Of a stretch of DNA of 64,000 nt, positions 1 through 64,000 are shown piece by piece; position 1 is the stretch's first letter, and every line of letters starts with the position of its first letter. Both the position numbers and the translations under genes were made by a program. The notes under the pieces are model-generated. The model was not told where the DNA came from and searched no databases. It saw only the letters and a list, made by a program, of their open reading frames with translations. Source of the stretch: Erysipelotrichaceae bacterium (GTDB lineage: Bacteria; Bacillota_I; Bacilli_A; Erysipelotrichales; Erysipelotrichaceae); assembly GCA_030694975.1 (NCBI GenBank), contig JAUYTU010000010.1, positions 124,001 through 188,000 on the forward strand, written 5' to 3'.

Positions 1-119
1 TATTCTATAAAGGCACGGATGTCTCGCTGGTACTTCTTGATGGTCACCGGACTACGCTCCAACAGGGTCTGTGCCTGGCTGTATGCGCCTAACTTAATTC
101 GTAGTTGTCCTTTATCCAT
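1..119 (-). CDS. Tyrosine recombinase-like protein, N-terminal fragment (runs off left edge)
   Basis: Only the first 39 codons are inside the window. The peptide contains RSPVTIKKYQRDIRAFIE, which matches the usual start of the SAM-like core-binding domain of XerC/D-type recombinases (Ser-x-x-Thr-Ile-x-x-Tyr followed by a Phe). Its ATG overlaps the stop of the preceding leftward gene by 8 bases (ATGGATAA), so it is translationally coupled and the last visible gene of this operon. The catalytic domain is outside the window, so activity cannot be judged; another DNA-binding protein with a similar helix is possible. Confidence 0.5.
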   Translation of the reverse strand, partial: MDKGQLRIKLGAYSQAQTLLERSPVTIKKYQRDIRAFIE

Positions 120-447
120 CCTTGGGCTTAGTCTCTAACATCCCTTCAAATTGGCCAAACAAGTCCTTCAGTTTCTGATCTTCCAGATACTTCTTCATCG
201 GAAGCATCGTATTGAAATACTGGGTCTTGAAGTGCTTGGCTTGCGCTTGGGCATACTGCTCAATTTCATCCCGGTGCGCGGTATCGATACGAACGTAAAT
301 CCCTTTTCCGAGCTTTGAGGGGATAAAGATAACCCCTTCTTTGCGCAGTTGGCTCAGCAGTTGCCGGATGGTCCGTTCGCTTTGGTAGTCGGATGTTTTT
401 ATGATGGTCAGTTCTGCAACCATCTTTTTGAATTCGATCGGTTGCAT
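112..447 (-). CDS. Winged-helix-like protein of the integrated element
   Basis: 111 residues, no signal peptide or membrane segment. The first 55 residues (helix, helix with ERTIRQLLSQLRKEGVI, then a strand pair KLGKGIYVRI) have the layout of a winged-helix DNA-binding domain; the rest is a charged helical tail. I do not recognise a named family. It is the third gene of a leftward operon and its start touches the stop of the previous gene. A role in control or replication of the mobile element is an inference from position only. Confidence 0.5.
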   Translation of the reverse strand: MQPIEFKKMVAELTIIKTSDYQSERTIRQLLSQLRKEGVIFIPSKLGKGIYVRIDTAHRDEIEQYAQAQAKHFKTQYFNTMLPMKKYLEDQKLKDLFGQFEGMLETKPKDG

Positions 448-689
448 CAGACACCTCGTGCCGGTGCCAAGTGTTTGGCTTGGCGGTATTGTTGCAGGGT
501 GAAGTCATAGTCGATGCCCAACATTTTAAAGACCAGATGAGACGGTACTTTGGTGGGTCGTAAATCGAAGGGATCATTCTCCAGCTTCTTACATTCCTTA
601 AACACGACACAAGCGCTGGACCACCGTACCCCACCCATCAGTTCTTGAATGTCACTCTTGGAGGCATACGGTTGAAATAGTATTTTCAT
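447..689 (-). CDS. DUF3173-like small helix-turn-helix protein
   Basis: 80 residues. The pattern SDIQELMG near the start, a central run of helices and VPSHLVFKMLGI near residue 50-60 resembles the small DUF3173 proteins that sit beside XRE regulators in integrative elements of Bacillota; this is a pattern match by eye. The start codon at 689 overlaps the stop of the XRE gene, giving a tightly packed leftward operon. A recombination-directionality or replication accessory role is possible but not shown by the sequence. Confidence 0.5.
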   Translation of the reverse strand: MKILFQPYASKSDIQELMGGVRWSSACVVFKECKKLENDPFDLRPTKVPSHLVFKMLGIDYDFTLQQYRQAKHLAPARGV

Positions 690-913
690 GATGACTCATC
701 CGACTTCGTGACATCGTTCTTGAAAGAAAATAGCTTCGACCGATGAGTGATAACATTGAGCGATCGCCAGTTAACAGAATCTCTGGGGGTCCGTTGTCCG
801 GTTTCATAAGACTCCAAGGCACGGATGGATATATTTAGTTGTAAGGCCACTTCTTCTTTGGTTCGGTTACCTCGTAAGAGTATCAACCGTTGGGCAATGA
901 GTTCTTTGTCCAT
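686..913 (-). CDS. XRE-family regulator with a probably frameshifted 3' end
   Basis: The first 45 residues form a lambda-repressor-like helix-turn-helix (EEVALQLNISIRALESYETG). After residue 46 the reading frame becomes uncharacteristic, but the neighbouring frame, entered at about 768-774, reads AIAQCYHSSVEAIFF and ends at a stop at 696, exactly the tail expected of this family. One missing base near GTTAACTGG would explain it. The DNA-binding part is intact, so the protein may still bind; otherwise the gene is decaying. It is first in the leftward operon, has a good AAGGAG site before the ATG at 913, and faces the CI/LexA-like repressor. Confidence 0.6.
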   Translation of the reverse strand: MDKELIAQRLILLRGNRTKEEVALQLNISIRALESYETGQRTPRDSVNWRSLNVITHRSKLFSFKNDVTKSDESS

Positions 914-1136
914 TGTCAGGTCTCCTTTCGCAAGTTTGCTTCATGCATGGGGTTGGATTTTCATCCATGATGATTTACGTTGCAACCAAGCTCCTCTGTC
1001 GACCGAGTGAGATTGACCCTTCACGTGGGGTGTAACTTCATCTTAGAAGGGTTCACAAACAAAGTCAACACGAAATGTGATGAAACTTCTTTGTAACAAC
1101 CACGAATTGTGTTACACTGTTTGTGAGGTGATAACT
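914..1136. promoter_or_regulatory. Divergent control region with inverted-repeat operator candidate
   Basis: This gap separates two divergently transcribed regulators. An inverted repeat with arms TGTAAC and GTTACA lies at about 1092-1116 just before the rightward repressor gene, and related TTCACAAACA / TTTGTGA words occur around it. The layout matches the switch region of a prophage or integrative element, with the repressor probably controlling both directions. Operator assignment is by inspection only. Confidence 0.4.
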
Positions 1137-1775
1137 ATGGCATCCTTTGGGGAACGCTTACGCGAGTGTCGAAAACTCGCAAATCTAACACAAAAAAAAC
1201 TTGCCCAAGCAGCGCAAGTAGCTGAAAGTACGATCAGTATGTATGAAATGGAAAAACGCCAACCGGACTTCGAAACGTTGGAAGTCCTGGCGGATTTCTT
1301 TAACGTGGATATCGACTATCTGCTGGGACGAACGGATTGCATTACGGTGATTCCTAACAGTCGGGTAACGTCTATGATAACCAAAATTCCGGTCTATGGC
1401 AAGATATCTGCCGGCAAGCCTTTTGAGGCCATCGAAGAAATCCTGGAGCATATTGAAGTTCCCAGTTGGCTAGCCAGTCGGTCCAATTTGTTTGGGTTGA
1501 TGGTGGTTGGGGATAGCATGAACAAAGTAATTCCCAACGGCTATATAGCGGTTATTCAGAAGACTTCTTCCCTGGATGATGGCTGTATTGGGGCTATTAT
1601 GGTGGGTGGTTCAGATGCGACCTTAAAGCGCTACTATACCATCAGCGATGGCATCGTTTTAGAAGCGTTGAGTTTTAATCCGGAGCATAAAGATCTGATT
1701 ATTAAAAAAGATGATCACATTGAAGTAACCATAATTGGCAAGCTCGTATGGAGCTGCGCAGCGAAGAGTTTCTAG
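1137..1775 (+). CDS. CI/LexA-like repressor (XRE helix-turn-helix plus S24 peptidase-like domain)
   Basis: 212 residues from the ATG preceded by GAGGTGAT. Residues 5-60 are an XRE helix-turn-helix; residues 82-205 match the S24 self-cleaving domain. An Ala-Gly pair (92-93, in SAGKP) fits the cleavage site, Ser127 in VVGDSMNK the nucleophile and Lys164 in ATLKRYY the general base. Proteins of this type hold integrated elements dormant and are removed by RecA-stimulated self-cleavage after DNA damage. Lying between a divergent XRE gene and an integrase supports that role. It could regulate an integrative conjugative element rather than a phage. Confidence 0.85.
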   Translation: MASFGERLRECRKLANLTQKKLAQAAQVAESTISMYEMEKRQPDFETLEVLADFFNVDIDYLLGRTDCITVIPNSRVTSMITKIPVYGKISAGKPFEAIEEILEHIEVPSWLASRSNLFGLMVVGDSMNKVIPNGYIAVIQKTSSLDDGCIGAIMVGGSDATLKRYYTISDGIVLEALSFNPEHKDLIIKKDDHIEVTIIGKLVWSCAAKSF

Positions 1776-1793
1776 AAGTTCCAGAAATAAAAA

Positions 1794-1815
1794 GTACCCC
1801 ATTAGTTCGGGGTAC
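1794..1815 (+). promoter_or_regulatory. GTACCCC hairpin between repressor and integrase
   Basis: Perfect 7-base arms GTACCCC and GGGGTAC with an 8-base loop. The hairpin and about 75 bases after it, up to the integrase start, recur in diverged form at 24873-24968 in front of the integrase remnant. Conservation of a non-coding leader suggests a function (attenuation of integrase expression, or a recombination site). There is no T-run, so it is not a classic terminator. Confidence 0.5.
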
Positions 1816-1890
1816 CTGCAATTGATAACTCTGGGGGAAGAGTTATCTTACAATTAAATTCTATCAGACATGAAGGAGGGTTACAATCAT

Positions 1891-2994
1891 ATGGCACTAT
1901 ACAAAGATGAAAAACGTAGCACATGGTACTGCAAAGTCAACTACCTCAATGAGGTGGGGAAACTGATTTCTCATACCAAACGAGGGTTCAAACTCAAGCG
2001 CGATGCGATCAACTATGAGTCCTCGTTTCGTTGCGAGCAATATGAGAAGCAGGAAATTCCGGTACCTGAAAACCCTGTCGTCATTGTCGAACCGGTCAAA
2101 GAATTACTCTTTCAGGATCTCTTTGTCAAATACATTGAAAACAAACGACATGAAGCGGAAGACTATAATGTCAACAAATACATCCAAGTAGCCAATCGTT
2201 TCTTTCCAAGCATCATGAAGAAGTCCATGTCCAAAATTAAACCCAGCGATTACCTGGAGTGTCGCAACTTTATCGAAAGTCAAAAGGCTGCCGTCCGATA
2301 CCGGAACAAGGCCATTTTTCTTTTGAAGAGTGTTTCTCGCTTTGGGTTTGATTATTATGAACTGCGAGATCACGCTCGCTTGTTAAAGGTCATTCCCCTT
2401 AAGTCGACGGAGTTTAAAGAACGGGAAGTCTGGACACCCGATCAGTTCAAACTCTTCATTGAACATGTGGATCATGTTGTCTATAAATCCTATTTCACCT
2501 TCTTGTATTACAGTGGGGTTCGCAGAAGTGAAGCGCGTGCGGTCGAAAAGAAAGACATCGTCGATGGCTGCGTCAGCATCAACAAATCCATGCATCAATA
2601 CAAAAATGAGTTCAAGTCCCTCAAGACCAATGCCAGTCGACGTCGCATTCAGCTGAATCAACACGTCCTTGATATGATCGCACCGCTATTGGAACGAGAC
2701 GGTCCCCTGCTCTTTGGGGATTATGAGGATCTATCATCTACCTCTATCCAACGTTACTTCTCAAACGGCATAAAAAAATGTAACCAGGTTCTTGAAGGAA
2801 TCGGTGAGAAACCTATTCCAAAGATCCGGTTACATGATATGCGACATAGCCATGCGACTTTCTTAATTAATAAAGGCGCAAACATAGTTGCAGTATCCAA
2901 GCGACTTGGCCATTCGGATATCAATATGACGTTAAAAGTATATACGCATCTACTGAAAGAGAACGAAAACCAAATACTCGAATTGCTTGAATAA
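1891..2994 (+). CDS. Tyrosine-type site-specific integrase
   Basis: 367 residues. The ATG at 1891 is chosen because GAAGGAGGG precedes it by 9 bases. The N-terminal 50 residues look like the arm-type DNA-binding domain of Tn916/phage integrases, followed by a core-binding domain and a catalytic domain carrying the expected residues: Arg in SGVRRSEARAV, Lys in FKSLKTN, HDMRHSHATFL (His-x-x-Arg), LGHSD, and the nucleophilic Tyr in VYTHLL. Length and motifs are complete, so it should be active. Its 5' end has a degraded relative at 24.97 kb. The attachment site is expected close to one end of the gene but was not identified. Confidence 0.93.
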   Translation: MALYKDEKRSTWYCKVNYLNEVGKLISHTKRGFKLKRDAINYESSFRCEQYEKQEIPVPENPVVIVEPVKELLFQDLFVKYIENKRHEAEDYNVNKYIQVANRFFPSIMKKSMSKIKPSDYLECRNFIESQKAAVRYRNKAIFLLKSVSRFGFDYYELRDHARLLKVIPLKSTEFKEREVWTPDQFKLFIEHVDHVVYKSYFTFLYYSGVRRSEARAVEKKDIVDGCVSINKSMHQYKNEFKSLKTNASRRRIQLNQHVLDMIAPLLERDGPLLFGDYEDLSSTSIQRYFSNGIKKCNQVLEGIGEKPIPKIRLHDMRHSHATFLINKGANIVAVSKRLGHSDINMTLKVYTHLLKENENQILELLE

Positions 2995-3028
2995 AAAAAA
3001 CTAGAATTCAGATTGACTCTGGTTTTTT
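2995..3028 (+). terminator. Terminator after the integrase
   Basis: Stem AAAAAACTAGA / TCTGGTTTTTT with one G-T pair, starting at the integrase stop codon and ending in a T-run. Confidence 0.65.
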
Positions 3029-3162
3029 GATGAAATGATCAATCATGAACACCTCGAGAAGTGGAATGGTCCTTGTTTTGCAAATTTCCTTTTGAACTAA
3101 CACGACGTTAACATTGTGACTCTACAAAAGTCTACCTATTCCAAATTTAGCTTTCCAGAAGA

Positions 3163-3507
3163 TTAGCCTTTTAACGAACAATACTTCATTAACTTAAATA
3201 TCATATATGTAATTTTCTTTATTAAATCTGAACATAACTTAACTAAAGAAAAGATTAGAATAACGGTAAACATACTACCAAATACTTTTATTGAATCAAA
3301 TATCATTGGTGAATCTGTCATAAAATACAAAAATCCTAGCAAGAATACCCCCTGAATGATTTGATAAACTACTATTGGGAAGTTCATCGGCTCAGTTTCC
3401 TTATTTGACATAATTCTAAGTTTAATCAATCTATACAATCCTACTCCTAAATTAACGAGTAAAAATATATAACAAAGAACAATAAAATCTCGGTTGAAAT
3501 CAATCAT
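3163..3507 (-). CDS. Three-TM small membrane protein beside a secreted protein gene
   Basis: 114 residues with three predicted membrane segments (about 8-28, 44-62 and 73-94) and basic cytoplasmic loops. I recognise no family. It is transcribed divergently from the secreted protein gene that begins 94 bases away. Small multi-pass proteins next to exported toxins are often immunity proteins, so that is a reasonable hypothesis, but nothing in the sequence proves it. The region is AT-rich compared with the integrase. Confidence 0.6.
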   Translation of the reverse strand: MIDFNRDFIVLCYIFLLVNLGVGLYRLIKLRIMSNKETEPMNFPIVVYQIIQGVFLLGFLYFMTDSPMIFDSIKVFGSMFTVILIFSLVKLCSDLIKKITYMIFKLMKYCSLKG

Positions 3508-3600
3508 AACTATTCCTTTCTATGACTCTCTCTTTATAGAATATTGACTTTGAAAGAGATTAATGATACGGAAATTATACCATATATGGGGGAGGAAACT

Positions 3601-4341
3601 ATGAAAAAAAATTTTCTAATTGTTCTAGTTTTTTGTTTTACAGTGATTACACCCAATGCATTAGAAGACACTAAATTCTCAAGATTATCTGAAGTTGAAA
3701 AGTTTGAAATTATCTCCTTGGAAATTGACGAGCTAATTCAAAACGAAAGCTTTTCATATGACAAAATACTAAGTTTATTAACAGATTTAGATATTAAATC
3801 GTTTAATTTTGAGACCGGAAATGAGTATAAGTCAAAATCGGACTTAGCCGATCAAATTTATGTTCAAGCGAACTCATATTCATCGTCAAAGTTGAATGCC
3901 AAAAGTCAAACACTAAGTACTATTTATAAAGGGGGATTGAATTACGAAGTTCAAGGATGGAACTATTATGGAGCCTATCTAAATCAGCAAAAATCAGCAC
4001 AATTTTCACATGAATTAGGCAAATATCAAGCTGCCTTTGTTTTGGGCACTCCGCTACTTTCATATGCGGTAAAGCTATTTGGTCCTATAGCACCTGTTTG
4101 CGTTGCACTTGTGGGGGGGTGGAATATTTATACGGTTACACTTGCAATCAATGACATTAACTATCTAAATGGACCGAACGGATTATTTATTACCAGGAAT
4201 ATTTTTACAAATAGCTACTCTGTCAGAAAACAAATAAGTGGAAGACCTATTAGTGGACAACCTTATACTGGAGGTTGCGCTGGATGTGGATTTGGAGGCG
4301 GTGGTGGAGGTACTTGGTCAGTACAACCACTTTACAATTAA
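3601..4341 (+). CDS. Secreted protein with hydrophobic core and Gly-rich C-terminus, candidate large bacteriocin
   Basis: 246 residues from the ATG after GGGGGAGGAAACT; an upstream in-frame TTG has no ribosome site. Residues 1-20 are a signal peptide (MKKN, then a hydrophobic stretch ending near ITPNALE). Residues about 20-80 are acidic and could be a propeptide; the middle is Tyr/Ser/Asn-rich; a hydrophobic stretch (PIAPVCVALVGGWNIY) lies near residue 170; the end is a Gly-rich segment with a CAGC motif. No enzymatic motif is visible. With a divergent small membrane protein and DUF1430/ABC genes of the lactococcin-972 export group downstream, it could be an exported antimicrobial protein. 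It may belong to the geobacillin-26-like family, which I cannot confirm. Confidence 0.6.
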   Translation: MKKNFLIVLVFCFTVITPNALEDTKFSRLSEVEKFEIISLEIDELIQNESFSYDKILSLLTDLDIKSFNFETGNEYKSKSDLADQIYVQANSYSSSKLNAKSQTLSTIYKGGLNYEVQGWNYYGAYLNQQKSAQFSHELGKYQAAFVLGTPLLSYAVKLFGPIAPVCVALVGGWNIYTVTLAINDINYLNGPNGLFITRNIFTNSYSVRKQISGRPISGQPYTGGCAGCGFGGGGGGTWSVQPLYN

Positions 4342-4769
4342 GAACTAATCTACTATTCAATCCTACACAATCAAGAAATTTAAGATTATGATAAAATAAC
4401 TGTGATATGATAGTCATATTGGGATTTTTGCATACCTTTTGAATATAGGTGATAATTATTAAGGAAGTTTCAGATGTCAATTTTTACTGGAATTTTAGAA
4501 ACATATATGAATCTGGAATGATCCTTGTTTTGTCGATTCATTATTACACTCATATGCTTGTCAATTCGTTGACTAAACTAGTATACACCATCCCAATGTC
4601 TAGAATGTCATTCACAGTTCGTGACGACTTCTGAAATATTTCGCCATTTGTAACTTTGCATTGGTTCTCATTTTGTATTCATAGAATGCAAACATTGTAA
4701 TTTTACAAATGTCAAACTGTCCCAAGTCTTTATAGTATGAAAACACAGTTATTCTAGCAAAAATTCGGT

Positions 4770-4793
4770 CGTGACCACATCGTGACCACATTT
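4770..4793 (+). repeat. 24-base direct repeat, copy 1 (internally tandem)
   Basis: The unit is CGTGACCACAT repeated twice in tandem, then TT. An identical copy begins at 4941, 171 bases further on. Exact conservation in otherwise drifting DNA points to a recombination or binding site. Confidence 0.75.
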
Positions 4794-4909
4794 TCCTGTA
4801 GAAACGGTAAAGACTGGAAAGGAAACCAACGAAAAAGTCCGCTAAAGAGTGGGAATTACAGAAACGGGAAGGTTTCTCAACCGGTCCTACTACCCCTGCC
4901 AACGTGCAT

Positions 4910-4934
4910 AAAGTCCACTAAACAGTGGACTTTT
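4910..4934 (+). terminator. Orphan terminator-like hairpin between the two direct repeats
   Basis: Arms AAAGTCCACT / AGTGGACTTT around a 4-base loop, followed by TTTATTTTG. A degenerate relative (AAGTCCGCT...AGTGGGA) lies near 4833. No gene precedes it on the plus strand, so it may be the end of a deleted gene. Confidence 0.55.
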
Positions 4935-4940
4935 ATTTTG

Positions 4941-4964
4941 CGTGACCACATCGTGACCACATTT
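4941..4964 (+). repeat. 24-base direct repeat, copy 2 (internally tandem)
   Basis: Identical to 4770-4793. The two copies flank about 147 bases that contain only a terminator-like hairpin and a degenerate relative of it. Confidence 0.75.
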
Positions 4965-5027
4965 ATTTATGAGTATCTACGGTTTTCTTACTTTCACATT
5001 GAAATGCATGGTCATTATGATATAGTT

Positions 5028-5049
5028 AAATTACCTAGGGGGGTAATTT
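5028..5049 (+). promoter_or_regulatory. Palindrome overlapping the ribosome site of the DUF1430 operon
   Basis: Arms AAATTACC and GGTAATTT enclose TAGGGG. The right half supplies the AGGGGGG ribosome site of the 28-codon reading frame at 5051. The centre resembles the C/G-tract palindrome of CsoR-type operators such as that at 34026, though the match is partial. It could be an operator or an RNA hairpin hiding the ribosome site. Confidence 0.45.
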
Positions 5050-5050
5050 T

Positions 5051-5137
5051 ATGGAAGATATAATGCTTCTTTCATGGTTACGTTTCATTTTCCAATCAGT
5101 ATATTTTCTGGTATTTGAATTGAGTCAATCATGGTAA
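5051..5137 (+). CDS. 28-residue hydrophobic leader peptide coupled to the DUF1430 gene
   Basis: The frame starts with ATG 7 bases after AGGGGGG, encodes one hydrophobic segment (about residues 6-23) and stops in TGGTAA, overlapping the ATG of the next gene (ATGGTAA). The next gene has no good ribosome site of its own, so coupled translation is likely. It may be a regulatory leader peptide or a tiny membrane protein. No family recognised. Confidence 0.45.
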   Translation: MEDIMLLSWLRFIFQSVYFLVFELSQSW

Positions 5138-7170
5138 AACGACTGACCATCATCATTATTCTGTTAATAGGCTATCTCAGTTTCGATAGCATTTTTATGT
5201 TGTACAGTCAGCGGCTGTATCAACAGGTTTATCATATTCAGGATGCACCTTGCTTTAAAGATCAAGGATTCTACGCGATCAATGTGCCAGTCGATGAATC
5301 ACAGAAGCTCACGGATGTAATCGAGGGTTTGTATCAGTTATCCGAACAACGCAAATCATCCGTCATCATTGTTGTGACAATTCCCAATGAAGTTTCGCGC
5401 AGTTATATGGTCACCCAATGTCCGATTGTGTCGCATTTGCCGGTGGTAGAGTCTGTAGATATTGATTTTTCATCAAGGATTGAGCGCAAATATATTTCCA
5501 GTGATGATCAGGATTCTTTGCGAAGTGCAACATTTACTTATCTTGGGGATAATAAAGATGTTGAGAGTATAACGGATGTGGTTGCGCCGTTGCATTTGGT
5601 TATGGTGGATGTTTATCTTGATTCATCGGTACTGTTTGTACGATTGATTAGCAGTCAGCCCGAAGGAGATGTTGCGTATTTAGCATCCAAAGGAATTATG
5701 ACGGTCGGTGGTATCAGTGACGGTTCGGGACAATATGAAGATGTCGGACTCATTAACTCATCGACGCAGCTGCTGGGTTATATGTTGATTTTGTTATTAT
5801 TAAGTTATTCCGTATGGTTGGATCAAAACAAAAAGGAAATCAATATCTTGCGCTTGCACGGATATTCAACCATTCGGGCTGTACGAAAAGTGTTTCTTCC
5901 TATCATGATAGGACATTTGCTCACCTTGGTCGTGACGTTTGTGATCTTATATATGGTTAAAGTATCGAGTGTCCATCCGATTGCGCTTCGCTTTGCCGGT
6001 TATCTGACCGTCAATCTTGTGGTATTTATGGTTGGCCTGTTGGTCATTGGTGGTATATTTGTAATTATCATTCGTCGGCTTTCTTTGGTTCAGTCCATTA
6101 AGAATATGAGAATTGCCACAGCCATGATTCAGATCAATCAGTTGGCAAAAGCGTTGATGATGATTGCATTGATGGTTCCGTTGTTACGTGGCGTTGAGAT
6201 TCTGATGGCCGATGTTCATAGTGTTCGTTCTTTGCGTTTGGCCAATGAGTTTTATGAAGATGCTTATTGGTATTCGGGAAGTTTGGGGGATGTGGAGTTC
6301 CATCCTCAGTCCTCGGACATTAAAAAGGCGTTGGTAAGTGACTTTGAACAAAAGGGATATCTGTATCTTCAATCAAAATTTATCGCTCCGGGAATGGCGA
6401 TCACGGAGGTGGATGCGAATCGAGAGATTCTTACGCGATTGACTTTTATGGATGCCAATGGTCAACCCATTGATTTTTCGGATAAAAAGAACATTGTCCT
6501 AATCCCATCAACGATGGATATCCATCAGATCAATGTCATGCCAGGATCAACAAAAGTTCAATATTTAAATCCGATTGAAATCATTGATCCCCAAACCTTG
6601 TATATTAACGCAGGTCAAAGCATAAAGGACCCCATCATCACCATTGTGGAGTCCAATCGTATAGATAGCATTCTTAATTATTATGTTCCATACAAAACAC
6701 CTTTGGAAATGGAAAACTATTTAGAATCCATTGCTAACCAGGCGGGATATGACATTGATATCAGCGGTTTGTGGTCCAACTCGATTCAAGCGATGTTTCA
6801 AGAGAATCAGCGCTACCTCATGGATGGAATACTCAATACAATATTACGCTTGCTTGTTCTGGGTGCAGTAATGATTATGTTTATCTTGCATCACATCGTC
6901 TACTATCTGAGTGAAGGACGTAAGGAAGATGTGGTGAAAACACTGTTAGGATATACCTTGTGGGAAAAGCACAAAAACTTCCTGATTCAATCGGTGTGGA
7001 TGATCTGGATTCCGGCTATCATTATTATATTGGTATACAAACTGTCATGGACCGCGACCTTCTTATTGACCTTGTTATTTTTAGGGTTTGAGCTGCTCGT
7101 CAGTGGATTGATCATCATGCGATTACAACGACGTGCTGTAATTGCGGATATAAAAGGAGAACGACTATGA
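5131..7170 (+). CDS. DUF1430 bacteriocin-associated integral membrane protein
   Basis: 679 residues. One N-terminal membrane segment (1-25), an external domain to about 205, a cluster of membrane helices (about 210-230, 250-275, 285-315, 335-355), a second external domain, and three C-terminal helices (about 565-670). This is the layout of the DUF1430 proteins that accompany lactococcin-972-type bacteriocin exporters, a topology also seen in MacB/FtsX-type permeases. The ATPase gene overlaps its stop by 4 bases (ATGA), so the two form one transporter. Function in export or self-immunity is inferred from the family. By eye its GC content is higher than that of the related gene at 13-15 kb, suggesting separate histories. 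Confidence 0.8.
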   Translation: MVKRLTIIIILLIGYLSFDSIFMLYSQRLYQQVYHIQDAPCFKDQGFYAINVPVDESQKLTDVIEGLYQLSEQRKSSVIIVVTIPNEVSRSYMVTQCPIVSHLPVVESVDIDFSSRIERKYISSDDQDSLRSATFTYLGDNKDVESITDVVAPLHLVMVDVYLDSSVLFVRLISSQPEGDVAYLASKGIMTVGGISDGSGQYEDVGLINSSTQLLGYMLILLLLSYSVWLDQNKKEINILRLHGYSTIRAVRKVFLPIMIGHLLTLVVTFVILYMVKVSSVHPIALRFAGYLTVNLVVFMVGLLVIGGIFVIIIRRLSLVQSIKNMRIATAMIQINQLAKALMMIALMVPLLRGVEILMADVHSVRSLRLANEFYEDAYWYSGSLGDVEFHPQSSDIKKALVSDFEQKGYLYLQSKFIAPGMAITEVDANREILTRLTFMDANGQPIDFSDKKNIVLIPSTMDIHQINVMPGSTKVQYLNPIEIIDPQTLYINAGQSIKDPIITIVESNRIDSILNYYVPYKTPLEMENYLESIANQAGYDIDISGLWSNSIQAMFQENQRYLMDGILNTILRLLVLGAVMIMFILHHIVYYLSEGRKEDVVKTLLGYTLWEKHKNFLIQSVWMIWIPAIIIILVYKLSWTATFLLTLLFLGFELLVSGLIIMRLQRRAVIADIKGERL

Positions 7171-7838
7171 GTGATGCGGTTATTCGTTTGAAAAACATCG
7201 ATAAATCATTTGGAAGTCTGAAAATTTTAAGAAATCTGTCGTTGGATATCCATAAGAATCAGATGACGGTCATTTACGGTCCTTCGGGATGCGGGAAAAG
7301 CACATTGTTAAATCTGATCGGTCTTTTAGATACGGCCGACAAAGGGGATTTGTACATGTTTGACAAACAAGTGCCCAAACCATTTTCAAAACAGGCTCAA
7401 AAGCTGTTATCTGAATCGATTGGTTACCTATTTCAAAACTTTGCACTAATCGAACATAAATCCGTGGAATACAATCTGGCACTGGCGATACCAAAAAGCA
7501 AAGCAGAATTTCGTGCTTCAACCATATCAAAAGCATTGGAAGATGTCGGTCTGAAAGGTTTTGAGAATAAGAAAGTCTTTCAGTGTTCCGGAGGGGAACA
7601 ACAGCGCATTGCGATAGCACGACTGCTCATCAAACCGTGTGAGTTGGTGTTATGTGATGAACCAACCGGCAGTTTGGATGATGACAATAAACAGGCCGTC
7701 ATGGAGTTGCTTGAGAAGTTAAAGCAAAAAGGAAAGACATTGATCATCGTTTCCCATGATAAGGATATGATTGCCAGGGCCGATCGTTCCATCAATCTGC
7801 TTGAGATTAATCAAACGACAACCACAAAGAAAAATTGA
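7167..7838 (+). CDS. ABC transporter ATPase, lactococcin-972 export group
   Basis: 223 residues with all motifs: Walker A GPSGCGKST, Q-loop LFQNFALIE, signature CSGGEQQRIAIARL, Walker B LVLCDEPTGSLDD and the switch His in IIVSHDKD. It is coupled to the DUF1430 membrane gene by an ATGA overlap, so the two probably form a MacB-like exporter or immunity pump. It closely resembles the ATPase encoded at 12.4-13.0 kb, including the unusual PCELVLCDEPTGSLD stretch. Confidence 0.9.
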   Translation: MSDAVIRLKNIDKSFGSLKILRNLSLDIHKNQMTVIYGPSGCGKSTLLNLIGLLDTADKGDLYMFDKQVPKPFSKQAQKLLSESIGYLFQNFALIEHKSVEYNLALAIPKSKAEFRASTISKALEDVGLKGFENKKVFQCSGGEQQRIAIARLLIKPCELVLCDEPTGSLDDDNKQAVMELLEKLKQKGKTLIIVSHDKDMIARADRSINLLEINQTTTTKKN

Positions 7839-7919
7839 TATCTATGTTTGGGTGGTTATGAAATGATTCTAGAACTGTTTTTGTTTTATCATTTATTCTC
7901 AAATGTTCTTCATTAAGAG
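7839..7919. other. Convergent gap between two ABC systems
   Basis: Short gap between the rightward ATPase and a leftward permease gene. No strong terminator is visible. Confidence 0.4.
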
Positions 7920-10274
7920 TCAGTCCAGGTCGTGCTTCACTAGAAATACATAAATACTAATAAAGATAACAACGAAAATCATCAGACTTCCAAGATTGTT
8001 ACTACCAAACAGATAGGTATTTCCCATCAATAACCGTTCGGGGGATACAAAATTGAGTGCTGATGGATTTAAGTATCTAATAAATATCGGAGCAAACAAC
8101 ACACTAATTGAAATTAAATAAGATACTACTATTGACTTTGAGATTGTAGAACATAAGATAATAAACAACGCAATGAGGATAATCGCAAATAACCTAACCA
8201 ATATGAGTAAAGCAAAGTATTGCCAAAGTGCAAGATTTAGAACATATTGAGAAACCAATGCGAAATTCTGTGGTACTACATCTACTATAAGAGCATCCCA
8301 TGACTCCATAGAGTATAGGTATGAAAATGATAAATAGTCAATCAGGGTAAAAAGAAACACGCTGACAATCGAAATCATTGCGCCTATTTTGATTCTTACA
8401 ACTCTTAGTGACAAATTACCATTCTTGGTAATTTTAAACAGGCTGTTTAGATTTTCTTCTTTATCCTGTGCTACGATTGGGGACAACATAAATACTAATC
8501 CAATCATCATTATGTACGTGCTACGTAAGTCCCTGCTGTCTGTATTCATTGAAAACAGCGCTTGATAACCCTTTGGATAAACTAAGTTCTTTGATCTGGT
8601 TTGTTGATAATGATCATAGAATTGCAAAAATATATTTCTTTCACTTGATTGTTCAATATACAAATCCACGATTCCATAATATTGATCTTGGCTTATCTTA
8701 CTCATTTGGTAGTCTTTTGAGGCTAATAACAATCCATTTTGTAACAGTTGATATTTAAGATTTTCAGCCTCAATCCAATCAATTTTTTCTTCATTGAGCT
8801 CTCCACCATTTTTTGAGTAATATTCTGATAGTAGTTGTTGGTTGTCTAGTAGACTCTTGTTATTAACCGTTTGATACGTGAAATATCCTTGGAGAACTAT
8901 GATTAGTACGATGATAAGCCAGCCTTTATGCACTACGAATAGTTTATGTAACTCAAATCCGAAAATATTTAATCTGTCATAATATCTGAATCTGTTCTTT
9001 ATGGCATTAAAAATCGGTGCCCAATTTAGTCGGGGAATTGTTAACCTCTTTTTTAAAATAGTAATAATTGAAAGTATAGTCAAAACAATAAGCAATATGA
9101 AAGATAGATTGACTATGGGCATTGAATACTCAAATAGTTCTAAATTTCGATACTCTTCCAATAAGAATGTCAGTTGAGTTAAAGCAAAAGGATTCACATA
9201 TTTAATCCAATTTACTGCCATATTGTCACTAATAGTAATGTATGTAAATGCACTTAAAATCAAAATTGAAGTATATAGAAAAACACTAAATTTTTTGCTT
9301 TCAAATAGAAAATAGAACATTCCGAAGAATAATGATAGGACAATAATGCCAAGCGAATGAAGCAGTATTCTTATACAATACCAATCAAACAATGAAACCT
9401 TATAGGGGACGGTTGAAAGTGAGGGAACTGACTGCACCGGAGCACTCCAATCAATTGATCCGTACATTGTCTGTGCGAATAGTACTTCAAATAATGTTGC
9501 CAGTACCGAAATACTTAATAAAGCTGTTACTAAAAGTACCAATTTACCTATCGTCGTTTTTGTCCGTCCATTCTTAGTAACTAGTAGCAGTTCATTCATG
9601 TTCCCTTTTTCTTCAATATTGAAAATAACGAAAAACAGATATACTCCTACAATCAAGAGCATTATATTTGAATTGAACAAAAGCAGTTTTTCAAAACTAA
9701 AATAATTAATCGAATACGGTGTGACATCACTTAATTTTTCATACATCTCATCTAATTTTTGGTAGTATTCTTTTTTGGATAGTGAATAAAGAGACCAAAT
9801 CGGTTGGCCTTTAAGAAGTTCTATATTGTTTCTTACTTGTTGCACATACGAAGGATAATTGTTCAATAAACTGTAATAGTCATAGAGTTCAGAAAACACT
9901 GTCTTTTCAGATCGGATGTCACTTTGTTGAACAAATGTTTCATAGGCAAATATGAAATCTATATCAGAGAAAATCGGGTCATAAAAATCTTTTTTGTTTA
10001 GTGCGACATCCGGCAAACTTGTGTAAATTTCAAATTGTTCAAATAAAGAAATTTCACTGATTTTATCTTTTATGGCAGTTAATGAATCCTTGATTTCAAT
10101 TTTATCATAACGAGTTTTTAATGAAGAAAACTCGTTGTAATTGAATGAACTGATTTGCTGTGGGGATTGAGTAAACAACCAAAATCCAATATTTGCAAAG
10201 ATAAGCAAAAAAACAACTAGTAAATTAACTGGATTTTTCCAGAGTTTTAAAAACTCATTCCGAAATATCTTCAT
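7920..10274 (-). CDS. ABC-2-type large membrane permease
   Basis: 784 residues from the ATG at 10274, which lies inside the 3' end of the ATPase gene (20-base overlap); the longer frame would extend further into that gene. The protein is a tandem of two similar halves, each with a first membrane helix, a 150-190 residue external domain and five to six more helices, typical of fused ABC-2 export permeases. MKIFRNEFLKLWKNPVN at the start is the usual cytoplasmic amphipathic entry. The partner ATPase is the gene just upstream and a lipoprotein precedes both. Substrate unknown; antimicrobial-peptide efflux or immunity fits the context. Confidence 0.75.
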   Translation of the reverse strand: MKIFRNEFLKLWKNPVNLLVVFLLIFANIGFWLFTQSPQQISSFNYNEFSSLKTRYDKIEIKDSLTAIKDKISEISLFEQFEIYTSLPDVALNKKDFYDPIFSDIDFIFAYETFVQQSDIRSEKTVFSELYDYYSLLNNYPSYVQQVRNNIELLKGQPIWSLYSLSKKEYYQKLDEMYEKLSDVTPYSINYFSFEKLLLFNSNIMLLIVGVYLFFVIFNIEEKGNMNELLLVTKNGRTKTTIGKLVLLVTALLSISVLATLFEVLFAQTMYGSIDWSAPVQSVPSLSTVPYKVSLFDWYCIRILLHSLGIIVLSLFFGMFYFLFESKKFSVFLYTSILILSAFTYITISDNMAVNWIKYVNPFALTQLTFLLEEYRNLELFEYSMPIVNLSFILLIVLTILSIITILKKRLTIPRLNWAPIFNAIKNRFRYYDRLNIFGFELHKLFVVHKGWLIIVLIIVLQGYFTYQTVNNKSLLDNQQLLSEYYSKNGGELNEEKIDWIEAENLKYQLLQNGLLLASKDYQMSKISQDQYYGIVDLYIEQSSERNIFLQFYDHYQQTRSKNLVYPKGYQALFSMNTDSRDLRSTYIMMIGLVFMLSPIVAQDKEENLNSLFKITKNGNLSLRVVRIKIGAMISIVSVFLFTLIDYLSFSYLYSMESWDALIVDVVPQNFALVSQYVLNLALWQYFALLILVRLFAIILIALFIILCSTISKSIVVSYLISISVLFAPIFIRYLNPSALNFVSPERLLMGNTYLFGSNNLGSLMIFVVIFISIYVFLVKHDLD

Positions 10275-11130
10275 GATCCACCATATAGTACAAATAAGCA
10301 TCTTCAAAATTTGGCGTTTGATTTCCGTCATTACGTGTATCATCTAAATACCGAACAAGATAACTATTATCAAATTTAAACACTTTCGATAATTTGTACA
10401 TGCCTTGATATTTCGATATCTGATCAACACTTATTTGCTCCTCGAACACTTTTCCAGAAATCGTCTTTAGTAATTCTTCCCCACTGCCATTAAAAACAAC
10501 TTTTCCTTCTTTTAGAAGAAACACTTTATCCGCAATGGATTCTATATCTTGCATTACGTGAGTGGCAATCAAGACAATCTTATCTTTTGCAATTTGACTT
10601 ATATAATTCCTTAATTTAATCCGCTCAAAAGGGTCGAGTCCTGCCGTTGGCTCATCTAGAATTAAAATCTTTGGATTTCCAAGAAGAGCTTGAGCAAACA
10701 TCAATCTTTGCCTCATACCACCTGAGAACGTTTTTAGTTTGCGATGAATGCTATCTTCTAAAGACACTTGTTTTATGAGTTGTTGAATTTGAATTTTTGC
10801 ATCTGCTCTATCAATGCCTTTTAAAACAGCCATATAATATAAAAAAGAAAGTCCGGTAAAGTATTCATATCCTTTTTGTTCTTGCGGCATCAACCCAATC
10901 ATACTCCGATAGTGACCTTTAATTTCGGAAACAGGAGTGTCATTATATTTTATGGATCCCAACGATGGCGTATCTAGGGTTGCCATCAAACGAATCAACG
11001 TGCTTTTACCGGCACCATTAGGTCCAATTAATCCATAAATTCCCGGTTGCAATTCAATCGTTACATCAATAAGAGCGTTAATCTCTTTGTACGATTTGAA
11101 AACATTATTGAATGATACTACATTACTCAT
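10255..11130 (-). CDS. ABC transporter ATPase (NatA/CcmA type)
   Basis: 291 residues from the ATG at 11130, 2 bases after the stop of the lipoprotein gene. Walker A GPNGAGKST, Q-loop LMPQEQKGYEYF, signature FSGGMRQRLMFAQAL, Walker B ILILDEPTAGLD and switch His in LIATHVMQ are all present. Residues 215-291 form a C-terminal extension common in drug and bacteriocin exporters of the ABC-2 group. It shares an operon with the lipoprotein upstream and the fused permease downstream. The complex is complete for export; its substrate cannot be read from sequence. Confidence 0.9.
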   Translation of the reverse strand: MSNVVSFNNVFKSYKEINALIDVTIELQPGIYGLIGPNGAGKSTLIRLMATLDTPSLGSIKYNDTPVSEIKGHYRSMIGLMPQEQKGYEYFTGLSFLYYMAVLKGIDRADAKIQIQQLIKQVSLEDSIHRKLKTFSGGMRQRLMFAQALLGNPKILILDEPTAGLDPFERIKLRNYISQIAKDKIVLIATHVMQDIESIADKVFLLKEGKVVFNGSGEELLKTISGKVFEEQISVDQISKYQGMYKLSKVFKFDNSYLVRYLDDTRNDGNQTPNFEDAYLYYMVDHEDISE

Positions 11131-11132
11131 AA

Positions 11133-12275
11133 CTAATTTCCCGCATATCTTGACCCTGGCCATGTAGCAAGCGATTCTATTTCACCAAACTGAGCATTCT
11201 GATAACTAATTCGAACAAACTCCGTTCTGTCTTGATGGTATAAATATGCATACAAATACTGATTTGATATCAGCTGTATAAATCCTGAAAATGCCAGTCC
11301 TTTATTTTGTTTAAATGAATCAACCAAGTTGCCTTTTAAATCAAACAAATACAAATCATAGGGGGAATTGGCAGCGTAATCTTTAATTACAATAAAATCC
11401 CGATCAAATAGCACACTTCCCGTATTTTGTTTAAGCTTTAATTTATCCTTCGTTTGCGAATTAAACAAATACATGGAATCGTCTTCCGCTTCATAATAGA
11501 CATATGTCTCATCGTTAAATTGGTAAAGCGGTAAATTTATATCCGTTTCCTTGATAGCATTTGCCTCTTTGTCATAGGAAAGTAAAGTGTTTAATAGTCG
11601 AGTGTCCCCATTGACATAAACATTCACTGTAAAATTTATGGAGTTGTCTTTTGCACTGATTAGATTAATACCTCTGGTATTGGGCGATGATATGATTTCT
11701 ATATTCTTCCAAGTACTCATATCAATTTGATTTACCTTGCCACTTCCAAATGAATAATAAATCATGCCTTTGTGGAACAGAATTGAAAACTCAGACACAT
11801 TCGGAGCACTTTCGGACAATGTAGCAACGATTTTTCTGTTGGAACCATCAAGATCCATCTGTGATAGTTGGATCATGGTCGCATTCGTATTAACATTAAT
11901 AACACTCTCAACGAAATACAGTTGATTATTATAGTAATTGATATAGTTATACTTGTTGCTAAATTGAGATGAGCACGATTGGGGTAATTCAAATGAGCAG
12001 TTGGTACTAACATTCGAATCTACAATCGAAAAATCACCACTTGCTTTATTTATGTATCCAAGAATATTTGTTTCGCCACCTTCACTCAATTGGATGGGTA
12101 TTATAAAAAACACCCCCTCTTCAGACTCAGTAACATTTCTCATAGCAGAAAACGATCCAGAAAGCTGGTTTTCATTGAAGTCATAACCCCAAATATTACT
12201 GTCAATAGGTGATATTTGTTGTTTTGAGCAACCGAACTGTGTTAATAACAATACGATTAAAATTATTTTTCTCAT
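11133..12275 (-). CDS. Lipoprotein with probable beta-propeller fold
   Basis: 380 residues. A signal peptide ends in a lipobox (LLTQFGC, Cys about residue 17), so it should be anchored on the outer face of the membrane. The start at 12275 has GGGGGGAAG before it. The rest is a series of 40-50 residue units with strand-rich FxxG, YYxxNQLYFVE and YDLYLFDLKGN-like stretches, suggesting a DUF5050-type propeller. It is first in a three-gene operon with an ABC ATPase and permease, and may sense or capture a ligand for that transporter. No enzyme motif seen. Confidence 0.7.
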   Translation of the reverse strand: MRKIILIVLLLTQFGCSKQQISPIDSNIWGYDFNENQLSGSFSAMRNVTESEEGVFFIIPIQLSEGGETNILGYINKASGDFSIVDSNVSTNCSFELPQSCSSQFSNKYNYINYYNNQLYFVESVINVNTNATMIQLSQMDLDGSNRKIVATLSESAPNVSEFSILFHKGMIYYSFGSGKVNQIDMSTWKNIEIISSPNTRGINLISAKDNSINFTVNVYVNGDTRLLNTLLSYDKEANAIKETDINLPLYQFNDETYVYYEAEDDSMYLFNSQTKDKLKLKQNTGSVLFDRDFIVIKDYAANSPYDLYLFDLKGNLVDSFKQNKGLAFSGFIQLISNQYLYAYLYHQDRTEFVRISYQNAQFGEIESLATWPGSRYAGN

Positions 12276-12392
12276 GGCTTCCCCCCACGTGTCAAATTCA
12301 ATATAACACATTCAAATTCAATATTCAATTGTACCCTTTAGCAATCGCTGAGCTTTCGATACTTAAAAATCCATAAGCACTTCTGCTCAAAA

Positions 12393-13043
12393 TCAATCAT
12401 CCATAATATCCGTTAAATCATAGTGTATTTGAGCAACTTCAATAACTTCCGGATCATGAGATACAATGAGAATGGTTTTACCATCTTCCTGAAGCTTCTT
12501 AAGTAATGATATTATGTTCTGCCTGTTTTCATAATCCAAACTCCCGGTTGGCTCATCACACAGAACAAGTTCACACGGTTTTAGCATTAGACGTGCTATG
12601 GCAATACGTTGTTGTTCTCCTCCAGAGCACTGTGATATTTTCTTGTTTTCAAACCCTTCTAACTCAACAAATTGCAGAGCTTCTTTAATCTTTTCTTTTT
12701 TGTCCACACCCTTAACAAACTCCAATGCAACCATTAGATTTTGTTCCACTGTTTTACTTTCAATCAGTGCAAAGTTTTGAAACAAATAGCCAATCTTGTT
12801 TTGTAATAGTTTAGTTGCCTCTTTACTAAATGGCATCGGATTATTTACTCCAAAATAGTTTACGTTTCCACTATCGTGTTTATCAAGCAGTCCAACAATG
12901 TTCAAAAAAGTGCTCTTTCCTGAGCCGGATGGACCTGTTAGCACCATGAAATTACCTCTATTTAAGGTTAAATTCATGTTTTTAAGGACGTGATGATCAC
13001 CAAATGATTTATTAATATTCTTAATCGTTAAAATTGTTTCCAT
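12393..13043 (-). CDS. ABC transporter ATPase, lactococcin-972 export group (second copy)
   Basis: 216 residues. Walker A GPSGSGKST, Q-loop LFQNFALIE, signature CSGGEQQRIAIARLM, Walker B LVLCDEPTGSLD and switch His in LIVSHDPE are complete. It starts 1 base after the stop of the DUF1430 gene, so the pair is co-translated. It is clearly related to the ATPase at 7.2-7.8 kb but its DNA is more AT-rich, suggesting acquisition of a second, diverged system rather than recent duplication. Confidence 0.9.
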   Translation of the reverse strand: METILTIKNINKSFGDHHVLKNMNLTLNRGNFMVLTGPSGSGKSTFLNIVGLLDKHDSGNVNYFGVNNPMPFSKEATKLLQNKIGYLFQNFALIESKTVEQNLMVALEFVKGVDKKEKIKEALQFVELEGFENKKISQCSGGEQQRIAIARLMLKPCELVLCDEPTGSLDYENRQNIISLLKKLQEDGKTILIVSHDPEVIEVAQIHYDLTDIMDD

Positions 13044-13044
13044 G

Positions 13045-15216
13045 TTAATAGTCTCCTTTAATTACCATAGGCATGTTTTTACGTTCAAATGTATACACCA
13101 CAAGGGAAGTAATACCGTACTCAAATAGATATGTCAGTAAAATAATCGTGATAAAAGGGATTACATCAATTCGCATTGTCTGATTCAACAGATAATACAC
13201 CAGACCAAATGCGATAAAACCGACAAAATTTAGTGTAATGAATAACTGGGAATATCGTTTTAAATAGCCATATCCATTCATATAGTGAATCGCTAATTCT
13301 TTTCCAAACGTCGAAAAATAAACACTGGTAGAAGTGATCAGAAAAACAGCGATCAGTATTACGTAAATAATTGCTAATTGCACAAATTGTTTAACTGACT
13401 GATCCTGCTTTTTAATGTTACGATCCAAACTGCTTTGAATGGTTTGATAGGAAAATGATGCCGGATGTTGTTCTTCAAGTTTTGTCGTTAAGTTTAAGAG
13501 GATTCGTTCTTCACTAAAGTCAATTACGTTACTTTCAAACTGATTAATCAGCGGATCTGGATCAACAAGGATAATCGGATTTTCTAAAACTCCTGAGTTT
13601 GGTAACTCAGACCCCGTTTCAAAATGAGGAGCGAAAATCAAATTATCACTGTAAAAATGGATTTCATTGTTTCCGAATGACATAAGAATATCATGCTCTC
13701 TTTTACCTTTATACTTCTCTGGTACCAGAATTTTAATCTCATCTGAAATTTCAATATTCATGTTGGCATAATCTTGCAGATATCTGTTATTAACAATAAG
13801 ATATGGAACTTTTGGAAGTGTTATCTGATTGCTGGTTGTATAAAAATCATCCAATGAACTGTTTGTATCGAACATGTCCTTAATGAGATAATCGAAAAAA
13901 TCCGCATAGCTCAATTCTTGATTAATGACAGCAGACCTAAATGCATTACGAATTTTCTCTTCGTCATTATCAATTGTTGCATTGACGCTTGAAAATGATA
14001 CGGTAATCCCGTTTGCTAAATGCTGGTTTTCACGATAAAAGGACAAGTATGGTTCTCGATTCTTAATATCTGACCACTCATGTAATAAAGGAATTGCTAA
14101 AACTAAAATAACACCTATCCGCAAAACAGAGACTAAGATGAAAATAATTCCATTTTGCTTGCTCTCTTTGAGTATCTCGGCACTAAATCGATAGGATACC
14201 CAGAGATAGGTTAATGCCACACTGACAATCATCAAACTAATGTATAATCCGACAAATGGAAGCAATACTTTGATATACTCAATATACAGTGCTTCATATG
14301 ATTCTGATAATACCAATGAAGTGCAGAGCATAGTAATAATGAATAATAAGCTTGAGATGCCAATATAAGGTAAAAAGAACTTAGTTATGATTCTGTTTCT
14401 TGAGTACCCATGTAAGTAACTAATGGTTATCTCTTTTGTCATGTTAATAGAAACATAGATTGAGATAAAGAGTACACACAATACACTCAACCACAAAATG
14501 GAATATGGCATTGTGAAGATAGTTGTTAGTAGCGGCGGATTTCGATAGTATGACTCCATTGAGGTACGGTTATTTATACCAATCAAAGCTTTTATTGGTG
14601 TAATTGTTTTAAATGGTTCATATATCTGAGATAATCGTTCAGTCAACTCTTCTACCCTGATATTTTCAACCACAAAAGTTACAACAATTTGTCCTGCATC
14701 CCTAGGGTATTGTTCGACTAGCTGAGATAATGGCTTAATCGAGATTTCATATTTAAAACCTGTATCAAAATCATAGTAGCTATGGTCTAGAAAATCGATA
14801 CGAACATCCTCACTACTTTTAGGATTGTTAGTTATATGCCAATTGGGAGTAGCCATGATTTCTTGAATTGATAACTTTGAGTTGATGAACACATGAGAAA
14901 GAAGATCATGATGTTCAGTCATGAATATTTCAACTTTACCATGAACTCCTTCATTGCTTGTTTCTCTTCCAAAAACAAAACCAGGAATCTCCAATTCTTC
15001 GAAAGCATTACTGGTAACATCTAAAAAATAGTCAATCGTGTTTCCAGATTCACGGGGGTTAATGTTCAAATATACATTCGTGTTTTTTCCAGTAGAAAAC
15101 TGATTTATGTTAAATAAAGTTAATTTCTCATTATAGTGTTCATTAAAAGAAAAAAAGAATATAGTTGCTCCCAAAATTGCAAGAACACAGGATAGAAAAT
15201 AGTTAATTTTTTTCAT
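13045..15216 (-). CDS. DUF1430 bacteriocin-associated integral membrane protein (second copy)
   Basis: 723 residues with the layout of the protein at 5.1-7.2 kb: one N-terminal helix (about 5-22), an external domain to about 225, four central helices (about 230-390), a second external domain and three C-terminal helices (about 610-705). The start at 15216 has GGGGGGAC upstream. It forms a two-gene unit with the ATPase at 12.4 kb. The DNA is markedly AT-rich. No small bacteriocin precursor lies directly beside it, so it may serve immunity or another exported protein of the region. Confidence 0.8.
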   Translation of the reverse strand: MKKINYFLSCVLAILGATIFFFSFNEHYNEKLTLFNINQFSTGKNTNVYLNINPRESGNTIDYFLDVTSNAFEELEIPGFVFGRETSNEGVHGKVEIFMTEHHDLLSHVFINSKLSIQEIMATPNWHITNNPKSSEDVRIDFLDHSYYDFDTGFKYEISIKPLSQLVEQYPRDAGQIVVTFVVENIRVEELTERLSQIYEPFKTITPIKALIGINNRTSMESYYRNPPLLTTIFTMPYSILWLSVLCVLFISIYVSINMTKEITISYLHGYSRNRIITKFFLPYIGISSLLFIITMLCTSLVLSESYEALYIEYIKVLLPFVGLYISLMIVSVALTYLWVSYRFSAEILKESKQNGIIFILVSVLRIGVILVLAIPLLHEWSDIKNREPYLSFYRENQHLANGITVSFSSVNATIDNDEEKIRNAFRSAVINQELSYADFFDYLIKDMFDTNSSLDDFYTTSNQITLPKVPYLIVNNRYLQDYANMNIEISDEIKILVPEKYKGKREHDILMSFGNNEIHFYSDNLIFAPHFETGSELPNSGVLENPIILVDPDPLINQFESNVIDFSEERILLNLTTKLEEQHPASFSYQTIQSSLDRNIKKQDQSVKQFVQLAIIYVILIAVFLITSTSVYFSTFGKELAIHYMNGYGYLKRYSQLFITLNFVGFIAFGLVYYLLNQTMRIDVIPFITIILLTYLFEYGITSLVVYTFERKNMPMVIKGDY

Positions 15217-15532
15217 AAAAGTCCCCCCAACTTCTAGTCAATTTCTTGATTTCTCATTCCAATTGATTTTCAAGTATACTGAGAATAGAACTCAAAAATA
15301 ACGTGCAGATCTATTTGAATGTAACTATTGCAATCTCTTTAACAAAATTGTATGTCAAGAAAGTCAACCTGTCAATATTACAAGAAGTCCCTTTGGAGGC
15401 TTACGTATCGAATTCTCATTAATTAAAATATAACTTCAAAGCAAGTGGACATTACTTTTTCTACTTGCATTGTTGATGTTAGAAGACCAAAATAAAGATG
15501 GATCAAGCGCTGTTGGACAAGGGATTCCTTTG

Positions 15533-15639
15533 GATACATACACCTACTTGAATTTATCAGAGCGAAACAGATTGAAGTCATGCTCAATCAACATCATACC
15601 CTCAAGAAGATTGCCATCTCACTGAGCCGTGACCTATCA
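15533..15639 (+). pseudogene. IS30-family transposase N-terminal fragment, frameshifted
   Basis: Reading DTYTYLNLSERNR, then after a one-base shift near 15570 IEVMLNQHHTLKKIAISLS, gives the helix-turn-helix start of IS30-type transposases (Y-x-x-L-x-x-x-E-R-x-x-I-E and L-K-K-I-A). No DDE domain follows. It is a scar of an old insertion. Confidence 0.5.
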
Positions 15640-15829
15640 GGTATCATCCATGTGGTTTTCATCGTCGTCGCTGTCAGCCTTGCTCAAAATGCAGTACGTT
15701 TTTTCTTGTCATTGTCAAGGCATCCTATACTCGACAATCCCACTCAATTGTGTGATATATCAATTACAAGTCCATGTGTTTATTAGAGTATTGAACTCTT
15801 GCACCTTATACGGTTTATTAGTTATAAAA

Positions 15830-15861
15830 AGGAATCGTGACTGATTCGTGTCAAGATTCCT
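15830..15861. repeat. Imperfect inverted repeat (hairpin)
   Basis: Arms AGGAATCGTGAC and GTCAAGATTCCT, 11 of 12 pairs, 8-base loop, no T-run. It lies about 190 bases beyond the IS30-like scar and before the stop of a leftward lipoprotein gene; either a weak terminator for leftward transcription or a leftover insertion-sequence end. Confidence 0.4.
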
Positions 15862-15932
15862 CCATGTTTCTTTAAGTCCCATAACAATTACAACTTTCTT
15901 TATAAAGTTCTGATAAGATTTCTAATTTTCTG

Positions 15933-16538
15933 CTAATCCTTAAACTCTGCTCTAACACCTTCTTTAATGACATCAGAGAACAAAAAACTCTGCGAATCGC
16001 TAATCTTATTAAAAGACAGATATTTATCGGACATTGCACTGTTATCAAGTCTCACAAAATTCAAAACCTTCGCAATCGATTGATCATCCATAACATCGGT
16101 AAAGTCCACAATGATCGCCAGTGCATAACTGACTTCCCAACCGCTTTGTTGGGCCGTGGGTTTGAAATCATCGGAAACATGAACGGAAACCGCAAATCCA
16201 TCCACACCTTTGAGATTAGCAATGTCAGGTGTTCGATTGGACACAAAGACATCCGGTAAGTCTGTAAAATAAGCAACATCACTTTCATACAGTTCAACTA
16301 AACGGTTATACGCCATTTCGTCATCGGTATCGCCTTCTTCACGAAGATCGACACTGTTACGAACGATGCGAAACATAATCGTTTCAATGCGGTCATCCGA
16401 TCCTTTTTCAAATCGCATCTTTAAGGTACGATCATTCTCCATCTCATAAACAACTAGTTTCTGAGATGTTGGGGTTGGTTGGCTAAATGCACAACCACCT
16501 AATAACATTATAATCATTATAGTTATTATGTTTTTCAT
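15933..16538 (-). CDS. Lipoprotein of unknown function
   Basis: 201 residues. The first 16 residues are a signal peptide ending in LLGGC, a lipobox. The mature part has no membrane segment and alternates strands and acidic helices; it resembles small DUF1307-like lipoproteins only in size and start, so no family is claimed. Its ATG overlaps the stop of the upstream small secreted-protein gene by 4 bases, so they form a two-gene operon of exported proteins. Confidence 0.7.
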   Translation of the reverse strand: MKNIITIMIIMLLGGCAFSQPTPTSQKLVVYEMENDRTLKMRFEKGSDDRIETIMFRIVRNSVDLREEGDTDDEMAYNRLVELYESDVAYFTDLPDVFVSNRTPDIANLKGVDGFAVSVHVSDDFKPTAQQSGWEVSYALAIIVDFTDVMDDQSIAKVLNFVRLDNSAMSDKYLSFNKISDSQSFLFSDVIKEGVRAEFKD

Positions 16539-16768
16539 TGCTCACTCTCTCCAATTGAGTTTGTTTTGATGGATATACTTAAAAGAGCAGTTGCATCTTC
16601 TCCATTAAGTGTAACCATAACATCATCGTTACTCTTAAGTGCATTTATCAAACTTACAAACTTGTTTGATGGTTTGAAATCTGTTTCATTATATGCACTA
16701 ATATTATTATGATTAAAAGTAAAAACCAAAATTAACAAAGCTATGGTATATATTAAGAACTTTCTCAA
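16535..16768 (-). CDS. Small exported or membrane-anchored protein (TTG start)
   Basis: 77 residues if the TTG at 16768 is used, which has AAAGGGG 7 bases before it; a longer upstream frame lacks a site. LRKFLIYTIALLILVFTF forms a signal anchor and the rest is hydrophilic. Coupled to the following lipoprotein gene by an ATGA overlap. No family recognised. Confidence 0.55.
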   Translation of the reverse strand: MRKFLIYTIALLILVFTFNHNNISAYNETDFKPSNKFVSLINALKSNDDVMVTLNGEDATALLSISIKTNSIGESEQ

Positions 16769-17223
16769 AGTAATTCCCCTTTCTTGATTCAGTTGGACCA
16801 AAAGTTAAATAGTCATAAATAAACCACAATCATTGTCGTTGTTATGGGTAACAAAAAGAACCAACTATAAAAGATAGTAATAAACAAATATGAAATGATT
16901 ATCTCATAAAAACCCACCCCCCAATTATGTTTACTTCACTTTAACATGAATTATATTTACAGTCAACGATGGTAGTAGGACTTTAGAAAAGCCTTTTACT
17001 GTGGAACCCTTATCGAACTTTATATGCATATAATATCCAAGATTCTTAAACATATTACTGCTAGAATTCTTCTAGAGTTATAAAAAAGATACTTTTTATC
17101 AATATATCTAAAAATGTTGAATAAATAATGCGGTTTTTATATAATCAAATTAACATTAAACGTGACCTAACCAGCTTTGGTAAGATTATTAGTGAAACAT
17201 CATGGTAGGGGGTAAAAACAGAA
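16769..17223. promoter_or_regulatory. Divergent AT-rich promoter region
   Basis: About 455 bases between a leftward pair of exported-protein genes and a rightward lipoprotein gene. Very AT-rich with several TATAAT-like words (for instance TTTATATAATC near 17136). No clear repeat or RNA element was found. Confidence 0.35.
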
Positions 17224-18342
17224 ATGAAATCAAAATGTTTGATATTGGTATTTATCTTATTAATGAGTGGCTGTCAGTTCATGGCTACTCCTTTTGAGTA
17301 CGATTCACCATTAAAACTTGTGCTTGCGGAAGGTAGCAATTCTTACTTTATTGATCAGAATAATGTGCTGAATGGTTGGGGACAAGAGTTTGGAAATGTC
17401 CCCAGTGCTTTGTTAGAAGATGTTGTAGATTTTAAAGCAAACGTTGGACAATACTTAGCTCTCAAATCAGATGGTTCCCTTTGGGAGTGGGGACAAAACA
17501 GAAATTTTTCTTCACATTTTGATGTAGAGAATCATGTCCTTAAAAAAGAACTAGAGAACGTCAAACAACTATGGACAAACGGGCAATATTTAACATATGT
17601 TCAGTTGAACGATGATAGCTTGTGGTACATAGGTTGGGATGAATGTAAGATTATTGATGAGACCATTGATGATCCACTTGTTTCCGGTAAAGTGCTCACA
17701 AAGGTACTAGATGATGTTGCTATTTTGGCTGTTTCATGGGGAAGTCCAAATGCGATAGCAATGAAAAAAGACGGCAGCTTTTGGGCATGGGGCAGCAAGG
17801 AAAATCCTGGAACGAAAGAGGATGTCATTCAATACCTGCTGAAAGATGTAGATAAGACCTGTATCTCAACACCTTCTGAAGTTGAGATTGACTATCAAAT
17901 AAGAGATTTGGTGTACAACTCAGGGACAGTCTATTTTATTGATAACCAAGATGTGCTATGGGCGTGGGGTCATAATGAATATTATAGAATTAATGACACA
18001 GCGCAAACAACCATTAAAGATCCCGTTATGATCATGGAAGATGTTATTGAAGTTCAATCCACGAGTTGGTGTACGTTTGCACTTCCGAAAGATCAGACCC
18101 TATGGGGTTGGGGTAATATGTTGGGGTGTTTAGGATTGGGGCATGAAGAACTTGTGACCGAACCAACAAAGCTCATGGAAGATGTGAAGATGTTTTCCAC
18201 ATTCATCGGACATACGCTAGTTGTGTTAGATGATGACACCCTTTGGGGTTGGGGTACCAACAAATATTCTGAAGTCGGTGTTTCCTATGGGCGAGTTCAT
18301 AAAGTTCCGGTCATGGCAGGAAAACCAATAAGCAAAAAGTGA
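17224..18342 (+). CDS. RCC1-repeat lipoprotein
   Basis: 372 residues. Signal peptide with lipobox LLMSGC (Cys about residue 17). The mature protein carries at least six units of the RCC1 type, each with an acidic turn followed by LW-x-W-G: SDGSLWEWGQ, DDSLWYIGW, KDGSFWAWGS, NQDVLWAWGH, KDQTLWGWGN and DDDTLWGWGT, so a seven-bladed propeller is expected. Bacterial RCC1-type propellers are usually surface binding proteins without known enzymatic activity. It stands alone between a leftward lipoprotein operon and a sigma-factor gene and ends at a terminator. Confidence 0.8.
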   Translation: MKSKCLILVFILLMSGCQFMATPFEYDSPLKLVLAEGSNSYFIDQNNVLNGWGQEFGNVPSALLEDVVDFKANVGQYLALKSDGSLWEWGQNRNFSSHFDVENHVLKKELENVKQLWTNGQYLTYVQLNDDSLWYIGWDECKIIDETIDDPLVSGKVLTKVLDDVAILAVSWGSPNAIAMKKDGSFWAWGSKENPGTKEDVIQYLLKDVDKTCISTPSEVEIDYQIRDLVYNSGTVYFIDNQDVLWAWGHNEYYRINDTAQTTIKDPVMIMEDVIEVQSTSWCTFALPKDQTLWGWGNMLGCLGLGHEELVTEPTKLMEDVKMFSTFIGHTLVVLDDDTLWGWGTNKYSEVGVSYGRVHKVPVMAGKPISKK

Positions 18343-18419
18343 AATCAATATGGAATTTTAACATGAATGTAAGCTATCAGTTTATTTAGTGCAGAGCTAT
18401 AAAGAAGTTTTAGAAATTG

Positions 18420-18452
18420 AGGGATGAACATAAAAGTTGTCCCTATTTTTTT
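18420..18452 (+). terminator. Terminator after the RCC1 lipoprotein gene
   Basis: Stem AGGGATGAAC / GTTGTCCCT with one bulge, 6-base loop, followed by ATTTTTTT. Confidence 0.6.
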
Positions 18453-18600
18453 GAAATATCATTCTATTCGTTTGGATTGAACTTTCGATATTTTTCATGT
18501 ATAGGATAAATACTTGATCTTTATTATAATGTTAATACATATGCATGCAGTTGACTGTCTTTTTTGATACTTAAAACGTTATATAAGTAAGAGGGATGCC

Positions 18601-19137
18601 ATGGGACAACACACCCGAGAAATTGATGAATGTCTTTTAAAACTTAAAGATAATGACCATGATGCAATGGAATTATTGATTTCTAAAACCCAACGCTTGC
18701 TCTACATGATTTTGAGGGGATTTTTTCACCGTGAACAAGATATTGCGGATGCCATGCAAGAAACCTATCTAAGAGTCTATCAGAATATTCATAAATACAA
18801 AGCACATCATTCAGGTATGGCATGGATTTCAAGAATTGCCAAGAATATTGCGTTGGATATATTAAGAAAAAGAAAACACGAACAAAATCAGGACGATATT
18901 TCTGAGATAGCCGATCCAAACCATGATTCGATACAGTTTAAGGATTTACTTCATCAAATACACCCCTTTACCAGCCCATTGCAAAGATCGATTATTATTA
19001 TGCATCTTGTTGAAGGTTATACATTTATGGAAATTGGAACACTCTTAGATTTATCAACCTCAAATACGAAATATCATTACCAAAAAGCTATGGAAAACAT
19101 CCGCAAGCATTTGGATAAGGAGGACTTCTATGACTGA
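18601..19137 (+). CDS. RNA polymerase sigma factor, ECF type
   Basis: 178 residues with both ECF domains: region 2 (about 10-85, with QDIADAMQETYLRVY and WISRIAKNIALDILRKRK) and region 4 (about 115-170, with EGYTFMEIGTLLDLSTSNTK as helix-turn-helix). It has a GAGGG site before the ATG. The next gene overlaps its end by 8 bases and encodes a single-pass membrane protein, the usual arrangement of a sigma factor with its anti-sigma partner. The sigma factor probably autoregulates the operon and responds to an envelope signal; target promoters were not identified. Confidence 0.9.
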   Translation: MGQHTREIDECLLKLKDNDHDAMELLISKTQRLLYMILRGFFHREQDIADAMQETYLRVYQNIHKYKAHHSGMAWISRIAKNIALDILRKRKHEQNQDDISEIADPNHDSIQFKDLLHQIHPFTSPLQRSIIIMHLVEGYTFMEIGTLLDLSTSNTKYHYQKAMENIRKHLDKEDFYD

Positions 19138-19885
19138 CTTCAAACAAAAATTCGAAGAACGATTGACCGCAGAAGTCAATCAACAATATCAAATGTTTGA
19201 GTTAAGAGAGTTTAAGAAAATTGAGCATAAAAGCCCAAAGCAACTGAATCATCTATGGTTACAGCTTGCCATGATTCCCATTATCATCAGTCTCTCACTT
19301 TATGGTGCGAATATTTACAATTATGCAAAATATGAGCATTATCGAAAATACCTAACGGTAATCGATGCATTAAAATTAGACGATGCATCAACATACAATC
19401 ATTCTTTTGAAGAAGTCATAAATAGCAGTTCCTCTATTGTTTTTGTTGAATTTATCAAGTTAGAATCGTTTGAATATAAGATGGAACTCAAATCTCCTTT
19501 TTTTAAACCCGGTATTTATAACATGGTTGAAACCATAGCCCATCTCAATACCATTGAAACTATCAAAGGTGATACCGAAAAACTCATTAAAGTCTCGGTT
19601 AATATCTTTTTTAAAGATGAGAATCCATGGAATGGTACAGATGTTTCCTATGATCCACTTCCTATCCCCGAATTTGAATCAGGCACTCAGTGGATCTTAT
19701 TTCTTCAAGATAAGGAAGGCGAACATTACCAATACTTCCCTTTGTGGACCTATCAGATTATCAATGGATCAGTAGTATCACAATATGCATTGGAAAACAC
19801 AGATAAACATCGCAATCCGGATAGATACACTGGCTTAACATACAATCGGATGATCAATCAAGTAAAGAGTAATATTCGAAAGTGA
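19130..19885 (+). CDS. Probable membrane anti-sigma factor
   Basis: 251 residues: a 40-residue cytoplasmic part rich in Lys/Glu, one membrane segment (about 43-64) and a large external domain of about 185 residues. No zinc-finger (HxxxCxxC) motif is visible, so it is not a standard ZAS-type anti-sigma factor. The start has GGAGGACTTCT before the ATG and overlaps the sigma gene, implying fixed stoichiometry. The external domain could be the sensor. Assignment as anti-sigma factor rests on gene context and topology. Confidence 0.65.
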   Translation: MTDFKQKFEERLTAEVNQQYQMFELREFKKIEHKSPKQLNHLWLQLAMIPIIISLSLYGANIYNYAKYEHYRKYLTVIDALKLDDASTYNHSFEEVINSSSSIVFVEFIKLESFEYKMELKSPFFKPGIYNMVETIAHLNTIETIKGDTEKLIKVSVNIFFKDENPWNGTDVSYDPLPIPEFESGTQWILFLQDKEGEHYQYFPLWTYQIINGSVVSQYALENTDKHRNPDRYTGLTYNRMINQVKSNIRK

Positions 19886-20062
19886 TTTATTCCTGATACT
19901 AACACATTGGTGAGCTATACAGTCGATGTCTTTAAGAATGACTTCTTTACAATATTCACACAACAACCCTTTTGCCGGATGGCAACGCTGGATCATAAGG
20001 GTCTGTCTTAAACTTCTCCACTCATGACTGTTATAGAAGTCTGACAATGTTTGATGTTTCAT
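19835..20062 (-). pseudogene. HNH endonuclease, truncated phage remnant
   Basis: Reads FYNSHEWRSLRQTLMIQR, then LLCEYCKE, the zinc-binding start of phage HNH nucleases, but it diverges just after IDCIAHQ where the catalytic His-Asn-His would begin. The ATG overlaps the stop of the terminase fragment and has GAGGAG before it. The 3' part runs over the end of the opposite anti-sigma gene, consistent with truncation by a deletion. Confidence 0.65.
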
Positions 20063-20399
20063 TACCACTCCTCTGCTTTCGCTAATTGTTCACGAAGCTC
20101 TAACTCCTGTCGTTTCAGCTGTAACATCTGTGGATTGTCGGAGTAGTTTTGTGGATCTTCATTCTCAATAAACCAAACAACGCTCCGGTATCCCGTGGTT
20201 GATGTTTCTTGTTGATTTCGGTATAAGTGACAGAGTTTCCATTCTCGGTCTTGGTATAGACTTTCTTCTCTTCATATTCATATCCCAAGGCTTTTTTAAT
20301 CAGAGCATTCTCTAATTCGGTGATCAGGGTTTCCTTCCCCTTTTTTAAAGCCTTAACAACTTCAGGGTACTTGGTTTTAAAGATCATCCTGCGCAACAA
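20062..20399 (-). pseudogene. Phage terminase small subunit, truncated and frameshifted
   Basis: The frame gives LENALIKKALGYEYEEKKVY and later KKHQPRDTGA, the pattern of TerS/XtmA-type proteins (A-x-G-Y-x-Y-E-E then P-D-T). At about 20183-20188 the frame shifts; the continuation in the next frame reads SVVWFIENEDPQNYSD and runs to a stop at 20062 (tail LREQLAKAEEW). The 5' part of the gene is missing and the fragment starts at the stop codon of merA, so a deletion or recombination joined them. Confidence 0.65.
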
Positions 20400-22024
20400 G
20401 ATAACTTCGAAATATCTTTATCAAAGGTTAGTGCAGCCAATTTTAAACCTTCAGCCATTGTTAAGTAAGGCGCAAGTGTCTCCTTTAAATTCTCAATTGT
20501 TAAGCCGAATTTGACCACCAACGTTGCAGCATAGATTACTTCGCCAGCATTCTCTGAAACGATGTGGACGCCCAATATTTTACGTGTGTTCGCATCTGCA
20601 ACAAGCTTAATCACTCCATCAGTATCGTGGTTAACCAAAGCTCTTGGAACTGAACCTAATTTTAAAACAGAAGTAATAACATTATAGTCATTTTCTTTAG
20701 CTTGTTTTTCTGTTAATCCAACGGTTGCTAATGAAGGGTGTGAAAAAATCACACTCGGCACAACTGTTAAATCGAGGCTTAGTTTCTTTTCTCCAATTGC
20801 ATTTTCCGCTGCTAATCTACCCATATAAGCTGCAACATAAACAAATTGTGGGTTTAGTGTAACATCCCCAGCTGCATATATATCTGGGTTACTGGTTTGC
20901 GCAAGTTCATTGATAATTATTTCATTTTTCACACCTGTTTTAACATTTGCTTTTTCCAAATCTAATGAACTTGTGTTTGGATTTCTACCTGTTGCGACCA
21001 ACAATTGTTCTCCCTCGACAGTGAAACTTTCATCATTTAACGTATAATGAACACTTTTAATTGAATTATGTTGCTCAACTCTTTCATAGCTGACACCCTT
21101 TATGATTTTAATTCCTTGCTTAATTAGCGATTCTTCTAAAGATTCAGATACCTCAAAGTCGTATTCTTTTAGAAATTCTTCACTTCTTTGCATAAGAATT
21201 ACTTCTGATCCAAGATTATGATAGAGAAGTCCCAACTCAACTCCAATATATCCTGATCCAATCACAAGTAAACGCTTAGGAACTTTATCTATATTAAGCA
21301 ATGTTGTGCTAGTTAAGTATTCGACACTTTCTAATCCTTTTATCTTCGGTATCAAAGGGGAAGCACCCGTAGCAATCAAAAAACGCTTGGAAGTATAAAG
21401 TTGATCAGCAACTTTTATCTGATTTTCACTTATGAATTTCGCAGCACCGATGATTAATTGAATTCCATATTCATCAATCAAATTAACGTATTTTTGATTA
21501 CGAAGATTGTTGACCAATTCGTTTTTTTGTTGCATCAATGAATCCAAATCAACCGCTTGTGCAGACAGCTTAATGCCTGAAAAAGCATTGGTTTTACCCA
21601 AAGAGTTGATTTCCCCAGCTCGTAAGAGTGTTTTAGATGGGACACAGCCAAAATTAACACATGTTCCTCCAACGATATTTCTTTCAATCATGCCCACTTT
21701 TGCTCCAAGCTCAGCGGCTTTGATGGCTGCAGAAAAGGCAGCACTTCCTGATCCAATAATGAGCAAATCAAAATCAGTCTTGTGATCTACAGAATTTTCC
21801 TTAGCAATTTGCAGTTCTTCAATAACTCCAGGCTTATAATTTGTAATACCAAAAGAGTTTCTTAATTGAGTTATATGTTCTTTATCTGCTAATTCAAATG
21901 AAACTTCTCCCTTAACATAATTTACTTCAATATTTAAAGCATTTGCTTTTGCAAGAATCTTCGCAACATGAATCTCACAGCCAGTACAAGTCATTCCTTT
22001 GACTTTCATTCTATATTTACTCAT
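20384..22024 (-). CDS. merA: Mercuric reductase
   Basis: 546 residues from the ATG at 22024 (GGAGGACACT before it). An N-terminal heavy-metal-associated domain (residues 1-66, GMTCTGC) is followed by an FAD/NAD(P)H disulfide reductase: IIGSGSAAFSAA, redox-active GGTCVNFGCVPSK, a GSGYIGVELG NAD-binding motif, AAGDVTLNPQ, and the MerA-specific C-terminal cysteine pair in LSCCAG. All catalytic parts are present, so it should reduce Hg(II) to Hg(0) in the cytoplasm. No merR, merT or merP lies beside it. Its stop abuts a phage fragment. Confidence 0.93.
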   Translation of the reverse strand: MSKYRMKVKGMTCTGCEIHVAKILAKANALNIEVNYVKGEVSFELADKEHITQLRNSFGITNYKPGVIEELQIAKENSVDHKTDFDLLIIGSGSAAFSAAIKAAELGAKVGMIERNIVGGTCVNFGCVPSKTLLRAGEINSLGKTNAFSGIKLSAQAVDLDSLMQQKNELVNNLRNQKYVNLIDEYGIQLIIGAAKFISENQIKVADQLYTSKRFLIATGASPLIPKIKGLESVEYLTSTTLLNIDKVPKRLLVIGSGYIGVELGLLYHNLGSEVILMQRSEEFLKEYDFEVSESLEESLIKQGIKIIKGVSYERVEQHNSIKSVHYTLNDESFTVEGEQLLVATGRNPNTSSLDLEKANVKTGVKNEIIINELAQTSNPDIYAAGDVTLNPQFVYVAAYMGRLAAENAIGEKKLSLDLTVVPSVIFSHPSLATVGLTEKQAKENDYNVITSVLKLGSVPRALVNHDTDGVIKLVADANTRKILGVHIVSENAGEVIYAATLVVKFGLTIENLKETLAPYLTMAEGLKLAALTFDKDISKLSCCAG

Positions 22025-22045
22025 AGTGTCCTCCATCTTTATAGA

Positions 22046-22086
22046 TTAAAGTTAATCCAAAAAAGAAATTTTATGGATTACTTTAA
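22046..22086. promoter_or_regulatory. Long inverted repeat upstream of merA, probable operator
   Basis: Arms TTAAAGTTAATCC (22046-22058) and GGATTACTTTAA (22075-22086), identical except for one extra T, separated by 16 bases. It lies 21 bases before the merA start. It is not the usual MerR dyad sequence. A second small repeat AGATTA / TAATCT lies just beyond, at about 22091-22108. It probably binds a regulator encoded elsewhere. Confidence 0.55.
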
Positions 22087-22310
22087 CCCTAGATTATACT
22101 TTTAATCTTCTACATTCAAGAATTATGATGTGGAAGATAACCTTAGTATTATATTTTACCCTGAAAACGCTAAATCTGCACTCGGAAAGCCTATTTTTCA
22201 CCCATTTAAGTGAACGTCGCAATAGTAAATCATTTTGAATACATGTAGAGGCACGAAAGTGAGTGTTCCATGCTTTGAGCTATAATCAAGCAATTTCTAA
22301 TTATTTGTGG

Positions 22311-22316
22311 TATAAT
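22311..22316 (+). promoter_or_regulatory. Extended -10 promoter for the HEAT-like/nuclease-like pair
   Basis: TGG followed by TATAAT is a TG-extended -10 element, about 85 bases before the start of the next gene; an AAT/AAC-rich microsatellite follows it. No strong -35 is seen. Confidence 0.45.
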
Positions 22317-22399
22317 AATAATAACAATAATAAGAATATTTCGATTCTAGTTATTTATGTCGAATGATGTCTTTATTTTGTAATGAAAGAGAGTGTAAT

Positions 22400-22786
22400 A
22401 TGCTTAGAAATGATATACAAGGATTAATTCTATCTGCATCGGATGCGGATGAAACTATTAGACAAGAGGCAATGAGTGAATTAAAGTCATTGAATCCACC
22501 GGATGCCAAAGAAGTGTTAGACTTAGCACTAAATGATCCACGTCCAGAAGTGAGAACGGTAGCGACTGATATAATCGTTGAAAAGGTGATTGAGGAGGTC
22601 AGTGTCGAGTCGAATGATCAATCGTACGAGCAGAGCATTAAGCAGGATGATTTAGAAGTAAAAAAGCAAGAAATTATCGATGATAGAAAATCTTTACAAA
22701 ATAAGCTTTGGATCTTCTTTGCCGTTTTTGGTATTTCAAGTTTAATATTTTCGATTCTGATTTTGATTTTCATGTATTTAATGTAA
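22400..22786 (+). CDS. HEAT-like repeat protein with C-terminal membrane anchor
   Basis: 128 residues from the ATG at 22400 (GAAAGAGAG before it). Residues 10-60 look like one or two HEAT-like helical hairpins (IRQEAMSELKSL, PRPEVRTVATDIIVEKV); an acidic linker follows, and residues about 104-127 form a tail anchor. The domain should face the cytoplasm. It lies 23 bases before the possible PD-(D/E)XK gene and probably shares a transcript with it. I recognise no named family. Confidence 0.65.
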   Translation: MLRNDIQGLILSASDADETIRQEAMSELKSLNPPDAKEVLDLALNDPRPEVRTVATDIIVEKVIEEVSVESNDQSYEQSIKQDDLEVKKQEIIDDRKSLQNKLWIFFAVFGISSLIFSILILIFMYLM

Positions 22787-22809
22787 TAACATGGTAAAGG
22801 AACCTAAAA

Positions 22810-23379
22810 ATGTCAAAAAAACTTTCACTATCTTCTATATGTTCTGATGATGAGAATCGGATAATTGATTATTTTGGATTAACTCTAAAAGTCATTTACT
22901 ATAATGATCTACATGCGTTTCAAAATATAATCAACTCATTGCTACAAGACAACCAAGAGATGAATACACTTCCAATGGTGCGACCACAAAATGATCAGGA
23001 GAGTGGTATACTTGATTTATTAATTACTCAAAAATCTTATGCAATATACTTTGAACCAAAAGGACGTGATTGGTTAAATAGCCAACAAATTGAAGCTCAC
23101 TTAAGCGAACTGGATGTTCAAGATTGTGATGTTAAAATTATGTTTCTTTTATCCAACTTAAAAGAAACGAATCTTCATGAAAGAATTAAAGAATCAATCG
23201 CTATTGCCAAGAATTTAGACATCATACTTCAACCGATAACTTATGATGATTTGCTAAAATCTATAGAAAACGAATCGGACAATTTTGATAGTTCTTTTTT
23301 AGACAATATCGTCGATTTTAAAAACTATCTTAACATTCCGAATTTTCCTTCAGACATGGAGAACGCGACCATCAGTTAA
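22810..23379 (+). CDS. Possible PD-(D/E)XK nuclease-fold protein
   Basis: 189 residues, soluble. The core reads Asp69 (GILDLLITQ), then a strand ending Glu82-Pro-Lys84 (YAIYFEPKG), a helix with Gln93 and His97 (QQIEAHL) and a following strand VKIMFLLSN. Asp-x(12)-Glu-x-Lys followed by a Gln-bearing helix is the signature order of restriction-endonuclease-like folds. No close family came to mind, so this is a motif-based call. It is paired with the membrane-anchored HEAT-like protein and followed by a strong terminator. A non-nuclease member of the fold is possible. Confidence 0.45.
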   Translation: MSKKLSLSSICSDDENRIIDYFGLTLKVIYYNDLHAFQNIINSLLQDNQEMNTLPMVRPQNDQESGILDLLITQKSYAIYFEPKGRDWLNSQQIEAHLSELDVQDCDVKIMFLLSNLKETNLHERIKESIAIAKNLDIILQPITYDDLLKSIENESDNFDSSFLDNIVDFKNYLNIPNFPSDMENATIS

Positions 23380-23401
23380 ACTTTACTTTGGAATCAACTA
23401 T

Positions 23402-23436
23402 AAAAAGCAACCTGAAATTGGTCAGGTTGCTTTTTT
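23402..23436 (+). terminator. Strong terminator after the nuclease-like gene
   Basis: Arms AAAAAGCAACCTGA / TCAGGTTGCTTTTTT with a 6-base loop. Confidence 0.85.
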
Positions 23437-23661
23437 CTAGTCATTTATTTTGGAATGTTCTTACCTTATGACAATCGCATTCCGTTCTCGGATCTAGCTC
23501 TCTACAATATCACTCCCGGGTCCAACTGGTCAGCCGCGATCAGTGTTGATCCACTTCTCTCAAAAGAATAATGCGAGGCTCTTGGGCTTTGCGCTATTTT
23601 TGATGAGTGATCCGACAAGTTCTTCTAACTCATCTTTTTTTCACCTAGCAAATTATCATTT
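23437..23661. other. Short gene-free spacer
   Basis: A 38-codon frame from about 23456 has no ribosome site and no known similarity. Base composition here is higher in GC than in the flanks, so it could be a relic of inserted DNA. Confidence 0.3.
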
Positions 23662-24738
23662 CTAAAACCATTTTTTCTTCTTAAAAAACACGATCATGCT
23701 AATGACGATTATGAAACTTATACTGAGAAAGATGGGTATGGCATTGGGGTCTTTCATGCCTGGAAAATGTGTGAAGTTCATACCATAAAAACCAGTCATG
23801 AAATTTAAAGGGATGAAAAGCGCTGTGAAAACGGTTAAAACGGCCATAATATGGTTGAGTTTATTACCCGTGATGAGCATATTAATTTCATAAATGTTAT
23901 TAACCATTTCTCGATACAAACCCACGAGATCGTTGACATGATTGACGTGATCGCTGACATCTGAGAGATAGACTTTTACTTCGCTTGAAATCCAATCAGA
24001 TTCTTCACTTTGCAGTTCAACCATAATATCCTTAAACGGAATAACGGATGCTCGGATCAGCAACAGTTGTTTTCTAAGTTTAAAGAGACGATTCATATAA
24101 CCCTTTGAAGCTTCAACTGTCAACTGCTCATGCTCATCCACTTCATCGCCTATAGAAGCGAGTATTTCCAATTGATTATCCACAAGTGCATCCAATAAGA
24201 CGTAGTATAAATAATCAGCACTATGAGTTCTTATCTTCCCAACATTTTCCTTCAAGCGACGTCGTACATCATCAAATACATCCCCTGCGTTTTCTTGGAA
24301 GGTAATGACGATGTTTTTTAAAAGCAGAATTGACAGATGCTCATGTAACACTTCATCAGAGTCTTTATCTGGTTTACCAACTTTAGGGTCGGCGCGATAG
24401 ATCATTTTAAAAATAGAAAACAAGTAATTATCAGTAAATTCAACTTTGCTACGTTGTGATACATGTACAATATCTTCAAGAACCAGTAGTGACAAGCCGA
24501 ATATTTCTCCAAGTTTTATGATGGTTTCGACCACGTTAAGTCCAATAATATTAATCCAGATTGTATTTGACGTGTCCATCATCTCCATAATTTCGGATTC
24601 AAAATCCGCATCGCCATATGTTTCAAATTTGATGGATTTTTGGTTATATGAAAAAACTTCAATGATTGTATTGTCATTATTGAAATCGCCAGTGTAGACC
24701 ACTGATTCTGGTGGTTGGTTTAGTTTAGTTCGTTTCAT
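23662..24738 (-). CDS. corA: CorA-family magnesium/divalent cation transporter
   Basis: 358 residues from the ATG at 24738; a longer frame has no ribosome site. A large cytoplasmic domain with a long helix is followed by two C-terminal membrane segments (about 298-318 and 332-352) with the selectivity motif FYGMNFTHFPGM between them. This is the standard CorA pentamer subunit, importing Mg2+ and possibly Co2+ or Ni2+. It is a single-gene unit. The basic tail FFKKKKWF closes the protein as usual. Confidence 0.93.
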   Translation of the reverse strand: MKRTKLNQPPESVVYTGDFNNDNTIIEVFSYNQKSIKFETYGDADFESEIMEMMDTSNTIWINIIGLNVVETIIKLGEIFGLSLLVLEDIVHVSQRSKVEFTDNYLFSIFKMIYRADPKVGKPDKDSDEVLHEHLSILLLKNIVITFQENAGDVFDDVRRRLKENVGKIRTHSADYLYYVLLDALVDNQLEILASIGDEVDEHEQLTVEASKGYMNRLFKLRKQLLLIRASVIPFKDIMVELQSEESDWISSEVKVYLSDVSDHVNHVNDLVGLYREMVNNIYEINMLITGNKLNHIMAVLTVFTALFIPLNFMTGFYGMNFTHFPGMKDPNAIPIFLSISFIIVISMIVFFKKKKWF

Positions 24739-24865
24739 TTTGTATCCTCGACTTATTAATTTAATCGACAATCTGTCGCTAATCTTATTATAACCTAAAT
24801 TCCACGGCAATTAGTTAACTTGATTCAACAAGTTGGTGGATCCGCTTCGCAAGATAAAATGATCA

Positions 24866-25062
24866 TAAAAAAGTACCCCATTATGTTGGGGTACATGCAA
24901 TCTAAACTCTGGGGGGAGAGCTATCTTACTATTAGATTGTATCAGACATTAAGATCCCTTACAATCATATGGCACTTTACAATGATGAAAAACGTAACAC
25001 ATGGTATTGTAAAGCCAATTACCTCAATGATGTAAGAGAACTGATTTCTCATATCAAACGAT
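24866..25062 (+). pseudogene. Integrase remnant: duplicated leader and first 32 codons
   Basis: A diverged copy of 1788-2000. It includes the GTACCCC hairpin (24873-24894), the CTCTGGGGG and TATCTTAC words, and an ATG at 24969 followed by MALYNDEKRNTWYCK and NYLNDVRELISH, 24 of 32 residues equal to the integrase at 1891. Similarity stops near 25060; the frame then continues into unrelated sequence. The ribosome site is degraded (AAGATCCC in place of AAGGAGGG). It is the scar of a second related element. Confidence 0.75.
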
Positions 25063-25268
25063 GGTTAAATAAACAATGTTCTGAACGCATAATCCACGTA
25101 TCGTTACTTATTAAACTTCATAATCAAACGGATCAAAGCATCTTCAAAAGAAACATGAAAACGGATCGTTGAGCTGCTCAATTGTGAATAAATCATAATA
25201 TAAGTGTATAAATTAGATAACACACCTTATAACTTCAATTTGCGGATAAAACAATACGTTTTACTGAT
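25063..25268. other. Gene-free spacer after the integrase remnant
   Basis: AT-rich sequence between the integrase scar and the stop of a leftward c-di-GMP gene. No repeat, RNA element or gene recognised. Confidence 0.35.
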
Positions 25269-27053
25269 TCATTCTTTCTTTAACAACAATTCTTCAAACT
25301 TCTCTTTCTCGATTGGTTTACTATAATAGAATCCTTGTAGTAAATCACATTTCTTATCACTCAAAAATTCGACTTCCTCAATAGTTTCAACCCCTTCGGC
25401 TACCGTTCTTAATCCAATCGTTTCAGCCATTGACAGAATCGCCGTCGTAATTCTTCTTTGATTGTCATTCTTATCAATATTCGAAATGAACGAACGATCA
25501 ATTTTTAGAACATCGACCGGAAAGTTGGCTAAGTATGATAACGAAGAGTACCCTGTTCCAAAATCATCAATTGCTAGGGTAAAACCATTTTCTCTTAATC
25601 TTCGAAACACACTGATCGTAAGTTCAGTATTTTCCATTGCACTACTTTCAGTAATCTCGAATACAACTTGAGCATGATCGATTCCATATCTATGTGACAG
25701 TTTGAGAATTTCATCAACAAGATTTCTCTCAGTAATTTGCTTTGAGGAAAGATTAATCGAATATTTGATGGTCGGTAGTTTTCGGTCTTTAAAATCCTTA
25801 ATCAACATAAATATGCTTTCAATGACCCAGTAACCTAAAGGGACAATCAAACCGGAAAGCTCCGCATAAGGAATAAACTCACCGGGACCTAATATGCCAA
25901 ATCTATCATGTTTCCATCGCACAAGGGCTTCCGCACCTTTAATAATCCCTGTCCTATTTTCGACTTGAATTTGATAGTAGACTCGCATTTCATTATTCAA
26001 TAATGCATATTTAAGCTCATGTCCAAGTTTAATCCACTTCGTCGCTTTTTCATTCATGGTTGGGGAGAAAAACTTTATTGTGTTTTTACCTGAATCTTTA
26101 GCTACCTGAAGCGCAATTTCCGCGTTTTGCATTAATGCATCATAGTCCTGACCATCATCCGGATATAAGCTTATACCATAGGATGCTGTGATACTAACTT
26201 GCTTATCATTTATAAAATAGGGATTACTAATCAAATCATTTATACGCTTTACGATATTTATCAAAGTATCAACATTTGGAATATCAGTGAAAAGCAAAAT
26301 AAACAAATCGCTACTTAACCGAAAAACATTATCTTTATCTCTTAATTTGCTCGAAATTCGTTTTCCAATCTCAATAAGCAATTGATCTCCAAAACTATAG
26401 CCATAGGACATATTGATGTAGGAGAACCGATCAATATTCAGTGCCACAAAATAGTGTTTCATATCTTGGTTTATCTGACGTTCGGAAACATCTAAAATAA
26501 GTTTTCTCAAATGCGCCTGATTTGGTAAGCCTGTCAAATTATCGTAAAAGCTACTCCGGTTCAATGCAGCTAGAAAATTCTCCTTTTCAGACAAGTCCGT
26601 ACAAAGTGCTAAAAAAGCTTTTTTATTTCCTGAATCGTCTTCAATCGCATATATGTTCAACCACTGGAGAAAAACCACACCATTTTTTTTACGGTTCCAA
26701 ATCTCTCCTTCCCAATATCCAAAGTTAATAATCTCATTCCAAAAATTTTCATAGAACTCTCGATCTTGATGATCGGATTTGAGAATCCTCATATTCGCAC
26801 CAATAAGTTCTTTTTCGTCATGTCCAGAAATTCTACAAGCTGAAAGATTTACCCACCTGATGCAACCAGACAAATCTGTTACATATACTGCTTGCGAAAC
26901 ATGATCAATGATTGATAGCAAAATATCTACTGTTCCATTTTTTGATTTTGATACTGTTGCTTTTGAAAAATTATGAGCCTTCGCCTTAAATTTTAGCTTG
27001 TTTTCAAGGTTTTCATTATTATTAATTGAGTTATTTCTATCTTGTTTGGACAT
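25269..27053 (-). CDS. PAS-GGDEF-EAL protein, probable c-di-GMP phosphodiesterase
   Basis: 594 residues, no membrane segment. A PAS domain (about 45-165, with AVYVTDLSGCIRWVN) is followed by a GGDEF domain (about 170-330) in which the active-site motif is replaced by SSDLF, so cyclase activity is unlikely. The EAL domain (about 340-590) has EALVRW, an Asn in SINLSS, Glu in FEITES, the DDFGTGYSSLSYL loop, Lys in VLKIDRSF and Glu in AEGVET, a complete catalytic set. It should hydrolyse c-di-GMP in the cytoplasm with PAS-sensed control. Monocistronic, with GGGAAGGG before its start. Confidence 0.9.
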   Translation of the reverse strand: MSKQDRNNSINNNENLENKLKFKAKAHNFSKATVSKSKNGTVDILLSIIDHVSQAVYVTDLSGCIRWVNLSACRISGHDEKELIGANMRILKSDHQDREFYENFWNEIINFGYWEGEIWNRKKNGVVFLQWLNIYAIEDDSGNKKAFLALCTDLSEKENFLAALNRSSFYDNLTGLPNQAHLRKLILDVSERQINQDMKHYFVALNIDRFSYINMSYGYSFGDQLLIEIGKRISSKLRDKDNVFRLSSDLFILLFTDIPNVDTLINIVKRINDLISNPYFINDKQVSITASYGISLYPDDGQDYDALMQNAEIALQVAKDSGKNTIKFFSPTMNEKATKWIKLGHELKYALLNNEMRVYYQIQVENRTGIIKGAEALVRWKHDRFGILGPGEFIPYAELSGLIVPLGYWVIESIFMLIKDFKDRKLPTIKYSINLSSKQITERNLVDEILKLSHRYGIDHAQVVFEITESSAMENTELTISVFRRLRENGFTLAIDDFGTGYSSLSYLANFPVDVLKIDRSFISNIDKNDNQRRITTAILSMAETIGLRTVAEGVETIEEVEFLSDKKCDLLQGFYYSKPIEKEKFEELLLKKE

Positions 27054-27577
27054 CGTTTTCCCTTCCCCCCCGATACTATATTGAATCGAGTAAACATTAA
27101 ACGAGTCTTATGATAATTAATATCTTCGAATTAAATAATCAAGTTCAATTATATGATGTTCTATTTTTGTATTTATGTCAATGTCAAAGACCTCAATTCT
27201 TGTTCATTCACCCTATAAAAAGACTGATTCTTCTGAATGCCTTGTTTTAGCAACTAACATCTTCTATGACAACGTTTATCAATCAAACCAGCAATCAGAA
27301 ATAATGAGAGATCGAGAAATTCAAATCTTACTGAGACGTAATTCGTTATTTGTTTCTATTAATCTAATATGAAAACGTTAAATATGCGTTTTTTTCAATA
27401 TTGAAATCCCCGTAAAAACCGTAATTTCCGGATTATTCAAAATTTACGAAACCGATTTCAAAAAACTAACGGATTTCGAGGACTAATTACTTAAAAGCCA
27501 TTGCTCTTTTAAAAATGGCACTATATAATCAAATTATAGTAGCAATTATCAAACAAAATGAGAGAGGGCCAATCATC
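27054..27577. promoter_or_regulatory. Divergent control region with a 14-base palindrome
   Basis: 524 bases between the leftward EAL gene and the rightward carbohydrate-enzyme-like gene. TTTCAATATTGAAA at 27393-27406 is a perfect palindrome. GAAATCC (27403) and GGATTTC (about 27472) form a wider repeat, and ATGAAAACGTTAAAT near 27369 partly matches a CcpA cre box. These could regulate the rightward gene by sugar supply. No reading frame with a ribosome site is present. Confidence 0.4.
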
Positions 27578-30500
27578 ATGAAACCATCCGATTTATTTTT
27601 TGGAAGTGCATCGTTAAACGGTGAAAATAAAGAAATTTCACTTGAAACGGTGTCCATCAACGAGGAATCATTCTTCAAGATTGAAAACTACAATCACATG
27701 AATCCGTTCTTTATGACCGTCGTCAGTGACGTTGATCATTGGATGTTTATATCAAGTACCGGCGGACTGACTTGTGGACGTAAGAATGCGGATAGCGCAT
27801 TATTCCCGTATTACACGGATGACAAAATTCATGACAGCTTTGAAACCACAGGATCCCATACAACAATCATCGTCTTGAGGGACGAAAAAAATTTTTTATG
27901 GAAACCGTTTTCGTCTCACAACAGCAATGTATATAAGATCACTCGAAACCTATATAAAAACACGATTGGCAATAAAATCATGTTTGAAGAAATCAACCAT
28001 GATCTAGGAGTTGCTTTTACCTATAGCTGGAAAAACAGTGATGTGTTTGGGTTCATCAAAGAATCAAAATTGAGAAATTTATCTGAAACTGAAGTCAATG
28101 TTAAGGTCTTGGATGGCATTCGCAACATCCTGCCCTACGGTGTCAACACCAACTTACAACAATCTCTAAGTACGCTTCTTGACGGGTATAAACGTTGTGA
28201 GTTAGTAGACGGTGGTTTAGGAATATTCAATCTGAGTTCAATCTTAACGGATAGAGCTGAACCCAGCGAATCATTGAAAGCAACGATCGTTTGGTCGAAG
28301 GGACTGGACCATCCAAAATATCTCTTATCAGAACAACAAGTCGAAGCATTCGCTTTGAATCATGAAGTCGAAACAGAAGTTGATGTTAAGGGCCGACGCG
28401 GATCTTACTACATCGTAGACTCACTTCAACTGAAGGACCGCGAATCCAAAGCTTGGATCACGGTTGCGGAACTTAATAAAAGTGCGGTGGATGTTGCGAA
28501 GCGCATGAAGGAGTTAAGCGAAAATTCATCCTTGATTGAGGATGTAAATACGGATGTATCTAAGGGAGATTTCAATCTTAGAAAACTTGTGTTTAATGCC
28601 GATGGAATGCAATGCACGGCAAACGAAAAAACAAGTAATCGACATTTTTCCAATACGTTATATAACATCATGCGTGGCGGTGTATACGCGGATGGCTATA
28701 ACATTGAAAGAGATGATTTTAAAGGCTTTGTCCAGGTTTGGAATAAAGATATTTATACACAGCAATTAGGATTTCTTGCTAAGTTACCTCCAACCATCAA
28801 CTATAATGAATTGCTTTTGTTAGTTGAAGATTTACATAACAAAGATTTCGAGCGACTTGTATTAGAGTACTTACCGCTAACCTTCAGCAGACGTCATGGC
28901 GATCCAAGTCGTCCTTGGAATCGGTTCAGTATTGAAGTCGTAAAAGATGATGGAAGTAAGAAACTGAACTTTGAAGGAAACTGGCGTGATATTTTTCAAA
29001 ACTGGGAAGCATTATCGATGTCCTATCCGGCATTTACCGAAAGTATCATTGCTAAGTTTGTCAATGCATCGACCGCCGATGGCTATAACCCCTATCGCAT
29101 TACAAAACACGGACTTGATTGGGAAGCCTTAAACCCCGATGAACCATGGTCAAATATCGGATATTGGGGAGACCATCAAATCATTTATCTTCTCAAACTT
29201 ATGGAAATATCCAAAGCCTACAATCCTCAGAAATTACAAGATTATCTGCACAAAGACATCTTTGTATATGCCAATGTTCCGTATAGAATTAAGGGATTTG
29301 ACGCTTTGGTTGAAGATCCTAGAAATAGTATTGTGTATGATTATGCGGTTGAAAAACAAATTCACACAAAAGCCGCAAACGTGGGGGCGGATGGTAAGTT
29401 AGTTTACAAAAATGATCAAATCTACAAGGTGAATCTGTTAGAGAAACTATTGGTAACGCTGCTTGCCAAACTTTCTAATTACGTTCCTGAGGGTGGAATA
29501 TGGATGAACACCCAGCGTCCGGAGTGGAATGATGCGAATAATGCATTGGTTGGAAATGGTTTATCGATGGTTACGTTGTACTATTTACATCGCTTCCAAA
29601 CCTTTATGAAACAGTTAGTTAATGAAGTCGAACTGGATTCCGTTGATGTATCATTTGAAGTGCTAAAAATGTTTGGTGATACCGCCACCGTGCTGAAGGA
29701 CAGTAAGCACTATCTTGGTTCACCCATCTCCGATGAAGTCCGTTTTGAAATCATGAAATCCTTAGGTACGATTGGTGAAAACTATCGTAATGCCATCTAT
29801 GTACTTGGCTTTAGCGGCGAGAAATCAAAAATAGCGATCTCTGACTTAAAAGAGTTCATCGATGTGACCATGTTGCACTTGAAGGATTCCATTAAAAAGA
29901 ACCGTCGCGAAGATGGTCTTTATCACTCCTATAACCTCATTCGATTTGAAGAAGAGGGTTGTAGTATTTCTCATCTCTATGAAATGTTGGAAGGTCAAGT
30001 TTCGGTGTTAAGTTCAAAAGCACTGGATGCTCAAGAAAGTATCGCAGTACTACAAGCGCTCAGAAACAGTCCTGTATATCGAGAAGATCAAGATAGCTAT
30101 ATGCTATATCCAAATCGTGAACTTCCTAGATTCTTACAGAAGAATGTAATCCCTGAAGATCTAGTGATGTCTTCCGTAGTCTTAAAAGAAGAACTCAAAA
30201 ACAATCGTAATCAATTTATTGATAAAGATGTATTTGGAAAGTATCATTTCAACGGTCGCTTCAGAAATGGGTATGACATTGAAGCAGCGCTTAAGAACAC
30301 CAAAGAATATAACGATGAAGACATTAAACACGTAAAAGAGCTGTTCTCAGACCTGTTTAATCACCATGCTTTTACAGGACGTTCAGGTACGTTCTATAAG
30401 TACGAAGGCTTAGGTTCGATCTATTGGCATATGGTATCTAAGTTAGTGTTGGCTACTCAAGAAAACTTTGAGGATGTCTATGCTTTAAAAGGGCTGAACG

Positions 30501-31006
30501 AAGATGCCATCGCTTTGCTAAATAAATTTCGAGCATCAAAAGCCGGTATTGGCGTAGAAAAACCACCGGAAGTTTACGGTGCATTCCCCACCGATGCATA
30601 TTCCCATACACCATCATTTGCTGGTGTGCAGCAACCCGGATTGACAGGTCAAGTTAAAGAAGACTTTATTTCACGCTTTAAAGAGTTGGGTGTGAAGGTA
30701 CAGGATGGACTTGTCCATTTTGATCCGGTATTACTCGAAAAATCTGAATTCTTAGGTGAGAAGCAAGCATGGACATTGCCATCTGAAACCCTTTGGTTAG
30801 ACAAGGATTCATTAGGATTTACTTTCTGTACTGTACCCATTATCTATACGTTATCAGACCATAAGAAAATCGTTGTCTTCTTCAACGATGGAAGTGAAAG
30901 AAGCTTTGAGGAAGCATTAGATCTTGAAACAAGTCATAGCATGTTTAATCGGGATGGTAAAATTGACAGAATTGAAGTAACTATCGTTGGCAGTCAGTTG
31001 AGATAA
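27578..31006 (+). CDS. Large carbohydrate-active-enzyme-like protein, (alpha/alpha)6 type suspected
   Basis: 1142 residues from the ATG at 27578 (GAGAGAGG upstream); no signal peptide, so cytoplasmic. The N-terminal third is strand-rich with MTVVSDVDHWMFISSTGGLT and SHTTIIVLRD, like the beta-sandwich of GH94-type phosphorylases. The middle, with GDPSRPWNRFSIEV, YNPYRITKHGLDWE and PWSNIGYWGDHQIIYLL, followed by Trp-rich helices, resembles a toroidal glycosidase/phosphorylase core. Large uncharacterised proteins of this kind are sometimes labelled cellobiose phosphorylase, but I cannot place catalytic residues. It stands alone and ends at a strong terminator; no sugar transporter is adjacent. 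Confidence 0.6.
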   Translation: MKPSDLFFGSASLNGENKEISLETVSINEESFFKIENYNHMNPFFMTVVSDVDHWMFISSTGGLTCGRKNADSALFPYYTDDKIHDSFETTGSHTTIIVLRDEKNFLWKPFSSHNSNVYKITRNLYKNTIGNKIMFEEINHDLGVAFTYSWKNSDVFGFIKESKLRNLSETEVNVKVLDGIRNILPYGVNTNLQQSLSTLLDGYKRCELVDGGLGIFNLSSILTDRAEPSESLKATIVWSKGLDHPKYLLSEQQVEAFALNHEVETEVDVKGRRGSYYIVDSLQLKDRESKAWITVAELNKSAVDVAKRMKELSENSSLIEDVNTDVSKGDFNLRKLVFNADGMQCTANEKTSNRHFSNTLYNIMRGGVYADGYNIERDDFKGFVQVWNKDIYTQQLGFLAKLPPTINYNELLLLVEDLHNKDFERLVLEYLPLTFSRRHGDPSRPWNRFSIEVVKDDGSKKLNFEGNWRDIFQNWEALSMSYPAFTESIIAKFVNASTADGYNPYRITKHGLDWEALNPDEPWSNIGYWGDHQIIYLLKLMEISKAYNPQKLQDYLHKDIFVYANVPYRIKGFDALVEDPRNSIVYDYAVEKQIHTKAANVGADGKLVYKNDQIYKVNLLEKLLVTLLAKLSNYVPEGGIWMNTQRPEWNDANNALVGNGLSMVTLYYLHRFQTFMKQLVNEVELDSVDVSFEVLKMFGDTATVLKDSKHYLGSPISDEVRFEIMKSLGTIGENYRNAIYVLGFSGEKSKIAISDLKEFIDVTMLHLKDSIKKNRREDGLYHSYNLIRFEEEGCSISHLYEMLEGQVSVLSSKALDAQESIAVLQALRNSPVYREDQDSYMLYPNRELPRFLQKNVIPEDLVMSSVVLKEELKNNRNQFIDKDVFGKYHFNGRFRNGYDIEAALKNTKEYNDEDIKHVKELFSDLFNHHAFTGRSGTFYKYEGLGSIYWHMVSKLVLATQENFEDVYALKGLNEDAIALLNKFRASKAGIGVEKPPEVYGAFPTDAYSHTPSFAGVQQPGLTGQVKEDFISRFKELGVKVQDGLVHFDPVLLEKSEFLGEKQAWTLPSETLWLDKDSLGFTFCTVPIIYTLSDHKKIVVFFNDGSERSFEEALDLETSHSMFNRDGKIDRIEVTIVGSQLR

Positions 31007-31015
31007 ACGCAAAAG

Positions 31016-31051
31016 AAGGAGCATTTACCCCTTGAGGTGAATGCTCCTTTT
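31016..31051 (+). terminator. Terminator after the 1142-residue protein gene
   Basis: Arms AAGGAGCATTTACC / GGTGAATGCTCCTT with one mismatch, 6-base loop, followed by TTTATC. Convergent with the copper operon and possibly bidirectional. Confidence 0.85.
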
Positions 31052-31076
31052 ATCATGCATATACAAATCATTGACC

Positions 31077-33143
31077 TTACTTAATTTTTAGCAGTTTCGC
31101 ATTGATGGCTACGATAATCGTACTCATCGACATAAATACGGCACCCACCGCCGGACTGATTACAATTCCCTGATAATAAAGGACGCCGGCAGCCAATGGC
31201 ATGGCAATAATGTTATAACCGGTTGCCCACACCAGATTTTGAATCATCTTCGAATATGTGACTTTCGAAAGTTTAATCAGATTAACAACATCGTTAGGGT
31301 CGCTTCTAACTAATATTACATCCGCAGTCTCAATGGCCACATCCGTTCCTGCGCCAATCGCAATACCCAAATCTGCTCGCGCAAGTGCCGGAGCATCATT
31401 GACACCATCGCCCGTCATCGCGACTTTATGACCTTTTTTAATTAACTCATCAATCTTCTCAGATTTTTGTTGAGGTAAAACCTCGGATATGACCATGTCA
31501 ATATTGAGCTTCTTACCCACAAAATCAGCCACGTTATGATTATCCCCGGTTAACATCACGGTTTTGATATTCATAGACTTTAATGTATCTACAGCTGTCT
31601 TCGCGCTTTCGCGAACGATGTCCGAAAGTGCGATATAACCGAGTAGTTTTTCATCTTCCAAAACAAAGACCACCGTCTTACCTTCATGAGCCAATGACTC
31701 ATAGTCTTCTTGGTCAAACGGTATATCCTGACTTCTCATATAGCCTGGACTGACGATCATGACCTTTTTATTATCAATAACCGCTTCTAAACCTTTTCCA
31801 GGCAGGTTTTGATAATCACTCACATCTTTCGACGTCAATTCTCTCTTCTTGCCTTCTTTAACAATTCCTTTGGCAATCGGATGTTCCGAATTTAACTCAA
31901 TTGAATACGCCAAAGTTAACAGTCTATCTTCCTCAACATCAATCGTACGAATCTCCGTAATGCCAAATTCACCTTCTGTCAGTGTGCCAGTTTTATCAAA
32001 AACAACCAAATCGATATTTCTTGCACTTTCGAAAGCCATTCTGTCACGAATTAATAATCCTCTTTTCGCTCCGATGCTCGTCGAAATTGCGGTGACCAAC
32101 GGTGTTGCCAAACCCAAGGCATGCGGACATGCAATAATGATTACAGTAACTGATCGTTCAATAGCGAAACCTATTTCTGCGCCAAGACTTAACCAAACGA
32201 TAAACGTTAATGTACCCGCGGATACAGCCAAGTAAAACAGCCACTTCGCCGCAACATCCGCAAGTCGTTGCGTTTTAGACTTGGACAGCTGAGCTTCTTT
32301 AACCAATCGCACAACCTGAGATAAAAATGTTTCATCGCCGGTTTTACTGACCTTAAACTTCAAAATACCATCACCGTTGATAGATCCACCGATGACCTCA
32401 TCCTCATTTTCCTTCGCCACCGGAACCGACTCACCGGTAATCATTGACTCATTTACTTCCGATTTTCCATCGAAAACAATTCCGTCAATCGGTATTTTCT
32501 CACCGGGTTTAACCAGAATATGATCACCTTTTTTTAACTCACTCACCAAAACTTCAATCGTTTTTCCATCCTCTTGAATCCGATGAGCTTCTTCGGGCAT
32601 AAGCTTTAACAACTCGTTCAACGCATTGCTAGCTCCCATAATGGACTTCATTTCAATCCAATGGCCCAACAACATAATGACGATCAGCGTTGCCAATTCC
32701 CAAAAGAAGTCATTACCAATTTTAAGAAACACGGCCGCCGTACTATATATGTACGCCGTCGTAATCGCAAAAGCAATTAACGTCATCATGGCCGGTTCTT
32801 TTTTCTTCAACTCATCCCAAGATCCGGTTAAAAACGGTTTTCCGCCATATATATAAAGGACTGTGGATAGCAGAAACAAAATCAGAGAGTCTCCGCTGAA
32901 ACGCCAGTCGACATTTAAAAACATTTGAATCATCGGTGAGAGCATTAAAATGGGAACCATGATAAAAAGCGAAACGAAAAACCGCTTCTTGAAGTCCTCG
33001 ACCATCATTGCATGATGATCGTGTTGATCATGTTTCATTTCTTTATCTTGATGTTTATCGTGCTGACCTTCACCTTGTGAATGCTTACCATGCATTTCTT
33101 TTTCATTATGAACTTCATGTTGATCATCTTTATTATTATTCAT
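31077..33143 (-). CDS. copB: CopB-type copper/silver-exporting P-type ATPase
   Basis: 688 residues from the ATG at 33143 (GAGGTG upstream). The first 50 residues are His/Asp/Lys-rich (repeated HxxH words, DQHDHHAMM), a metal-binding tail. Eight membrane helices are expected. The ion-binding helix carries CPH (IIIACPHALGLATPL), typical of CopB rather than CPC-type CopA; MITGESVPV, the phosphorylation site FDKTGTLTEGE and GDGVNDAPALA are intact. It should export Cu(I)/Cu(II) or Ag(I). Last gene of a three-gene operon behind a CsoR-type palindrome. Confidence 0.93.
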   Translation of the reverse strand: MNNNKDDQHEVHNEKEMHGKHSQGEGQHDKHQDKEMKHDQHDHHAMMVEDFKKRFFVSLFIMVPILMLSPMIQMFLNVDWRFSGDSLILFLLSTVLYIYGGKPFLTGSWDELKKKEPAMMTLIAFAITTAYIYSTAAVFLKIGNDFFWELATLIVIMLLGHWIEMKSIMGASNALNELLKLMPEEAHRIQEDGKTIEVLVSELKKGDHILVKPGEKIPIDGIVFDGKSEVNESMITGESVPVAKENEDEVIGGSINGDGILKFKVSKTGDETFLSQVVRLVKEAQLSKSKTQRLADVAAKWLFYLAVSAGTLTFIVWLSLGAEIGFAIERSVTVIIIACPHALGLATPLVTAISTSIGAKRGLLIRDRMAFESARNIDLVVFDKTGTLTEGEFGITEIRTIDVEEDRLLTLAYSIELNSEHPIAKGIVKEGKKRELTSKDVSDYQNLPGKGLEAVIDNKKVMIVSPGYMRSQDIPFDQEDYESLAHEGKTVVFVLEDEKLLGYIALSDIVRESAKTAVDTLKSMNIKTVMLTGDNHNVADFVGKKLNIDMVISEVLPQQKSEKIDELIKKGHKVAMTGDGVNDAPALARADLGIAIGAGTDVAIETADVILVRSDPNDVVNLIKLSKVTYSKMIQNLVWATGYNIIAMPLAAGVLYYQGIVISPAVGAVFMSMSTIIVAINAKLLKIK

Positions 33144-33215
33144 AAACACACACCTCATTTCTACTCTTTACAGTTTTTTTTGCAAAGGATGTATACTATG
33201 GGTAGTCTATAAAAC

Positions 33216-33773
33216 CTAAGACAGTTGCATCGTCGTTTCACACGTGTCATTTATTTCAAAGGTTGAGAGTTGTTTTGTAGCTACAAAACCTTTATAAGTT
33301 ATGGTCATTTCAATGTTTCTACCACTTGGCAACCACAAACCAGCAAATCCTTTGGGAGATGTAACAATATCTTGATCCAAAATTATTTCATCTGTGTCTG
33401 AATCTGTGATTAGTACTCGAAGGGTCTCATTTTGTAATTCCCCCGTACAAGTAACCAAACTGTGAGTTGCGCATGGATGGGTTTGATTAATAAATGGCGC
33501 AACCGATAAATAAAACAAATCAGTCGGAAGATCCAATTCAACGGCATCGTTCTCATCGCTCAAAAGTAATTGTGTTGATGTGACTGATGCATTGAATCCC
33601 AAAGGTTCATCAGTTTTCTGTTCAAGATAATTAATAATCTCCACAACACTCAAACTTTGAAGCTCATAACGATTTAGAAATGCTTCTGACTTTTTTTGAT
33701 TTGCAGTTAAAAGCGAATAACCTATGAATGCTACTATAATAATCATTGATAATAAAAGTATATTTTTTTTCAT
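33216..33773 (-). CDS. cueP: CueP-family metal-binding protein
   Basis: 185 residues. An N-terminal hydrophobic segment (residues 4-23) anchors or exports the protein. FYLSVAPFINQTHPC and SLVTCTGEL match the conserved centre of CueP, with Cys101, His104 and Cys109, and a further Cys near 178 (NDTCET) completes the three-cysteine set. CueP is best known as a periplasmic copper-binding protein of Salmonella; here it should act on the outer face of the membrane. It sits between the HMA chaperone and copB, which supports copper handling. Confidence 0.85.
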   Translation of the reverse strand: MKKNILLLSMIIIVAFIGYSLLTANQKKSEAFLNRYELQSLSVVEIINYLEQKTDEPLGFNASVTSTQLLLSDENDAVELDLPTDLFYLSVAPFINQTHPCATHSLVTCTGELQNETLRVLITDSDTDEIILDQDIVTSPKGFAGLWLPSGRNIEMTITYKGFVATKQLSTFEINDTCETTMQLS

Positions 33774-33800
33774 ATATGTGTTTCCTTCCTCGTATTTCTG

Positions 33801-34007
33801 TTATCGAGCAACTGCTTCATAACCCAAATCTTCAATTGCCTTTACCAAATCTGCTACCGTAATATCTTCCTCATCATACATAATCTTCGCAGATTTGTTT
33901 TGAAAGTCATAATCAAATCTGAAAATACCGAGTAATCTCAATTTTGATTCAATGCGGTTTATGCAACCGATACACGTAGTTCTTCCTATTTTAATCGTTG
34001 TTTCCAT
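33801..34007 (-). CDS. copZ: Heavy-metal-associated (CopZ-like) copper chaperone
   Basis: 68 residues with the HMA beta-alpha fold. The metal site reads TTCIGCI (Cys-x-x-Cys preceded by Arg-Thr-Thr rather than Gly-Met-Thr), and the C-terminus DLVKAIEDLGYEAV is typical. It should carry Cu(I) in the cytoplasm and pass it to the ATPase. First gene of the copper operon, directly behind the CsoR-type palindrome. Confidence 0.85.
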   Translation of the reverse strand: METTIKIGRTTCIGCINRIESKLRLLGIFRFDYDFQNKSAKIMYDEEDITVADLVKAIEDLGYEAVAR

Positions 34008-34025
34008 AAAACCCTTCTTTCTTAC

Positions 34026-34042
34026 ATACCCCTAGGGGGTAT
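34026..34042. promoter_or_regulatory. CsoR-type operator of the copper operon
   Basis: ATACCCCTAGGGGGTAT is a near-perfect palindrome with the C-tract/G-tract core of CsoR operators, 19 bases before the chaperone start. CsoR repressors release such sites on binding Cu(I). No csoR gene is in the window. Confidence 0.75.
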
Positions 34043-34147
34043 ATGGTTATCATACCACTAAAATCGTGATAATTTCAAGCCATATGGCTTAAGAGATGGA
34101 AACAATCCGGTATTGTTGTATTTTCTTACACATCAAAGAGTTAATAG

Positions 34148-34180
34148 AAAAGCCTCCCGAAATAACGGGAGGCACTTTTT
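34148..34180 (-). terminator. Terminator of the leftward small-protein genes
   Basis: Arms AAGCCTCCCG / CGGGAGGC with a 6-base loop. T-runs occur on both sides, so it may act in both directions; it separates the stress cluster from the copper operon promoter. Confidence 0.75.
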
Positions 34181-34315
34181 AATATACAACTCACTAATTT
34201 CCCTCACATTGATGGCTTATGAAACATTCAAGTTGTCAATCCAATCCAACATCAGGAAACGTAGCAAAATTGTGTCTGATCCACTAAGAATATCTTCTGG
34301 ATTTCTTAACTTAAA

Positions 34316-34387
34316 CTAAATTACGTTAAGTAACCAAAGGACTAAAAGTATGACCAAAATTGTACCTACGATGCCTAAACCTCTCAT
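34316..34387 (-). CDS. 23-residue hydrophobic peptide
   Basis: Sequence MRGLGIVGTILVILLVLWLL plus NVI: one membrane helix. AAGGAG lies 9 bases before the ATG. It follows the lmo0937-like gene in the same direction and shares its LVLWLL word, so it may be a diverged or shortened relative. Confidence 0.45.
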   Translation of the reverse strand: MRGLGIVGTILVILLVLWLLNVI

Positions 34388-34441
34388 AGTATTTTCTCCT
34401 TACTGTTAATAACCTTAACCAGTATTCGTGCTTTTAACTAA

Positions 34442-34588
34442 CTAAACTACTTTCTTGCCTTGAAGCAAGTTAACAATTACCAATACTAATGCTACCACTA
34501 ACAAAATATGAATCAGCGGTCCGCCAATAGCAGAGACTAAACCGAGAAGCCATAAAACCAACAGAACGACTACGATTGTCCATAACAT
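34442..34588 (-). CDS. lmo0937-family small membrane protein
   Basis: 48 residues: MLWTIVVVLLVLWLLGL, then a Gly-Pro turn, a second hydrophobic helix and the basic tail QGKKVV. This matches the small two-helix lmo0937-type proteins of Bacillota, which are commonly found near CsbD and general-stress genes. It lies 64 bases beyond the stop of the CsbD-like gene in the same direction. Function unknown; probably a stress-related membrane peptide. Confidence 0.7.
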   Translation of the reverse strand: MLWTIVVVLLVLWLLGLVSAIGGPLIHILLVVALVLVIVNLLQGKKVV

Positions 34589-34651
34589 ATAAATCATCCT
34601 TCCTTTTTCATATCTTTAACAAGCGAACTTGTTAAGACCATGATTGTTTTG

Positions 34652-35431
34652 TTATTTGTTTCCGTCTTTAAAATCATTTTTATCGTAGAAATTACGATCT
34701 AAATCAATTTCTTTTTCATCTAATACATTCTTATCATAATCTATGTCTTTGTCTCCTGAAATATTGTTATCAAATTCTGTGCCTTTTTGATCCAAAACAT
34801 CCGTGCCATGATAAGTGTTCTTATCACCTGAAATATTGTTATCATAGTCAGAACCTTTATCACCTAAAATACTATTGCCAAAATCTGTAGTCTTGTCTCC
34901 TGAGATATTATTGTCAAATTCTGTACCTTTGTCTTCTACGAAACCTTTATCATAATCTTTATTTAAGTCTGTTCTTGTGTCAATACCAGCACCCATATCA
35001 CCAACGATATTTTTGTCATACACAGTACCCATATCACCAGAAATATTGTTGTCATGATCGGTTCCGAAGTCTGCTCGGTTTGTGTCAATACTAGCACCCA
35101 TGTCACCTACGATATTCTTGTCATACACAGTGCCCATATCACCAGAAATATTGTTGTCGTGATCGGTTCTATCGCGATTCAGTAAATCTCTATCACGATT
35201 AGGAATTCGATCATCTTTATTGTTGTCTACAAATTCGTCAAAGACACCCTGGTCCTTATCGCTAATATCATCTTTAAATTCATTAGCTGCTCCTGTAACA
35301 TCCGATTTAGTTGATTGGAACTTTCCTTCCAACTCCAACTCTTCATTACCGGTCGCTTTTCCAACGGCTTCCTTAACTTCCCCAACAATCTTGTCCTTCG
35401 TGTTCATAAATTTGTCTTTAAAATCAGTCAT
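34652..35431 (-). CDS. CsbD-like domain fused to acidic DNNISGD repeats
   Basis: 259 residues from the ATG at 35431 (GGAGGTTTTTGTT upstream). Residues 1-60 are a CsbD-type domain (KDKIVGEVKEAVGKATGNEE, then ELEGKFQ), a stress-protein family of otherwise 60-80 residues. Residues 61-259 are disordered, almost free of aromatic and Cys residues, with the heptad DNNISGD exactly repeated five times (starting at 92, 127, 173, 197 and 221) and variants such as DKNIVGD and GNSILGD between them. No signal peptide, so it is a cytoplasmic hydrophilin-like protein. Asp/Asn/Gly spacing could bind Ca2+ or water. Divergent from the LEA-like gene. Confidence 0.8.
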   Translation of the reverse strand: MTDFKDKFMNTKDKIVGEVKEAVGKATGNEELELEGKFQSTKSDVTGAANEFKDDISDKDQGVFDEFVDNNKDDRIPNRDRDLLNRDRTDHDNNISGDMGTVYDKNIVGDMGASIDTNRADFGTDHDNNISGDMGTVYDKNIVGDMGAGIDTRTDLNKDYDKGFVEDKGTEFDNNISGDKTTDFGNSILGDKGSDYDNNISGDKNTYHGTDVLDQKGTEFDNNISGDKDIDYDKNVLDEKEIDLDRNFYDKNDFKDGNK

Positions 35432-35866
35432 AACAAAAACCTCCAATTTCTACAAACAGTGATTAGTGTTTGTAATAGTCTTTCGACTCACAACTATGAT
35501 TATTAAGGTAAAGAGAAATTCTAAGTATACTCTCTAACTACTCTAATTATACTCTCATCTTCTTGGTAATACCCTATTTATACTCTGAAATTACGCATTT
35601 TTTGACGATTAATACGACTATTTTCAAGACAATACACAAATTATGTGTTATTTATGTGATATTATGTGAATTATTTATGCAATTATGGCTTTTTCCCATT
35701 TTTACTTTTTTTACTGAAAATACACTTAAAATTCAATTCACCCGATTAGTGATAACAAACTAAATAGAAAAATTACAAAAGATCATAGTCTTTTATACCA
35801 TATCTCAGTTCAGTTGTAATTGACTCAGGTAAGTCATATAATTGAATTATAAGGAGGATACATAAT
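35432..35866. promoter_or_regulatory. Divergent promoter region of the stress cluster
   Basis: 435 very AT-rich bases between the CsbD-like and LEA-like genes. It holds several GAGTATA words on the minus strand (35525-35585) and a GGGTAT word near 35570 that could be a SigB-type -10, but no matching GTTT box at the right distance is convincing. Shared stress control is an inference. Confidence 0.4.
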
Positions 35867-36232
35867 ATGGTTGATTTTAAGAAATTTTTTAAAGGTGTAG
35901 CTGAGAAAGCGAAAGACATATCGGAAGATGTTGTCGATAAAGCCAAGGATGTCTCCGAAGACGTTGTTGAAAAAGGTAAAGAATTCGCTGTAAAAGGCAA
36001 AGAAGTTGCAGGAGATGTTTTTGAGAAAGCCAAAGATGTCTCGGAAGACGTCGTCGAAAAAGGTAAAGAATTTGCTGTAAAAGCAAAAGAAAGCACAGAG
36101 GACTTCGTCGAAAAAGGTAAGGATTATTTTGATAAAGACAAAAACGAAGCCCAAGCAAAAGTTGTGGAAGATAAAGAACACATCGAGCAAGCAAAAATCG
36201 ATGTTGAAGACATCATAGATGAGGATAAATAA
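35867..36232 (+). CDS. LEA-like amphipathic repeat protein
   Basis: 121 residues, start fixed by AAGGAGGATACATA. Almost entirely Lys/Glu/Asp/Ala/Val, built of 11-residue units of the type AKDVSEDVVEK and GKEFAVK repeated along residues 12-90, which is the pattern of group-3 late-embryogenesis-abundant proteins. No signal peptide, membrane segment or Cys. Such proteins are unfolded in water and form helices on drying, protecting membranes and enzymes. The divergent CsbD-repeat gene supports a desiccation or osmotic-stress role. Repeats leave long open frames on the opposite strand, which are shadows. Confidence 0.75.
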   Translation: MVDFKKFFKGVAEKAKDISEDVVDKAKDVSEDVVEKGKEFAVKGKEVAGDVFEKAKDVSEDVVEKGKEFAVKAKESTEDFVEKGKDYFDKDKNEAQAKVVEDKEHIEQAKIDVEDIIDEDK

Positions 36233-36247
36233 ATCATAATCTAACCA

Positions 36248-36278
36248 AAAAAGCCAATACTTCTCAGTGTTGGCTTTT
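36248..36278 (+). terminator. Terminator after the LEA-like gene
   Basis: Arms AAAAGCCAATACT / AGTGTTGGCTTTT with a 4-base loop; A-run and T-run on the two sides allow action in both directions. Confidence 0.8.
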
Positions 36279-36319
36279 CATTATCAAAACAATCAACATC
36301 AATTGAACATATACTTGTT

Positions 36320-36772
36320 CTAAATCGAATTCTTAATAAACTTCCTTCGGCGATTCGCAAAGAAAAGCAAAACCAAAATCATGATCACAATAATTAATTG
36401 TAACAAAGTTTTACCCCCGCCATCCGACAAGTACTGATTTAAAAAAATCAAAACCAAAAGAAGTAACACCGGTATCTTTAAACGGCTCTCCATCTTTCTC
36501 ACCAGTTGATTAGAATCTTCGCTCAAACGTTGAAAATCTCTTTTTTCCGACATATGTAAAAGATAGCAATTAAAAATGATGAAAACGATGGAAATCACAA
36601 ACAGTAAGAGTGCCAACGGATAGTCGAACCATAGCTGCCACCCTTCAATTGGATAATAAAGCTTCGCATCGAACATCATATTAGATGCAAACACTGCCCC
36701 AAACATTCCCATCACAATAAATACGATATTCAAAGAGTACTTCTGAAAGATAATAGTGTTCCCCTTTTTCAT
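36320..36772 (-). CDS. Four-TM membrane protein of unknown function
   Basis: 150 residues with membrane segments near 11-31, 47-70, 98-115 and 122-140, and a charged cytoplasmic loop (EKRDFQRLSEDSNQLVRKME) between the second and third. No known family recognised. A good AAGGGG site is at the ATG. It is a single gene facing a DUF302 gene; no functional clue from neighbours. Confidence 0.65.
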   Translation of the reverse strand: MKKGNTIIFQKYSLNIVFIVMGMFGAVFASNMMFDAKLYYPIEGWQLWFDYPLALLLFVISIVFIIFNCYLLHMSEKRDFQRLSEDSNQLVRKMESRLKIPVLLLLVLIFLNQYLSDGGGKTLLQLIIVIMILVLLFFANRRRKFIKNSI

Positions 36773-36947
36773 TGTAATGATATCCCCTTGATCTCACTTA
36801 GATTGTACCATAACGGTTTTATTTGCATAGCGGTTCAAAATGCAAAAATCAGCTACAAAGAACCCTTGCGGCGATCGCGTCGGTCAAATCAAAGGTCATC
36901 GTTTGAGGAAGTGTTATAATGGTATCAACACATAAAGAGGTACAAAA

Positions 36948-37331
36948 ATGATACAAGAATTCAAACACACAACCACCAAATCTTTTGAAATCACGATCAC
37001 CGATTTAAAGGAAGCGTTGATGCAAGCCAAATTCGGCACACTATGCCAGATTAACATGCATGAGAAATTCAAGGATAAAGGCATTGATTTCGATGGTAAG
37101 ATCACGATCCTCGAAATCTGTAATCCTTTTGAAGCTTTCGCAGCTATCAACATTCATCCCCAAGCCATTTATTTTCTTCCATGTAAATTCATCGTAAAAG
37201 AAAATGACGGTGTCGGAGTGATTGAAATGGTCAAACCTTCCAGTCTGATGGATCTACTTGAAGAACCGAAATTAATCGAATTGGCCATTAGAGTCGAAAC
37301 CGCCCTCATCAACGCTGCATTAACAGTATAA
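36948..37331 (+). CDS. DUF302 family protein
   Basis: 127 residues, soluble. The sequence from TTTKSFEITITDLKEAL through ILEICNPFEAFAAINIHPQ to LPCKFIVKENDGVGVIEM is the complete DUF302 fold (two-layer alpha/beta). These proteins are widespread, of unknown function, and often linked to redox or copper proteins. The Cys in LPCK is the conserved position. Single gene with its own terminator. Confidence 0.85.
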   Translation: MIQEFKHTTTKSFEITITDLKEALMQAKFGTLCQINMHEKFKDKGIDFDGKITILEICNPFEAFAAINIHPQAIYFLPCKFIVKENDGVGVIEMVKPSSLMDLLEEPKLIELAIRVETALINAALTV

Positions 37332-37338
37332 CGATTTT

Positions 37339-37361
37339 AACTGCTTAAACGCAGTTTTTTT
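37339..37361 (+). terminator. Terminator after the DUF302 gene
   Basis: Arms AACTGC / GCAGTT, 6-base loop, then a T-run. Confidence 0.7.
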
Positions 37362-37445
37362 GTCAGTCATCATCATAAACTAGTAACCTATGAAGGTCCG
37401 ATTGATTAATTTTTTGAATTTGATAAATTTAATTCGGTGATAAAT

Positions 37446-38282
37446 ATGAACCTTTTGGAACGACTGCTTATCTTATTGGATGCAAACATGAATCAACCGG
37501 TCAGTTACGGTTGGTTTCACTGGCTCTTTCTGATACTTACGATAATAACCCTTATGATTGTATTTTTTCGTTGTCGAAACTTAGACAACCGACAGATCAA
37601 ACGGATTTTACTGACATATGCCATCATCACGTTAAGTCTGGAAGTTTATAAACAGATAAACTTCTCCTTTAACTATGATGCGGTTTCTACATGGTGGTCT
37701 TATCAGTGGTACGCCTTTCCCTTTCAGTTCTGCTCGACTCCGATGTACATCGCATTGATTGGAGCGCTGACAAAAAATAAAACGATCGAAAAAGCTTGCT
37801 ATGCATTCTTAGCAACCTTTGGCCTAACTGCCGGACTAGCTGTCATGCTGTATCCAGCCACGGTATTTGTGGATACCATTGGCATTAACTTTCAAACCAT
37901 GATCCATCACAGCACCATGATCATTATCGGATTTTTGCTTATAGCCAACCAAAAAGTTATACACGACCGTAAGACTCTGATCTTAGCTTTCAATGTATTC
38001 ATAATATGCGTAGCCATTGCGATTTCCATCGATGTCTCGACCTATTTCATCGGGATTAATAACGGATTGGAAATGTTTTTCATCAGCCCCTATCACGACT
38101 CATCCCTTCCAATTTTCAATATCATCTACCAGCAAGTACCCTATTTACTCTTCCTAATCATCTACATCGCCACATTTGCACTGGGCTCCTACATGCTCTT
38201 CCGCATCTTTCACCTTCCTTTAAAAACATCAAAATCCCTTCATTCAAAAACAACAAAATCCACTCTTTCTCACAACCCTTGA
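37446..38282 (+). CDS. YwaF/TIGR02206-family membrane protein
   Basis: 278 residues with seven to eight membrane helices. WFHWLFLILTIITLMIVFF, SYQWYAFPFQFCSTPMY and MIHHSTMIIIGFLLIAN are the conserved stretches of the YwaF family (paired His in the fifth helix, aromatic FPFQFC in the third). Function is unknown in the family. The ATG at 37446 is preferred to the in-frame GTG at 37437; the ribosome site is weak in either case. It is 49 bases upstream of plsY and possibly on the same transcript. Confidence 0.75.
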   Translation: MNLLERLLILLDANMNQPVSYGWFHWLFLILTIITLMIVFFRCRNLDNRQIKRILLTYAIITLSLEVYKQINFSFNYDAVSTWWSYQWYAFPFQFCSTPMYIALIGALTKNKTIEKACYAFLATFGLTAGLAVMLYPATVFVDTIGINFQTMIHHSTMIIIGFLLIANQKVIHDRKTLILAFNVFIICVAIAISIDVSTYFIGINNGLEMFFISPYHDSSLPIFNIIYQQVPYLLFLIIYIATFALGSYMLFRIFHLPLKTSKSLHSKTTKSTLSHNP

Positions 38283-38331
38283 TATGATATAATAAATGAA
38301 ATGTCAGGCAACAATCTGTCAAAGGAGGCCC

Positions 38332-38961
38332 ATGCAAGACTATTTCATCGCTATCATTCTTGGGTACTTATTGGGAAATTTCCAAACATCGTATATCTTA
38401 GGGAAAATAATTAAAAAAGTTGATATCCGCACCCTCGGCAGAGGCAATGCCGGAGCTTCCAACACCGTCGAATCATTTGGATGGAAATTCGGCATCGTCG
38501 TCGCATTTCTGGATGCCTTCAAAGGACTGCTGGCCGTTTTGCTCGTTCGCTATTTCTTTAATGTAACATTGGATGCACAAGGCGCACCTTTACTCTACAT
38601 AGCCGGATACAGTGCGATTTTAGGACATATCTTCCCCTTCTTTATGAATTTTAAAGGTGGTAAAGGAACTGCAACCTTGGTCGGCATGATGGTTGGTCTG
38701 AACCCTTGGTTTGGACTTAGCGGCATCGTGGTGATTGTTGCCATAACCTTTATGACCGATTATGTGGCTATTGGTACGGTCGGACTGCTCGCATGGATGA
38801 TTGCCGGAACGATTTTCTTTGACATCGGTCAGACACCCCTTTTATTAACCTTTGGCGGAGCACTGCTCAGCATCTACCTGCACTTGCCAAATTTCAGACG
38901 AATTAAGAATAACGATGAAGGCCGCTTAACTCGCGTACTCAAAAGAAAAAATGTCGATTGA
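38332..38961 (+). CDS. plsY: Acyl-phosphate:glycerol-3-phosphate acyltransferase
   Basis: 209 residues from the ATG after AAAGGAGGCCC. Five membrane helices. The three PlsY motifs are visible: GNFQTSYILGK (motif 1), RTLGRGNAGASNT (motif 2, glycerol-phosphate site) and FKGGKGTAT (motif 3). It transfers acyl groups from acyl-phosphate to glycerol-3-phosphate, the first step of membrane lipid synthesis in Bacillota, in the cytoplasmic membrane. The last codons overlap a terminator hairpin shared with the convergent methyltransferase gene. Confidence 0.93.
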   Translation: MQDYFIAIILGYLLGNFQTSYILGKIIKKVDIRTLGRGNAGASNTVESFGWKFGIVVAFLDAFKGLLAVLLVRYFFNVTLDAQGAPLLYIAGYSAILGHIFPFFMNFKGGKGTATLVGMMVGLNPWFGLSGIVVIVAITFMTDYVAIGTVGLLAWMIAGTIFFDIGQTPLLLTFGGALLSIYLHLPNFRRIKNNDEGRLTRVLKRKNVD

Positions 38962-38970
38962 CATTTTTTT
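38946..38970. terminator. Bidirectional terminator built into the plsY and methyltransferase stops
   Basis: AAAAAATGTC / GACATTTTTT with a 4-base loop. The hairpin contains the plsY stop codon and its T-run touches the stop of the convergent gene, so one element serves both. Confidence 0.8.
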
Positions 38971-39754
38971 AACGCTTGGTCCCCCACAAACTGTATCCGA
39001 CCGGTAGTTTTCCTTCAAAATGCTTCAGATACATCAGACCGCGCTCATCTTTGGTATCGCCCCCCATGCCCTCATCACACCGATCAAATTCCACAAACTT
39101 GGTGATGAAAATATTCGCGTCAGCCAACGCATTGATAATATCACTGACCTTATGACTGCGAAAGTGATTGATAGCTTCCTTGGCCTCCGTTGCATAACCG
39201 CCAATGGTCGAATGCACTTCCAATTCAGCATTGAAATATGGATACTTCACATTTAAAATCCCCTCTTTGATCAGATCCTCATCAAAGATCAGATAATAGG
39301 GATGTCCGTCATGAACAAACAATTTCCCATCTGAATTTAAGAATTTATAAATATTTCTTGCCCATTTCGGCAAGTCAAACAACCACCCCAACACCCCATC
39401 AAAGGTAATGATTAAATCAAATGAGTCATCCAAAACCTCATCGAGTGTATGCACATCACTGCAAATAAAGTCGATACTCACTTCATTTTCCTTCGCTAAT
39501 TCTCTTGCGAATTTGATATTGTCCGGCACAAAGTCCACAGCTGTGACTTGTGCTCCCAACTTCGCCAGCAAAATCGAATCTGCCCCGGTATTGCATTGAA
39601 GATGTAAAACTTTGAGTCCGTTTAAATCGTACAACTGATGCTCGACCTGCGGATTAAGTTTTTTAGTTCCACTCTTCAAGTCCTTATTGAACTTCTCAAA
39701 ATGTTCTTTCGACAACTTACCCCATGCTATTCGATTAATTTCTGTTTCATTCAT
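38969..39754 (-). CDS. Class I SAM-dependent methyltransferase
   Basis: 261 residues from the ATG at 39754 (AGAGGTGAT before it). Motif I reads VLHLQCNTGADSILLAKLGA, followed by an acidic residue in TAVDFVP, motif II LDDSFDLIITFDGVLGW and a C-terminal beta-hairpin region with ATEAKEAINHFRSHKVSDII. It resembles small-molecule methyltransferases with an inserted cap. The substrate is not apparent and the neighbours give no clue. Confidence 0.85.
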   Translation of the reverse strand: MNETEINRIAWGKLSKEHFEKFNKDLKSGTKKLNPQVEHQLYDLNGLKVLHLQCNTGADSILLAKLGAQVTAVDFVPDNIKFARELAKENEVSIDFICSDVHTLDEVLDDSFDLIITFDGVLGWLFDLPKWARNIYKFLNSDGKLFVHDGHPYYLIFDEDLIKEGILNVKYPYFNAELEVHSTIGGYATEAKEAINHFRSHKVSDIINALADANIFITKFVEFDRCDEGMGGDTKDERGLMYLKHFEGKLPVGYSLWGTKR

Positions 39755-39849
39755 AGCTATCACCTCTATAATATTATATCTTATATTGATTTTAACTTGA
39801 TTAAGAATTTAGCAAGTGATAATGTTTATATGTACAAGGAGACGTAAAC

Positions 39850-40263
39850 ATGCGAATTAAATCCGAAGTCGACCTCTGGTTTCAATTGCTCGTTGGTACA
39901 ACCATCATATTCATGATCGCTTCAAGTCTTTTAATACCCCTTAATGAACGATGGATAATGTTCATTGTTACGATTCCAATGACCGTGTTTATGTTATGGC
40001 TGCTCTTAAGCACATGGTATGAATTACGTGATGACCACCTCTACTGTGTTAGTGGACCCTTCCGAGAAAAAATCTATTATGATAAAATAAAAGAGGTAAA
40101 GCTGACAGAAAATATGCTATCATCCATGGCTCTTTCACGCAAGCGAATCGAGATTCGCCAACACAAAAAGAACTACTTTATGGGAACCACCATGATATCA
40201 CCGACCAACCGCGAAGAATTCTACGTTGAGCTTAGGCGAAGATGTAAAAACTTGCAAAAATGA
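39850..40263 (+). CDS. Two-TM protein with bacterial PH-like domain
   Basis: 137 residues. Two membrane helices (about 10-32 and 37-56) are followed by a bacterial PH-like domain: TWYELRDDHLYCVSGPF, KIYYDKIKEVKL, then SLxxRIEI-like ALSRKRIEIRQ and ISPTNREEFYVELRRR. Function unknown in this family; often involved in membrane organisation. Single gene with its own terminator. Confidence 0.75.
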   Translation: MRIKSEVDLWFQLLVGTTIIFMIASSLLIPLNERWIMFIVTIPMTVFMLWLLLSTWYELRDDHLYCVSGPFREKIYYDKIKEVKLTENMLSSMALSRKRIEIRQHKKNYFMGTTMISPTNREEFYVELRRRCKNLQK

Positions 40264-40283
40264 CCCAGTGGGTCATTTTTTTT
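40257..40283 (+). terminator. Terminator after the PH-like gene
   Basis: AATGACCCA / TGGGTCATT with almost no loop, followed by eight T. The stop codon is inside the hairpin. Confidence 0.75.
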
Positions 40284-41097
40284 ACTTATATTCATTATAA
40301 TTGCTTATTTCGTAGTCTGGAATCAATAGTTTGATAAATGAATTCATTCGCTCTCCCATGACTTTGACAAGAGAGATCGCATCTTCCTTCGATACTGACT
40401 GAATTAAAACTAACTGTTTTAGATCTTCTTTAAAATGATCCGGTATCAAACCCATCCGTTCCAATGCTTCCGTTAGTCGTTTTTCACCCGGATGAAACAT
40501 TCGGTTCGCCGCAAACAGGACATCAAACATTAAAGCAATGAACTCCGTTGTTCGATGTTGTACGGATATCGTATCCTGACGCCTGATAGCTTTCATCAAC
40601 TGAAAAGAAAGGGATGGCATCTGATTGTAAATCAGCGAAGCATTGCCCAAAATGATTTTCTTACGCAAATCATCCGGATAGATCTGAGCAATATTGCGAA
40701 ACCACTCAATATCCGACTGCTTATCCACCAATATTTTCGAACGAAGTAAATTATAAATCATACACGTGGAGTAGCCATAGGATACCTCCTTGCGGATAAA
40801 CGTCTTCTCATACTGTTCCTTAATAAAAGAGTGTGGCCGATAGATGATCTCCATTTCAAAACCATCCAACAAGATTCCGTCATCTTCCTCTTCCCAAAAA
40901 TCATTCGCAAACTCAACATACTTGAAATAATCTTGCAAAATCTCTTTTCTTTGTTGAAGAGGGATGGGTTGGTCACAATATACATAAAGATCGAAGTCCG
41001 ACTGTCGATCCGAAATACCAGTAGCTCGAGATCCACCCAATATCATTAACCGCACCTGACTGAGCTGACTTAACTTGTCAACGATTTCATTGAACAT
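40282..41097 (-). CDS. Nucleotidyltransferase-fold protein (DUF4037-like)
   Basis: 271 residues. LGGSRATGISDRQSDFDLYVY is the beta-polymerase-type nucleotidyltransferase motif (Gly-Ser-x(n)-Asp-x-Asp), and the third carboxylate is probably in DGFEMEIIYRP. The C-terminal half is helical, as in DUF4037 proteins and antibiotic adenylyltransferases. It may modify a small molecule; no resistance activity should be assumed from sequence. The stop of the molybdopterin-type lipoprotein gene is 9 bases away and both genes run in the same direction, so they may be co-transcribed. Confidence 0.75.
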   Translation of the reverse strand: MFNEIVDKLSQLSQVRLMILGGSRATGISDRQSDFDLYVYCDQPIPLQQRKEILQDYFKYVEFANDFWEEEDDGILLDGFEMEIIYRPHSFIKEQYEKTFIRKEVSYGYSTCMIYNLLRSKILVDKQSDIEWFRNIAQIYPDDLRKKIILGNASLIYNQMPSLSFQLMKAIRRQDTISVQHRTTEFIALMFDVLFAANRMFHPGEKRLTEALERMGLIPDHFKEDLKQLVLIQSVSKEDAISLVKVMGERMNSFIKLLIPDYEISNYNEYK

Positions 41098-41106
41098 ACT
41101 CTACCT

Positions 41107-41772
41107 CTACCTAGGAATGTTCGCATCATTGGTATAACCACGCGATTCCCAATAACCTTTATAATCCTTATCTTCTGATAACTCAATTTTCGTAACCCAG
41201 CGAGCCCATTTATATCCCAGTTTTTCTTCCGCAACCACAATAAAGGGATAGCCCATCTCCGGAGGCAAAACAATCTCATTGGCCTTATAAGCAAGTATCA
41301 ATTGCTTCTCCTTTACCACCGACCAAGGCAACGACGTTGTATAGCCATCCGCCGCATGAAAAATCACGGTCACCGCCTCACTGCGAGGATTCGCACGTTC
41401 AATAAGTTCCACCAGCGATACACCTTCCCAAAGAATCGTTGCATCCCAACCCTCAACGCAAAACAATGTAATCAACCGTTTAAATGTTGCCATTTCTAAC
41501 ACTTGATCATAATTCATACTGACTTCATTATTCACCAAACCGGTAACTCTCAACGTATATGTACTTATATCAACCTTTTGAACTCCCTTGATTGAATTGT
41601 CTCGCGGACCCACCGCCGGACTTAGCAGTTTACCCTGATATTCCTGAACTTCACCGGCCCGAAACCGCGCCAAAGATGCTGAACTGTGAGTGTCTGGGTC
41701 ACTGTCAATGATGTTAGAACATGCGGATGTAAATAGGACAATAAGTATGGATGTTAGGATGAGTTTTTTCAT
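41107..41772 (-). CDS. Lipoprotein with molybdopterin-binding (sulfite oxidase/MsrP-like) domain
   Basis: 221 residues from the ATG at 41772. Signal peptide with lipobox LFTSAC. The mature domain has the Oxidored_molyb pattern: YTLRVTGLVNNE, then TLFCVEGWDATILWEGVSL with the Cys that would ligate molybdenum, then AADGYTTSLPW and LPPEMGYPFIVVAEEKLGYKWARWV. It is therefore an external membrane-tethered molybdoenzyme candidate. The domain is shorter than classic MsrP and no membrane haem partner is adjacent. Molybdenum cofactor genes are not in the window. Confidence 0.8.
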   Translation of the reverse strand: MKKLILTSILIVLFTSACSNIIDSDPDTHSSASLARFRAGEVQEYQGKLLSPAVGPRDNSIKGVQKVDISTYTLRVTGLVNNEVSMNYDQVLEMATFKRLITLFCVEGWDATILWEGVSLVELIERANPRSEAVTVIFHAADGYTTSLPWSVVKEKQLILAYKANEIVLPPEMGYPFIVVAEEKLGYKWARWVTKIELSEDKDYKGYWESRGYTNDANIPR

Positions 41773-41846
41773 AGGAACCCTCCGCTCTGATATCATTATA
41801 TCAATAAAGATTCATCGATTATATAAAAACCGATGCCATGCATCGG

Positions 41847-42296
41847 TTAATCAAACCACAAGACCAATTCTTTTTGTACATTATCATCACTGTCCGAAGC
41901 ATGAATTAGATTGCGCAACATCCGGTTTTCCGCTCTGGCCTGTGCCATGGTATCATTCCCATACATTCCACGAATCGTATCCGGGCGGGCAGTCGCAGGA
42001 TCGGTCGTTCCAATTAAGTCACGCACCCAAGCCACAACATCACTCTGAGCATGTTCAATTTCAACAACATGGACAACTTCATCCACAAACTCACGCAACA
42101 CCGCCTGTTTAAAGTCCTCACTACCAATCCGCTCAATGACTTCCTGATAGTGATTCAAAATTTTCTCTTCATCGACTTTTACGGAATCTTCTCGAACGAT
42201 ATGAAAATCCAACTCATTGAAGTAATTCAGAATATCATCCATCAAACCCCGCTTAAGAGCATCGGGCTTCACAATTATAAACGTTGACTGTTTCAT
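41847..42296 (-). CDS. ndk: Nucleoside diphosphate kinase
   Basis: 149 residues. IIVKPDALKRGLMDDI at the start, the GTTDPATARPDTIRGMYG stretch and NLIHASDS with the phosphorylated His define NDK. It balances NTP pools. Compared with usual family members the middle (residues 45-75) is diverged and the C-terminus is short, but all active-site residues are present. It begins 1 base after the stop of the carbamate kinase gene, so both kinases are co-translated. Confidence 0.92.
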   Translation of the reverse strand: MKQSTFIIVKPDALKRGLMDDILNYFNELDFHIVREDSVKVDEEKILNHYQEVIERIGSEDFKQAVLREFVDEVVHVVEIEHAQSDVVAWVRDLIGTTDPATARPDTIRGMYGNDTMAQARAENRMLRNLIHASDSDDNVQKELVLWFD

Positions 42297-42297
42297 A

Positions 42298-43224
42298 TTA
42301 ACGAACGATTCTCGTTCCGCTTAAACCGGAAATGGCATCTTTCGCTCTTTCCAAAGCCGCAATGATCGCCGTTCCTTCGGGATTGTTTTCAATAAAATCA
42401 ATCGCAGCCTGAACTTTCGGAAGCATACTTCCCGGCGCAAAATGATTTTCCTCAATATATTGGTTTGCTTCTGCCACAGTTATGACATCCAACGCCTTTT
42501 GATTTGACTTATTGTAATTAATCATGACCCGGTCAACCGCCGTCAGAATAAATAAATAATCCGCATGCAAGATCTCCGCGATTTTCGCTGATGCAAAATC
42601 TTTATCGATGACCGCCTCAACACCACGGTAGCCATGTCCCATTTTGACGACCGGAATACCGCCGCCGCCAACCGTAATCACAATCACACCGTCATCGACT
42701 AATGCTTTAACCACATTTTTCTCAACGACATCCACCGGTTTTGGACTTGCAACTACCCGACGATAGCCACGCCCGGAATCCTCAACCATGATATATCCTT
42801 TGGTCTTTTCCATTTCATTGGCTTCTTCAAGCGAATGAAAACCACCGATCGGTTTGGTCGGATGGTGAAAACCCGGATCATTTTCATCGACAACGACCTG
42901 CGTGACAACGGTCACAACTTCCTTGGTAATGCCACGTGAATTCATTTCTTCACGAATAGCATTTTGCAAGTGATAGCCGATGTATCCCTGGCTCATCGCT
43001 CCACACTCCGCAAAAGGCATGATCGGCGTATTGGCCTTTTGGTTCGACACTTCCATCGCCAGATTGATCATACCGACCTGAGGGCCGTTTCCATGTGCAA
43101 TGACCAACTGATGACCTTCCTCAACCAGATCAACCAACGGCTTTGCGGTGTTTTTAACTAAAGCCAACTGCTCTTGCGGTGAATTTCCTAAGGCATTGCC
43201 GCCCAAAGCGATAACTATTTTCAT
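42298..43224 (-). CDS. arcC: Carbamate kinase
   Basis: 308 residues from the ATG at 43224. Amino-acid kinase fold: KIVIALGGNALG, HGNGPQVGMINLAME, ECGAMSQGYIGYHLQ, VTVGGGGIPV and GSMLPKVQAAIDFI are all typical of ArcC. It converts carbamoyl phosphate plus ADP to carbamate and ATP in catabolic pathways. No arginine deiminase or ornithine carbamoyltransferase is present; instead an amidohydrolase and permease lie just upstream, so the carbamoyl donor may be a cyclic ureide or similar compound. Confidence 0.93.
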   Translation of the reverse strand: MKIVIALGGNALGNSPQEQLALVKNTAKPLVDLVEEGHQLVIAHGNGPQVGMINLAMEVSNQKANTPIMPFAECGAMSQGYIGYHLQNAIREEMNSRGITKEVVTVVTQVVVDENDPGFHHPTKPIGGFHSLEEANEMEKTKGYIMVEDSGRGYRRVVASPKPVDVVEKNVVKALVDDGVIVITVGGGGIPVVKMGHGYRGVEAVIDKDFASAKIAEILHADYLFILTAVDRVMINYNKSNQKALDVITVAEANQYIEENHFAPGSMLPKVQAAIDFIENNPEGTAIIAALERAKDAISGLSGTRIVR

Positions 43225-43385
43225 ATGGTTCCTCACAACTTTCTATTAAGCGCTTTCATTTTCTCATGATGCACTAAAATCAACAATGTTCACAGCATAT
43301 AAAAAAACATGGTGTTTATTATGCAAAATGCACATATTTTGCTTGATCAGATCACTTCTGCTTTTTATTTTTGTAATCTTCGCAC

Positions 43386-43407
43386 AAGAAAAGGACCTTT
43401 CGGTCCC
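43386..43407 (-). terminator. Terminator of the amidohydrolase gene (leftward)
   Basis: On the minus strand GGACC, loop GAAA, GGTCC, then TTTTCTT. It separates the permease-amidohydrolase unit from arcC-ndk, so those two units have their own transcripts or read through. Confidence 0.7.
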
Positions 43408-43433
43408 ATTCGTTCTACAAATAGGAAAAGTGG

Positions 43434-44657
43434 CTATACGTTCAGGATTAATTCTTTCTTAAGTTCAACCGTTACAACTCCGTCTTTAATAACAAACAGA
43501 CGGGACGGTATGTCGATGATAGCATCTTGATAACGCATGGTGTCCAATAAAACCAATGAAGCTCTCGCACCTTCAAACACACCATAATTCTCAATTTTCA
43601 AAGCCTTCGCCGGATTGGTTGTAATCATCGGTAGAACAGTCGGTAAATCATCAGAACCGCCCAAATGAGCAACCGGAATGGCTAACATAGCTACTTGCAT
43701 TAAGTCCCCATTGCCATATGGCGTAAAGGGATTGCGAATATTGTTGGAAGCCAGACACACATTCACTCCGGCATTACGAAGTTTGCGAATCGGCGTAACT
43801 GCACGACGAACATTAAATTCGTCATTACGTCCGCCCAAATGCAAATCAGTCATCGGCAGTGCCATAACATTGATCTGTGCTTGTGCCATCAACTTAAGAA
43901 TCGGTGCTAACTCAGCATCCGGCATCGCCGCAATGCTGGTCATGTGACCGACAGAAACGCGACCCTGATAATCTTCTTTAATGGTTTTTTCGCACAAATA
44001 CGTAATCGACTGCCCAGCATACTCATCCTTGAAATCCTGATGGAAATCGATATCCTTATCATATTTCTTAGCTAATTCGAAAACGTAGTCGATGTGAACA
44101 TTGGCGTCGGTATCGTTGTAAGGAATCGCACCAACCACATCGGCACCCATCTCCATCGCCCGAACCATCAGCTCATCCGTCCCCGGCGATTTAAAAATAC
44201 CTTCTTGCGGAAATGCGACTACTTGAATGTCAATGAATTTCTTATATTTTTCTTTTAAAGACATAATCACTTCAAATCCACCAAAACCACCAATCGGATC
44301 AAATTCCGAATGCGTTCTCAGATAGGTCGTACCATTTTTAATGAGCATTCGCAATGCTTGAGTCGCACGACTGTAAATATCTTCTTTGGTAAAGGTCGGC
44401 TTAAGTTTCCCGGTAACTTCAATCGCTTCTTTAAGAGTACCCGACTTGTTGGGCATCCGATCAGCAATCAACGCTTTGTCGAGATGCAAATGAGACTCCA
44501 CCAGACCCGGGATCAAAACTCTTCCCTGACCGTCAATTACACGTTTGGCAACCATTCCTAAATCTGTGCCGATTGCCTTAATAAACTCATCTTTTATGGC
44601 TACATCAAAGACTTGATTCGACTCGTCAATTATGACATTTTTAATAATCAAATCCAT
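43434..44657 (-). CDS. CodA-like amidohydrolase (cytosine deaminase superfamily)
   Basis: 407 residues. Metal-dependent hydrolase fold: ESHLHLDKAL (His-x-His), a His in DFHQDFKDE, GHMTSIAAMP and a distal motif LASNNIRNPFTPYG. In cytosine deaminase the last motif carries the metal-binding Asp as a DD pair and the shuttle Glu follows the second His; here these positions read NN and F, so the substrate is probably not cytosine. Related enzymes act on creatinine, ammelide-type triazines and cyclic ureides. It lies 18 bases downstream of a permease gene and upstream of carbamate kinase. Confidence 0.75.
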   Translation of the reverse strand: MDLIIKNVIIDESNQVFDVAIKDEFIKAIGTDLGMVAKRVIDGQGRVLIPGLVESHLHLDKALIADRMPNKSGTLKEAIEVTGKLKPTFTKEDIYSRATQALRMLIKNGTTYLRTHSEFDPIGGFGGFEVIMSLKEKYKKFIDIQVVAFPQEGIFKSPGTDELMVRAMEMGADVVGAIPYNDTDANVHIDYVFELAKKYDKDIDFHQDFKDEYAGQSITYLCEKTIKEDYQGRVSVGHMTSIAAMPDAELAPILKLMAQAQINVMALPMTDLHLGGRNDEFNVRRAVTPIRKLRNAGVNVCLASNNIRNPFTPYGNGDLMQVAMLAIPVAHLGGSDDLPTVLPMITTNPAKALKIENYGVFEGARASLVLLDTMRYQDAIIDIPSRLFVIKDGVVTVELKKELILNV

Positions 44658-44675
44658 GCTTCAGCCTCCTTTCGA

Positions 44676-46031
44676 TTAAAATACGAATGATATTATTAAT
44701 AACAGGGCAAGCGAGCCCAAGATCCACTTGGTATTCCCTTTAACAACTTGTAAAATGGGGATTTGGAATCCGGAGGATTGAGCTTGCATCGTAATGTTGA
44801 CAAAGCTCATCTGACTTCCCAAACCTACGCCCATAGCGATAAAGCCAATGGAAATTAGTGGTAAGCCCAAAGCAATTGCAACCGGTAAGACCAAGGTTAA
44901 GATCGTACCTACATAAGCACCGGCCGGAACACCGATGGCAAAGCCAGCCAATACAGCTACCGGAACCACAAATGCTTCCGGAGCTAATTGTGCTACACTA
45001 ACAATAGCACTAAACGCACCGGTTTCACCGATAATATTAATAAATCCTAAGAAGATACCGACTTGGAATAAACGGGTCAAAATGTAGGTAGAACCGTCTA
45101 TGACCGCATCCGCCGATTGTTTTAAAGTAAACTTTGTGCAAAGTGCAATTAACCCGATGGTGATAAACATGTACATCAACGGACCAAGAATCGGCATGCC
45201 GACTGCTTTGTTAATGTACGGTCCAAGCAATACAGCTAATAATAAGAAAATGGCCGGAACGGTGTTTAACCAAAGTTCTTTGGTTGATTTACTCTTAATT
45301 TCTTCGGTCTCTTCACTTTGGAACAAAGCTTTGCGACGCTTCGCACCGATAAAACCGATGACAACAGCAATTGCAACAAACACTAACCAATACGGCCGCA
45401 TTGCTGTTACATATTCGTTAACCGGAATACCTGTCAACTGGGAGATAACACCGGATTCAAGCGAAGCCGGGGATGTTGTAAAGGATACCGCAGCCGCCAA
45501 ACTGATGGCCGCAATTAATTCAGGTATTGCCCCGACAGCCGCAAATGCCAACGGTGCCAAGACCATGGCCGAACCGCCACCGATACCGGACATATAGGTT
45601 GCGGCAGCCATCAAGATTACGATAAAGGCCGCAAAGTATTCAACTTTGCCATTGATTGCCCGACGCACCAAGGCAAGTGCCGACGTGTAACCGCCGGATT
45701 TAAACACCGCCGTAGCAATAGCGGAGTTGATGATTGGAACCGTGATCGATAGCATCGCAGGAATCGCGGCTAAGAATATGGAGTTCGCTTTTGCTAATCC
45801 GATTCCACCAATGATCATCGCCAATACACCACCGATTAAACCGGCGATCAGCATATTGACCTTTCTGAATAATAAAACCAAGATAAGAACAATCGGCAAT
45901 ACAGTTAAAACCGCATAAAAGCCGGTGGGTACCGGTTTAGGAGCCTCTTGTGCAAATACCGGAGAGTTAACAAGTACAAAAACCATCAATGCAGGAAACA
46001 ATGCCATTGCTTTTAGGAATACTTTTTTCAT
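44676..46031 (-). CDS. Permease of the citrate/gluconate (ion-transporter) type
   Basis: 451 residues with 10-12 membrane helices. It starts with what looks like a cleavable signal peptide (hydrophobic run, then SPVFAQEAPKP), unusual for a polytopic permease. IIGGIGLAKAN, MSGIGGGSAMVLAPLAFA and a second-half VGLGSQMSFVNITMQ resemble the GntP/CitMHS-type transporters with paired re-entrant loops. It probably imports the substrate of the amidohydrolase encoded 18 bases downstream. Substrate cannot be told from sequence. Confidence 0.75.
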   Translation of the reverse strand: MKKVFLKAMALFPALMVFVLVNSPVFAQEAPKPVPTGFYAVLTVLPIVLILVLLFRKVNMLIAGLIGGVLAMIIGGIGLAKANSIFLAAIPAMLSITVPIINSAIATAVFKSGGYTSALALVRRAINGKVEYFAAFIVILMAAATYMSGIGGGSAMVLAPLAFAAVGAIPELIAAISLAAAVSFTTSPASLESGVISQLTGIPVNEYVTAMRPYWLVFVAIAVVIGFIGAKRRKALFQSEETEEIKSKSTKELWLNTVPAIFLLLAVLLGPYINKAVGMPILGPLMYMFITIGLIALCTKFTLKQSADAVIDGSTYILTRLFQVGIFLGFINIIGETGAFSAIVSVAQLAPEAFVVPVAVLAGFAIGVPAGAYVGTILTLVLPVAIALGLPLISIGFIAMGVGLGSQMSFVNITMQAQSSGFQIPILQVVKGNTKWILGSLALLLIISFVF

Positions 46032-46052
46032 TTCCTTCTCCTTTCAAGAATG

Positions 46053-46069
46053 TTCGATCCGCGATCGAA
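46053..46069. promoter_or_regulatory. Palindrome before the permease start, probable operator
   Basis: TTCGATC, spacer CGC, GATCGAA: a perfect 7-base inverted repeat 21 bases before the permease start. A TGCACGAA / TGCACG tandem lies just beyond. It suggests control by a regulator that is not encoded in the window. Confidence 0.5.
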
Positions 46070-46256
46070 ATAAGAACGTGCATTCGTGCAAACAGAAAAC
46101 AAAATTCGTTATTATCTTGCAGCAGGCAAAACGCACGAGCCCTAGTTAAGCAATTACATTTTCTCACATGAAAAAGCAAGCAACAATGGTTATTCCATAT
46201 GAAAAAACGGCAAAACTATAGGCAAATTGCACAAATTCATTGTATTTTGAGATATA
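46070..46256. promoter_or_regulatory. Leader/promoter region of the permease gene
   Basis: Contains a TTGC-x5-GCAA hairpin (about 46108-46122) and a CTAGGG word. I looked for a purine, guanidine or other riboswitch and did not find a convincing match. Confidence 0.35.
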
Positions 46257-46280
46257 AAAGAAAAAGACCTTTCGGTCTTA
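46257..46280 (-). terminator. Terminator of the 281-residue membrane protein gene (leftward)
   Basis: On the minus strand AAGACC, loop GAAA, GGTCTT, then TTTCTTTT; the stop codon is at its start. Confidence 0.75.
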
Positions 46281-47123
46281 GTAAATCACATTCACTTCTT
46301 CAGTTTCAATTCTTGAGGAGGGCTGATAGGAACGATAAATCAAAAACAGGAATGCCATGTGTACAACCGCAATAAATGCTGACAAAATACTGATTAATAC
46401 CGTTGGTAATAGCGGTATAAATGCAAAGAACCCCAGGATTCCACCCACGATACCTTCCGCAATGGCAAGAAGCAATCCAATCCCAAACAATGTCCAGAAA
46501 CTGCGCTTGGCAATTGCAAATGATTTTTTCAGTGCGGCCATAACCCCTAAGTCATCCAATACCATTGCCGTAAACCAAAATGAGAGGAATAAGCTAATGG
46601 CTATCGCAATTACAGACAGCAGAATAAATCCTAGGATAACCACGATAACGCCCGATTCGCTCATGGTGGTCAACAAGCTGATCAAGGCTACGACATATAA
46701 AATAATGGCAATTACAGCAACCAAACCAAACAAGATGCCTCCCAGAAAGTATCTGAAGTATTTCCCAATGTTTGAACTGAGAGCCAAAGCGAAATCATTA
46801 ATCGATACACTTCCCCTGTTTAGACCAAGCTTCACCAAACCAGCCGTCATCGGTATGGCCATGAAATTAAGAATCATGGCAATTGACCCGCTACTGGCTG
46901 AATTGCCGACTCCTGCAGTTCTTAATGCTTCAATGAATACTTCCGGATTGTCTAAAAAATAACCAGGGTACTGTTGAAAGTCTCTAAGAATCGCATCAAC
47001 ATCCGCAGTTGTCGGTGTCGACCCCATGACAAGTATTGCCGGAACCAATGCAACTATAAAAAACGGAATCAGAATAAGGTAGTTTTTAGTCACAAACTTA
47101 AACGCATCTTCAAAATATTTCAT
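46278..47123 (-). CDS. Polytopic membrane protein of unknown function
   Basis: 281 residues from the ATG at 47123 (AAGGGGATAATC upstream). Six membrane helices with the second half alternating long hydrophobic stretches and Ala/Gly turns; VLDDLGVMAALKKSFAIAKRSFWTLFGIGL is the type of amphipathic in-between helix seen in glycerophosphodiester phosphodiesterase membrane domains and related DUF families. No catalytic site. Single gene between two terminators; role unknown. Confidence 0.65.
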   Translation of the reverse strand: MKYFEDAFKFVTKNYLILIPFFIVALVPAILVMGSTPTTADVDAILRDFQQYPGYFLDNPEVFIEALRTAGVGNSASSGSIAMILNFMAIPMTAGLVKLGLNRGSVSINDFALALSSNIGKYFRYFLGGILFGLVAVIAIILYVVALISLLTTMSESGVIVVILGFILLSVIAIAISLFLSFWFTAMVLDDLGVMAALKKSFAIAKRSFWTLFGIGLLLAIAEGIVGGILGFFAFIPLLPTVLISILSAFIAVVHMAFLFLIYRSYQPSSRIETEEVNVIY

Positions 47124-47319
47124 GATTATCCCCTTGTCTTTTTGCCCAAAGACAAGATCCCCTTTCGATATCTTAAGTCTATCAAAAACACCGTAGATTC
47201 TCAAGGGAAATCCAATGTAGTTGTAACGCAAGCAAACGTCCCAATGATTGATTTATGTATTGTTATCATCATTTATCGATGATATACTTTATTAAGTGTT
47301 TTAAAGGTAGGTGAAAGAA

Positions 47320-48450
47320 ATGCCTGGAGTGTTGCAGTTGAGTGTCTATAGTGTGTTTATACTGATATTCATCCTGGTGAACTTACGACGTGAATACCAT
47401 ATGTTGGATATTAAAGTAAAAATCTTTACATATATGATCTATACCGTTTTATTGTGTATTATGATGGACATATTGTTTAACAGTCTGGAAGGGACTTTCT
47501 ATTTCTATAGTCGCTTCGTTTTAGTCTATGGCAATGCCATTCAATATGCCCTCACATGTCTGATCGTGTTTCTTTGGTATTTGTACAATGAGCAATACAT
47601 ATTTAAAGATCTTTCACACTTTAAAAAGTGGCTGCCCTTTACGTCAATCCCATTGATGATCAACATGTCTTTGTCCTTGTTAAGCCCTTGGTTTGGCTTC
47701 TTCTATACGATTACACCCGATAATATTTATGTGCGTGGCGATTTATATTATATCGCAACCATGACAACTTATTTTTATGCTATTTTTACGGTTTTGATCA
47801 TTCATGTGTATCGCAATAAAATGCGTAAATCCGATTATGCGCCACTCATGTTCTTTATTCTCCCACCTGCATTTGCCGGAATTTTTCAGACCTTGAATTT
47901 TGGTATACTGCTCATCGGACCCGCCTTTACTTTTTCATTTTTAGTCGCCTTTGTATACATTCAATCAAAAAACATGGAGTTAGACTTTCTGACCGGATTG
48001 TATTCGCGCAAGGAACTCGAATACTATGTTGATGTTCTGAATAAACGAAAAAACTCGAGAAAGCAGTATGGCGGATTGATGATTGACATTGATAATTTCA
48101 AAAGTATCAATGACGTCTACGGCCACGATGCTGGCGATCGAGTTTTGCGAGAAGTGTCCGATGCGTTTCAAAAGTGTTTCAGAAACACTGATTTTGTCGC
48201 CCGAATCGGAGGAGATGAGTTTGTGGCCATTTGTGAGATTCAATCGTATTCCGATTTAGAAGTCATTGTTAAGCGAGCTCGAAATCAAGTGGACATGATC
48301 AATACGTTTGACCGTTTTCCGTTTCTGATCAGTTTGAGCATCGGCTACGATAGTTGGGATCTTAAAAACGTGGAAAAAGATGAGTTCATGATTCACATTG
48401 ATAAAAAGATGTATTTTGAGAAAGATACTAAAAGACTAGTCAGAGGGTAG
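47320..48450 (+). CDS. Membrane diguanylate cyclase (GGDEF)
   Basis: 376 residues from the ATG at 47320 (AAAGGTAGGTG upstream). Seven N-terminal membrane helices (about 5-205) form a sensor, followed by a GGDEF domain: DFLTGLYSRKELEYY, DIDNFKSINDVYGHDAGD and ARIGGDEFVAI. The active site is canonical and the product-inhibition site RNTD lies five residues before it, so it should make c-di-GMP under feedback control. Monocistronic with a terminator shared with the convergent dps-like gene. Confidence 0.92.
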   Translation: MPGVLQLSVYSVFILIFILVNLRREYHMLDIKVKIFTYMIYTVLLCIMMDILFNSLEGTFYFYSRFVLVYGNAIQYALTCLIVFLWYLYNEQYIFKDLSHFKKWLPFTSIPLMINMSLSLLSPWFGFFYTITPDNIYVRGDLYYIATMTTYFYAIFTVLIIHVYRNKMRKSDYAPLMFFILPPAFAGIFQTLNFGILLIGPAFTFSFLVAFVYIQSKNMELDFLTGLYSRKELEYYVDVLNKRKNSRKQYGGLMIDIDNFKSINDVYGHDAGDRVLREVSDAFQKCFRNTDFVARIGGDEFVAICEIQSYSDLEVIVKRARNQVDMINTFDRFPFLISLSIGYDSWDLKNVEKDEFMIHIDKKMYFEKDTKRLVRG

Positions 48451-48480
48451 AAAAAAGGTGCGGTTGTCCGCGCCTTTTGT
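48451..48480. terminator. Shared terminator between the diguanylate cyclase and Dps-like genes
   Basis: AAGGTGCGG / CCGCGCCTT, one mismatch, 4-base loop, A-run on the left and TTTTGTT on the right. Confidence 0.75.
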
Positions 48481-48905
48481 TATGCCTTGATCGCTTTAAT
48501 GAACCACAGATTCTTCTGATAACCTGCGACATACTCTTCGAATTTCGCTACGACAACAAAGTCATTGGCTTTGTCTGCTTCATTGCGAATTTCAGTTGCC
48601 AAATCCATCATCAGTTTAAAGTCGCCTTCAACAATATCCAATACTTCCTTAACTGCGAAGTCTTTGGCTGCTAATTCCTTAACAGTAGCATTCTTCACGA
48701 AATCTTCCAGTTTTACCAATGGATATTCCCCGCGCATTTTTAACATCTCAGCTACTTCATCATATTGTTCAAAGAAGGTGTCATAAGCGGATTCGGTAAA
48801 TTCGTGAATCTGTACGAATTCTTTACCAACTACATTCCAATGCAAGTTATGAAACTTTGCGTTAAGCACTGCCAGATTCGATAAGTAAACATTTAGTTTT
48901 TTCAT
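48480..48905 (-). CDS. dps: Dps/ferritin-like DNA-binding protein
   Basis: 141 residues. NLHWNVVGKEFVQIHEFTESAYD and FFEQYDEVAEMLKMRGEYP carry the intersubunit ferroxidase residues (two His, then Asp/Glu) of Dps proteins. These form 12-subunit shells that oxidise and store iron and protect against peroxide. No long basic tail, so DNA binding may be weak. Start fixed by AGGAG (AAGGAGATAAAT upstream). Confidence 0.88.
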   Translation of the reverse strand: MKKLNVYLSNLAVLNAKFHNLHWNVVGKEFVQIHEFTESAYDTFFEQYDEVAEMLKMRGEYPLVKLEDFVKNATVKELAAKDFAVKEVLDIVEGDFKLMMDLATEIRNEADKANDFVVVAKFEEYVAGYQKNLWFIKAIKA

Positions 48906-48971
48906 ATATTTATCTCCTTATTGATAACTAATACTGTTAAATAATAACATAGGATTTTTGCTTTGCCTACC

Positions 48972-49535
48972 TTAATGACTGAGTTTTTTGTGGTAAACTT
49001 TCTGTAAATATCCCTGTTTTTTCAAATCAAACAACATGTGTTTGACAAAGGCATCCTTACCATCCATATAATCGAGAATTTGTTCTGGAAACTCTTCAGC
49101 GAGACGCATTTTCAATAAACCATACTCATCTCTTACGTTGGGATGATCACCCAAGTATGTCTTTAATGATAAGTGACGAAGCAATTCCAGTGAGTTCTTT
49201 TGACAACAATACAAATGATAGACCATGAAATCATCGTCAAATAAGCGCTTGAATACTTCTCTTCCTTCAATGCCCTGATTGCCTCGATGAGCGTAGCCGA
49301 CACTTTCAAGAAGTGTTTTCACAGAATCAAAATCAGCTTGATCTTCCACGACAAGGTCAATATCTAAAATAGGTTTGGCTGAGCACCCACGGACAGAGGT
49401 TGAACCGATATGTTCGATGGCGATCACTTTATCTTTCAATATACCAAAAAGATAACTTTTTACTCGCTCAAACTCACTCACCCAAATCGGATCATAACTG
49501 ACACAAGTCACTAAACCTTTAAGCTTGCTATCCAT
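48972..49535 (-). CDS. GrpB/UPF0157 nucleotidyltransferase-fold protein
   Basis: 187 residues. VIAIEHIGSTSVRGCSAKPILDIDLVV is the GrpB signature (Gly-Ser-Thr-Ser and Asp-x-Asp), with FKRLFDDDFMVYHLYCC and LEFLRHLSLKTYL-like helices after it. The fold is that of minimal nucleotidyltransferases; the biological role is not settled. Single gene upstream of, and divergent from, the T-box leader. Confidence 0.88.
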   Translation of the reverse strand: MDSKLKGLVTCVSYDPIWVSEFERVKSYLFGILKDKVIAIEHIGSTSVRGCSAKPILDIDLVVEDQADFDSVKTLLESVGYAHRGNQGIEGREVFKRLFDDDFMVYHLYCCQKNSLELLRHLSLKTYLGDHPNVRDEYGLLKMRLAEEFPEQILDYMDGKDAFVKHMLFDLKKQGYLQKVYHKKLSH

Positions 49536-49681
49536 CTTAAATACACCTGTTCTAACTTACCTTCAACTTAATTATACACCCCTTGGGCTGTAAGAGTAGA
49601 TAATCGCTCTTTACATTTTTACATTAATTCAGAAATATTTACATTTGCTATGTACAAATCTTACATTTTACGTTATATTAT

Positions 49682-49935
49682 AAAAAACGAAGAAAAGGAT
49701 AGGTATCTTTGAGTTATCCGATGCAGCGAGTTGGGAGCGGTGAAAGGCCAACACGGAACCTGAATGATGTAACCCCTTGGAGTTGCTTTTTCGAAATTTC
49801 AGTAGAAAAAGCCGGCACGGACCGTTACCTCCGAAAGGTTTGTATGAACCGGATAGAGTGACCTTAACAGGTAATTTGGGTGGTACCGCGGAGCAACAGC
49901 CTTCGTCCCTTGCAGGATGAGGCTGTTTTTTTAAT
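49682..49935 (+). promoter_or_regulatory. T-box leader of asnB
   Basis: The 3' part has the T-box GGGTGGTACCGCGG (49878-49891) followed by a terminator, and the 5' part has the stem-I words GAAAAGGATAG, GAGTTGGGAGCGGTGAAAGG and ACACGGAACCTGAATGATG. The leader senses uncharged tRNA and allows readthrough when it binds. From the gene controlled, tRNA-Asn is expected; an AAC triplet at 49771-49773 is a possible specifier, not proven. Confidence 0.88.
49893..49933 (+). terminator. T-box terminator
   Basis: AACAGCC...GGCTGTT with inner CTTCGTCCC / AGGATGAG pairing, then seven T. Competes with the T-box antiterminator. Confidence 0.85.
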
Positions 49936-49948
49936 GGAGGTATCCCCT

Positions 49949-51523
49949 ATGTGTGGATTTATGTTTGCCCAAGGCACCATCGATGCGACGAAATTTCTAA
50001 AAGGATTTAATACCATCTCTCATCGCGGACCCGATCAAAGCCGTATCCTGACTGAAGACTTCGGCACTTTCGGGTTTCACCGTTTGTCCATTATGGATGT
50101 ATCGGAAAACGGCATGCAACCCTTTGTGACACCCGATTACATTTTGATGTGCAACGGTGAAATCTATAATGAGCAACAACTCAAGAAAACTTTTTATAAT
50201 TATCCGTTTATCTCGCGATCCGATTGCGAAACCATACTTCCACTCTATAACAAGTTTGGCCGTTATATGTGTAAATATCTCGATGCTGAGTTTGCTTTTG
50301 TACTTTATGACCGAAATAAACAAATGACCCTGGCGGCCAGAGATCCGATTGGGATTCGACCGATGTTCTACGGTGAAATTAAGGGAAGCGAAAAATTGGC
50401 ATTTGCTTCCGAAGCCAAATCACTCATTCCTCTGTGTGATAACATCAAGCCTTTCCCAATCGGAACCTTATATTATGGCGGCGAGTGGATCAAATACAGT
50501 GACATCACCGAAACTACGGAGATACTACATGACATGGACGATATTCTGACACGCATCAACATCGGATTAACCGAAGCCGTCAAGAAACGGATGATGTCCG
50601 ATGTGCCGATTGGCTATCTGCTATCCGGCGGACTTGACTCCTCCTTGGTATGTGCACTGGCCGCCAAATACGCCGAATCGCCGATCACGACCTTTGCGAT
50701 TGGCATGAAAAGCGATGCTATTGATTTGAAATATGCCCGCATGGTCGCAAAGAAGATCAACAGCCGCCACTACGAAGCCATTATGACCGTTGAAGATGTC
50801 ATAGCCGCGCTTCCTTATGTTATTTACCACTTAGAATCCTACGATATCACCACGGTTCGAGCGTCCATTGGTATGTACTTACTGTGCAAATACATTAACC
50901 AACACAGTGAAGTCAAAGTACTTCTGACCGGTGAAATCAGTGATGAGCTCTTTGGTTATAAATATACCGACTTTGCGCCAAGCGCTGAATCATTTATGGA
51001 AGAAAGTAAGAAACGCATGCGAGAACTGTTTATGTACGATGTTTTACGCGCCGACCGCTGCATTGCGGCTTGGTCCTTGGAAGCGCGCGTACCGTTTGGT
51101 GATATAGCGTTTGTTAAAGATGTTATGGCAATCGATGGGAAACTGAAAATGAACACCTCCGGAAAAGGCAAGTTTCTCTTAAGAAAAGCCTTTGAAGACG
51201 AAAATCTTTTACCACTTGAAATCTTGTGGCGCGAAAAAGCCGCATTCTCCGATGCTGTTGGGCATTCCATGGTCGATGAACTTAAGAAAGCTGCTGATCG
51301 AATGTACACAGATGGAGATTTGAAGAATGCCAAAGATAAATATCCTCACTGCACCCCCTTTACCAAAGAAGCGCTGTGGTATCGCGATATCTTTGAAAAA
51401 TTCTATCCCGACAAGGCTGATTGGATCTCAGCCTATTGGATGCCCAATCCGAAGTGGGAAGGATGCAATGTCAGCGATCCTTCAGCCAGAGTTTTGAACA
51501 ATTATGGCGACAGCGGTAAGTAA
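49949..51523 (+). CDS. asnB: Asparagine synthase, glutamine-hydrolysing
   Basis: 524 residues. The start at 49949 gives MCGFMF, with Cys2 as the glutaminase nucleophile; GGAGGTATCCCCT precedes it. Glutaminase domain 1-190 (SHRGPDQS, MCNGEIYN), synthetase domain about 215-520 with the PP-loop LLSGGLDSSLVCAL and LLTGEISDELFGYK. It makes Asn from Asp, Gln and ATP. Under T-box control. The GNAT gene follows after 1 base. Confidence 0.95.
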   Translation: MCGFMFAQGTIDATKFLKGFNTISHRGPDQSRILTEDFGTFGFHRLSIMDVSENGMQPFVTPDYILMCNGEIYNEQQLKKTFYNYPFISRSDCETILPLYNKFGRYMCKYLDAEFAFVLYDRNKQMTLAARDPIGIRPMFYGEIKGSEKLAFASEAKSLIPLCDNIKPFPIGTLYYGGEWIKYSDITETTEILHDMDDILTRINIGLTEAVKKRMMSDVPIGYLLSGGLDSSLVCALAAKYAESPITTFAIGMKSDAIDLKYARMVAKKINSRHYEAIMTVEDVIAALPYVIYHLESYDITTVRASIGMYLLCKYINQHSEVKVLLTGEISDELFGYKYTDFAPSAESFMEESKKRMRELFMYDVLRADRCIAAWSLEARVPFGDIAFVKDVMAIDGKLKMNTSGKGKFLLRKAFEDENLLPLEILWREKAAFSDAVGHSMVDELKKAADRMYTDGDLKNAKDKYPHCTPFTKEALWYRDIFEKFYPDKADWISAYWMPNPKWEGCNVSDPSARVLNNYGDSGK

Positions 51524-51524
51524 G

Positions 51525-52019
51525 ATGATCAAAATCGTACCCTTGCGCCAAGCGCATTACCTTGCGGTAAGTGAAATATATCAAAAAGGCATTGACTCAA
51601 AAATCGCAACTTTCACAACGAATGTGCCGGATTATCCGACCTTCAATCATCATTACATTAAAGAAGCCCGATGGGTAGCGATGATCGATAGCGATGTCAT
51701 CGGCTGGGCAGCTCTATCCCCCACGTCCACTCGCCATATCTACCGTGGCGTGGCTGAGGTCAGTATTTATTTTGATCCCCTCCATCAACATAAAGGTTAT
51801 GGAAAACTGTTAATGGACCATGTGATTAGAGAAAGTGAGACATTAGGCATTTGGACACTGGTAGCCGGTGTCATCAGTAACAATGTATCCAGTGTGAAAT
51901 TTCATTTGGATTGTGGTTTTCGTATCGTTGGAATCCGTGAGCGTATCGGACAGATGGATACCGGTGAATGGATGGATGTAACCTGGATGGAAAAGCGCAG
52001 TAAGACCACCGGTTTATAG
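51525..52019 (+). CDS. GNAT-family N-acetyltransferase
   Basis: 164 residues from the ATG at 51525, 1 base after the asnB stop. The acetyl-CoA pocket reads YFDPLHQHKGYGKLLMDHVI (Q/R-x-x-G-x-G/A pattern) and VISNNVSSVKFHLDCGFRIVG is the typical end of the pat/bar subfamily (phosphinothricin/methionine-sulfone acetyltransferases). It may acetylate an amino acid or analogue. Being in the same T-box unit as asnB is noteworthy. Confidence 0.85.
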   Translation: MIKIVPLRQAHYLAVSEIYQKGIDSKIATFTTNVPDYPTFNHHYIKEARWVAMIDSDVIGWAALSPTSTRHIYRGVAEVSIYFDPLHQHKGYGKLLMDHVIRESETLGIWTLVAGVISNNVSSVKFHLDCGFRIVGIRERIGQMDTGEWMDVTWMEKRSKTTGL

Positions 52020-52079
52020 TCTTATAAGTGATTTAGCTTAATTCATTGACAATCAAAATATTCTATGTTAATCTTGATA

Positions 52080-52260
52080 AAACTAAATAAAGCTGTGTTA
52101 AAAGAGGCCGCGATGCGTCATTAATCCGAAAGGTTGAGGGACAATCGCCGAAGCACATATGTGCTGGGCTTATGTTGAAGAAACATAAGACTGTTCCCGT
52201 TTGGTTGCCCAATCGAATCGGAATGCGCTTTTTCCACGGAAGGGCGAAGGTAAAGCTATA
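52080..52260 (+). promoter_or_regulatory. Lysine riboswitch (L-box)
   Basis: Conserved blocks in order: AAAAGAGGCCGCGA, CCGAAAGGTTGAGGG, AATCGCCGAAGC, TGCTGGGC, ACTGTTCCCG and AAGGTAAAGCTATA. This is the L-box aptamer pattern upstream of lysine genes in Bacillota. Lysine binding favours the terminator at 52261. Confidence 0.9.
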
Positions 52261-52296
52261 TAAGCCATGAGCCTTTTGCTCATGGCTTTTGTTTTA
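52261..52296 (+). terminator. Lysine riboswitch expression-platform terminator
   Basis: AAGCCATGAG / CTCATGGCTT with a 7-base loop, then TTGTTTT. Confidence 0.88.
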
Positions 52297-52316
52297 TAGA
52301 AACCGAGGGACCTGTG

Positions 52317-53594
52317 ATGACACATCTTCACTTTGTAAATTCTCACAACGGACAGCTGATGATCGGAAATTTCACCGCAAGTGAGTTGGCGAATCGCTTT
52401 GGTACACCTCTTTATGTTATGGATGAAAAGTATATCCGCAATCAAACTCGCATGTTCAAAGCGTCCTTCATTCATCCGACCCTCTTGTCCGAAGTGATAT
52501 ATGCTTCCAAAGCATTTTTGACAATTGCCATGTGCAAACTCATCCAAGAGGAAGGTCTGAGCCTGGATGTTGTTTCCGGAGGCGAACTGTATACCGCTTA
52601 TTGTGCGAAGTTCGATATGAACCGCGTTTATTTCCATGGAAATAATAAATCTGAAGAAGAACTGCGAATGGCGATTGTATATGGCGTTTCAACCATTGTT
52701 TTGGATAACGAAAGCGAACTGGAACTGCTGTTGCCTTTACTGACTTCTGCTCAGAAAGTTCTGTTACGAGTCAATCCCGGCATCGAAGCTCATACGCATG
52801 AGTATATCGCCACCACCAAAAACGATTCAAAGTTTGGGTTGAGCACAGCCGATCCGGCAACGCTTGCATTGATTGAACGACTTATACGTGAACCTCTTAT
52901 TGATTTTTTGGGTTTGCATGCTCACATCGGTTCACAGATCTTTGAATCTGAGTCATTTTTCAAAGAAGCTAAAACATTGCTCAACTACATAAGTGAACAC
53001 AAGTTGGTTGTCCGCGAACTGAATTTAGGTGGCGGATTTGGGGTTGCTTATACACGAAAAGACCAACCTTTATCTCTTCCTGAATTTCTGCGTTCATTGC
53101 TTGAACACATTTCACAAACCCTTTCGTCACTTGGGTTATCCCCGATGAAAATCATGATTGAACCCGGACGTTCAATCGTAGCCAATTCCGGAACAACCCT
53201 GTACACAATCGGCAGCACGAAAACGACGATCAATCAGAAAAACTACGTGTTTGTGGATGGTTCTATGGCCGATCACATCCGTACCGTCCTGTATGGAGCG
53301 CAGTACACGGCTTTGCTTGCCAATCGGATGAGTGATGTTTGCGATACCCAATACACCGTCACCGGCAAGGCCTGTGAGTCTGGCGATATCATTATCAAAG
53401 AAACCTATTTGCCTCCATGTACGAAGGGCGATATCCTTGCGGTATTTTCGACCGGAGCATACCATTATACTATGTCATCCAATTACAACCGTTTACCTCG
53501 TCCGGCCGTCATTTTCGTCAATGACGATCAAGTGCGCGTCGTTGTCAAACGTGAGACATATCAGGATCTCATCAGAAATGATATCGGAGCGTAA
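52317..53594 (+). CDS. lysA: Diaminopimelate decarboxylase
   Basis: 425 residues from the ATG at 52317 (GAGGGACCTG before it; an in-frame GTG just before is less likely). PLP fold-type III: the Schiff-base Lys is in VIYASKAFLT, the phosphate loop in NLGGGFGVAYT and IEPGRSIVAN, and the dimer-partner Cys in TGKACESGD. It makes L-lysine from meso-diaminopimelate, the last step of the pathway, and is first in the lysine riboswitch operon. Confidence 0.95.
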   Translation: MTHLHFVNSHNGQLMIGNFTASELANRFGTPLYVMDEKYIRNQTRMFKASFIHPTLLSEVIYASKAFLTIAMCKLIQEEGLSLDVVSGGELYTAYCAKFDMNRVYFHGNNKSEEELRMAIVYGVSTIVLDNESELELLLPLLTSAQKVLLRVNPGIEAHTHEYIATTKNDSKFGLSTADPATLALIERLIREPLIDFLGLHAHIGSQIFESESFFKEAKTLLNYISEHKLVVRELNLGGGFGVAYTRKDQPLSLPEFLRSLLEHISQTLSSLGLSPMKIMIEPGRSIVANSGTTLYTIGSTKTTINQKNYVFVDGSMADHIRTVLYGAQYTALLANRMSDVCDTQYTVTGKACESGDIIIKETYLPPCTKGDILAVFSTGAYHYTMSSNYNRLPRPAVIFVNDDQVRVVVKRETYQDLIRNDIGA

Positions 53595-53595
53595 A

Positions 53596-54801
53596 ATGAA
53601 TCCCATTGTTATGAAATTTGGCGGTTCTTCCGTCGAGAATATTGAAAAAATGCAAGCCATTGCTCAGAGGATCGTATTAAAGAAGAATGAAGGTTTTGAC
53701 ATCGTCGTCGTGGTATCCGCCATGGGCAAAACGACCAATCAACTGCTAGAACTAGCCAGTCAGGCATCGACCAACCCATCCAAACGGGAAATCGATTTGC
53801 TCATCAGTACCGGCGAACAAGTATCCATTTCACTTCTGTCTATGATCCTGAACGAACACAGCCAAACAGCCATCGGTCTTACCGGATTTCAAGCCGGAAT
53901 TAAAACCAGTGGGTTACATACAAAAAACAAGATTGAAGACATTGAAATCGATAAGGTTGAGAAACATCTTCGCGATGGCAAAATCGTGGTTGTGGCCGGG
54001 TTTCAGGGGTTGAACCAAGAGGGCGATATTACGACTCTGGGTCGGGGTGGTTCGGATACCTCAGCCGTTGCCTTAGCTGCTAAACTGAAGTGCCGTGTTG
54101 AAATTTATACCGATGTTGAGGGAATATACGGGGTAGACCCCCGATTATATCCCAATGCTAAGAAAATCGATGTCATCAGTTATGAGGAAATGAAGGAAAT
54201 GGCCTTTCTGGGAGCTAAAGTCATGGAACCGCGCTCCATTGAAATCGGACATCGTTTCAACATTGAAATCCTCGTCGCTTCGGCTCATCAAAACACCCCT
54301 GGAACCTTAATCAAGGAGGCTGATCCACGTATGGAAACAAAAAGCATTACCGGTTTATCCGTTAGCGAGCGAGTCATTCTTGTCTCAATCAACCACCTGC
54401 CCAGCCAATCAAGGCATACAGCAGACTTATTTATTAAGCTCGCCCAAAATGAGATCAATATCGATATGATATCTCAAACGCATACTCCGGATGGCTTTGT
54501 TAACTTGGCCTTTACCGCATCTGCGGAAGATACTCATCTGATCAACGAAGTACTGGCTGAAATCCAACAGAAATATGCGGATGTCATCGTTTCTACTGAC
54601 ACCCAAATCGTCAAAGTTTCGGTGGTCGGTATGGGAATGCGCACGCAATCCGGCGTCGCCGCCACCCTGTTTGAATTGTTTGCGTCCAACGACATCGACT
54701 ATAAACTGATTACAACTTCTGAAATCAGTATATCCTACACGATTGACAGTTCACTAAAGGAAAAAGCGGTCCATCTGATCGCCTCGGCATTCAATTTATG
54801 A
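53596..54801 (+). CDS. lysC: Aspartate kinase
   Basis: 401 residues from the ATG at 53596, 1 base after the lysA stop; a longer frame would run into lysA. Kinase domain with VMKFGGSSVENIEKM, LLISTGEQVS and TTLGRGGSDTSA; C-terminal tandem ACT domains (about residues 255-400, with VSVVGMGMRTQSGVA) bind the feedback ligand, probably lysine. Catalyses the first step of the aspartate family. Overlaps dapF by 4 bases. Confidence 0.94.
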   Translation: MNPIVMKFGGSSVENIEKMQAIAQRIVLKKNEGFDIVVVVSAMGKTTNQLLELASQASTNPSKREIDLLISTGEQVSISLLSMILNEHSQTAIGLTGFQAGIKTSGLHTKNKIEDIEIDKVEKHLRDGKIVVVAGFQGLNQEGDITTLGRGGSDTSAVALAAKLKCRVEIYTDVEGIYGVDPRLYPNAKKIDVISYEEMKEMAFLGAKVMEPRSIEIGHRFNIEILVASAHQNTPGTLIKEADPRMETKSITGLSVSERVILVSINHLPSQSRHTADLFIKLAQNEINIDMISQTHTPDGFVNLAFTASAEDTHLINEVLAEIQQKYADVIVSTDTQIVKVSVVGMGMRTQSGVAATLFELFASNDIDYKLITTSEISISYTIDSSLKEKAVHLIASAFNL

Positions 54802-55580
54802 TTAAATTCGAGAAATATCAAGGTACCGGCAATGACTTCATTCTGATTCAACCGCAATCGGTTGATTTACGAGTTCTTGCCCAACAACTGTGCGATCGCC
54901 ACTTCGGCATCGGTGCGGATGGAATCATGATTCCCTATCCCAGCGAAGTCGCGGATATTAAAATGGAATATTTGAACAGTGATGGATCCCCTGCTCCGAT
55001 GTGTGGCAATGGGTTGCGCTGTTTTGTGCGATACTGCATCAACCACGGAATTCTTCAAAAAGGTCCCATCACTGTCGAAACACTCGCCGGAATTATTGAT
55101 GTTGATGCGCAACATGAATTAATCTCGTTGAATCTTGGACAGCCCTTGCTGGATTTAGAAAATGAATATGTCATCGATCACGATGAAGTCATTATTGATG
55201 GAATAGCATTGCACACCCTGTTTCTGGGAACGTTGCACGCCGTCGTTATCGTCGATGAATCACTGGATATTCGACCTTTAGGCGAGAAGTTATCCTACCA
55301 TCCCCGATTCCCACAGGCCATTAATGTCAACTTTGTTGAAGTTATTGACCGAAAGACCATTAATGTAACGACGCATGAGCGAGGTGCCGGATGGACCTTA
55401 TCTTGTGGGACCGGCAGTGCGGCTAGCGCTTATATAACCAATTTACTCGATTTAACGGAAGATGAAGTAACCGTACTTGTTCCCGGCGGTGAGTTGTCTG
55501 TCCAATGCCACGATGATGTCATTCTTAGTGGACCTGCTATTAAGATTGCTTCGGGGCTATATGAAGGAGAAGTTCAATGA
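54798..55580 (+). CDS. dapF: Diaminopimelate epimerase
   Basis: 260 residues. Two active-site Cys: PMCGNGLRC (about 73) and WTLSCGTGSAAS (about 212), with QGTGNDFI at the N-terminus. Interconverts LL- and meso-diaminopimelate. Coupled by ATGA overlaps on both sides. Confidence 0.94.
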   Translation: MIKFEKYQGTGNDFILIQPQSVDLRVLAQQLCDRHFGIGADGIMIPYPSEVADIKMEYLNSDGSPAPMCGNGLRCFVRYCINHGILQKGPITVETLAGIIDVDAQHELISLNLGQPLLDLENEYVIDHDEVIIDGIALHTLFLGTLHAVVIVDESLDIRPLGEKLSYHPRFPQAINVNFVEVIDRKTINVTTHERGAGWTLSCGTGSAASAYITNLLDLTEDEVTVLVPGGELSVQCHDDVILSGPAIKIASGLYEGEVQ

Positions 55581-56551
55581 AAAACATTGCGATTGTCGGG
55601 GCGACCGGCATGGTCGGACAAACGTTTGTTGCTCTGTTAGAGGAATATGATTTCCCTCTTAACCGTATTTATTTCTTTGCCTCCGCAAAATCCGCGGGTA
55701 AAAAGATCCTTTTTCGCAATAGTTCCTATCTGGTAGAAGAACTCAATGAACAAAGCTTCGATCGACCCATCGATATCGCCCTGTTCTCTGCCGGTGCCAG
55801 TGTGAGTAAGATATTCGCTCCAATCGCCGCAGCCAAAGGCATTACCGTGATTGACAATAGCAGTATGTGGCGAATGGACACACAGGTACCGCTGGTTGTT
55901 CCGGAAGTGAATCCTCAGGATGTGCAGTTTTCTTCCGGTATTATCGCCAATCCCAACTGTTCGACCATTCAATCGGTCATTCCACTCCATGCCCTAAAGT
56001 CCTTGGGACTGAAGCGAGTGATCTACACCACCTTTCAAGCCGTATCCGGATCGGGATATAAAGGTGTTAATGACCTGAAATTAAACCTGGATGGACAAGA
56101 TGGGACATTCTATCCCAAGCCCATCTTGCATAATGCATTGGCCCGCATCGACACGATGCTTGAGGATGGGTATACCAAAGAGGAAGTCAAAATGGTGGAT
56201 GAAACCCGCAAGATTCTACATCTGCCCGATCTTGCGGTGACTGCGACTTGTGTTCGCATTCCCGTGTTCAACGGGCATAGTGTATCCGTCAATGTCGAAC
56301 TTGAAGAACCGTTTGAGATGTCTGAAATTATTGCGTTGTTACGATCACAAGCCGGAATCAAAGTATTTGAGACTGAGATACCCACACCCATGGACGCCAG
56401 CGGTCAGGACTTGGTTTACGTCGGTCGGATTCGCCGCGATTACAGTGTCCCCAACGGAGTGAATCTTTGGGTCGTAGCCGATAATATTCGTAAAGGCGCA
56501 GCCGCCAATGCCATTCAAATCGCATCCCTATTAATGGAGGAAAACACATGA
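55577..56551 (+). CDS. asd: Aspartate-semialdehyde dehydrogenase
   Basis: 324 residues. NADP-binding VGATGMVGQTFV, catalytic Cys in NPNCSTIQS and the later His-bearing stretch VRIPVFNGHSVSV. Makes aspartate semialdehyde for lysine, threonine and methionine synthesis. Coupled by ATGA overlaps on both sides. Confidence 0.94.
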   Translation: MKNIAIVGATGMVGQTFVALLEEYDFPLNRIYFFASAKSAGKKILFRNSSYLVEELNEQSFDRPIDIALFSAGASVSKIFAPIAAAKGITVIDNSSMWRMDTQVPLVVPEVNPQDVQFSSGIIANPNCSTIQSVIPLHALKSLGLKRVIYTTFQAVSGSGYKGVNDLKLNLDGQDGTFYPKPILHNALARIDTMLEDGYTKEEVKMVDETRKILHLPDLAVTATCVRIPVFNGHSVSVNVELEEPFEMSEIIALLRSQAGIKVFETEIPTPMDASGQDLVYVGRIRRDYSVPNGVNLWVVADNIRKGAAANAIQIASLLMEENT

Positions 56552-57438
56552 AATTATTTCAGGGCTCAGGAGTAGCCATCGTAACACCGTTTAAAGATGA
56601 TCAGATCAATCTTGAAGAATTCGCAACCTTAATTAACTGGCACATTGAGCATAAAACCGATGCGATCATCGTTATCGGAACAACCGGAGAATCTCCGGTA
56701 TTATCCTTGGATGAAAAGAAACTTTTGATTAGAAGTGCTGTTGAATTTGCCAATGGTCGTATTCCGATCATCGCCAATACCGGCACCAACAGTACCGCGC
56801 AATCCATCGAACTGTCCCTCTTTGCGCAAAGTGTTGGCGTGGATGGACTTCTTTTAGTATCTCCTTATTACAATAAGCCGACGCAACGCGGATTGATCGC
56901 CCATTTCAGCGCCATTGCAAACGCGGTTGATTTACCGATTATTTTATACAATGTTCCATCTCGTTGCGGGGTTAACATTCAAGCAGAAACGGTCGTTGAA
57001 TTATCGAAAATAGCGAATATCATCGGTATCAAGGAAGCCAGTGGCAATCTTGAGCAAATCCGCGAGATTATCAATGGCACAGATGAAGAGTTTGCGGTTT
57101 ACTCCGGCAATGATGATCAGATTTTTGACGTATTAGCTCTGGGTGGCGATGGCGTTATCTCAGTGAGTGCGAATTTGATCCCTCATACAATATCTGAGTT
57201 ATGCGCTCTATATCTTTTGGGAAAAGTTACGGAAGCTGCGGCTTTGTCCGATCATTTATCCCTTTTGCATAAGGTGTTATTTATTGAAAGCAATCCGGTT
57301 CCCGTTAAAGCTGCGATGAATGTCTGCGGCCATGATGTCGGACACACCCGTCTGCCTTTGGTTGATTTAGAGGATGAACATCGAGTCGTTTTGATGGAAG
57401 CGCTGAATCATTATCACTTGTTGGGTGATCTTCTATGA
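56548..57438 (+). CDS. dapA: 4-hydroxy-tetrahydrodipicolinate synthase
   Basis: 296 residues, TIM-barrel. GTTGESPVL, the Tyr in YNVPSRCG and the Schiff-base Lys in IIGIKEASGN are in place. Condenses pyruvate with aspartate semialdehyde. Coupled by ATGA overlaps to asd and dapB. Confidence 0.95.
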   Translation: MKLFQGSGVAIVTPFKDDQINLEEFATLINWHIEHKTDAIIVIGTTGESPVLSLDEKKLLIRSAVEFANGRIPIIANTGTNSTAQSIELSLFAQSVGVDGLLLVSPYYNKPTQRGLIAHFSAIANAVDLPIILYNVPSRCGVNIQAETVVELSKIANIIGIKEASGNLEQIREIINGTDEEFAVYSGNDDQIFDVLALGGDGVISVSANLIPHTISELCALYLLGKVTEAAALSDHLSLLHKVLFIESNPVPVKAAMNVCGHDVGHTRLPLVDLEDEHRVVLMEALNHYHLLGDLL

Positions 57439-58172
57439 AACTGCTGATTTGTGGAGTGATGGGAAAGATGGGACAGCTGCTCGTCCATCAGGCATTAGCG
57501 AATCTACAGATGACTTTAATGGGTGGTGTTGATTCAAGGGGAAGAAAAATGCAGGGTTGTGATATATTTCAAACCTTTGACGATGCTCCATTAGCAGATG
57601 TCATTATTGATTTCTCCTATCCGGATCAGCTTGACTCCTTACTCACGTACGCACTGGATCATCATGTTCCTTTGGTACTGGCAACCACCGGATATACCCC
57701 TCAACAGGAGCAAGCCATTATCTCAGCTTCAGAAAAACTTCCGATATTTCGCAGCGCAAACTTCTCGTATGGGGTATTGGTCATGCGCAAACTACTTGCT
57801 GTTGCCAGTGAGTTGTTAGGTGAAGGATTTGATATTGAGCTGATTGAAGCCCATCACAATCAGAAAGCGGATGCGCCTAGCGGTACGGCGAAACTGTTGG
57901 TTAAGACGATCAATGATGCGTTACCTTCCGTAAGAGATGTGGTATTGAATCATAATCAGGGGAAGCGAAATCCTGACACCATCGGTGTCCATGCCATTCG
58001 TGCCGGAGCCATTGCGGGTGATCACACGGTGCTTTTTGCATCGGAATCTGAAAGCATCGAAATCAGTCATCGGGCATTCTCGAAAGAAGTGTTTGCCCAA
58101 GGCGCCTTGCGTGCCGCAACATTTATCGCCAATAAGCCAAATGGCTTATATACGATGGATGATTTGATATAA
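57435..58172 (+). CDS. dapB: 4-hydroxy-tetrahydrodipicolinate reductase
   Basis: 245 residues. NAD(P)-binding GVMGKMGQLL and the DapB motif IEAHHNQKADAPSGTA (His/Lys catalytic pair). Followed after 17 bases by dapH with its own AAAGGAG site. Confidence 0.95.
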   Translation: MKLLICGVMGKMGQLLVHQALANLQMTLMGGVDSRGRKMQGCDIFQTFDDAPLADVIIDFSYPDQLDSLLTYALDHHVPLVLATTGYTPQQEQAIISASEKLPIFRSANFSYGVLVMRKLLAVASELLGEGFDIELIEAHHNQKADAPSGTAKLLVKTINDALPSVRDVVLNHNQGKRNPDTIGVHAIRAGAIAGDHTVLFASESESIEISHRAFSKEVFAQGALRAATFIANKPNGLYTMDDLI

Positions 58173-58189
58173 AGGAGAAATATTGAGCT

Positions 58190-58897
58190 ATGGAAAATTT
58201 TTTGACCGATCCCTACGCGATCGCTGCTTTTATTAAGAACAGTGTTAAGAAAACACCGGTCAAACTTTATGTGAACGGTGATTTTACTCAGGTTGACTTT
58301 GACGGTATGCAGGTGTTTGGCAGTGAACATTCGAAAGTAATTTTCGCTGATATTTCTACGATGGATGAATTTCTGTTAAAACACCCGTTTTTAACGGATA
58401 TCGTTATGGAAGTCGATCGCCGAAACAGCGCTATACCGCTTTTAGATATTTCTCATATTGAAGCTCGAATTGAGCCGGGAGTGTTGATTCGCGAGCATGT
58501 ATCAATTGGTAAAAACGCGGTCATCATGATGGGTGCCGTCATTAATATCGGTGCCATCATTGGTGATGGAACGATGATCGATATGAATGCGGTCATCGGG
58601 GCTCGGGGAACGATTGGTAAAAACTGTCACATCGGTGCCGGATCTGTGGTTGCCGGTGTATTGGAACCGCCAAGCAAACAACCGGTGATCATTGAGGATA
58701 ATGTGCTGATCGGAGCCAATGCGGTCATACTTGAAGGGGTTGTGATTGGTAAAAATGCCGTGGTTGCGGCCGGTTCAGTTGTCTTGGAGAATGTTGAAGC
58801 AGATATGGTCGTTGCCGGATCACCGGCAAGAGTCATTAAGCGTCGCGATGAAAAAACGGATGCAAAGACCGAGATTCTTGCGGATCTGAGGAAATAG
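58190..58897 (+). CDS. dapH: Tetrahydrodipicolinate N-acetyltransferase
   Basis: 235 residues. An N-terminal alpha/beta part (1-90) is followed by a left-handed beta-helix of hexapeptide repeats (for example [20 protein letters not shown] and [15 protein letters not shown]). Length and start match YkuQ/DapH-type N-acetyltransferases rather than succinyl-type DapD, so the acetyl branch is used. ATG at 58190. Confidence 0.9.
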
Positions 58898-58899
58898 CC

Positions 58900-60027
58900 A
58901 TGAAACATTCATTAGAGTGGGTTACTTCGACTCGTCGGTTACTGCACCAAATCCCGGAACTTGGTTTTGATTTATTCAAAACTTCCGAATACGTGCGAAG
59001 TATTATGGAATCATTGGGATACTCTGTGGAATCCGTTGCCAGGACGGGTTGGATTGCTTTTAAGCAGGGTGAATTAAATGAGGTTATTGCCTTTCGTGCG
59101 GATATGGATGCCCTTCCGGTCAATGAAACAACGAATGTTGAATTTGCCTCCGAGCATCCCGGAAAGATGCATGCCTGCGGACACGACGGTCATATGACGA
59201 TGTTGTTGGGTTTGGCGAAGCGATTAGCAAAGCAACAGACGAAGTATTCTGTGGTCTTTATTTTCCAACCGGCCGAAGAAGGTCCGGGTGGAGCAAATAT
59301 CATTGTTAATTCCAAACTGTTCTCATCCTTTAATATCAAAGCGATTTTTGGTATCCACCTTTACCCTGGCCTGCCGGAAGGGATCTTCGGTCTTTGCGAA
59401 GGGCCGATGATGGCTAAAAACGGCGAGTTTGATCTGACGATTCGCGGAATCAGTGCTCACGGAGCTCAACCGCACTTAGGAACTGACGCAGTATTGGCTC
59501 AAGCATCATTGATCCAAGGATTTCATTCCATTGTCAGTCGCAATCTTAATCCATTGGACAGTGCTGTTATTACCGTTGGAACCATTAAAGGTGGTGAGGC
59601 TCGCAACATCATCGCTCAATCGGTTTCCATTAGCGGTACGATTCGGGCATTCGATGAGGATGTGTATGTCATGTTGAAGAACAGAATGAATTCAATGATT
59701 GCCGGATGTGAAACTTCTTATGGTGTTACGATCGAATCTTCAATTCGAGACTATTATCCGCCGGTCGTCAATGACCGAAAATTGGTACAATTGGCAAGAA
59801 CTGTAATCAGCGAAAATGAACAAACAGACATTCAGCCCTTAATGATTTCTGAGGATTTCAGTTTCTATCAACAAGTTGTTCCGGGATGTTTTGTGCTGTT
59901 AGGTACCAAAAATGAGGATAAAGGCTATGTATCCCCTTTGCATAGCAGTAATTTCAATTTCGATGAAGCGGTATTGCTTAAAGGGATTGATTTCTTCGAG
60001 AATATCCTAAAGAATTTCGGTGCGTAA
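58900..60027 (+). CDS. dapL: N-acetyl-diaminopimelate deacetylase
   Basis: 375 residues, M20-type amidohydrolase. Metal residues in HACGHDGHMTMLLG, the catalytic Glu in QPAEEGPGGA, the lid HGAQPHLGTDAV and MISEDFSFYQQ. Matches YkuR-type deacetylases that remove acetyl from N-acetyl-LL-diaminopimelate. The aminotransferase acting between DapH and this enzyme is not in the operon. Symbol as used for ykuR; it is also used elsewhere for an aminotransferase. Confidence 0.88.
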   Translation: MKHSLEWVTSTRRLLHQIPELGFDLFKTSEYVRSIMESLGYSVESVARTGWIAFKQGELNEVIAFRADMDALPVNETTNVEFASEHPGKMHACGHDGHMTMLLGLAKRLAKQQTKYSVVFIFQPAEEGPGGANIIVNSKLFSSFNIKAIFGIHLYPGLPEGIFGLCEGPMMAKNGEFDLTIRGISAHGAQPHLGTDAVLAQASLIQGFHSIVSRNLNPLDSAVITVGTIKGGEARNIIAQSVSISGTIRAFDEDVYVMLKNRMNSMIAGCETSYGVTIESSIRDYYPPVVNDRKLVQLARTVISENEQTDIQPLMISEDFSFYQQVVPGCFVLLGTKNEDKGYVSPLHSSNFNFDEAVLLKGIDFFENILKNFGA

Positions 60028-60042
60028 ATCGCACCTTTTTCT
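60019..60042 (+). terminator. Terminator of the lysine operon
   Basis: GGTGCG / CGCACC with a 5-base loop that contains the dapL stop, then TTTTTCTT. Confidence 0.8.
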
Positions 60043-60107
60043 TATAACATATCTCATAAATTTATGGTATAGTTTGATTACTGAATGCCGGGGGGTGTGA
60101 TGTAAGG

Positions 60108-61208
60108 TTGAACCGTTATCATCGTTTTGTTACGAATAATTATCATTTTAAGCCGGATGAACCGGAATATTGGCAGACGTATCTGATTAACAATATCTTA
60201 TTGATATTAATTCCGATATTTTTGTTTTTATTTTTCTTTAACATTTTTATCCAACGATGGTTCATTATTATAATTATTGATGTGATTGCCATGCTGATTT
60301 CACTGTTCTTAATGTTATTTTTTCATAAAACCAACGATGTTGCGAAAACTTCAAAATTTTCGGTAGCGCTCTATACTTCCCTTATGGTTGCTTATGTTCT
60401 TATTTCTGGTCCGAAAGATTATGCCTTTGCTTGGATTCTGGTCTTACCACCCCTATCCTATTTCTTACTTGGACGCAATGCCGGAAGGTTTGTGACCATG
60501 TTCTCCTTAATATTTATTTTTGTTGGTATTTTGTTCTTCTCCCTGCCTTGGAAATCCGACACATTCAATCTTGTTTCATTCGTGAATCTCTTGTTCGCAA
60601 CAATTTGCGTTACGATTCTTATTTCGTTTTCAGAGTTGAGTCGCGCAAAAGCATATGATTTTATTCAACTGAAAAATGAAGAGTTGATGCGTCTGTCTCA
60701 TACCGATGCACTGACCGGAATCAGTAATCGATTAAAACTGGATGAAGTCATGATGAAGGAGTTAGCACGTGTTCGACGGGGTACGCCTCATTTCAGTATT
60801 ATCATGGGTGATTTGGATTTATTCAAGCACTTCAATGACAGTTACGGTCATTTGGTTGGTGATCAGATACTGGTTGAGATTGCCTCAACGATCGTACCTA
60901 TCTGCCGGTTGACAGATACTGTCGGGCGATGGGGCGGCGAAGAATTTTTGGTTATCTGTCCTGAAACATCAACTGAAGGTGCGATGGTGCTAGCCGAGAA
61001 GATCCGTAAAGCGGTTGAATCATTGCCTTTGCATCGATACGGTTCGGTAACGATCAGTCTTGGGGTTACCAGAAGCAAAACCGATGATGATATCAATACG
61101 ATTGTTATGCGTGCAGACAAAGCCCTATATATAGCAAAATCAGATGGGCGTAATCAGGTTCGCTCAATGCAGAGCACATTACATCAACTTTCTTTTGATG
61201 AAACTTAA
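60108..61208 (+). CDS. Membrane diguanylate cyclase (GGEEF)
   Basis: 366 residues using a TTG start at 60108 (TAAGG just before, GGGGGTG further up; no ATG alternative keeps the N-terminal helix). Six N-terminal membrane segments (about 25-185), then a GGDEF domain: LSHTDALTGISNRLKLDE, GDLDLFKHFNDSYGH and GRWGGEEFLVI. The product-inhibition site RLTD lies five residues before GGEEF. It should make c-di-GMP. Monocistronic. Confidence 0.9.
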   Translation: MNRYHRFVTNNYHFKPDEPEYWQTYLINNILLILIPIFLFLFFFNIFIQRWFIIIIIDVIAMLISLFLMLFFHKTNDVAKTSKFSVALYTSLMVAYVLISGPKDYAFAWILVLPPLSYFLLGRNAGRFVTMFSLIFIFVGILFFSLPWKSDTFNLVSFVNLLFATICVTILISFSELSRAKAYDFIQLKNEELMRLSHTDALTGISNRLKLDEVMMKELARVRRGTPHFSIIMGDLDLFKHFNDSYGHLVGDQILVEIASTIVPICRLTDTVGRWGGEEFLVICPETSTEGAMVLAEKIRKAVESLPLHRYGSVTISLGVTRSKTDDDINTIVMRADKALYIAKSDGRNQVRSMQSTLHQLSFDET

Positions 61209-61268
61209 ATAAATTCACATGCGTATTGTATGAAAATATGATCTTTACTTGAGAAACCATGATTAATC

Positions 61269-61299
61269 AAAGGACACATCTTGCGATGTGTCCTTTGTT
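61269..61299. terminator. Bidirectional terminator between the GGDEF and ptsI genes
   Basis: AAAGGACACATC / GATGTGTCCTTT with a 4-base loop; T-rich on the right (GTTTATTT) and less so on the left. Confidence 0.85.
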
Positions 61300-63002
61300 T
61301 ATTTATTGATTGATTTTTTGATAAGTTCAATGACTTCTTCCGCTGTACCCAATGTCAGCGCTTTTTCAGCCATGGCTTTCATATCGGAATAACGTAATTC
61401 ACGAACCATTTTTCGTGCACCGAGGATGGACGATGCGGACATCGAGAATTCATCCAATCCCAGCCCTAACAGAACCGGAACTGCTAATTCTTCTCCAGCC
61501 ATTTCACCGCACATACCCGCCCACTTACCTTCTTTGTGAGCTCCGTCAATCGTCATTTTAATTAAACGAAGCAGTGATGGATTGTAGGGTTGATACAGAT
61601 AAGAGACTTTCTCACTCATCCGATCCGCAGCCATCGAATATTGAATTAAATCGTTGGTACCAATACTCATGAAATCAACTTCTTTGGCAAATTGATCAGC
61701 CAAGACGGCGGCTGCCGGTATTTCAACCATGATTCCCAATTGATACTTGCCAACTTTTTGACCTTCATAGATCAGATTTTCTTTTTCGTCTTCAATGATG
61801 GCTTTTGCATCACGGAACTCCTGAAGAGTCGCAATCATTGGAAACATAATACAAAGATTGCCGTGAACACTTGCTCTTAACAATGCCCGCAACTGCGTGC
61901 GGAAGATATCGGTACGATCTAAGCACAGACGAATGGCACGATATCCTAAGAAAGGATTCATTTCCTTAGGTAACGGTAAATAAGACAACTCTTTATCACC
62001 GCCGATATCCAATGTACGTACCACAACCGGCTTATTCTTCATGCGTTCAAGAACCGTCTTATAAGCTTCAAACTGCTCGTCTTCGGTTGGCAGTGCGATA
62101 GCGTCCATGTATAAGAATTCAGTGCGGTACAGACCGACACCTTCTCCACCATTATTCAACACTCCGATGACATCATTGGGCGTTCCGATATTTCCTACCA
62201 ATTCGACATGATGACCATCTAGGGTAATGCTGTCTGCATCCTTAAGTACTTTTAAGCTTTGCTTCATTTCCGCAAAGCGATTGGCTTTGTTAGTATAATG
62301 TTTGATTTCTTCATCGGTCGGTTTAATGATCACCACACCATCCAATGCATCTAAGATGATTTTATCACCATGATCGCACTTCGATAATAAATCACCGGCA
62401 CCGACGACGGCAGGTATCTCAAGACTGCGCGCCATAATAGCGGAGTGGGAAGTCCGTCCGCCGATCTCAGTAGCAAAACCTTTTGTAAAAACTTTGTTGA
62501 GTTGAGCGGTATCCGAAGGTGTTAAATCGTGAGCTACAATCACAACTTCTTCATCAATTAATGCCAGATTAGGAATCATAACATTGCAAATATGGCATTT
62601 GATCCGATAGGTAACATCCTTTATATCCGCAGCTCTTTCTTTAAAATAGGCATCTTCCATCGCTTCAAACATTGAAATAAACATGCCTCCGACTTCATTG
62701 ACCGCAAACTCGGCATTGACACCTTCGGAGCGAATCAACTCTTCGATCTGACCGATAAACTCTGGATCCTGCGTCACCATTAGATGTGCATCAAAGATCG
62801 CTAATTCTTCATCTGTCAAACGTCCGACAGCTTTTTGTTGAATGACTTGAATGTCTTTTTGAGTTTTCTCTAATGCTACCGATAGTTTCTTGACTTCAGT
62901 TTCAGCATCTGAATCTTTACGTTCGATATTAAGAACCGGATGTTCTAATTTATACACTTTTGAAACAACTACACCGGATGAAGCTGCAATTCCCTTGTAC
63001 AT
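61299..63002 (-). CDS. ptsI: Phosphoenolpyruvate-protein phosphotransferase (PTS enzyme I)
   Basis: 567 residues from the ATG at 63002 (AAGGAGGACGT before it); the longer frame runs through the acyl carrier gene. HPr-binding N-domain, phosphorylated His in [16 protein letters not shown]-binding barrel with [23 protein letters not shown] and the Cys-containing [12 protein letters not shown], and the C-terminal [17 protein letters not shown]. Delivers phosphate from PEP to HPr. ptsH is not in the window. Confidence 0.95.
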
Positions 63003-63013
63003 AAACGTCCTCC

Positions 63014-63238
63014 TTATTTCTTTTTCGCTACCAAATTCACTACGTCGCTGATACTTTTGCATCCCAGCAACTCATCATCCGAGAAAGTGACATTGAGTTG
63101 TTTTTCCAACTCTAAAAGGACTTCTACCAAGTCCAATGAATCGATCCCAATTTCCTTTAATGTAGAACTTTCGGTCAGTTGACCGGTCTTAATGCCACGA
63201 TTTTCCAATAGTGTTTTTAGTCTAGAAAAAGTATCCAT
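63014..63238 (-). CDS. acpP: Acyl carrier protein
   Basis: 74 residues starting at 63238 (GAGGTG upstream). The phosphopantetheine site is Ser in [19 protein letters not shown], with a helix-rich acidic fold. Carries acyl chains for lipid synthesis. It is co-directional with ptsI and 11 bases from it. Confidence 0.92.
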
Positions 63239-63254
63239 GTTGTGCACCTCTGTA

Positions 63255-63569
63255 TTATTTTACCATTTTTCGACCATGCAAGCAACGTATAAATGTGTCC
63301 ATACTTTGATGCTTATGGCGATAAAAAGAGCTTCTTGAATAGTATTCAAGATACCAATTTGGACTTGGTTTTTCCATAAACTCCTTCATGATAATCTTCT
63401 TATGCTCTTCGTTAAGTTGCGATAGCGCATGTCTCATCAGTCGATCAAAATCACTGCAACCATAGGCGTGCTCATACATATTATCCGTATTCTCACGAAT
63501 CGTTTTGGTCTGCCCCCAAAGTACAAACAAGTATGAAAGTAATTGTTTCTTTTGTGCAAAACTGGTCAT
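63255..63569 (-). CDS. Small regulator-like protein (MG284/MPN403- or ArpU-like)
   Basis: 104 residues from the ATG at 63569 (GAGGTG before it). Helical with a C-terminal region IIMKEFMEKPSPNWYLEYYS, then SSFYRHKHQSMDTF, that resembles region-4-like helix-turn-helix proteins (the Y-Y-S-x-x-x-Y-R pattern of MG284/MPN403-type and ArpU-type proteins). This is a recollection-based match. It lies just upstream of acpP in the same direction. Function unknown. Confidence 0.5.
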   Translation of the reverse strand: MTSFAQKKQLLSYLFVLWGQTKTIRENTDNMYEHAYGCSDFDRLMRHALSQLNEEHKKIIMKEFMEKPSPNWYLEYYSRSSFYRHKHQSMDTFIRCLHGRKMVK

Positions 63570-63700
63570 GATATTCACCTCTAGTGTTATCTATGCTATA
63601 ACTTTGCATATTCCTTGATGTGAAATATATCTCTTTCAATTTGATGTATTTAGTGATAAAATACTCAGTGTAAATTCAAAAGAAAGAAAGTTGGGATATT

Positions 63701-64000
63701 TTGGAAGCTCTATATAAAGTTATTCATCTCTTTGTCATTGATTTGACAAAACTATTGATGTTAGCATTGGAATTAACCGGAGCTACGGTTATCATTATCG
63801 TTTCCTTTCAGACCCTGAGCAGATTCGCAAGATTAAAGTACCGCCAGACATCCACTGAACTCCGCATTCGTTTGGGACGTGGAATTGCGTTGGGGCTATT
63901 GTTCTACTTGGCCGCTGAGGTTTTGCGCTTAATCACCATTCGTGATTATACGGACTTGGCTATCGTCAGTGCAATTATTGTCTTACATGTCATCGTCTCG
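63701..64000 (+). CDS. DUF1622 membrane protein, truncated by window end
   Basis: The frame from the TTG at 63701 (AAAGAAAG upstream) is open to the end. LALELTGATVIIIVSFQTLS, IRLGRGIALGLLFYLAAEVL and VSAIIVLHVIVS are the three helices of DUF1622 proteins (about 120 residues). The last 20 or so residues lie outside. Function unknown. Confidence 0.75.
   Translation, partial: MEALYKVIHLFVIDLTKLLMLALELTGATVIIIVSFQTLSRFARLKYRQTSTELRIRLGRGIALGLLFYLAAEVLRLITIRDYTDLAIVSAIIVLHVIVS

Follow-up and report, generated by a model that had tools for sequence, protein, structure and literature searches.

A diverged, trimmed PD-(D/E)XK nuclease homologue encoded directly behind a HEAT-like membrane protein gene in an Erysipelotrichaceae bacterium

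Two small neighbouring genes in a 64,000-nucleotide stretch of an Erysipelotrichaceae genome (the whole stretch is hereafter called the window) raise the question of what the second gene encodes, and whether the two form a working pair. A sequence-only reading of the locus had described a tail-anchored HEAT-like protein encoded 23 bases before a 189-residue candidate PD-(D/E)XK nuclease, and had proposed a small defence module. Both the coordinates and the single C-terminal hydrophobic segment of the first protein were confirmed. The layout of the locus, in window positions, is as follows:

22308..22316, plus strand: extended -10-like TGGTATAAT, a candidate promoter with weak evidence, 83 bases 5' of the P0001 start
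22400..22786, plus strand: P0001, a 128-aa HEAT-like protein with one C-terminal transmembrane segment
22712..22768, plus strand: putative tail anchor of P0001, residues 105-123 (Kyte-Doolittle, 19-residue window)
22810..23379, plus strand: P0002, a 189-aa diverged, trimmed PD-(D/E)XK nuclease homologue
23402..23435, plus strand: 14-pair hairpin with A/T flanks, 22 bases 3' of the P0002 stop (-21.9 kcal/mol, z -5.5)

The start of P0001 was taken as 22400, a longer start at 22364 being present in the ORF list. Its stop lies 23 bases from the start of P0002 on the same strand, and this gene layout, together with the strong hairpin after P0002, suggests that P0001 and P0002 form one operon. The hairpin, which was absent from a simple terminator scan, is likely an intrinsic (bidirectional) terminator of the unit. 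At the other end, the extended -10 pattern occurs six times in the window with 5.4 occurrences expected by chance, so that the candidate at 22308-22316 is no better than chance. The gene 3' of the unit, recognised by eye as CorA, has the opposite orientation. Frames with several stops occupy 23440-23660 and by eye resemble a decayed transposase or similar.

Searched as a single sequence, P0002 matched nothing in Pfam or PADLOC, and its matches in NCBIfam (two) and PHROGs (three) lay far below any cut-off (best E 0.028). Ten matches among PDB sequences reached E 0.42 at best, and, at the limits applied, plasmids, phages, and viral and genome contigs returned no match. Two weak leads (27-31% identity, E 2e-4 and 1e-3) emerged only from a six-frame search of 98 related genomes; both are 337-aa proteins (in genomes G057 and G070), whose PDATITQESFKIVVETK region aligns with LDLLITQKSYAIYFEPK of P0002; two further members of the same nuclease family were found in G419 and G141. 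A profile of four relatives, built without P0002, gave P0002 39.9 bits, compared with 10.4 bits for the best of 2,000 shuffles of P0002 and 5.1 bits for the next best of the 241 window ORFs. With a profile of 91 relatives the score rose to 62.1 bits, versus 9.5 for the best of 2,000 shuffles; the core aligned by the four-relative profile spanned residues 15-174, and that aligned by the larger profile 25-175. These relatives comprised 80 kept from 109 in a scan of named genome contigs and 11 from viral contigs, some of them the same contigs. An 85% identity filter reduced the 91 to 64, of which 63 were aligned with P0002 (L110, cut short, was omitted), and the identity of P0002 to its relatives is 15-24%, with a median of about 19%. 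Because motifs absent from P0002, among them HYFxRY and KENxxTxN, served as seeds for the genome-contig and viral-contig scans, these scans are blind to further short forms of its kind.

The family reached in this way is an unnamed group of PD-(D/E)XK proteins of about 340 aa (L021-L111; P0003-P0006; for example L021:8001-9029) that, by organism names, spans several phyla, with hosts including Vibrio, Christiangramia, Rubrobacter, and many Bacillota. At cut-off it was found to be covered by no family in Pfam or PADLOC, and it may be described under another name in the literature. Its first half is homologous to P0002 over residues 15-175, and P0002, judged by this alignment, appears to descend from, or to share descent with, the family. 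Searched against PDB sequences, the family profile gave 22 matches, none convincing (best E 0.03). Pfam PF14281 (PDDEXK_4) matched weakly in 7 of the 64 aligned sequences (best E 3.5e-4), and P0002 itself had no match to it. In PADLOC, one PDC-M15A model weakly matched 12 of the 64 N-terminal halves (best 2.3e-5); this was not read as identity with PDC-M15A, as only two of ten full-length relatives match any PDC-M15A model (best 4e-5). The second half of the relatives, a C-terminal domain of about 155 aa, has invariant Y27, Y44, K47, F110, K122, L155, and W160 in the 46 members aligned (alignment A6), with no PDB match at E ≤ 10 and no Pfam family common to more than one of the 46.

Among the 63 relatives seven columns never vary (Y30, Q60, D69, Q74, E82, K84, and Q93 in P0002 numbering), and P0002 keeps every one of them, along with E15 and H97. 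Codons of conserved residues are located as follows:

22852..22854, plus strand: Glu15 codon, N-terminal helix; same residue in at least 97% of the 63 relatives
23014..23016, plus strand: Asp69 codon, putative catalytic D; invariant in the 63 relatives
23053..23061, plus strand: Glu82-Pro83-Lys84 codons (E-x-K); Glu and Lys invariant in the 63 relatives
23086..23088, plus strand: Gln93 codon; invariant in the 63 relatives

Asp69, Glu82-x-Lys84, and Gln93 had already been singled out from the letters alone; they stand where claimed, and the invariance of all four in 63 relatives goes far beyond chance. Elsewhere P0002 has diverged strongly. It retains 13 of the 26 columns that are at least 95% conserved, the lowest share among the 64 sequences; the next lowest (15 of 24) belongs to L046, whose N-terminus is missing. 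Gone are H6, Y7, F8, R10, and Y11, that is, the HYFxRY motif, whose aligned residues in P0002 are S6, L7, S8, I10, and C11, as well as T19, N21, R28, F101, F145 (Tyr instead), C174, L179, and R184. The C-terminal domain is absent too, the protein ending at residue 189. Since the catalytic set stayed while the HYFxRY motif and the C-terminal domain were both lost, we infer that these two parts may serve one function, such as recognition or assembly.

A structural model of P0002 computed with the 63 relatives (pLDDT 75.1, pTM 0.72) contained helices at residues 14-32 and 34-44, strands at 70-73 and 77-82, and a helix at 91-99, followed by a strand at 108-114, a helix at 120-134, and a strand at 138-143; a single-sequence model (pLDDT 42) was discarded. 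The putative catalytic residues take the nuclease order on these elements, with D69 just before strand 70-73, E82 at the end of strand 77-82, and K84 next. Foldseek against the PDB returned nothing at E ≤ 0.001 (rank 1 EcoT38I, E 0.02). In VIA-align, in which a Z below 8 can reflect a common arrangement without a clear match, the first row was the BspD6I small subunit (PDB 2p14; Z 7.3, rmsd 4.8, 133 aligned), and the rows down to the seventh were five Nt.BspD6I (large subunit) entries at Z 6.7 and Avs4 at Z 6.6. Lower rows included EcoT38I, McrC, HerA-DUF, Cap4, MspJI, and Can2, mixed with unrelated ones (RNA polymerase subunits, ERCC1, and many CD38 entries, Z 5.5 and below). The best BFVD match of the model was a PD-(D/E)XK nuclease superfamily protein (E 2.6e-5, query TM 0.59, rmsd 10.9). 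With moderate confidence, the model thus points to a restriction-nuclease-like alpha/beta fold, and structure prediction, which the sequence-only reading had suggested as a check, did not yield a fold unlike that of restriction endonucleases. Because Z stayed under 8 and the Foldseek search against the PDB was non-significant, the fold counts as support for the sequence result and as no standalone proof of it. Homology, the invariant catalytic residues, and, moderately, the model together lead us to identify P0002 with high confidence as a PD-(D/E)XK nuclease homologue, as had been proposed.

The surroundings of the relatives bear on a possible role in defence. Neighbours were counted at 80 genome loci, up to 8 kb on each side (both flanks were full in 34), with single-sequence restriction-type queries named by eye (HsdM, HsdS, HsdR, McrB/C, DUF262, and a 5mC methyltransferase). 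Restriction-type genes lay within 8 kb at 17 of the 80 loci (14 within three ORFs) and serine or tyrosine recombinases at 13 (four within three ORFs). One or the other was present at 28 loci and neither at 52, counts that are possibly lower bounds and whose yardstick is an arbitrary ABC transporter query, found at 6 of the 80, with no random-locus control. Some of the relatives thus have neighbours of these kinds; the pair as a defence module stays a proposal. No activity, target, or phage phenotype was found for any relative. At 8 of the 80 loci, homologues of a 548-aa gene (L105:6352-7995) stand directly upstream of the 340-aa nuclease. The L105 protein carries PF14281 (96.9 bits), a shorter 335-aa form in L018 does not, and the gene and the 340-aa nuclease possibly form a two-nuclease prophage cargo unit.

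The upstream protein belongs to a much narrower group. The single hydrophobic segment of P0001 spans residues 105-123 with a Kyte-Doolittle mean of 2.8 and stops five residues short of the C-terminus; the protein scores 22.5 bits with Pfam HEAT_2, below the cut-off of 27.7. In PADLOC-DB 2.0.0 it aligns over 46 residues of the 1,972-position HEAT-ARM_XIII (20.1 bits); P0002 has no match there, and neither protein matches over most of a model. The HEAT-like call holds by way of a paralogue in the same genome, which passes HEAT_2 at 31.7 bits:

G000:C34:37968-38351, minus strand: P0001 paralogue, a 179-aa HEAT protein with two hydrophobic segments, 51% identical to P0001

P0001 lacks roughly the first 10 residues of this paralogue and everything after the first hydrophobic segment (the second segment and the tail). 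Because the paralogue and the three same-genus homologues that were read have two segments, where P0001 has one, its tail anchor is, to judge from these alignments, a cut-back form of the membrane part of the family. P0001 is 51% identical to the paralogue versus 32-41% to the homologues in G001, G005, and G002, and between the two copies in the source genome nonsynonymous change is far below synonymous change (pN 0.29, pS 0.82 over 126 codons). In our reading of these comparisons, P0001 would be an old, lineage-specific duplicate that has been kept as a protein. At E ≤ 0.001 the HEAT family occurs in four of six other same-genus genomes and in none of 91 searched genomes outside the genus, and P0001 had no match on plasmids. 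The genus-specific HEAT membrane proteins (L004, L008, L009, and L011) share its HEAT stretch and first hydrophobic segment. A companion gene of 97-113 aa lies near the HEAT gene in three of the four same-genus loci (L008, L009, and L011; the fourth, L010, was left out of the neighbour reading) and in L004, the locus of the paralogue; one companion protein of this type had no Pfam match. Together with L124, these loci carry a cluster, specific to the genus, of small genes for membrane and HEAT-like proteins (97-113 aa and 160-179 aa), with a 336-340 aa gene as well in two genomes.

Do the two genes travel together? Co-occurrence, which the sequence-only reading had named as a check, was not seen beyond the source genome. 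The 91 loci of the relatives contain 1,300 ORFs, and none of these matched the HEAT family (best E 0.07), with full 8-kb flanks at only 34 of the 80 genome loci; no HEAT homologue was thus seen beside the ~340-aa relatives. Conversely, no P0002 nuclease match was found in the six other same-genus genomes, five of which are assemblies 62-79% complete. A single instance of the pairing is therefore on hand, that of the source genome. Since the paralogue in the source genome and the three same-genus HEAT loci that were read have other neighbours (no nuclease was seen beside the paralogue), the family of P0001 is independent of P0002. Among the literature matches listed, as far as their available excerpts extend, none described the pairing of a nuclease of this type with a HEAT membrane protein. 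The short form of the nuclease is just as singular. At E ≤ 0.001 the family profile matched in 4 of 272 same-family genomes and 7 of 392 phylum genomes, two overlapping sets that both include the source genome. Three of the seven phylum matches were weak and partial (E 2e-4 to 7e-4), and the strong ones besides the window's were frames of 338-362 aa, the window's own frame being 193. Among the 91 members from the contig scans, the one shorter than 300 aa is L110, a cut sequence of 285 aa. No short form other than P0002 was seen, and the full-profile genome searches were able to show others.

The ground on which the unit stands shows signs of phage and of rearrangement. The phage scar of the sequence-only reading is present 2 kb upstream, where a fragment at 20118-20399 (minus strand) shows similarity to the small terminase subunit of phages (43 phage records, best E 1e-5). 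An integrase remnant, mentioned in that reading without coordinates, was not confirmed, the one candidate examined, at 24969-25169, having no integrase match in Pfam and no phage match. Beside the terminase fragment, the ORF at 19838-20068 (minus strand) looks HNH-like by eye and has no HNH match in Pfam. On its other side, 20384-22036 (minus strand) encodes a pyridine nucleotide-disulphide oxidoreductase with an N-terminal heavy-metal-associated domain, MerA-like by eye, for which the six other same-genus genomes hold no close orthologue (best 34%). For the empty-site comparison, CorA was found at the limit used in G001 and G005 only, of the six other same-genus genomes. In G001, sigma/anti-sigma genes like those at window positions 18601-19885 lie on the other side of CorA, giving a different gene order, and the unit therefore sits in a stretch rearranged relative to G001; the G005 contig begins 800 bases from CorA, and an anti-sigma-like fragment alone is visible there by eye. 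Two further loci (L122:7140-8575 and L123:5209-6695) hold a two-gene pair that by eye resembles an AbiE-type toxin-antitoxin, in L122 adjoining sigma/anti-sigma genes that resemble those left of the window's nuclease unit.

How the two proteins might work together is best approached through better-known nucleases. The nuclease parts of the defence effectors Avs4, Cap4, McrC, and HerA-DUF, which we take to be of PD-(D/E)XK type, are among the VIA-align rows of P0002 (Z 4.8-6.6), and none of them is among its matches in the sequence search. These nuclease parts are fused to, or assembled with, sensors of their own. The BspD6I small subunit, the best structural alignment, is similar in size to P0002 (186 vs 189 residues), with 14% identity in the structural alignment and no sequence match. 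It pairs with a nickase whose chain has about 580 residues, whereas the adjacent same-strand gene of P0002 encodes a HEAT membrane protein. The BspD6I small subunit is reported to act only with a catalytically active large subunit (PMC6261011).

The reading that we prefer, tentatively and at somewhat less than even probability, is that P0002 is a diverged nuclease core and P0001 its membrane tether partner, in a two-gene unit of one lineage. Most likely P0002 would cut DNA by means of metal ions that Asp69, Glu82, and Lys84 coordinate. By analogy with the BspD6I small subunit, it would probably need a partner to be activated or targeted, because it has no counterpart of the HYFxRY motif or the ~155-aa C-terminal domain of its relatives. 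The best candidate partner would be the co-encoded, and presumably co-transcribed, P0001, acting as a HEAT-repeat adaptor that its one C-terminal helix anchors in the membrane. P0001 would bind P0002 and hold it at the membrane, where phage DNA enters, and the unit may then serve in defence. A more far-reaching version, to which we give only a small chance, is a membrane-bound restriction unit: a stand-alone PD-(D/E)XK core that, having shed the recognition parts of its family, would work through a genus-specific HEAT adaptor duplicated and cut to one anchor for it, with cleavage at phage DNA entry.

It is nearly as likely, and likewise somewhat short of an even chance, that the HEAT gene is a bystander, because the pair was found repeated nowhere outside the source genome. 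P0002 would then be a solo diverged nuclease from a mobile element, and the HEAT duplicate would lie upstream by chance, sharing a transcript at most. The absence of a HEAT homologue from all 91 relative loci fits this account, as does the presence of the HEAT family in four other same-genus genomes where no nuclease match was found. The nearby terminase fragment, the rearrangement relative to G001, and a GC content of 31% for P0002, 35% for P0001, and 39% for the window point the same way. Yet chance adjacency sits poorly with the tight spacing, the shared strand, and a single terminator hairpin after both genes, and P0002, without parts that its relatives carry on their own chain, asks for a partner.

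A membrane tether could also be a keeper. P0002 might be a cell-damaging nuclease sequestered at the membrane by P0001 until infection or stress, an arrangement suggested by the place of the membrane protein at the head of a unit of two small genes and by the intact invariant residues of P0002. Toxin-antitoxin pairs are usually conserved as pairs and mobile, whereas this pair was found once, and neither protein has a Pfam or PADLOC toxin-antitoxin match, which leaves the idea improbable. We consider it equally doubtful that P0002 is the decaying, no longer working leftover of a full-length 340-aa nuclease, as the loss of the C-terminal domain and HYFxRY motif and the phage debris nearby might suggest, since P0002 retains all seven invariant positions at a median identity of about 19%, its frame stays open to a stop close to a strong hairpin, and downstream there is no convincing trace of the C-terminal domain (in a tblastn search with the C-terminal parts of 90 relatives, two rows touch 23329-23450 at chance level, E 6.3 and 9.0).

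Whichever account of P0001 holds, an orphan protein that the family libraries searched do not cover is now tied to a widespread, unnamed nuclease family that sits in part near restriction and prophage genes, and this family of about 340 aa is a better target for study than the P0001-P0002 pair of the window. Within it, P0002 is a natural experiment on the roles of the HYFxRY motif and the C-terminal domain, both of which it has lost without losing the invariant residues. Should the HEAT protein be the partner that replaces them, the locus would offer a simple example of how a membrane adaptor of the host can re-target a nuclease.
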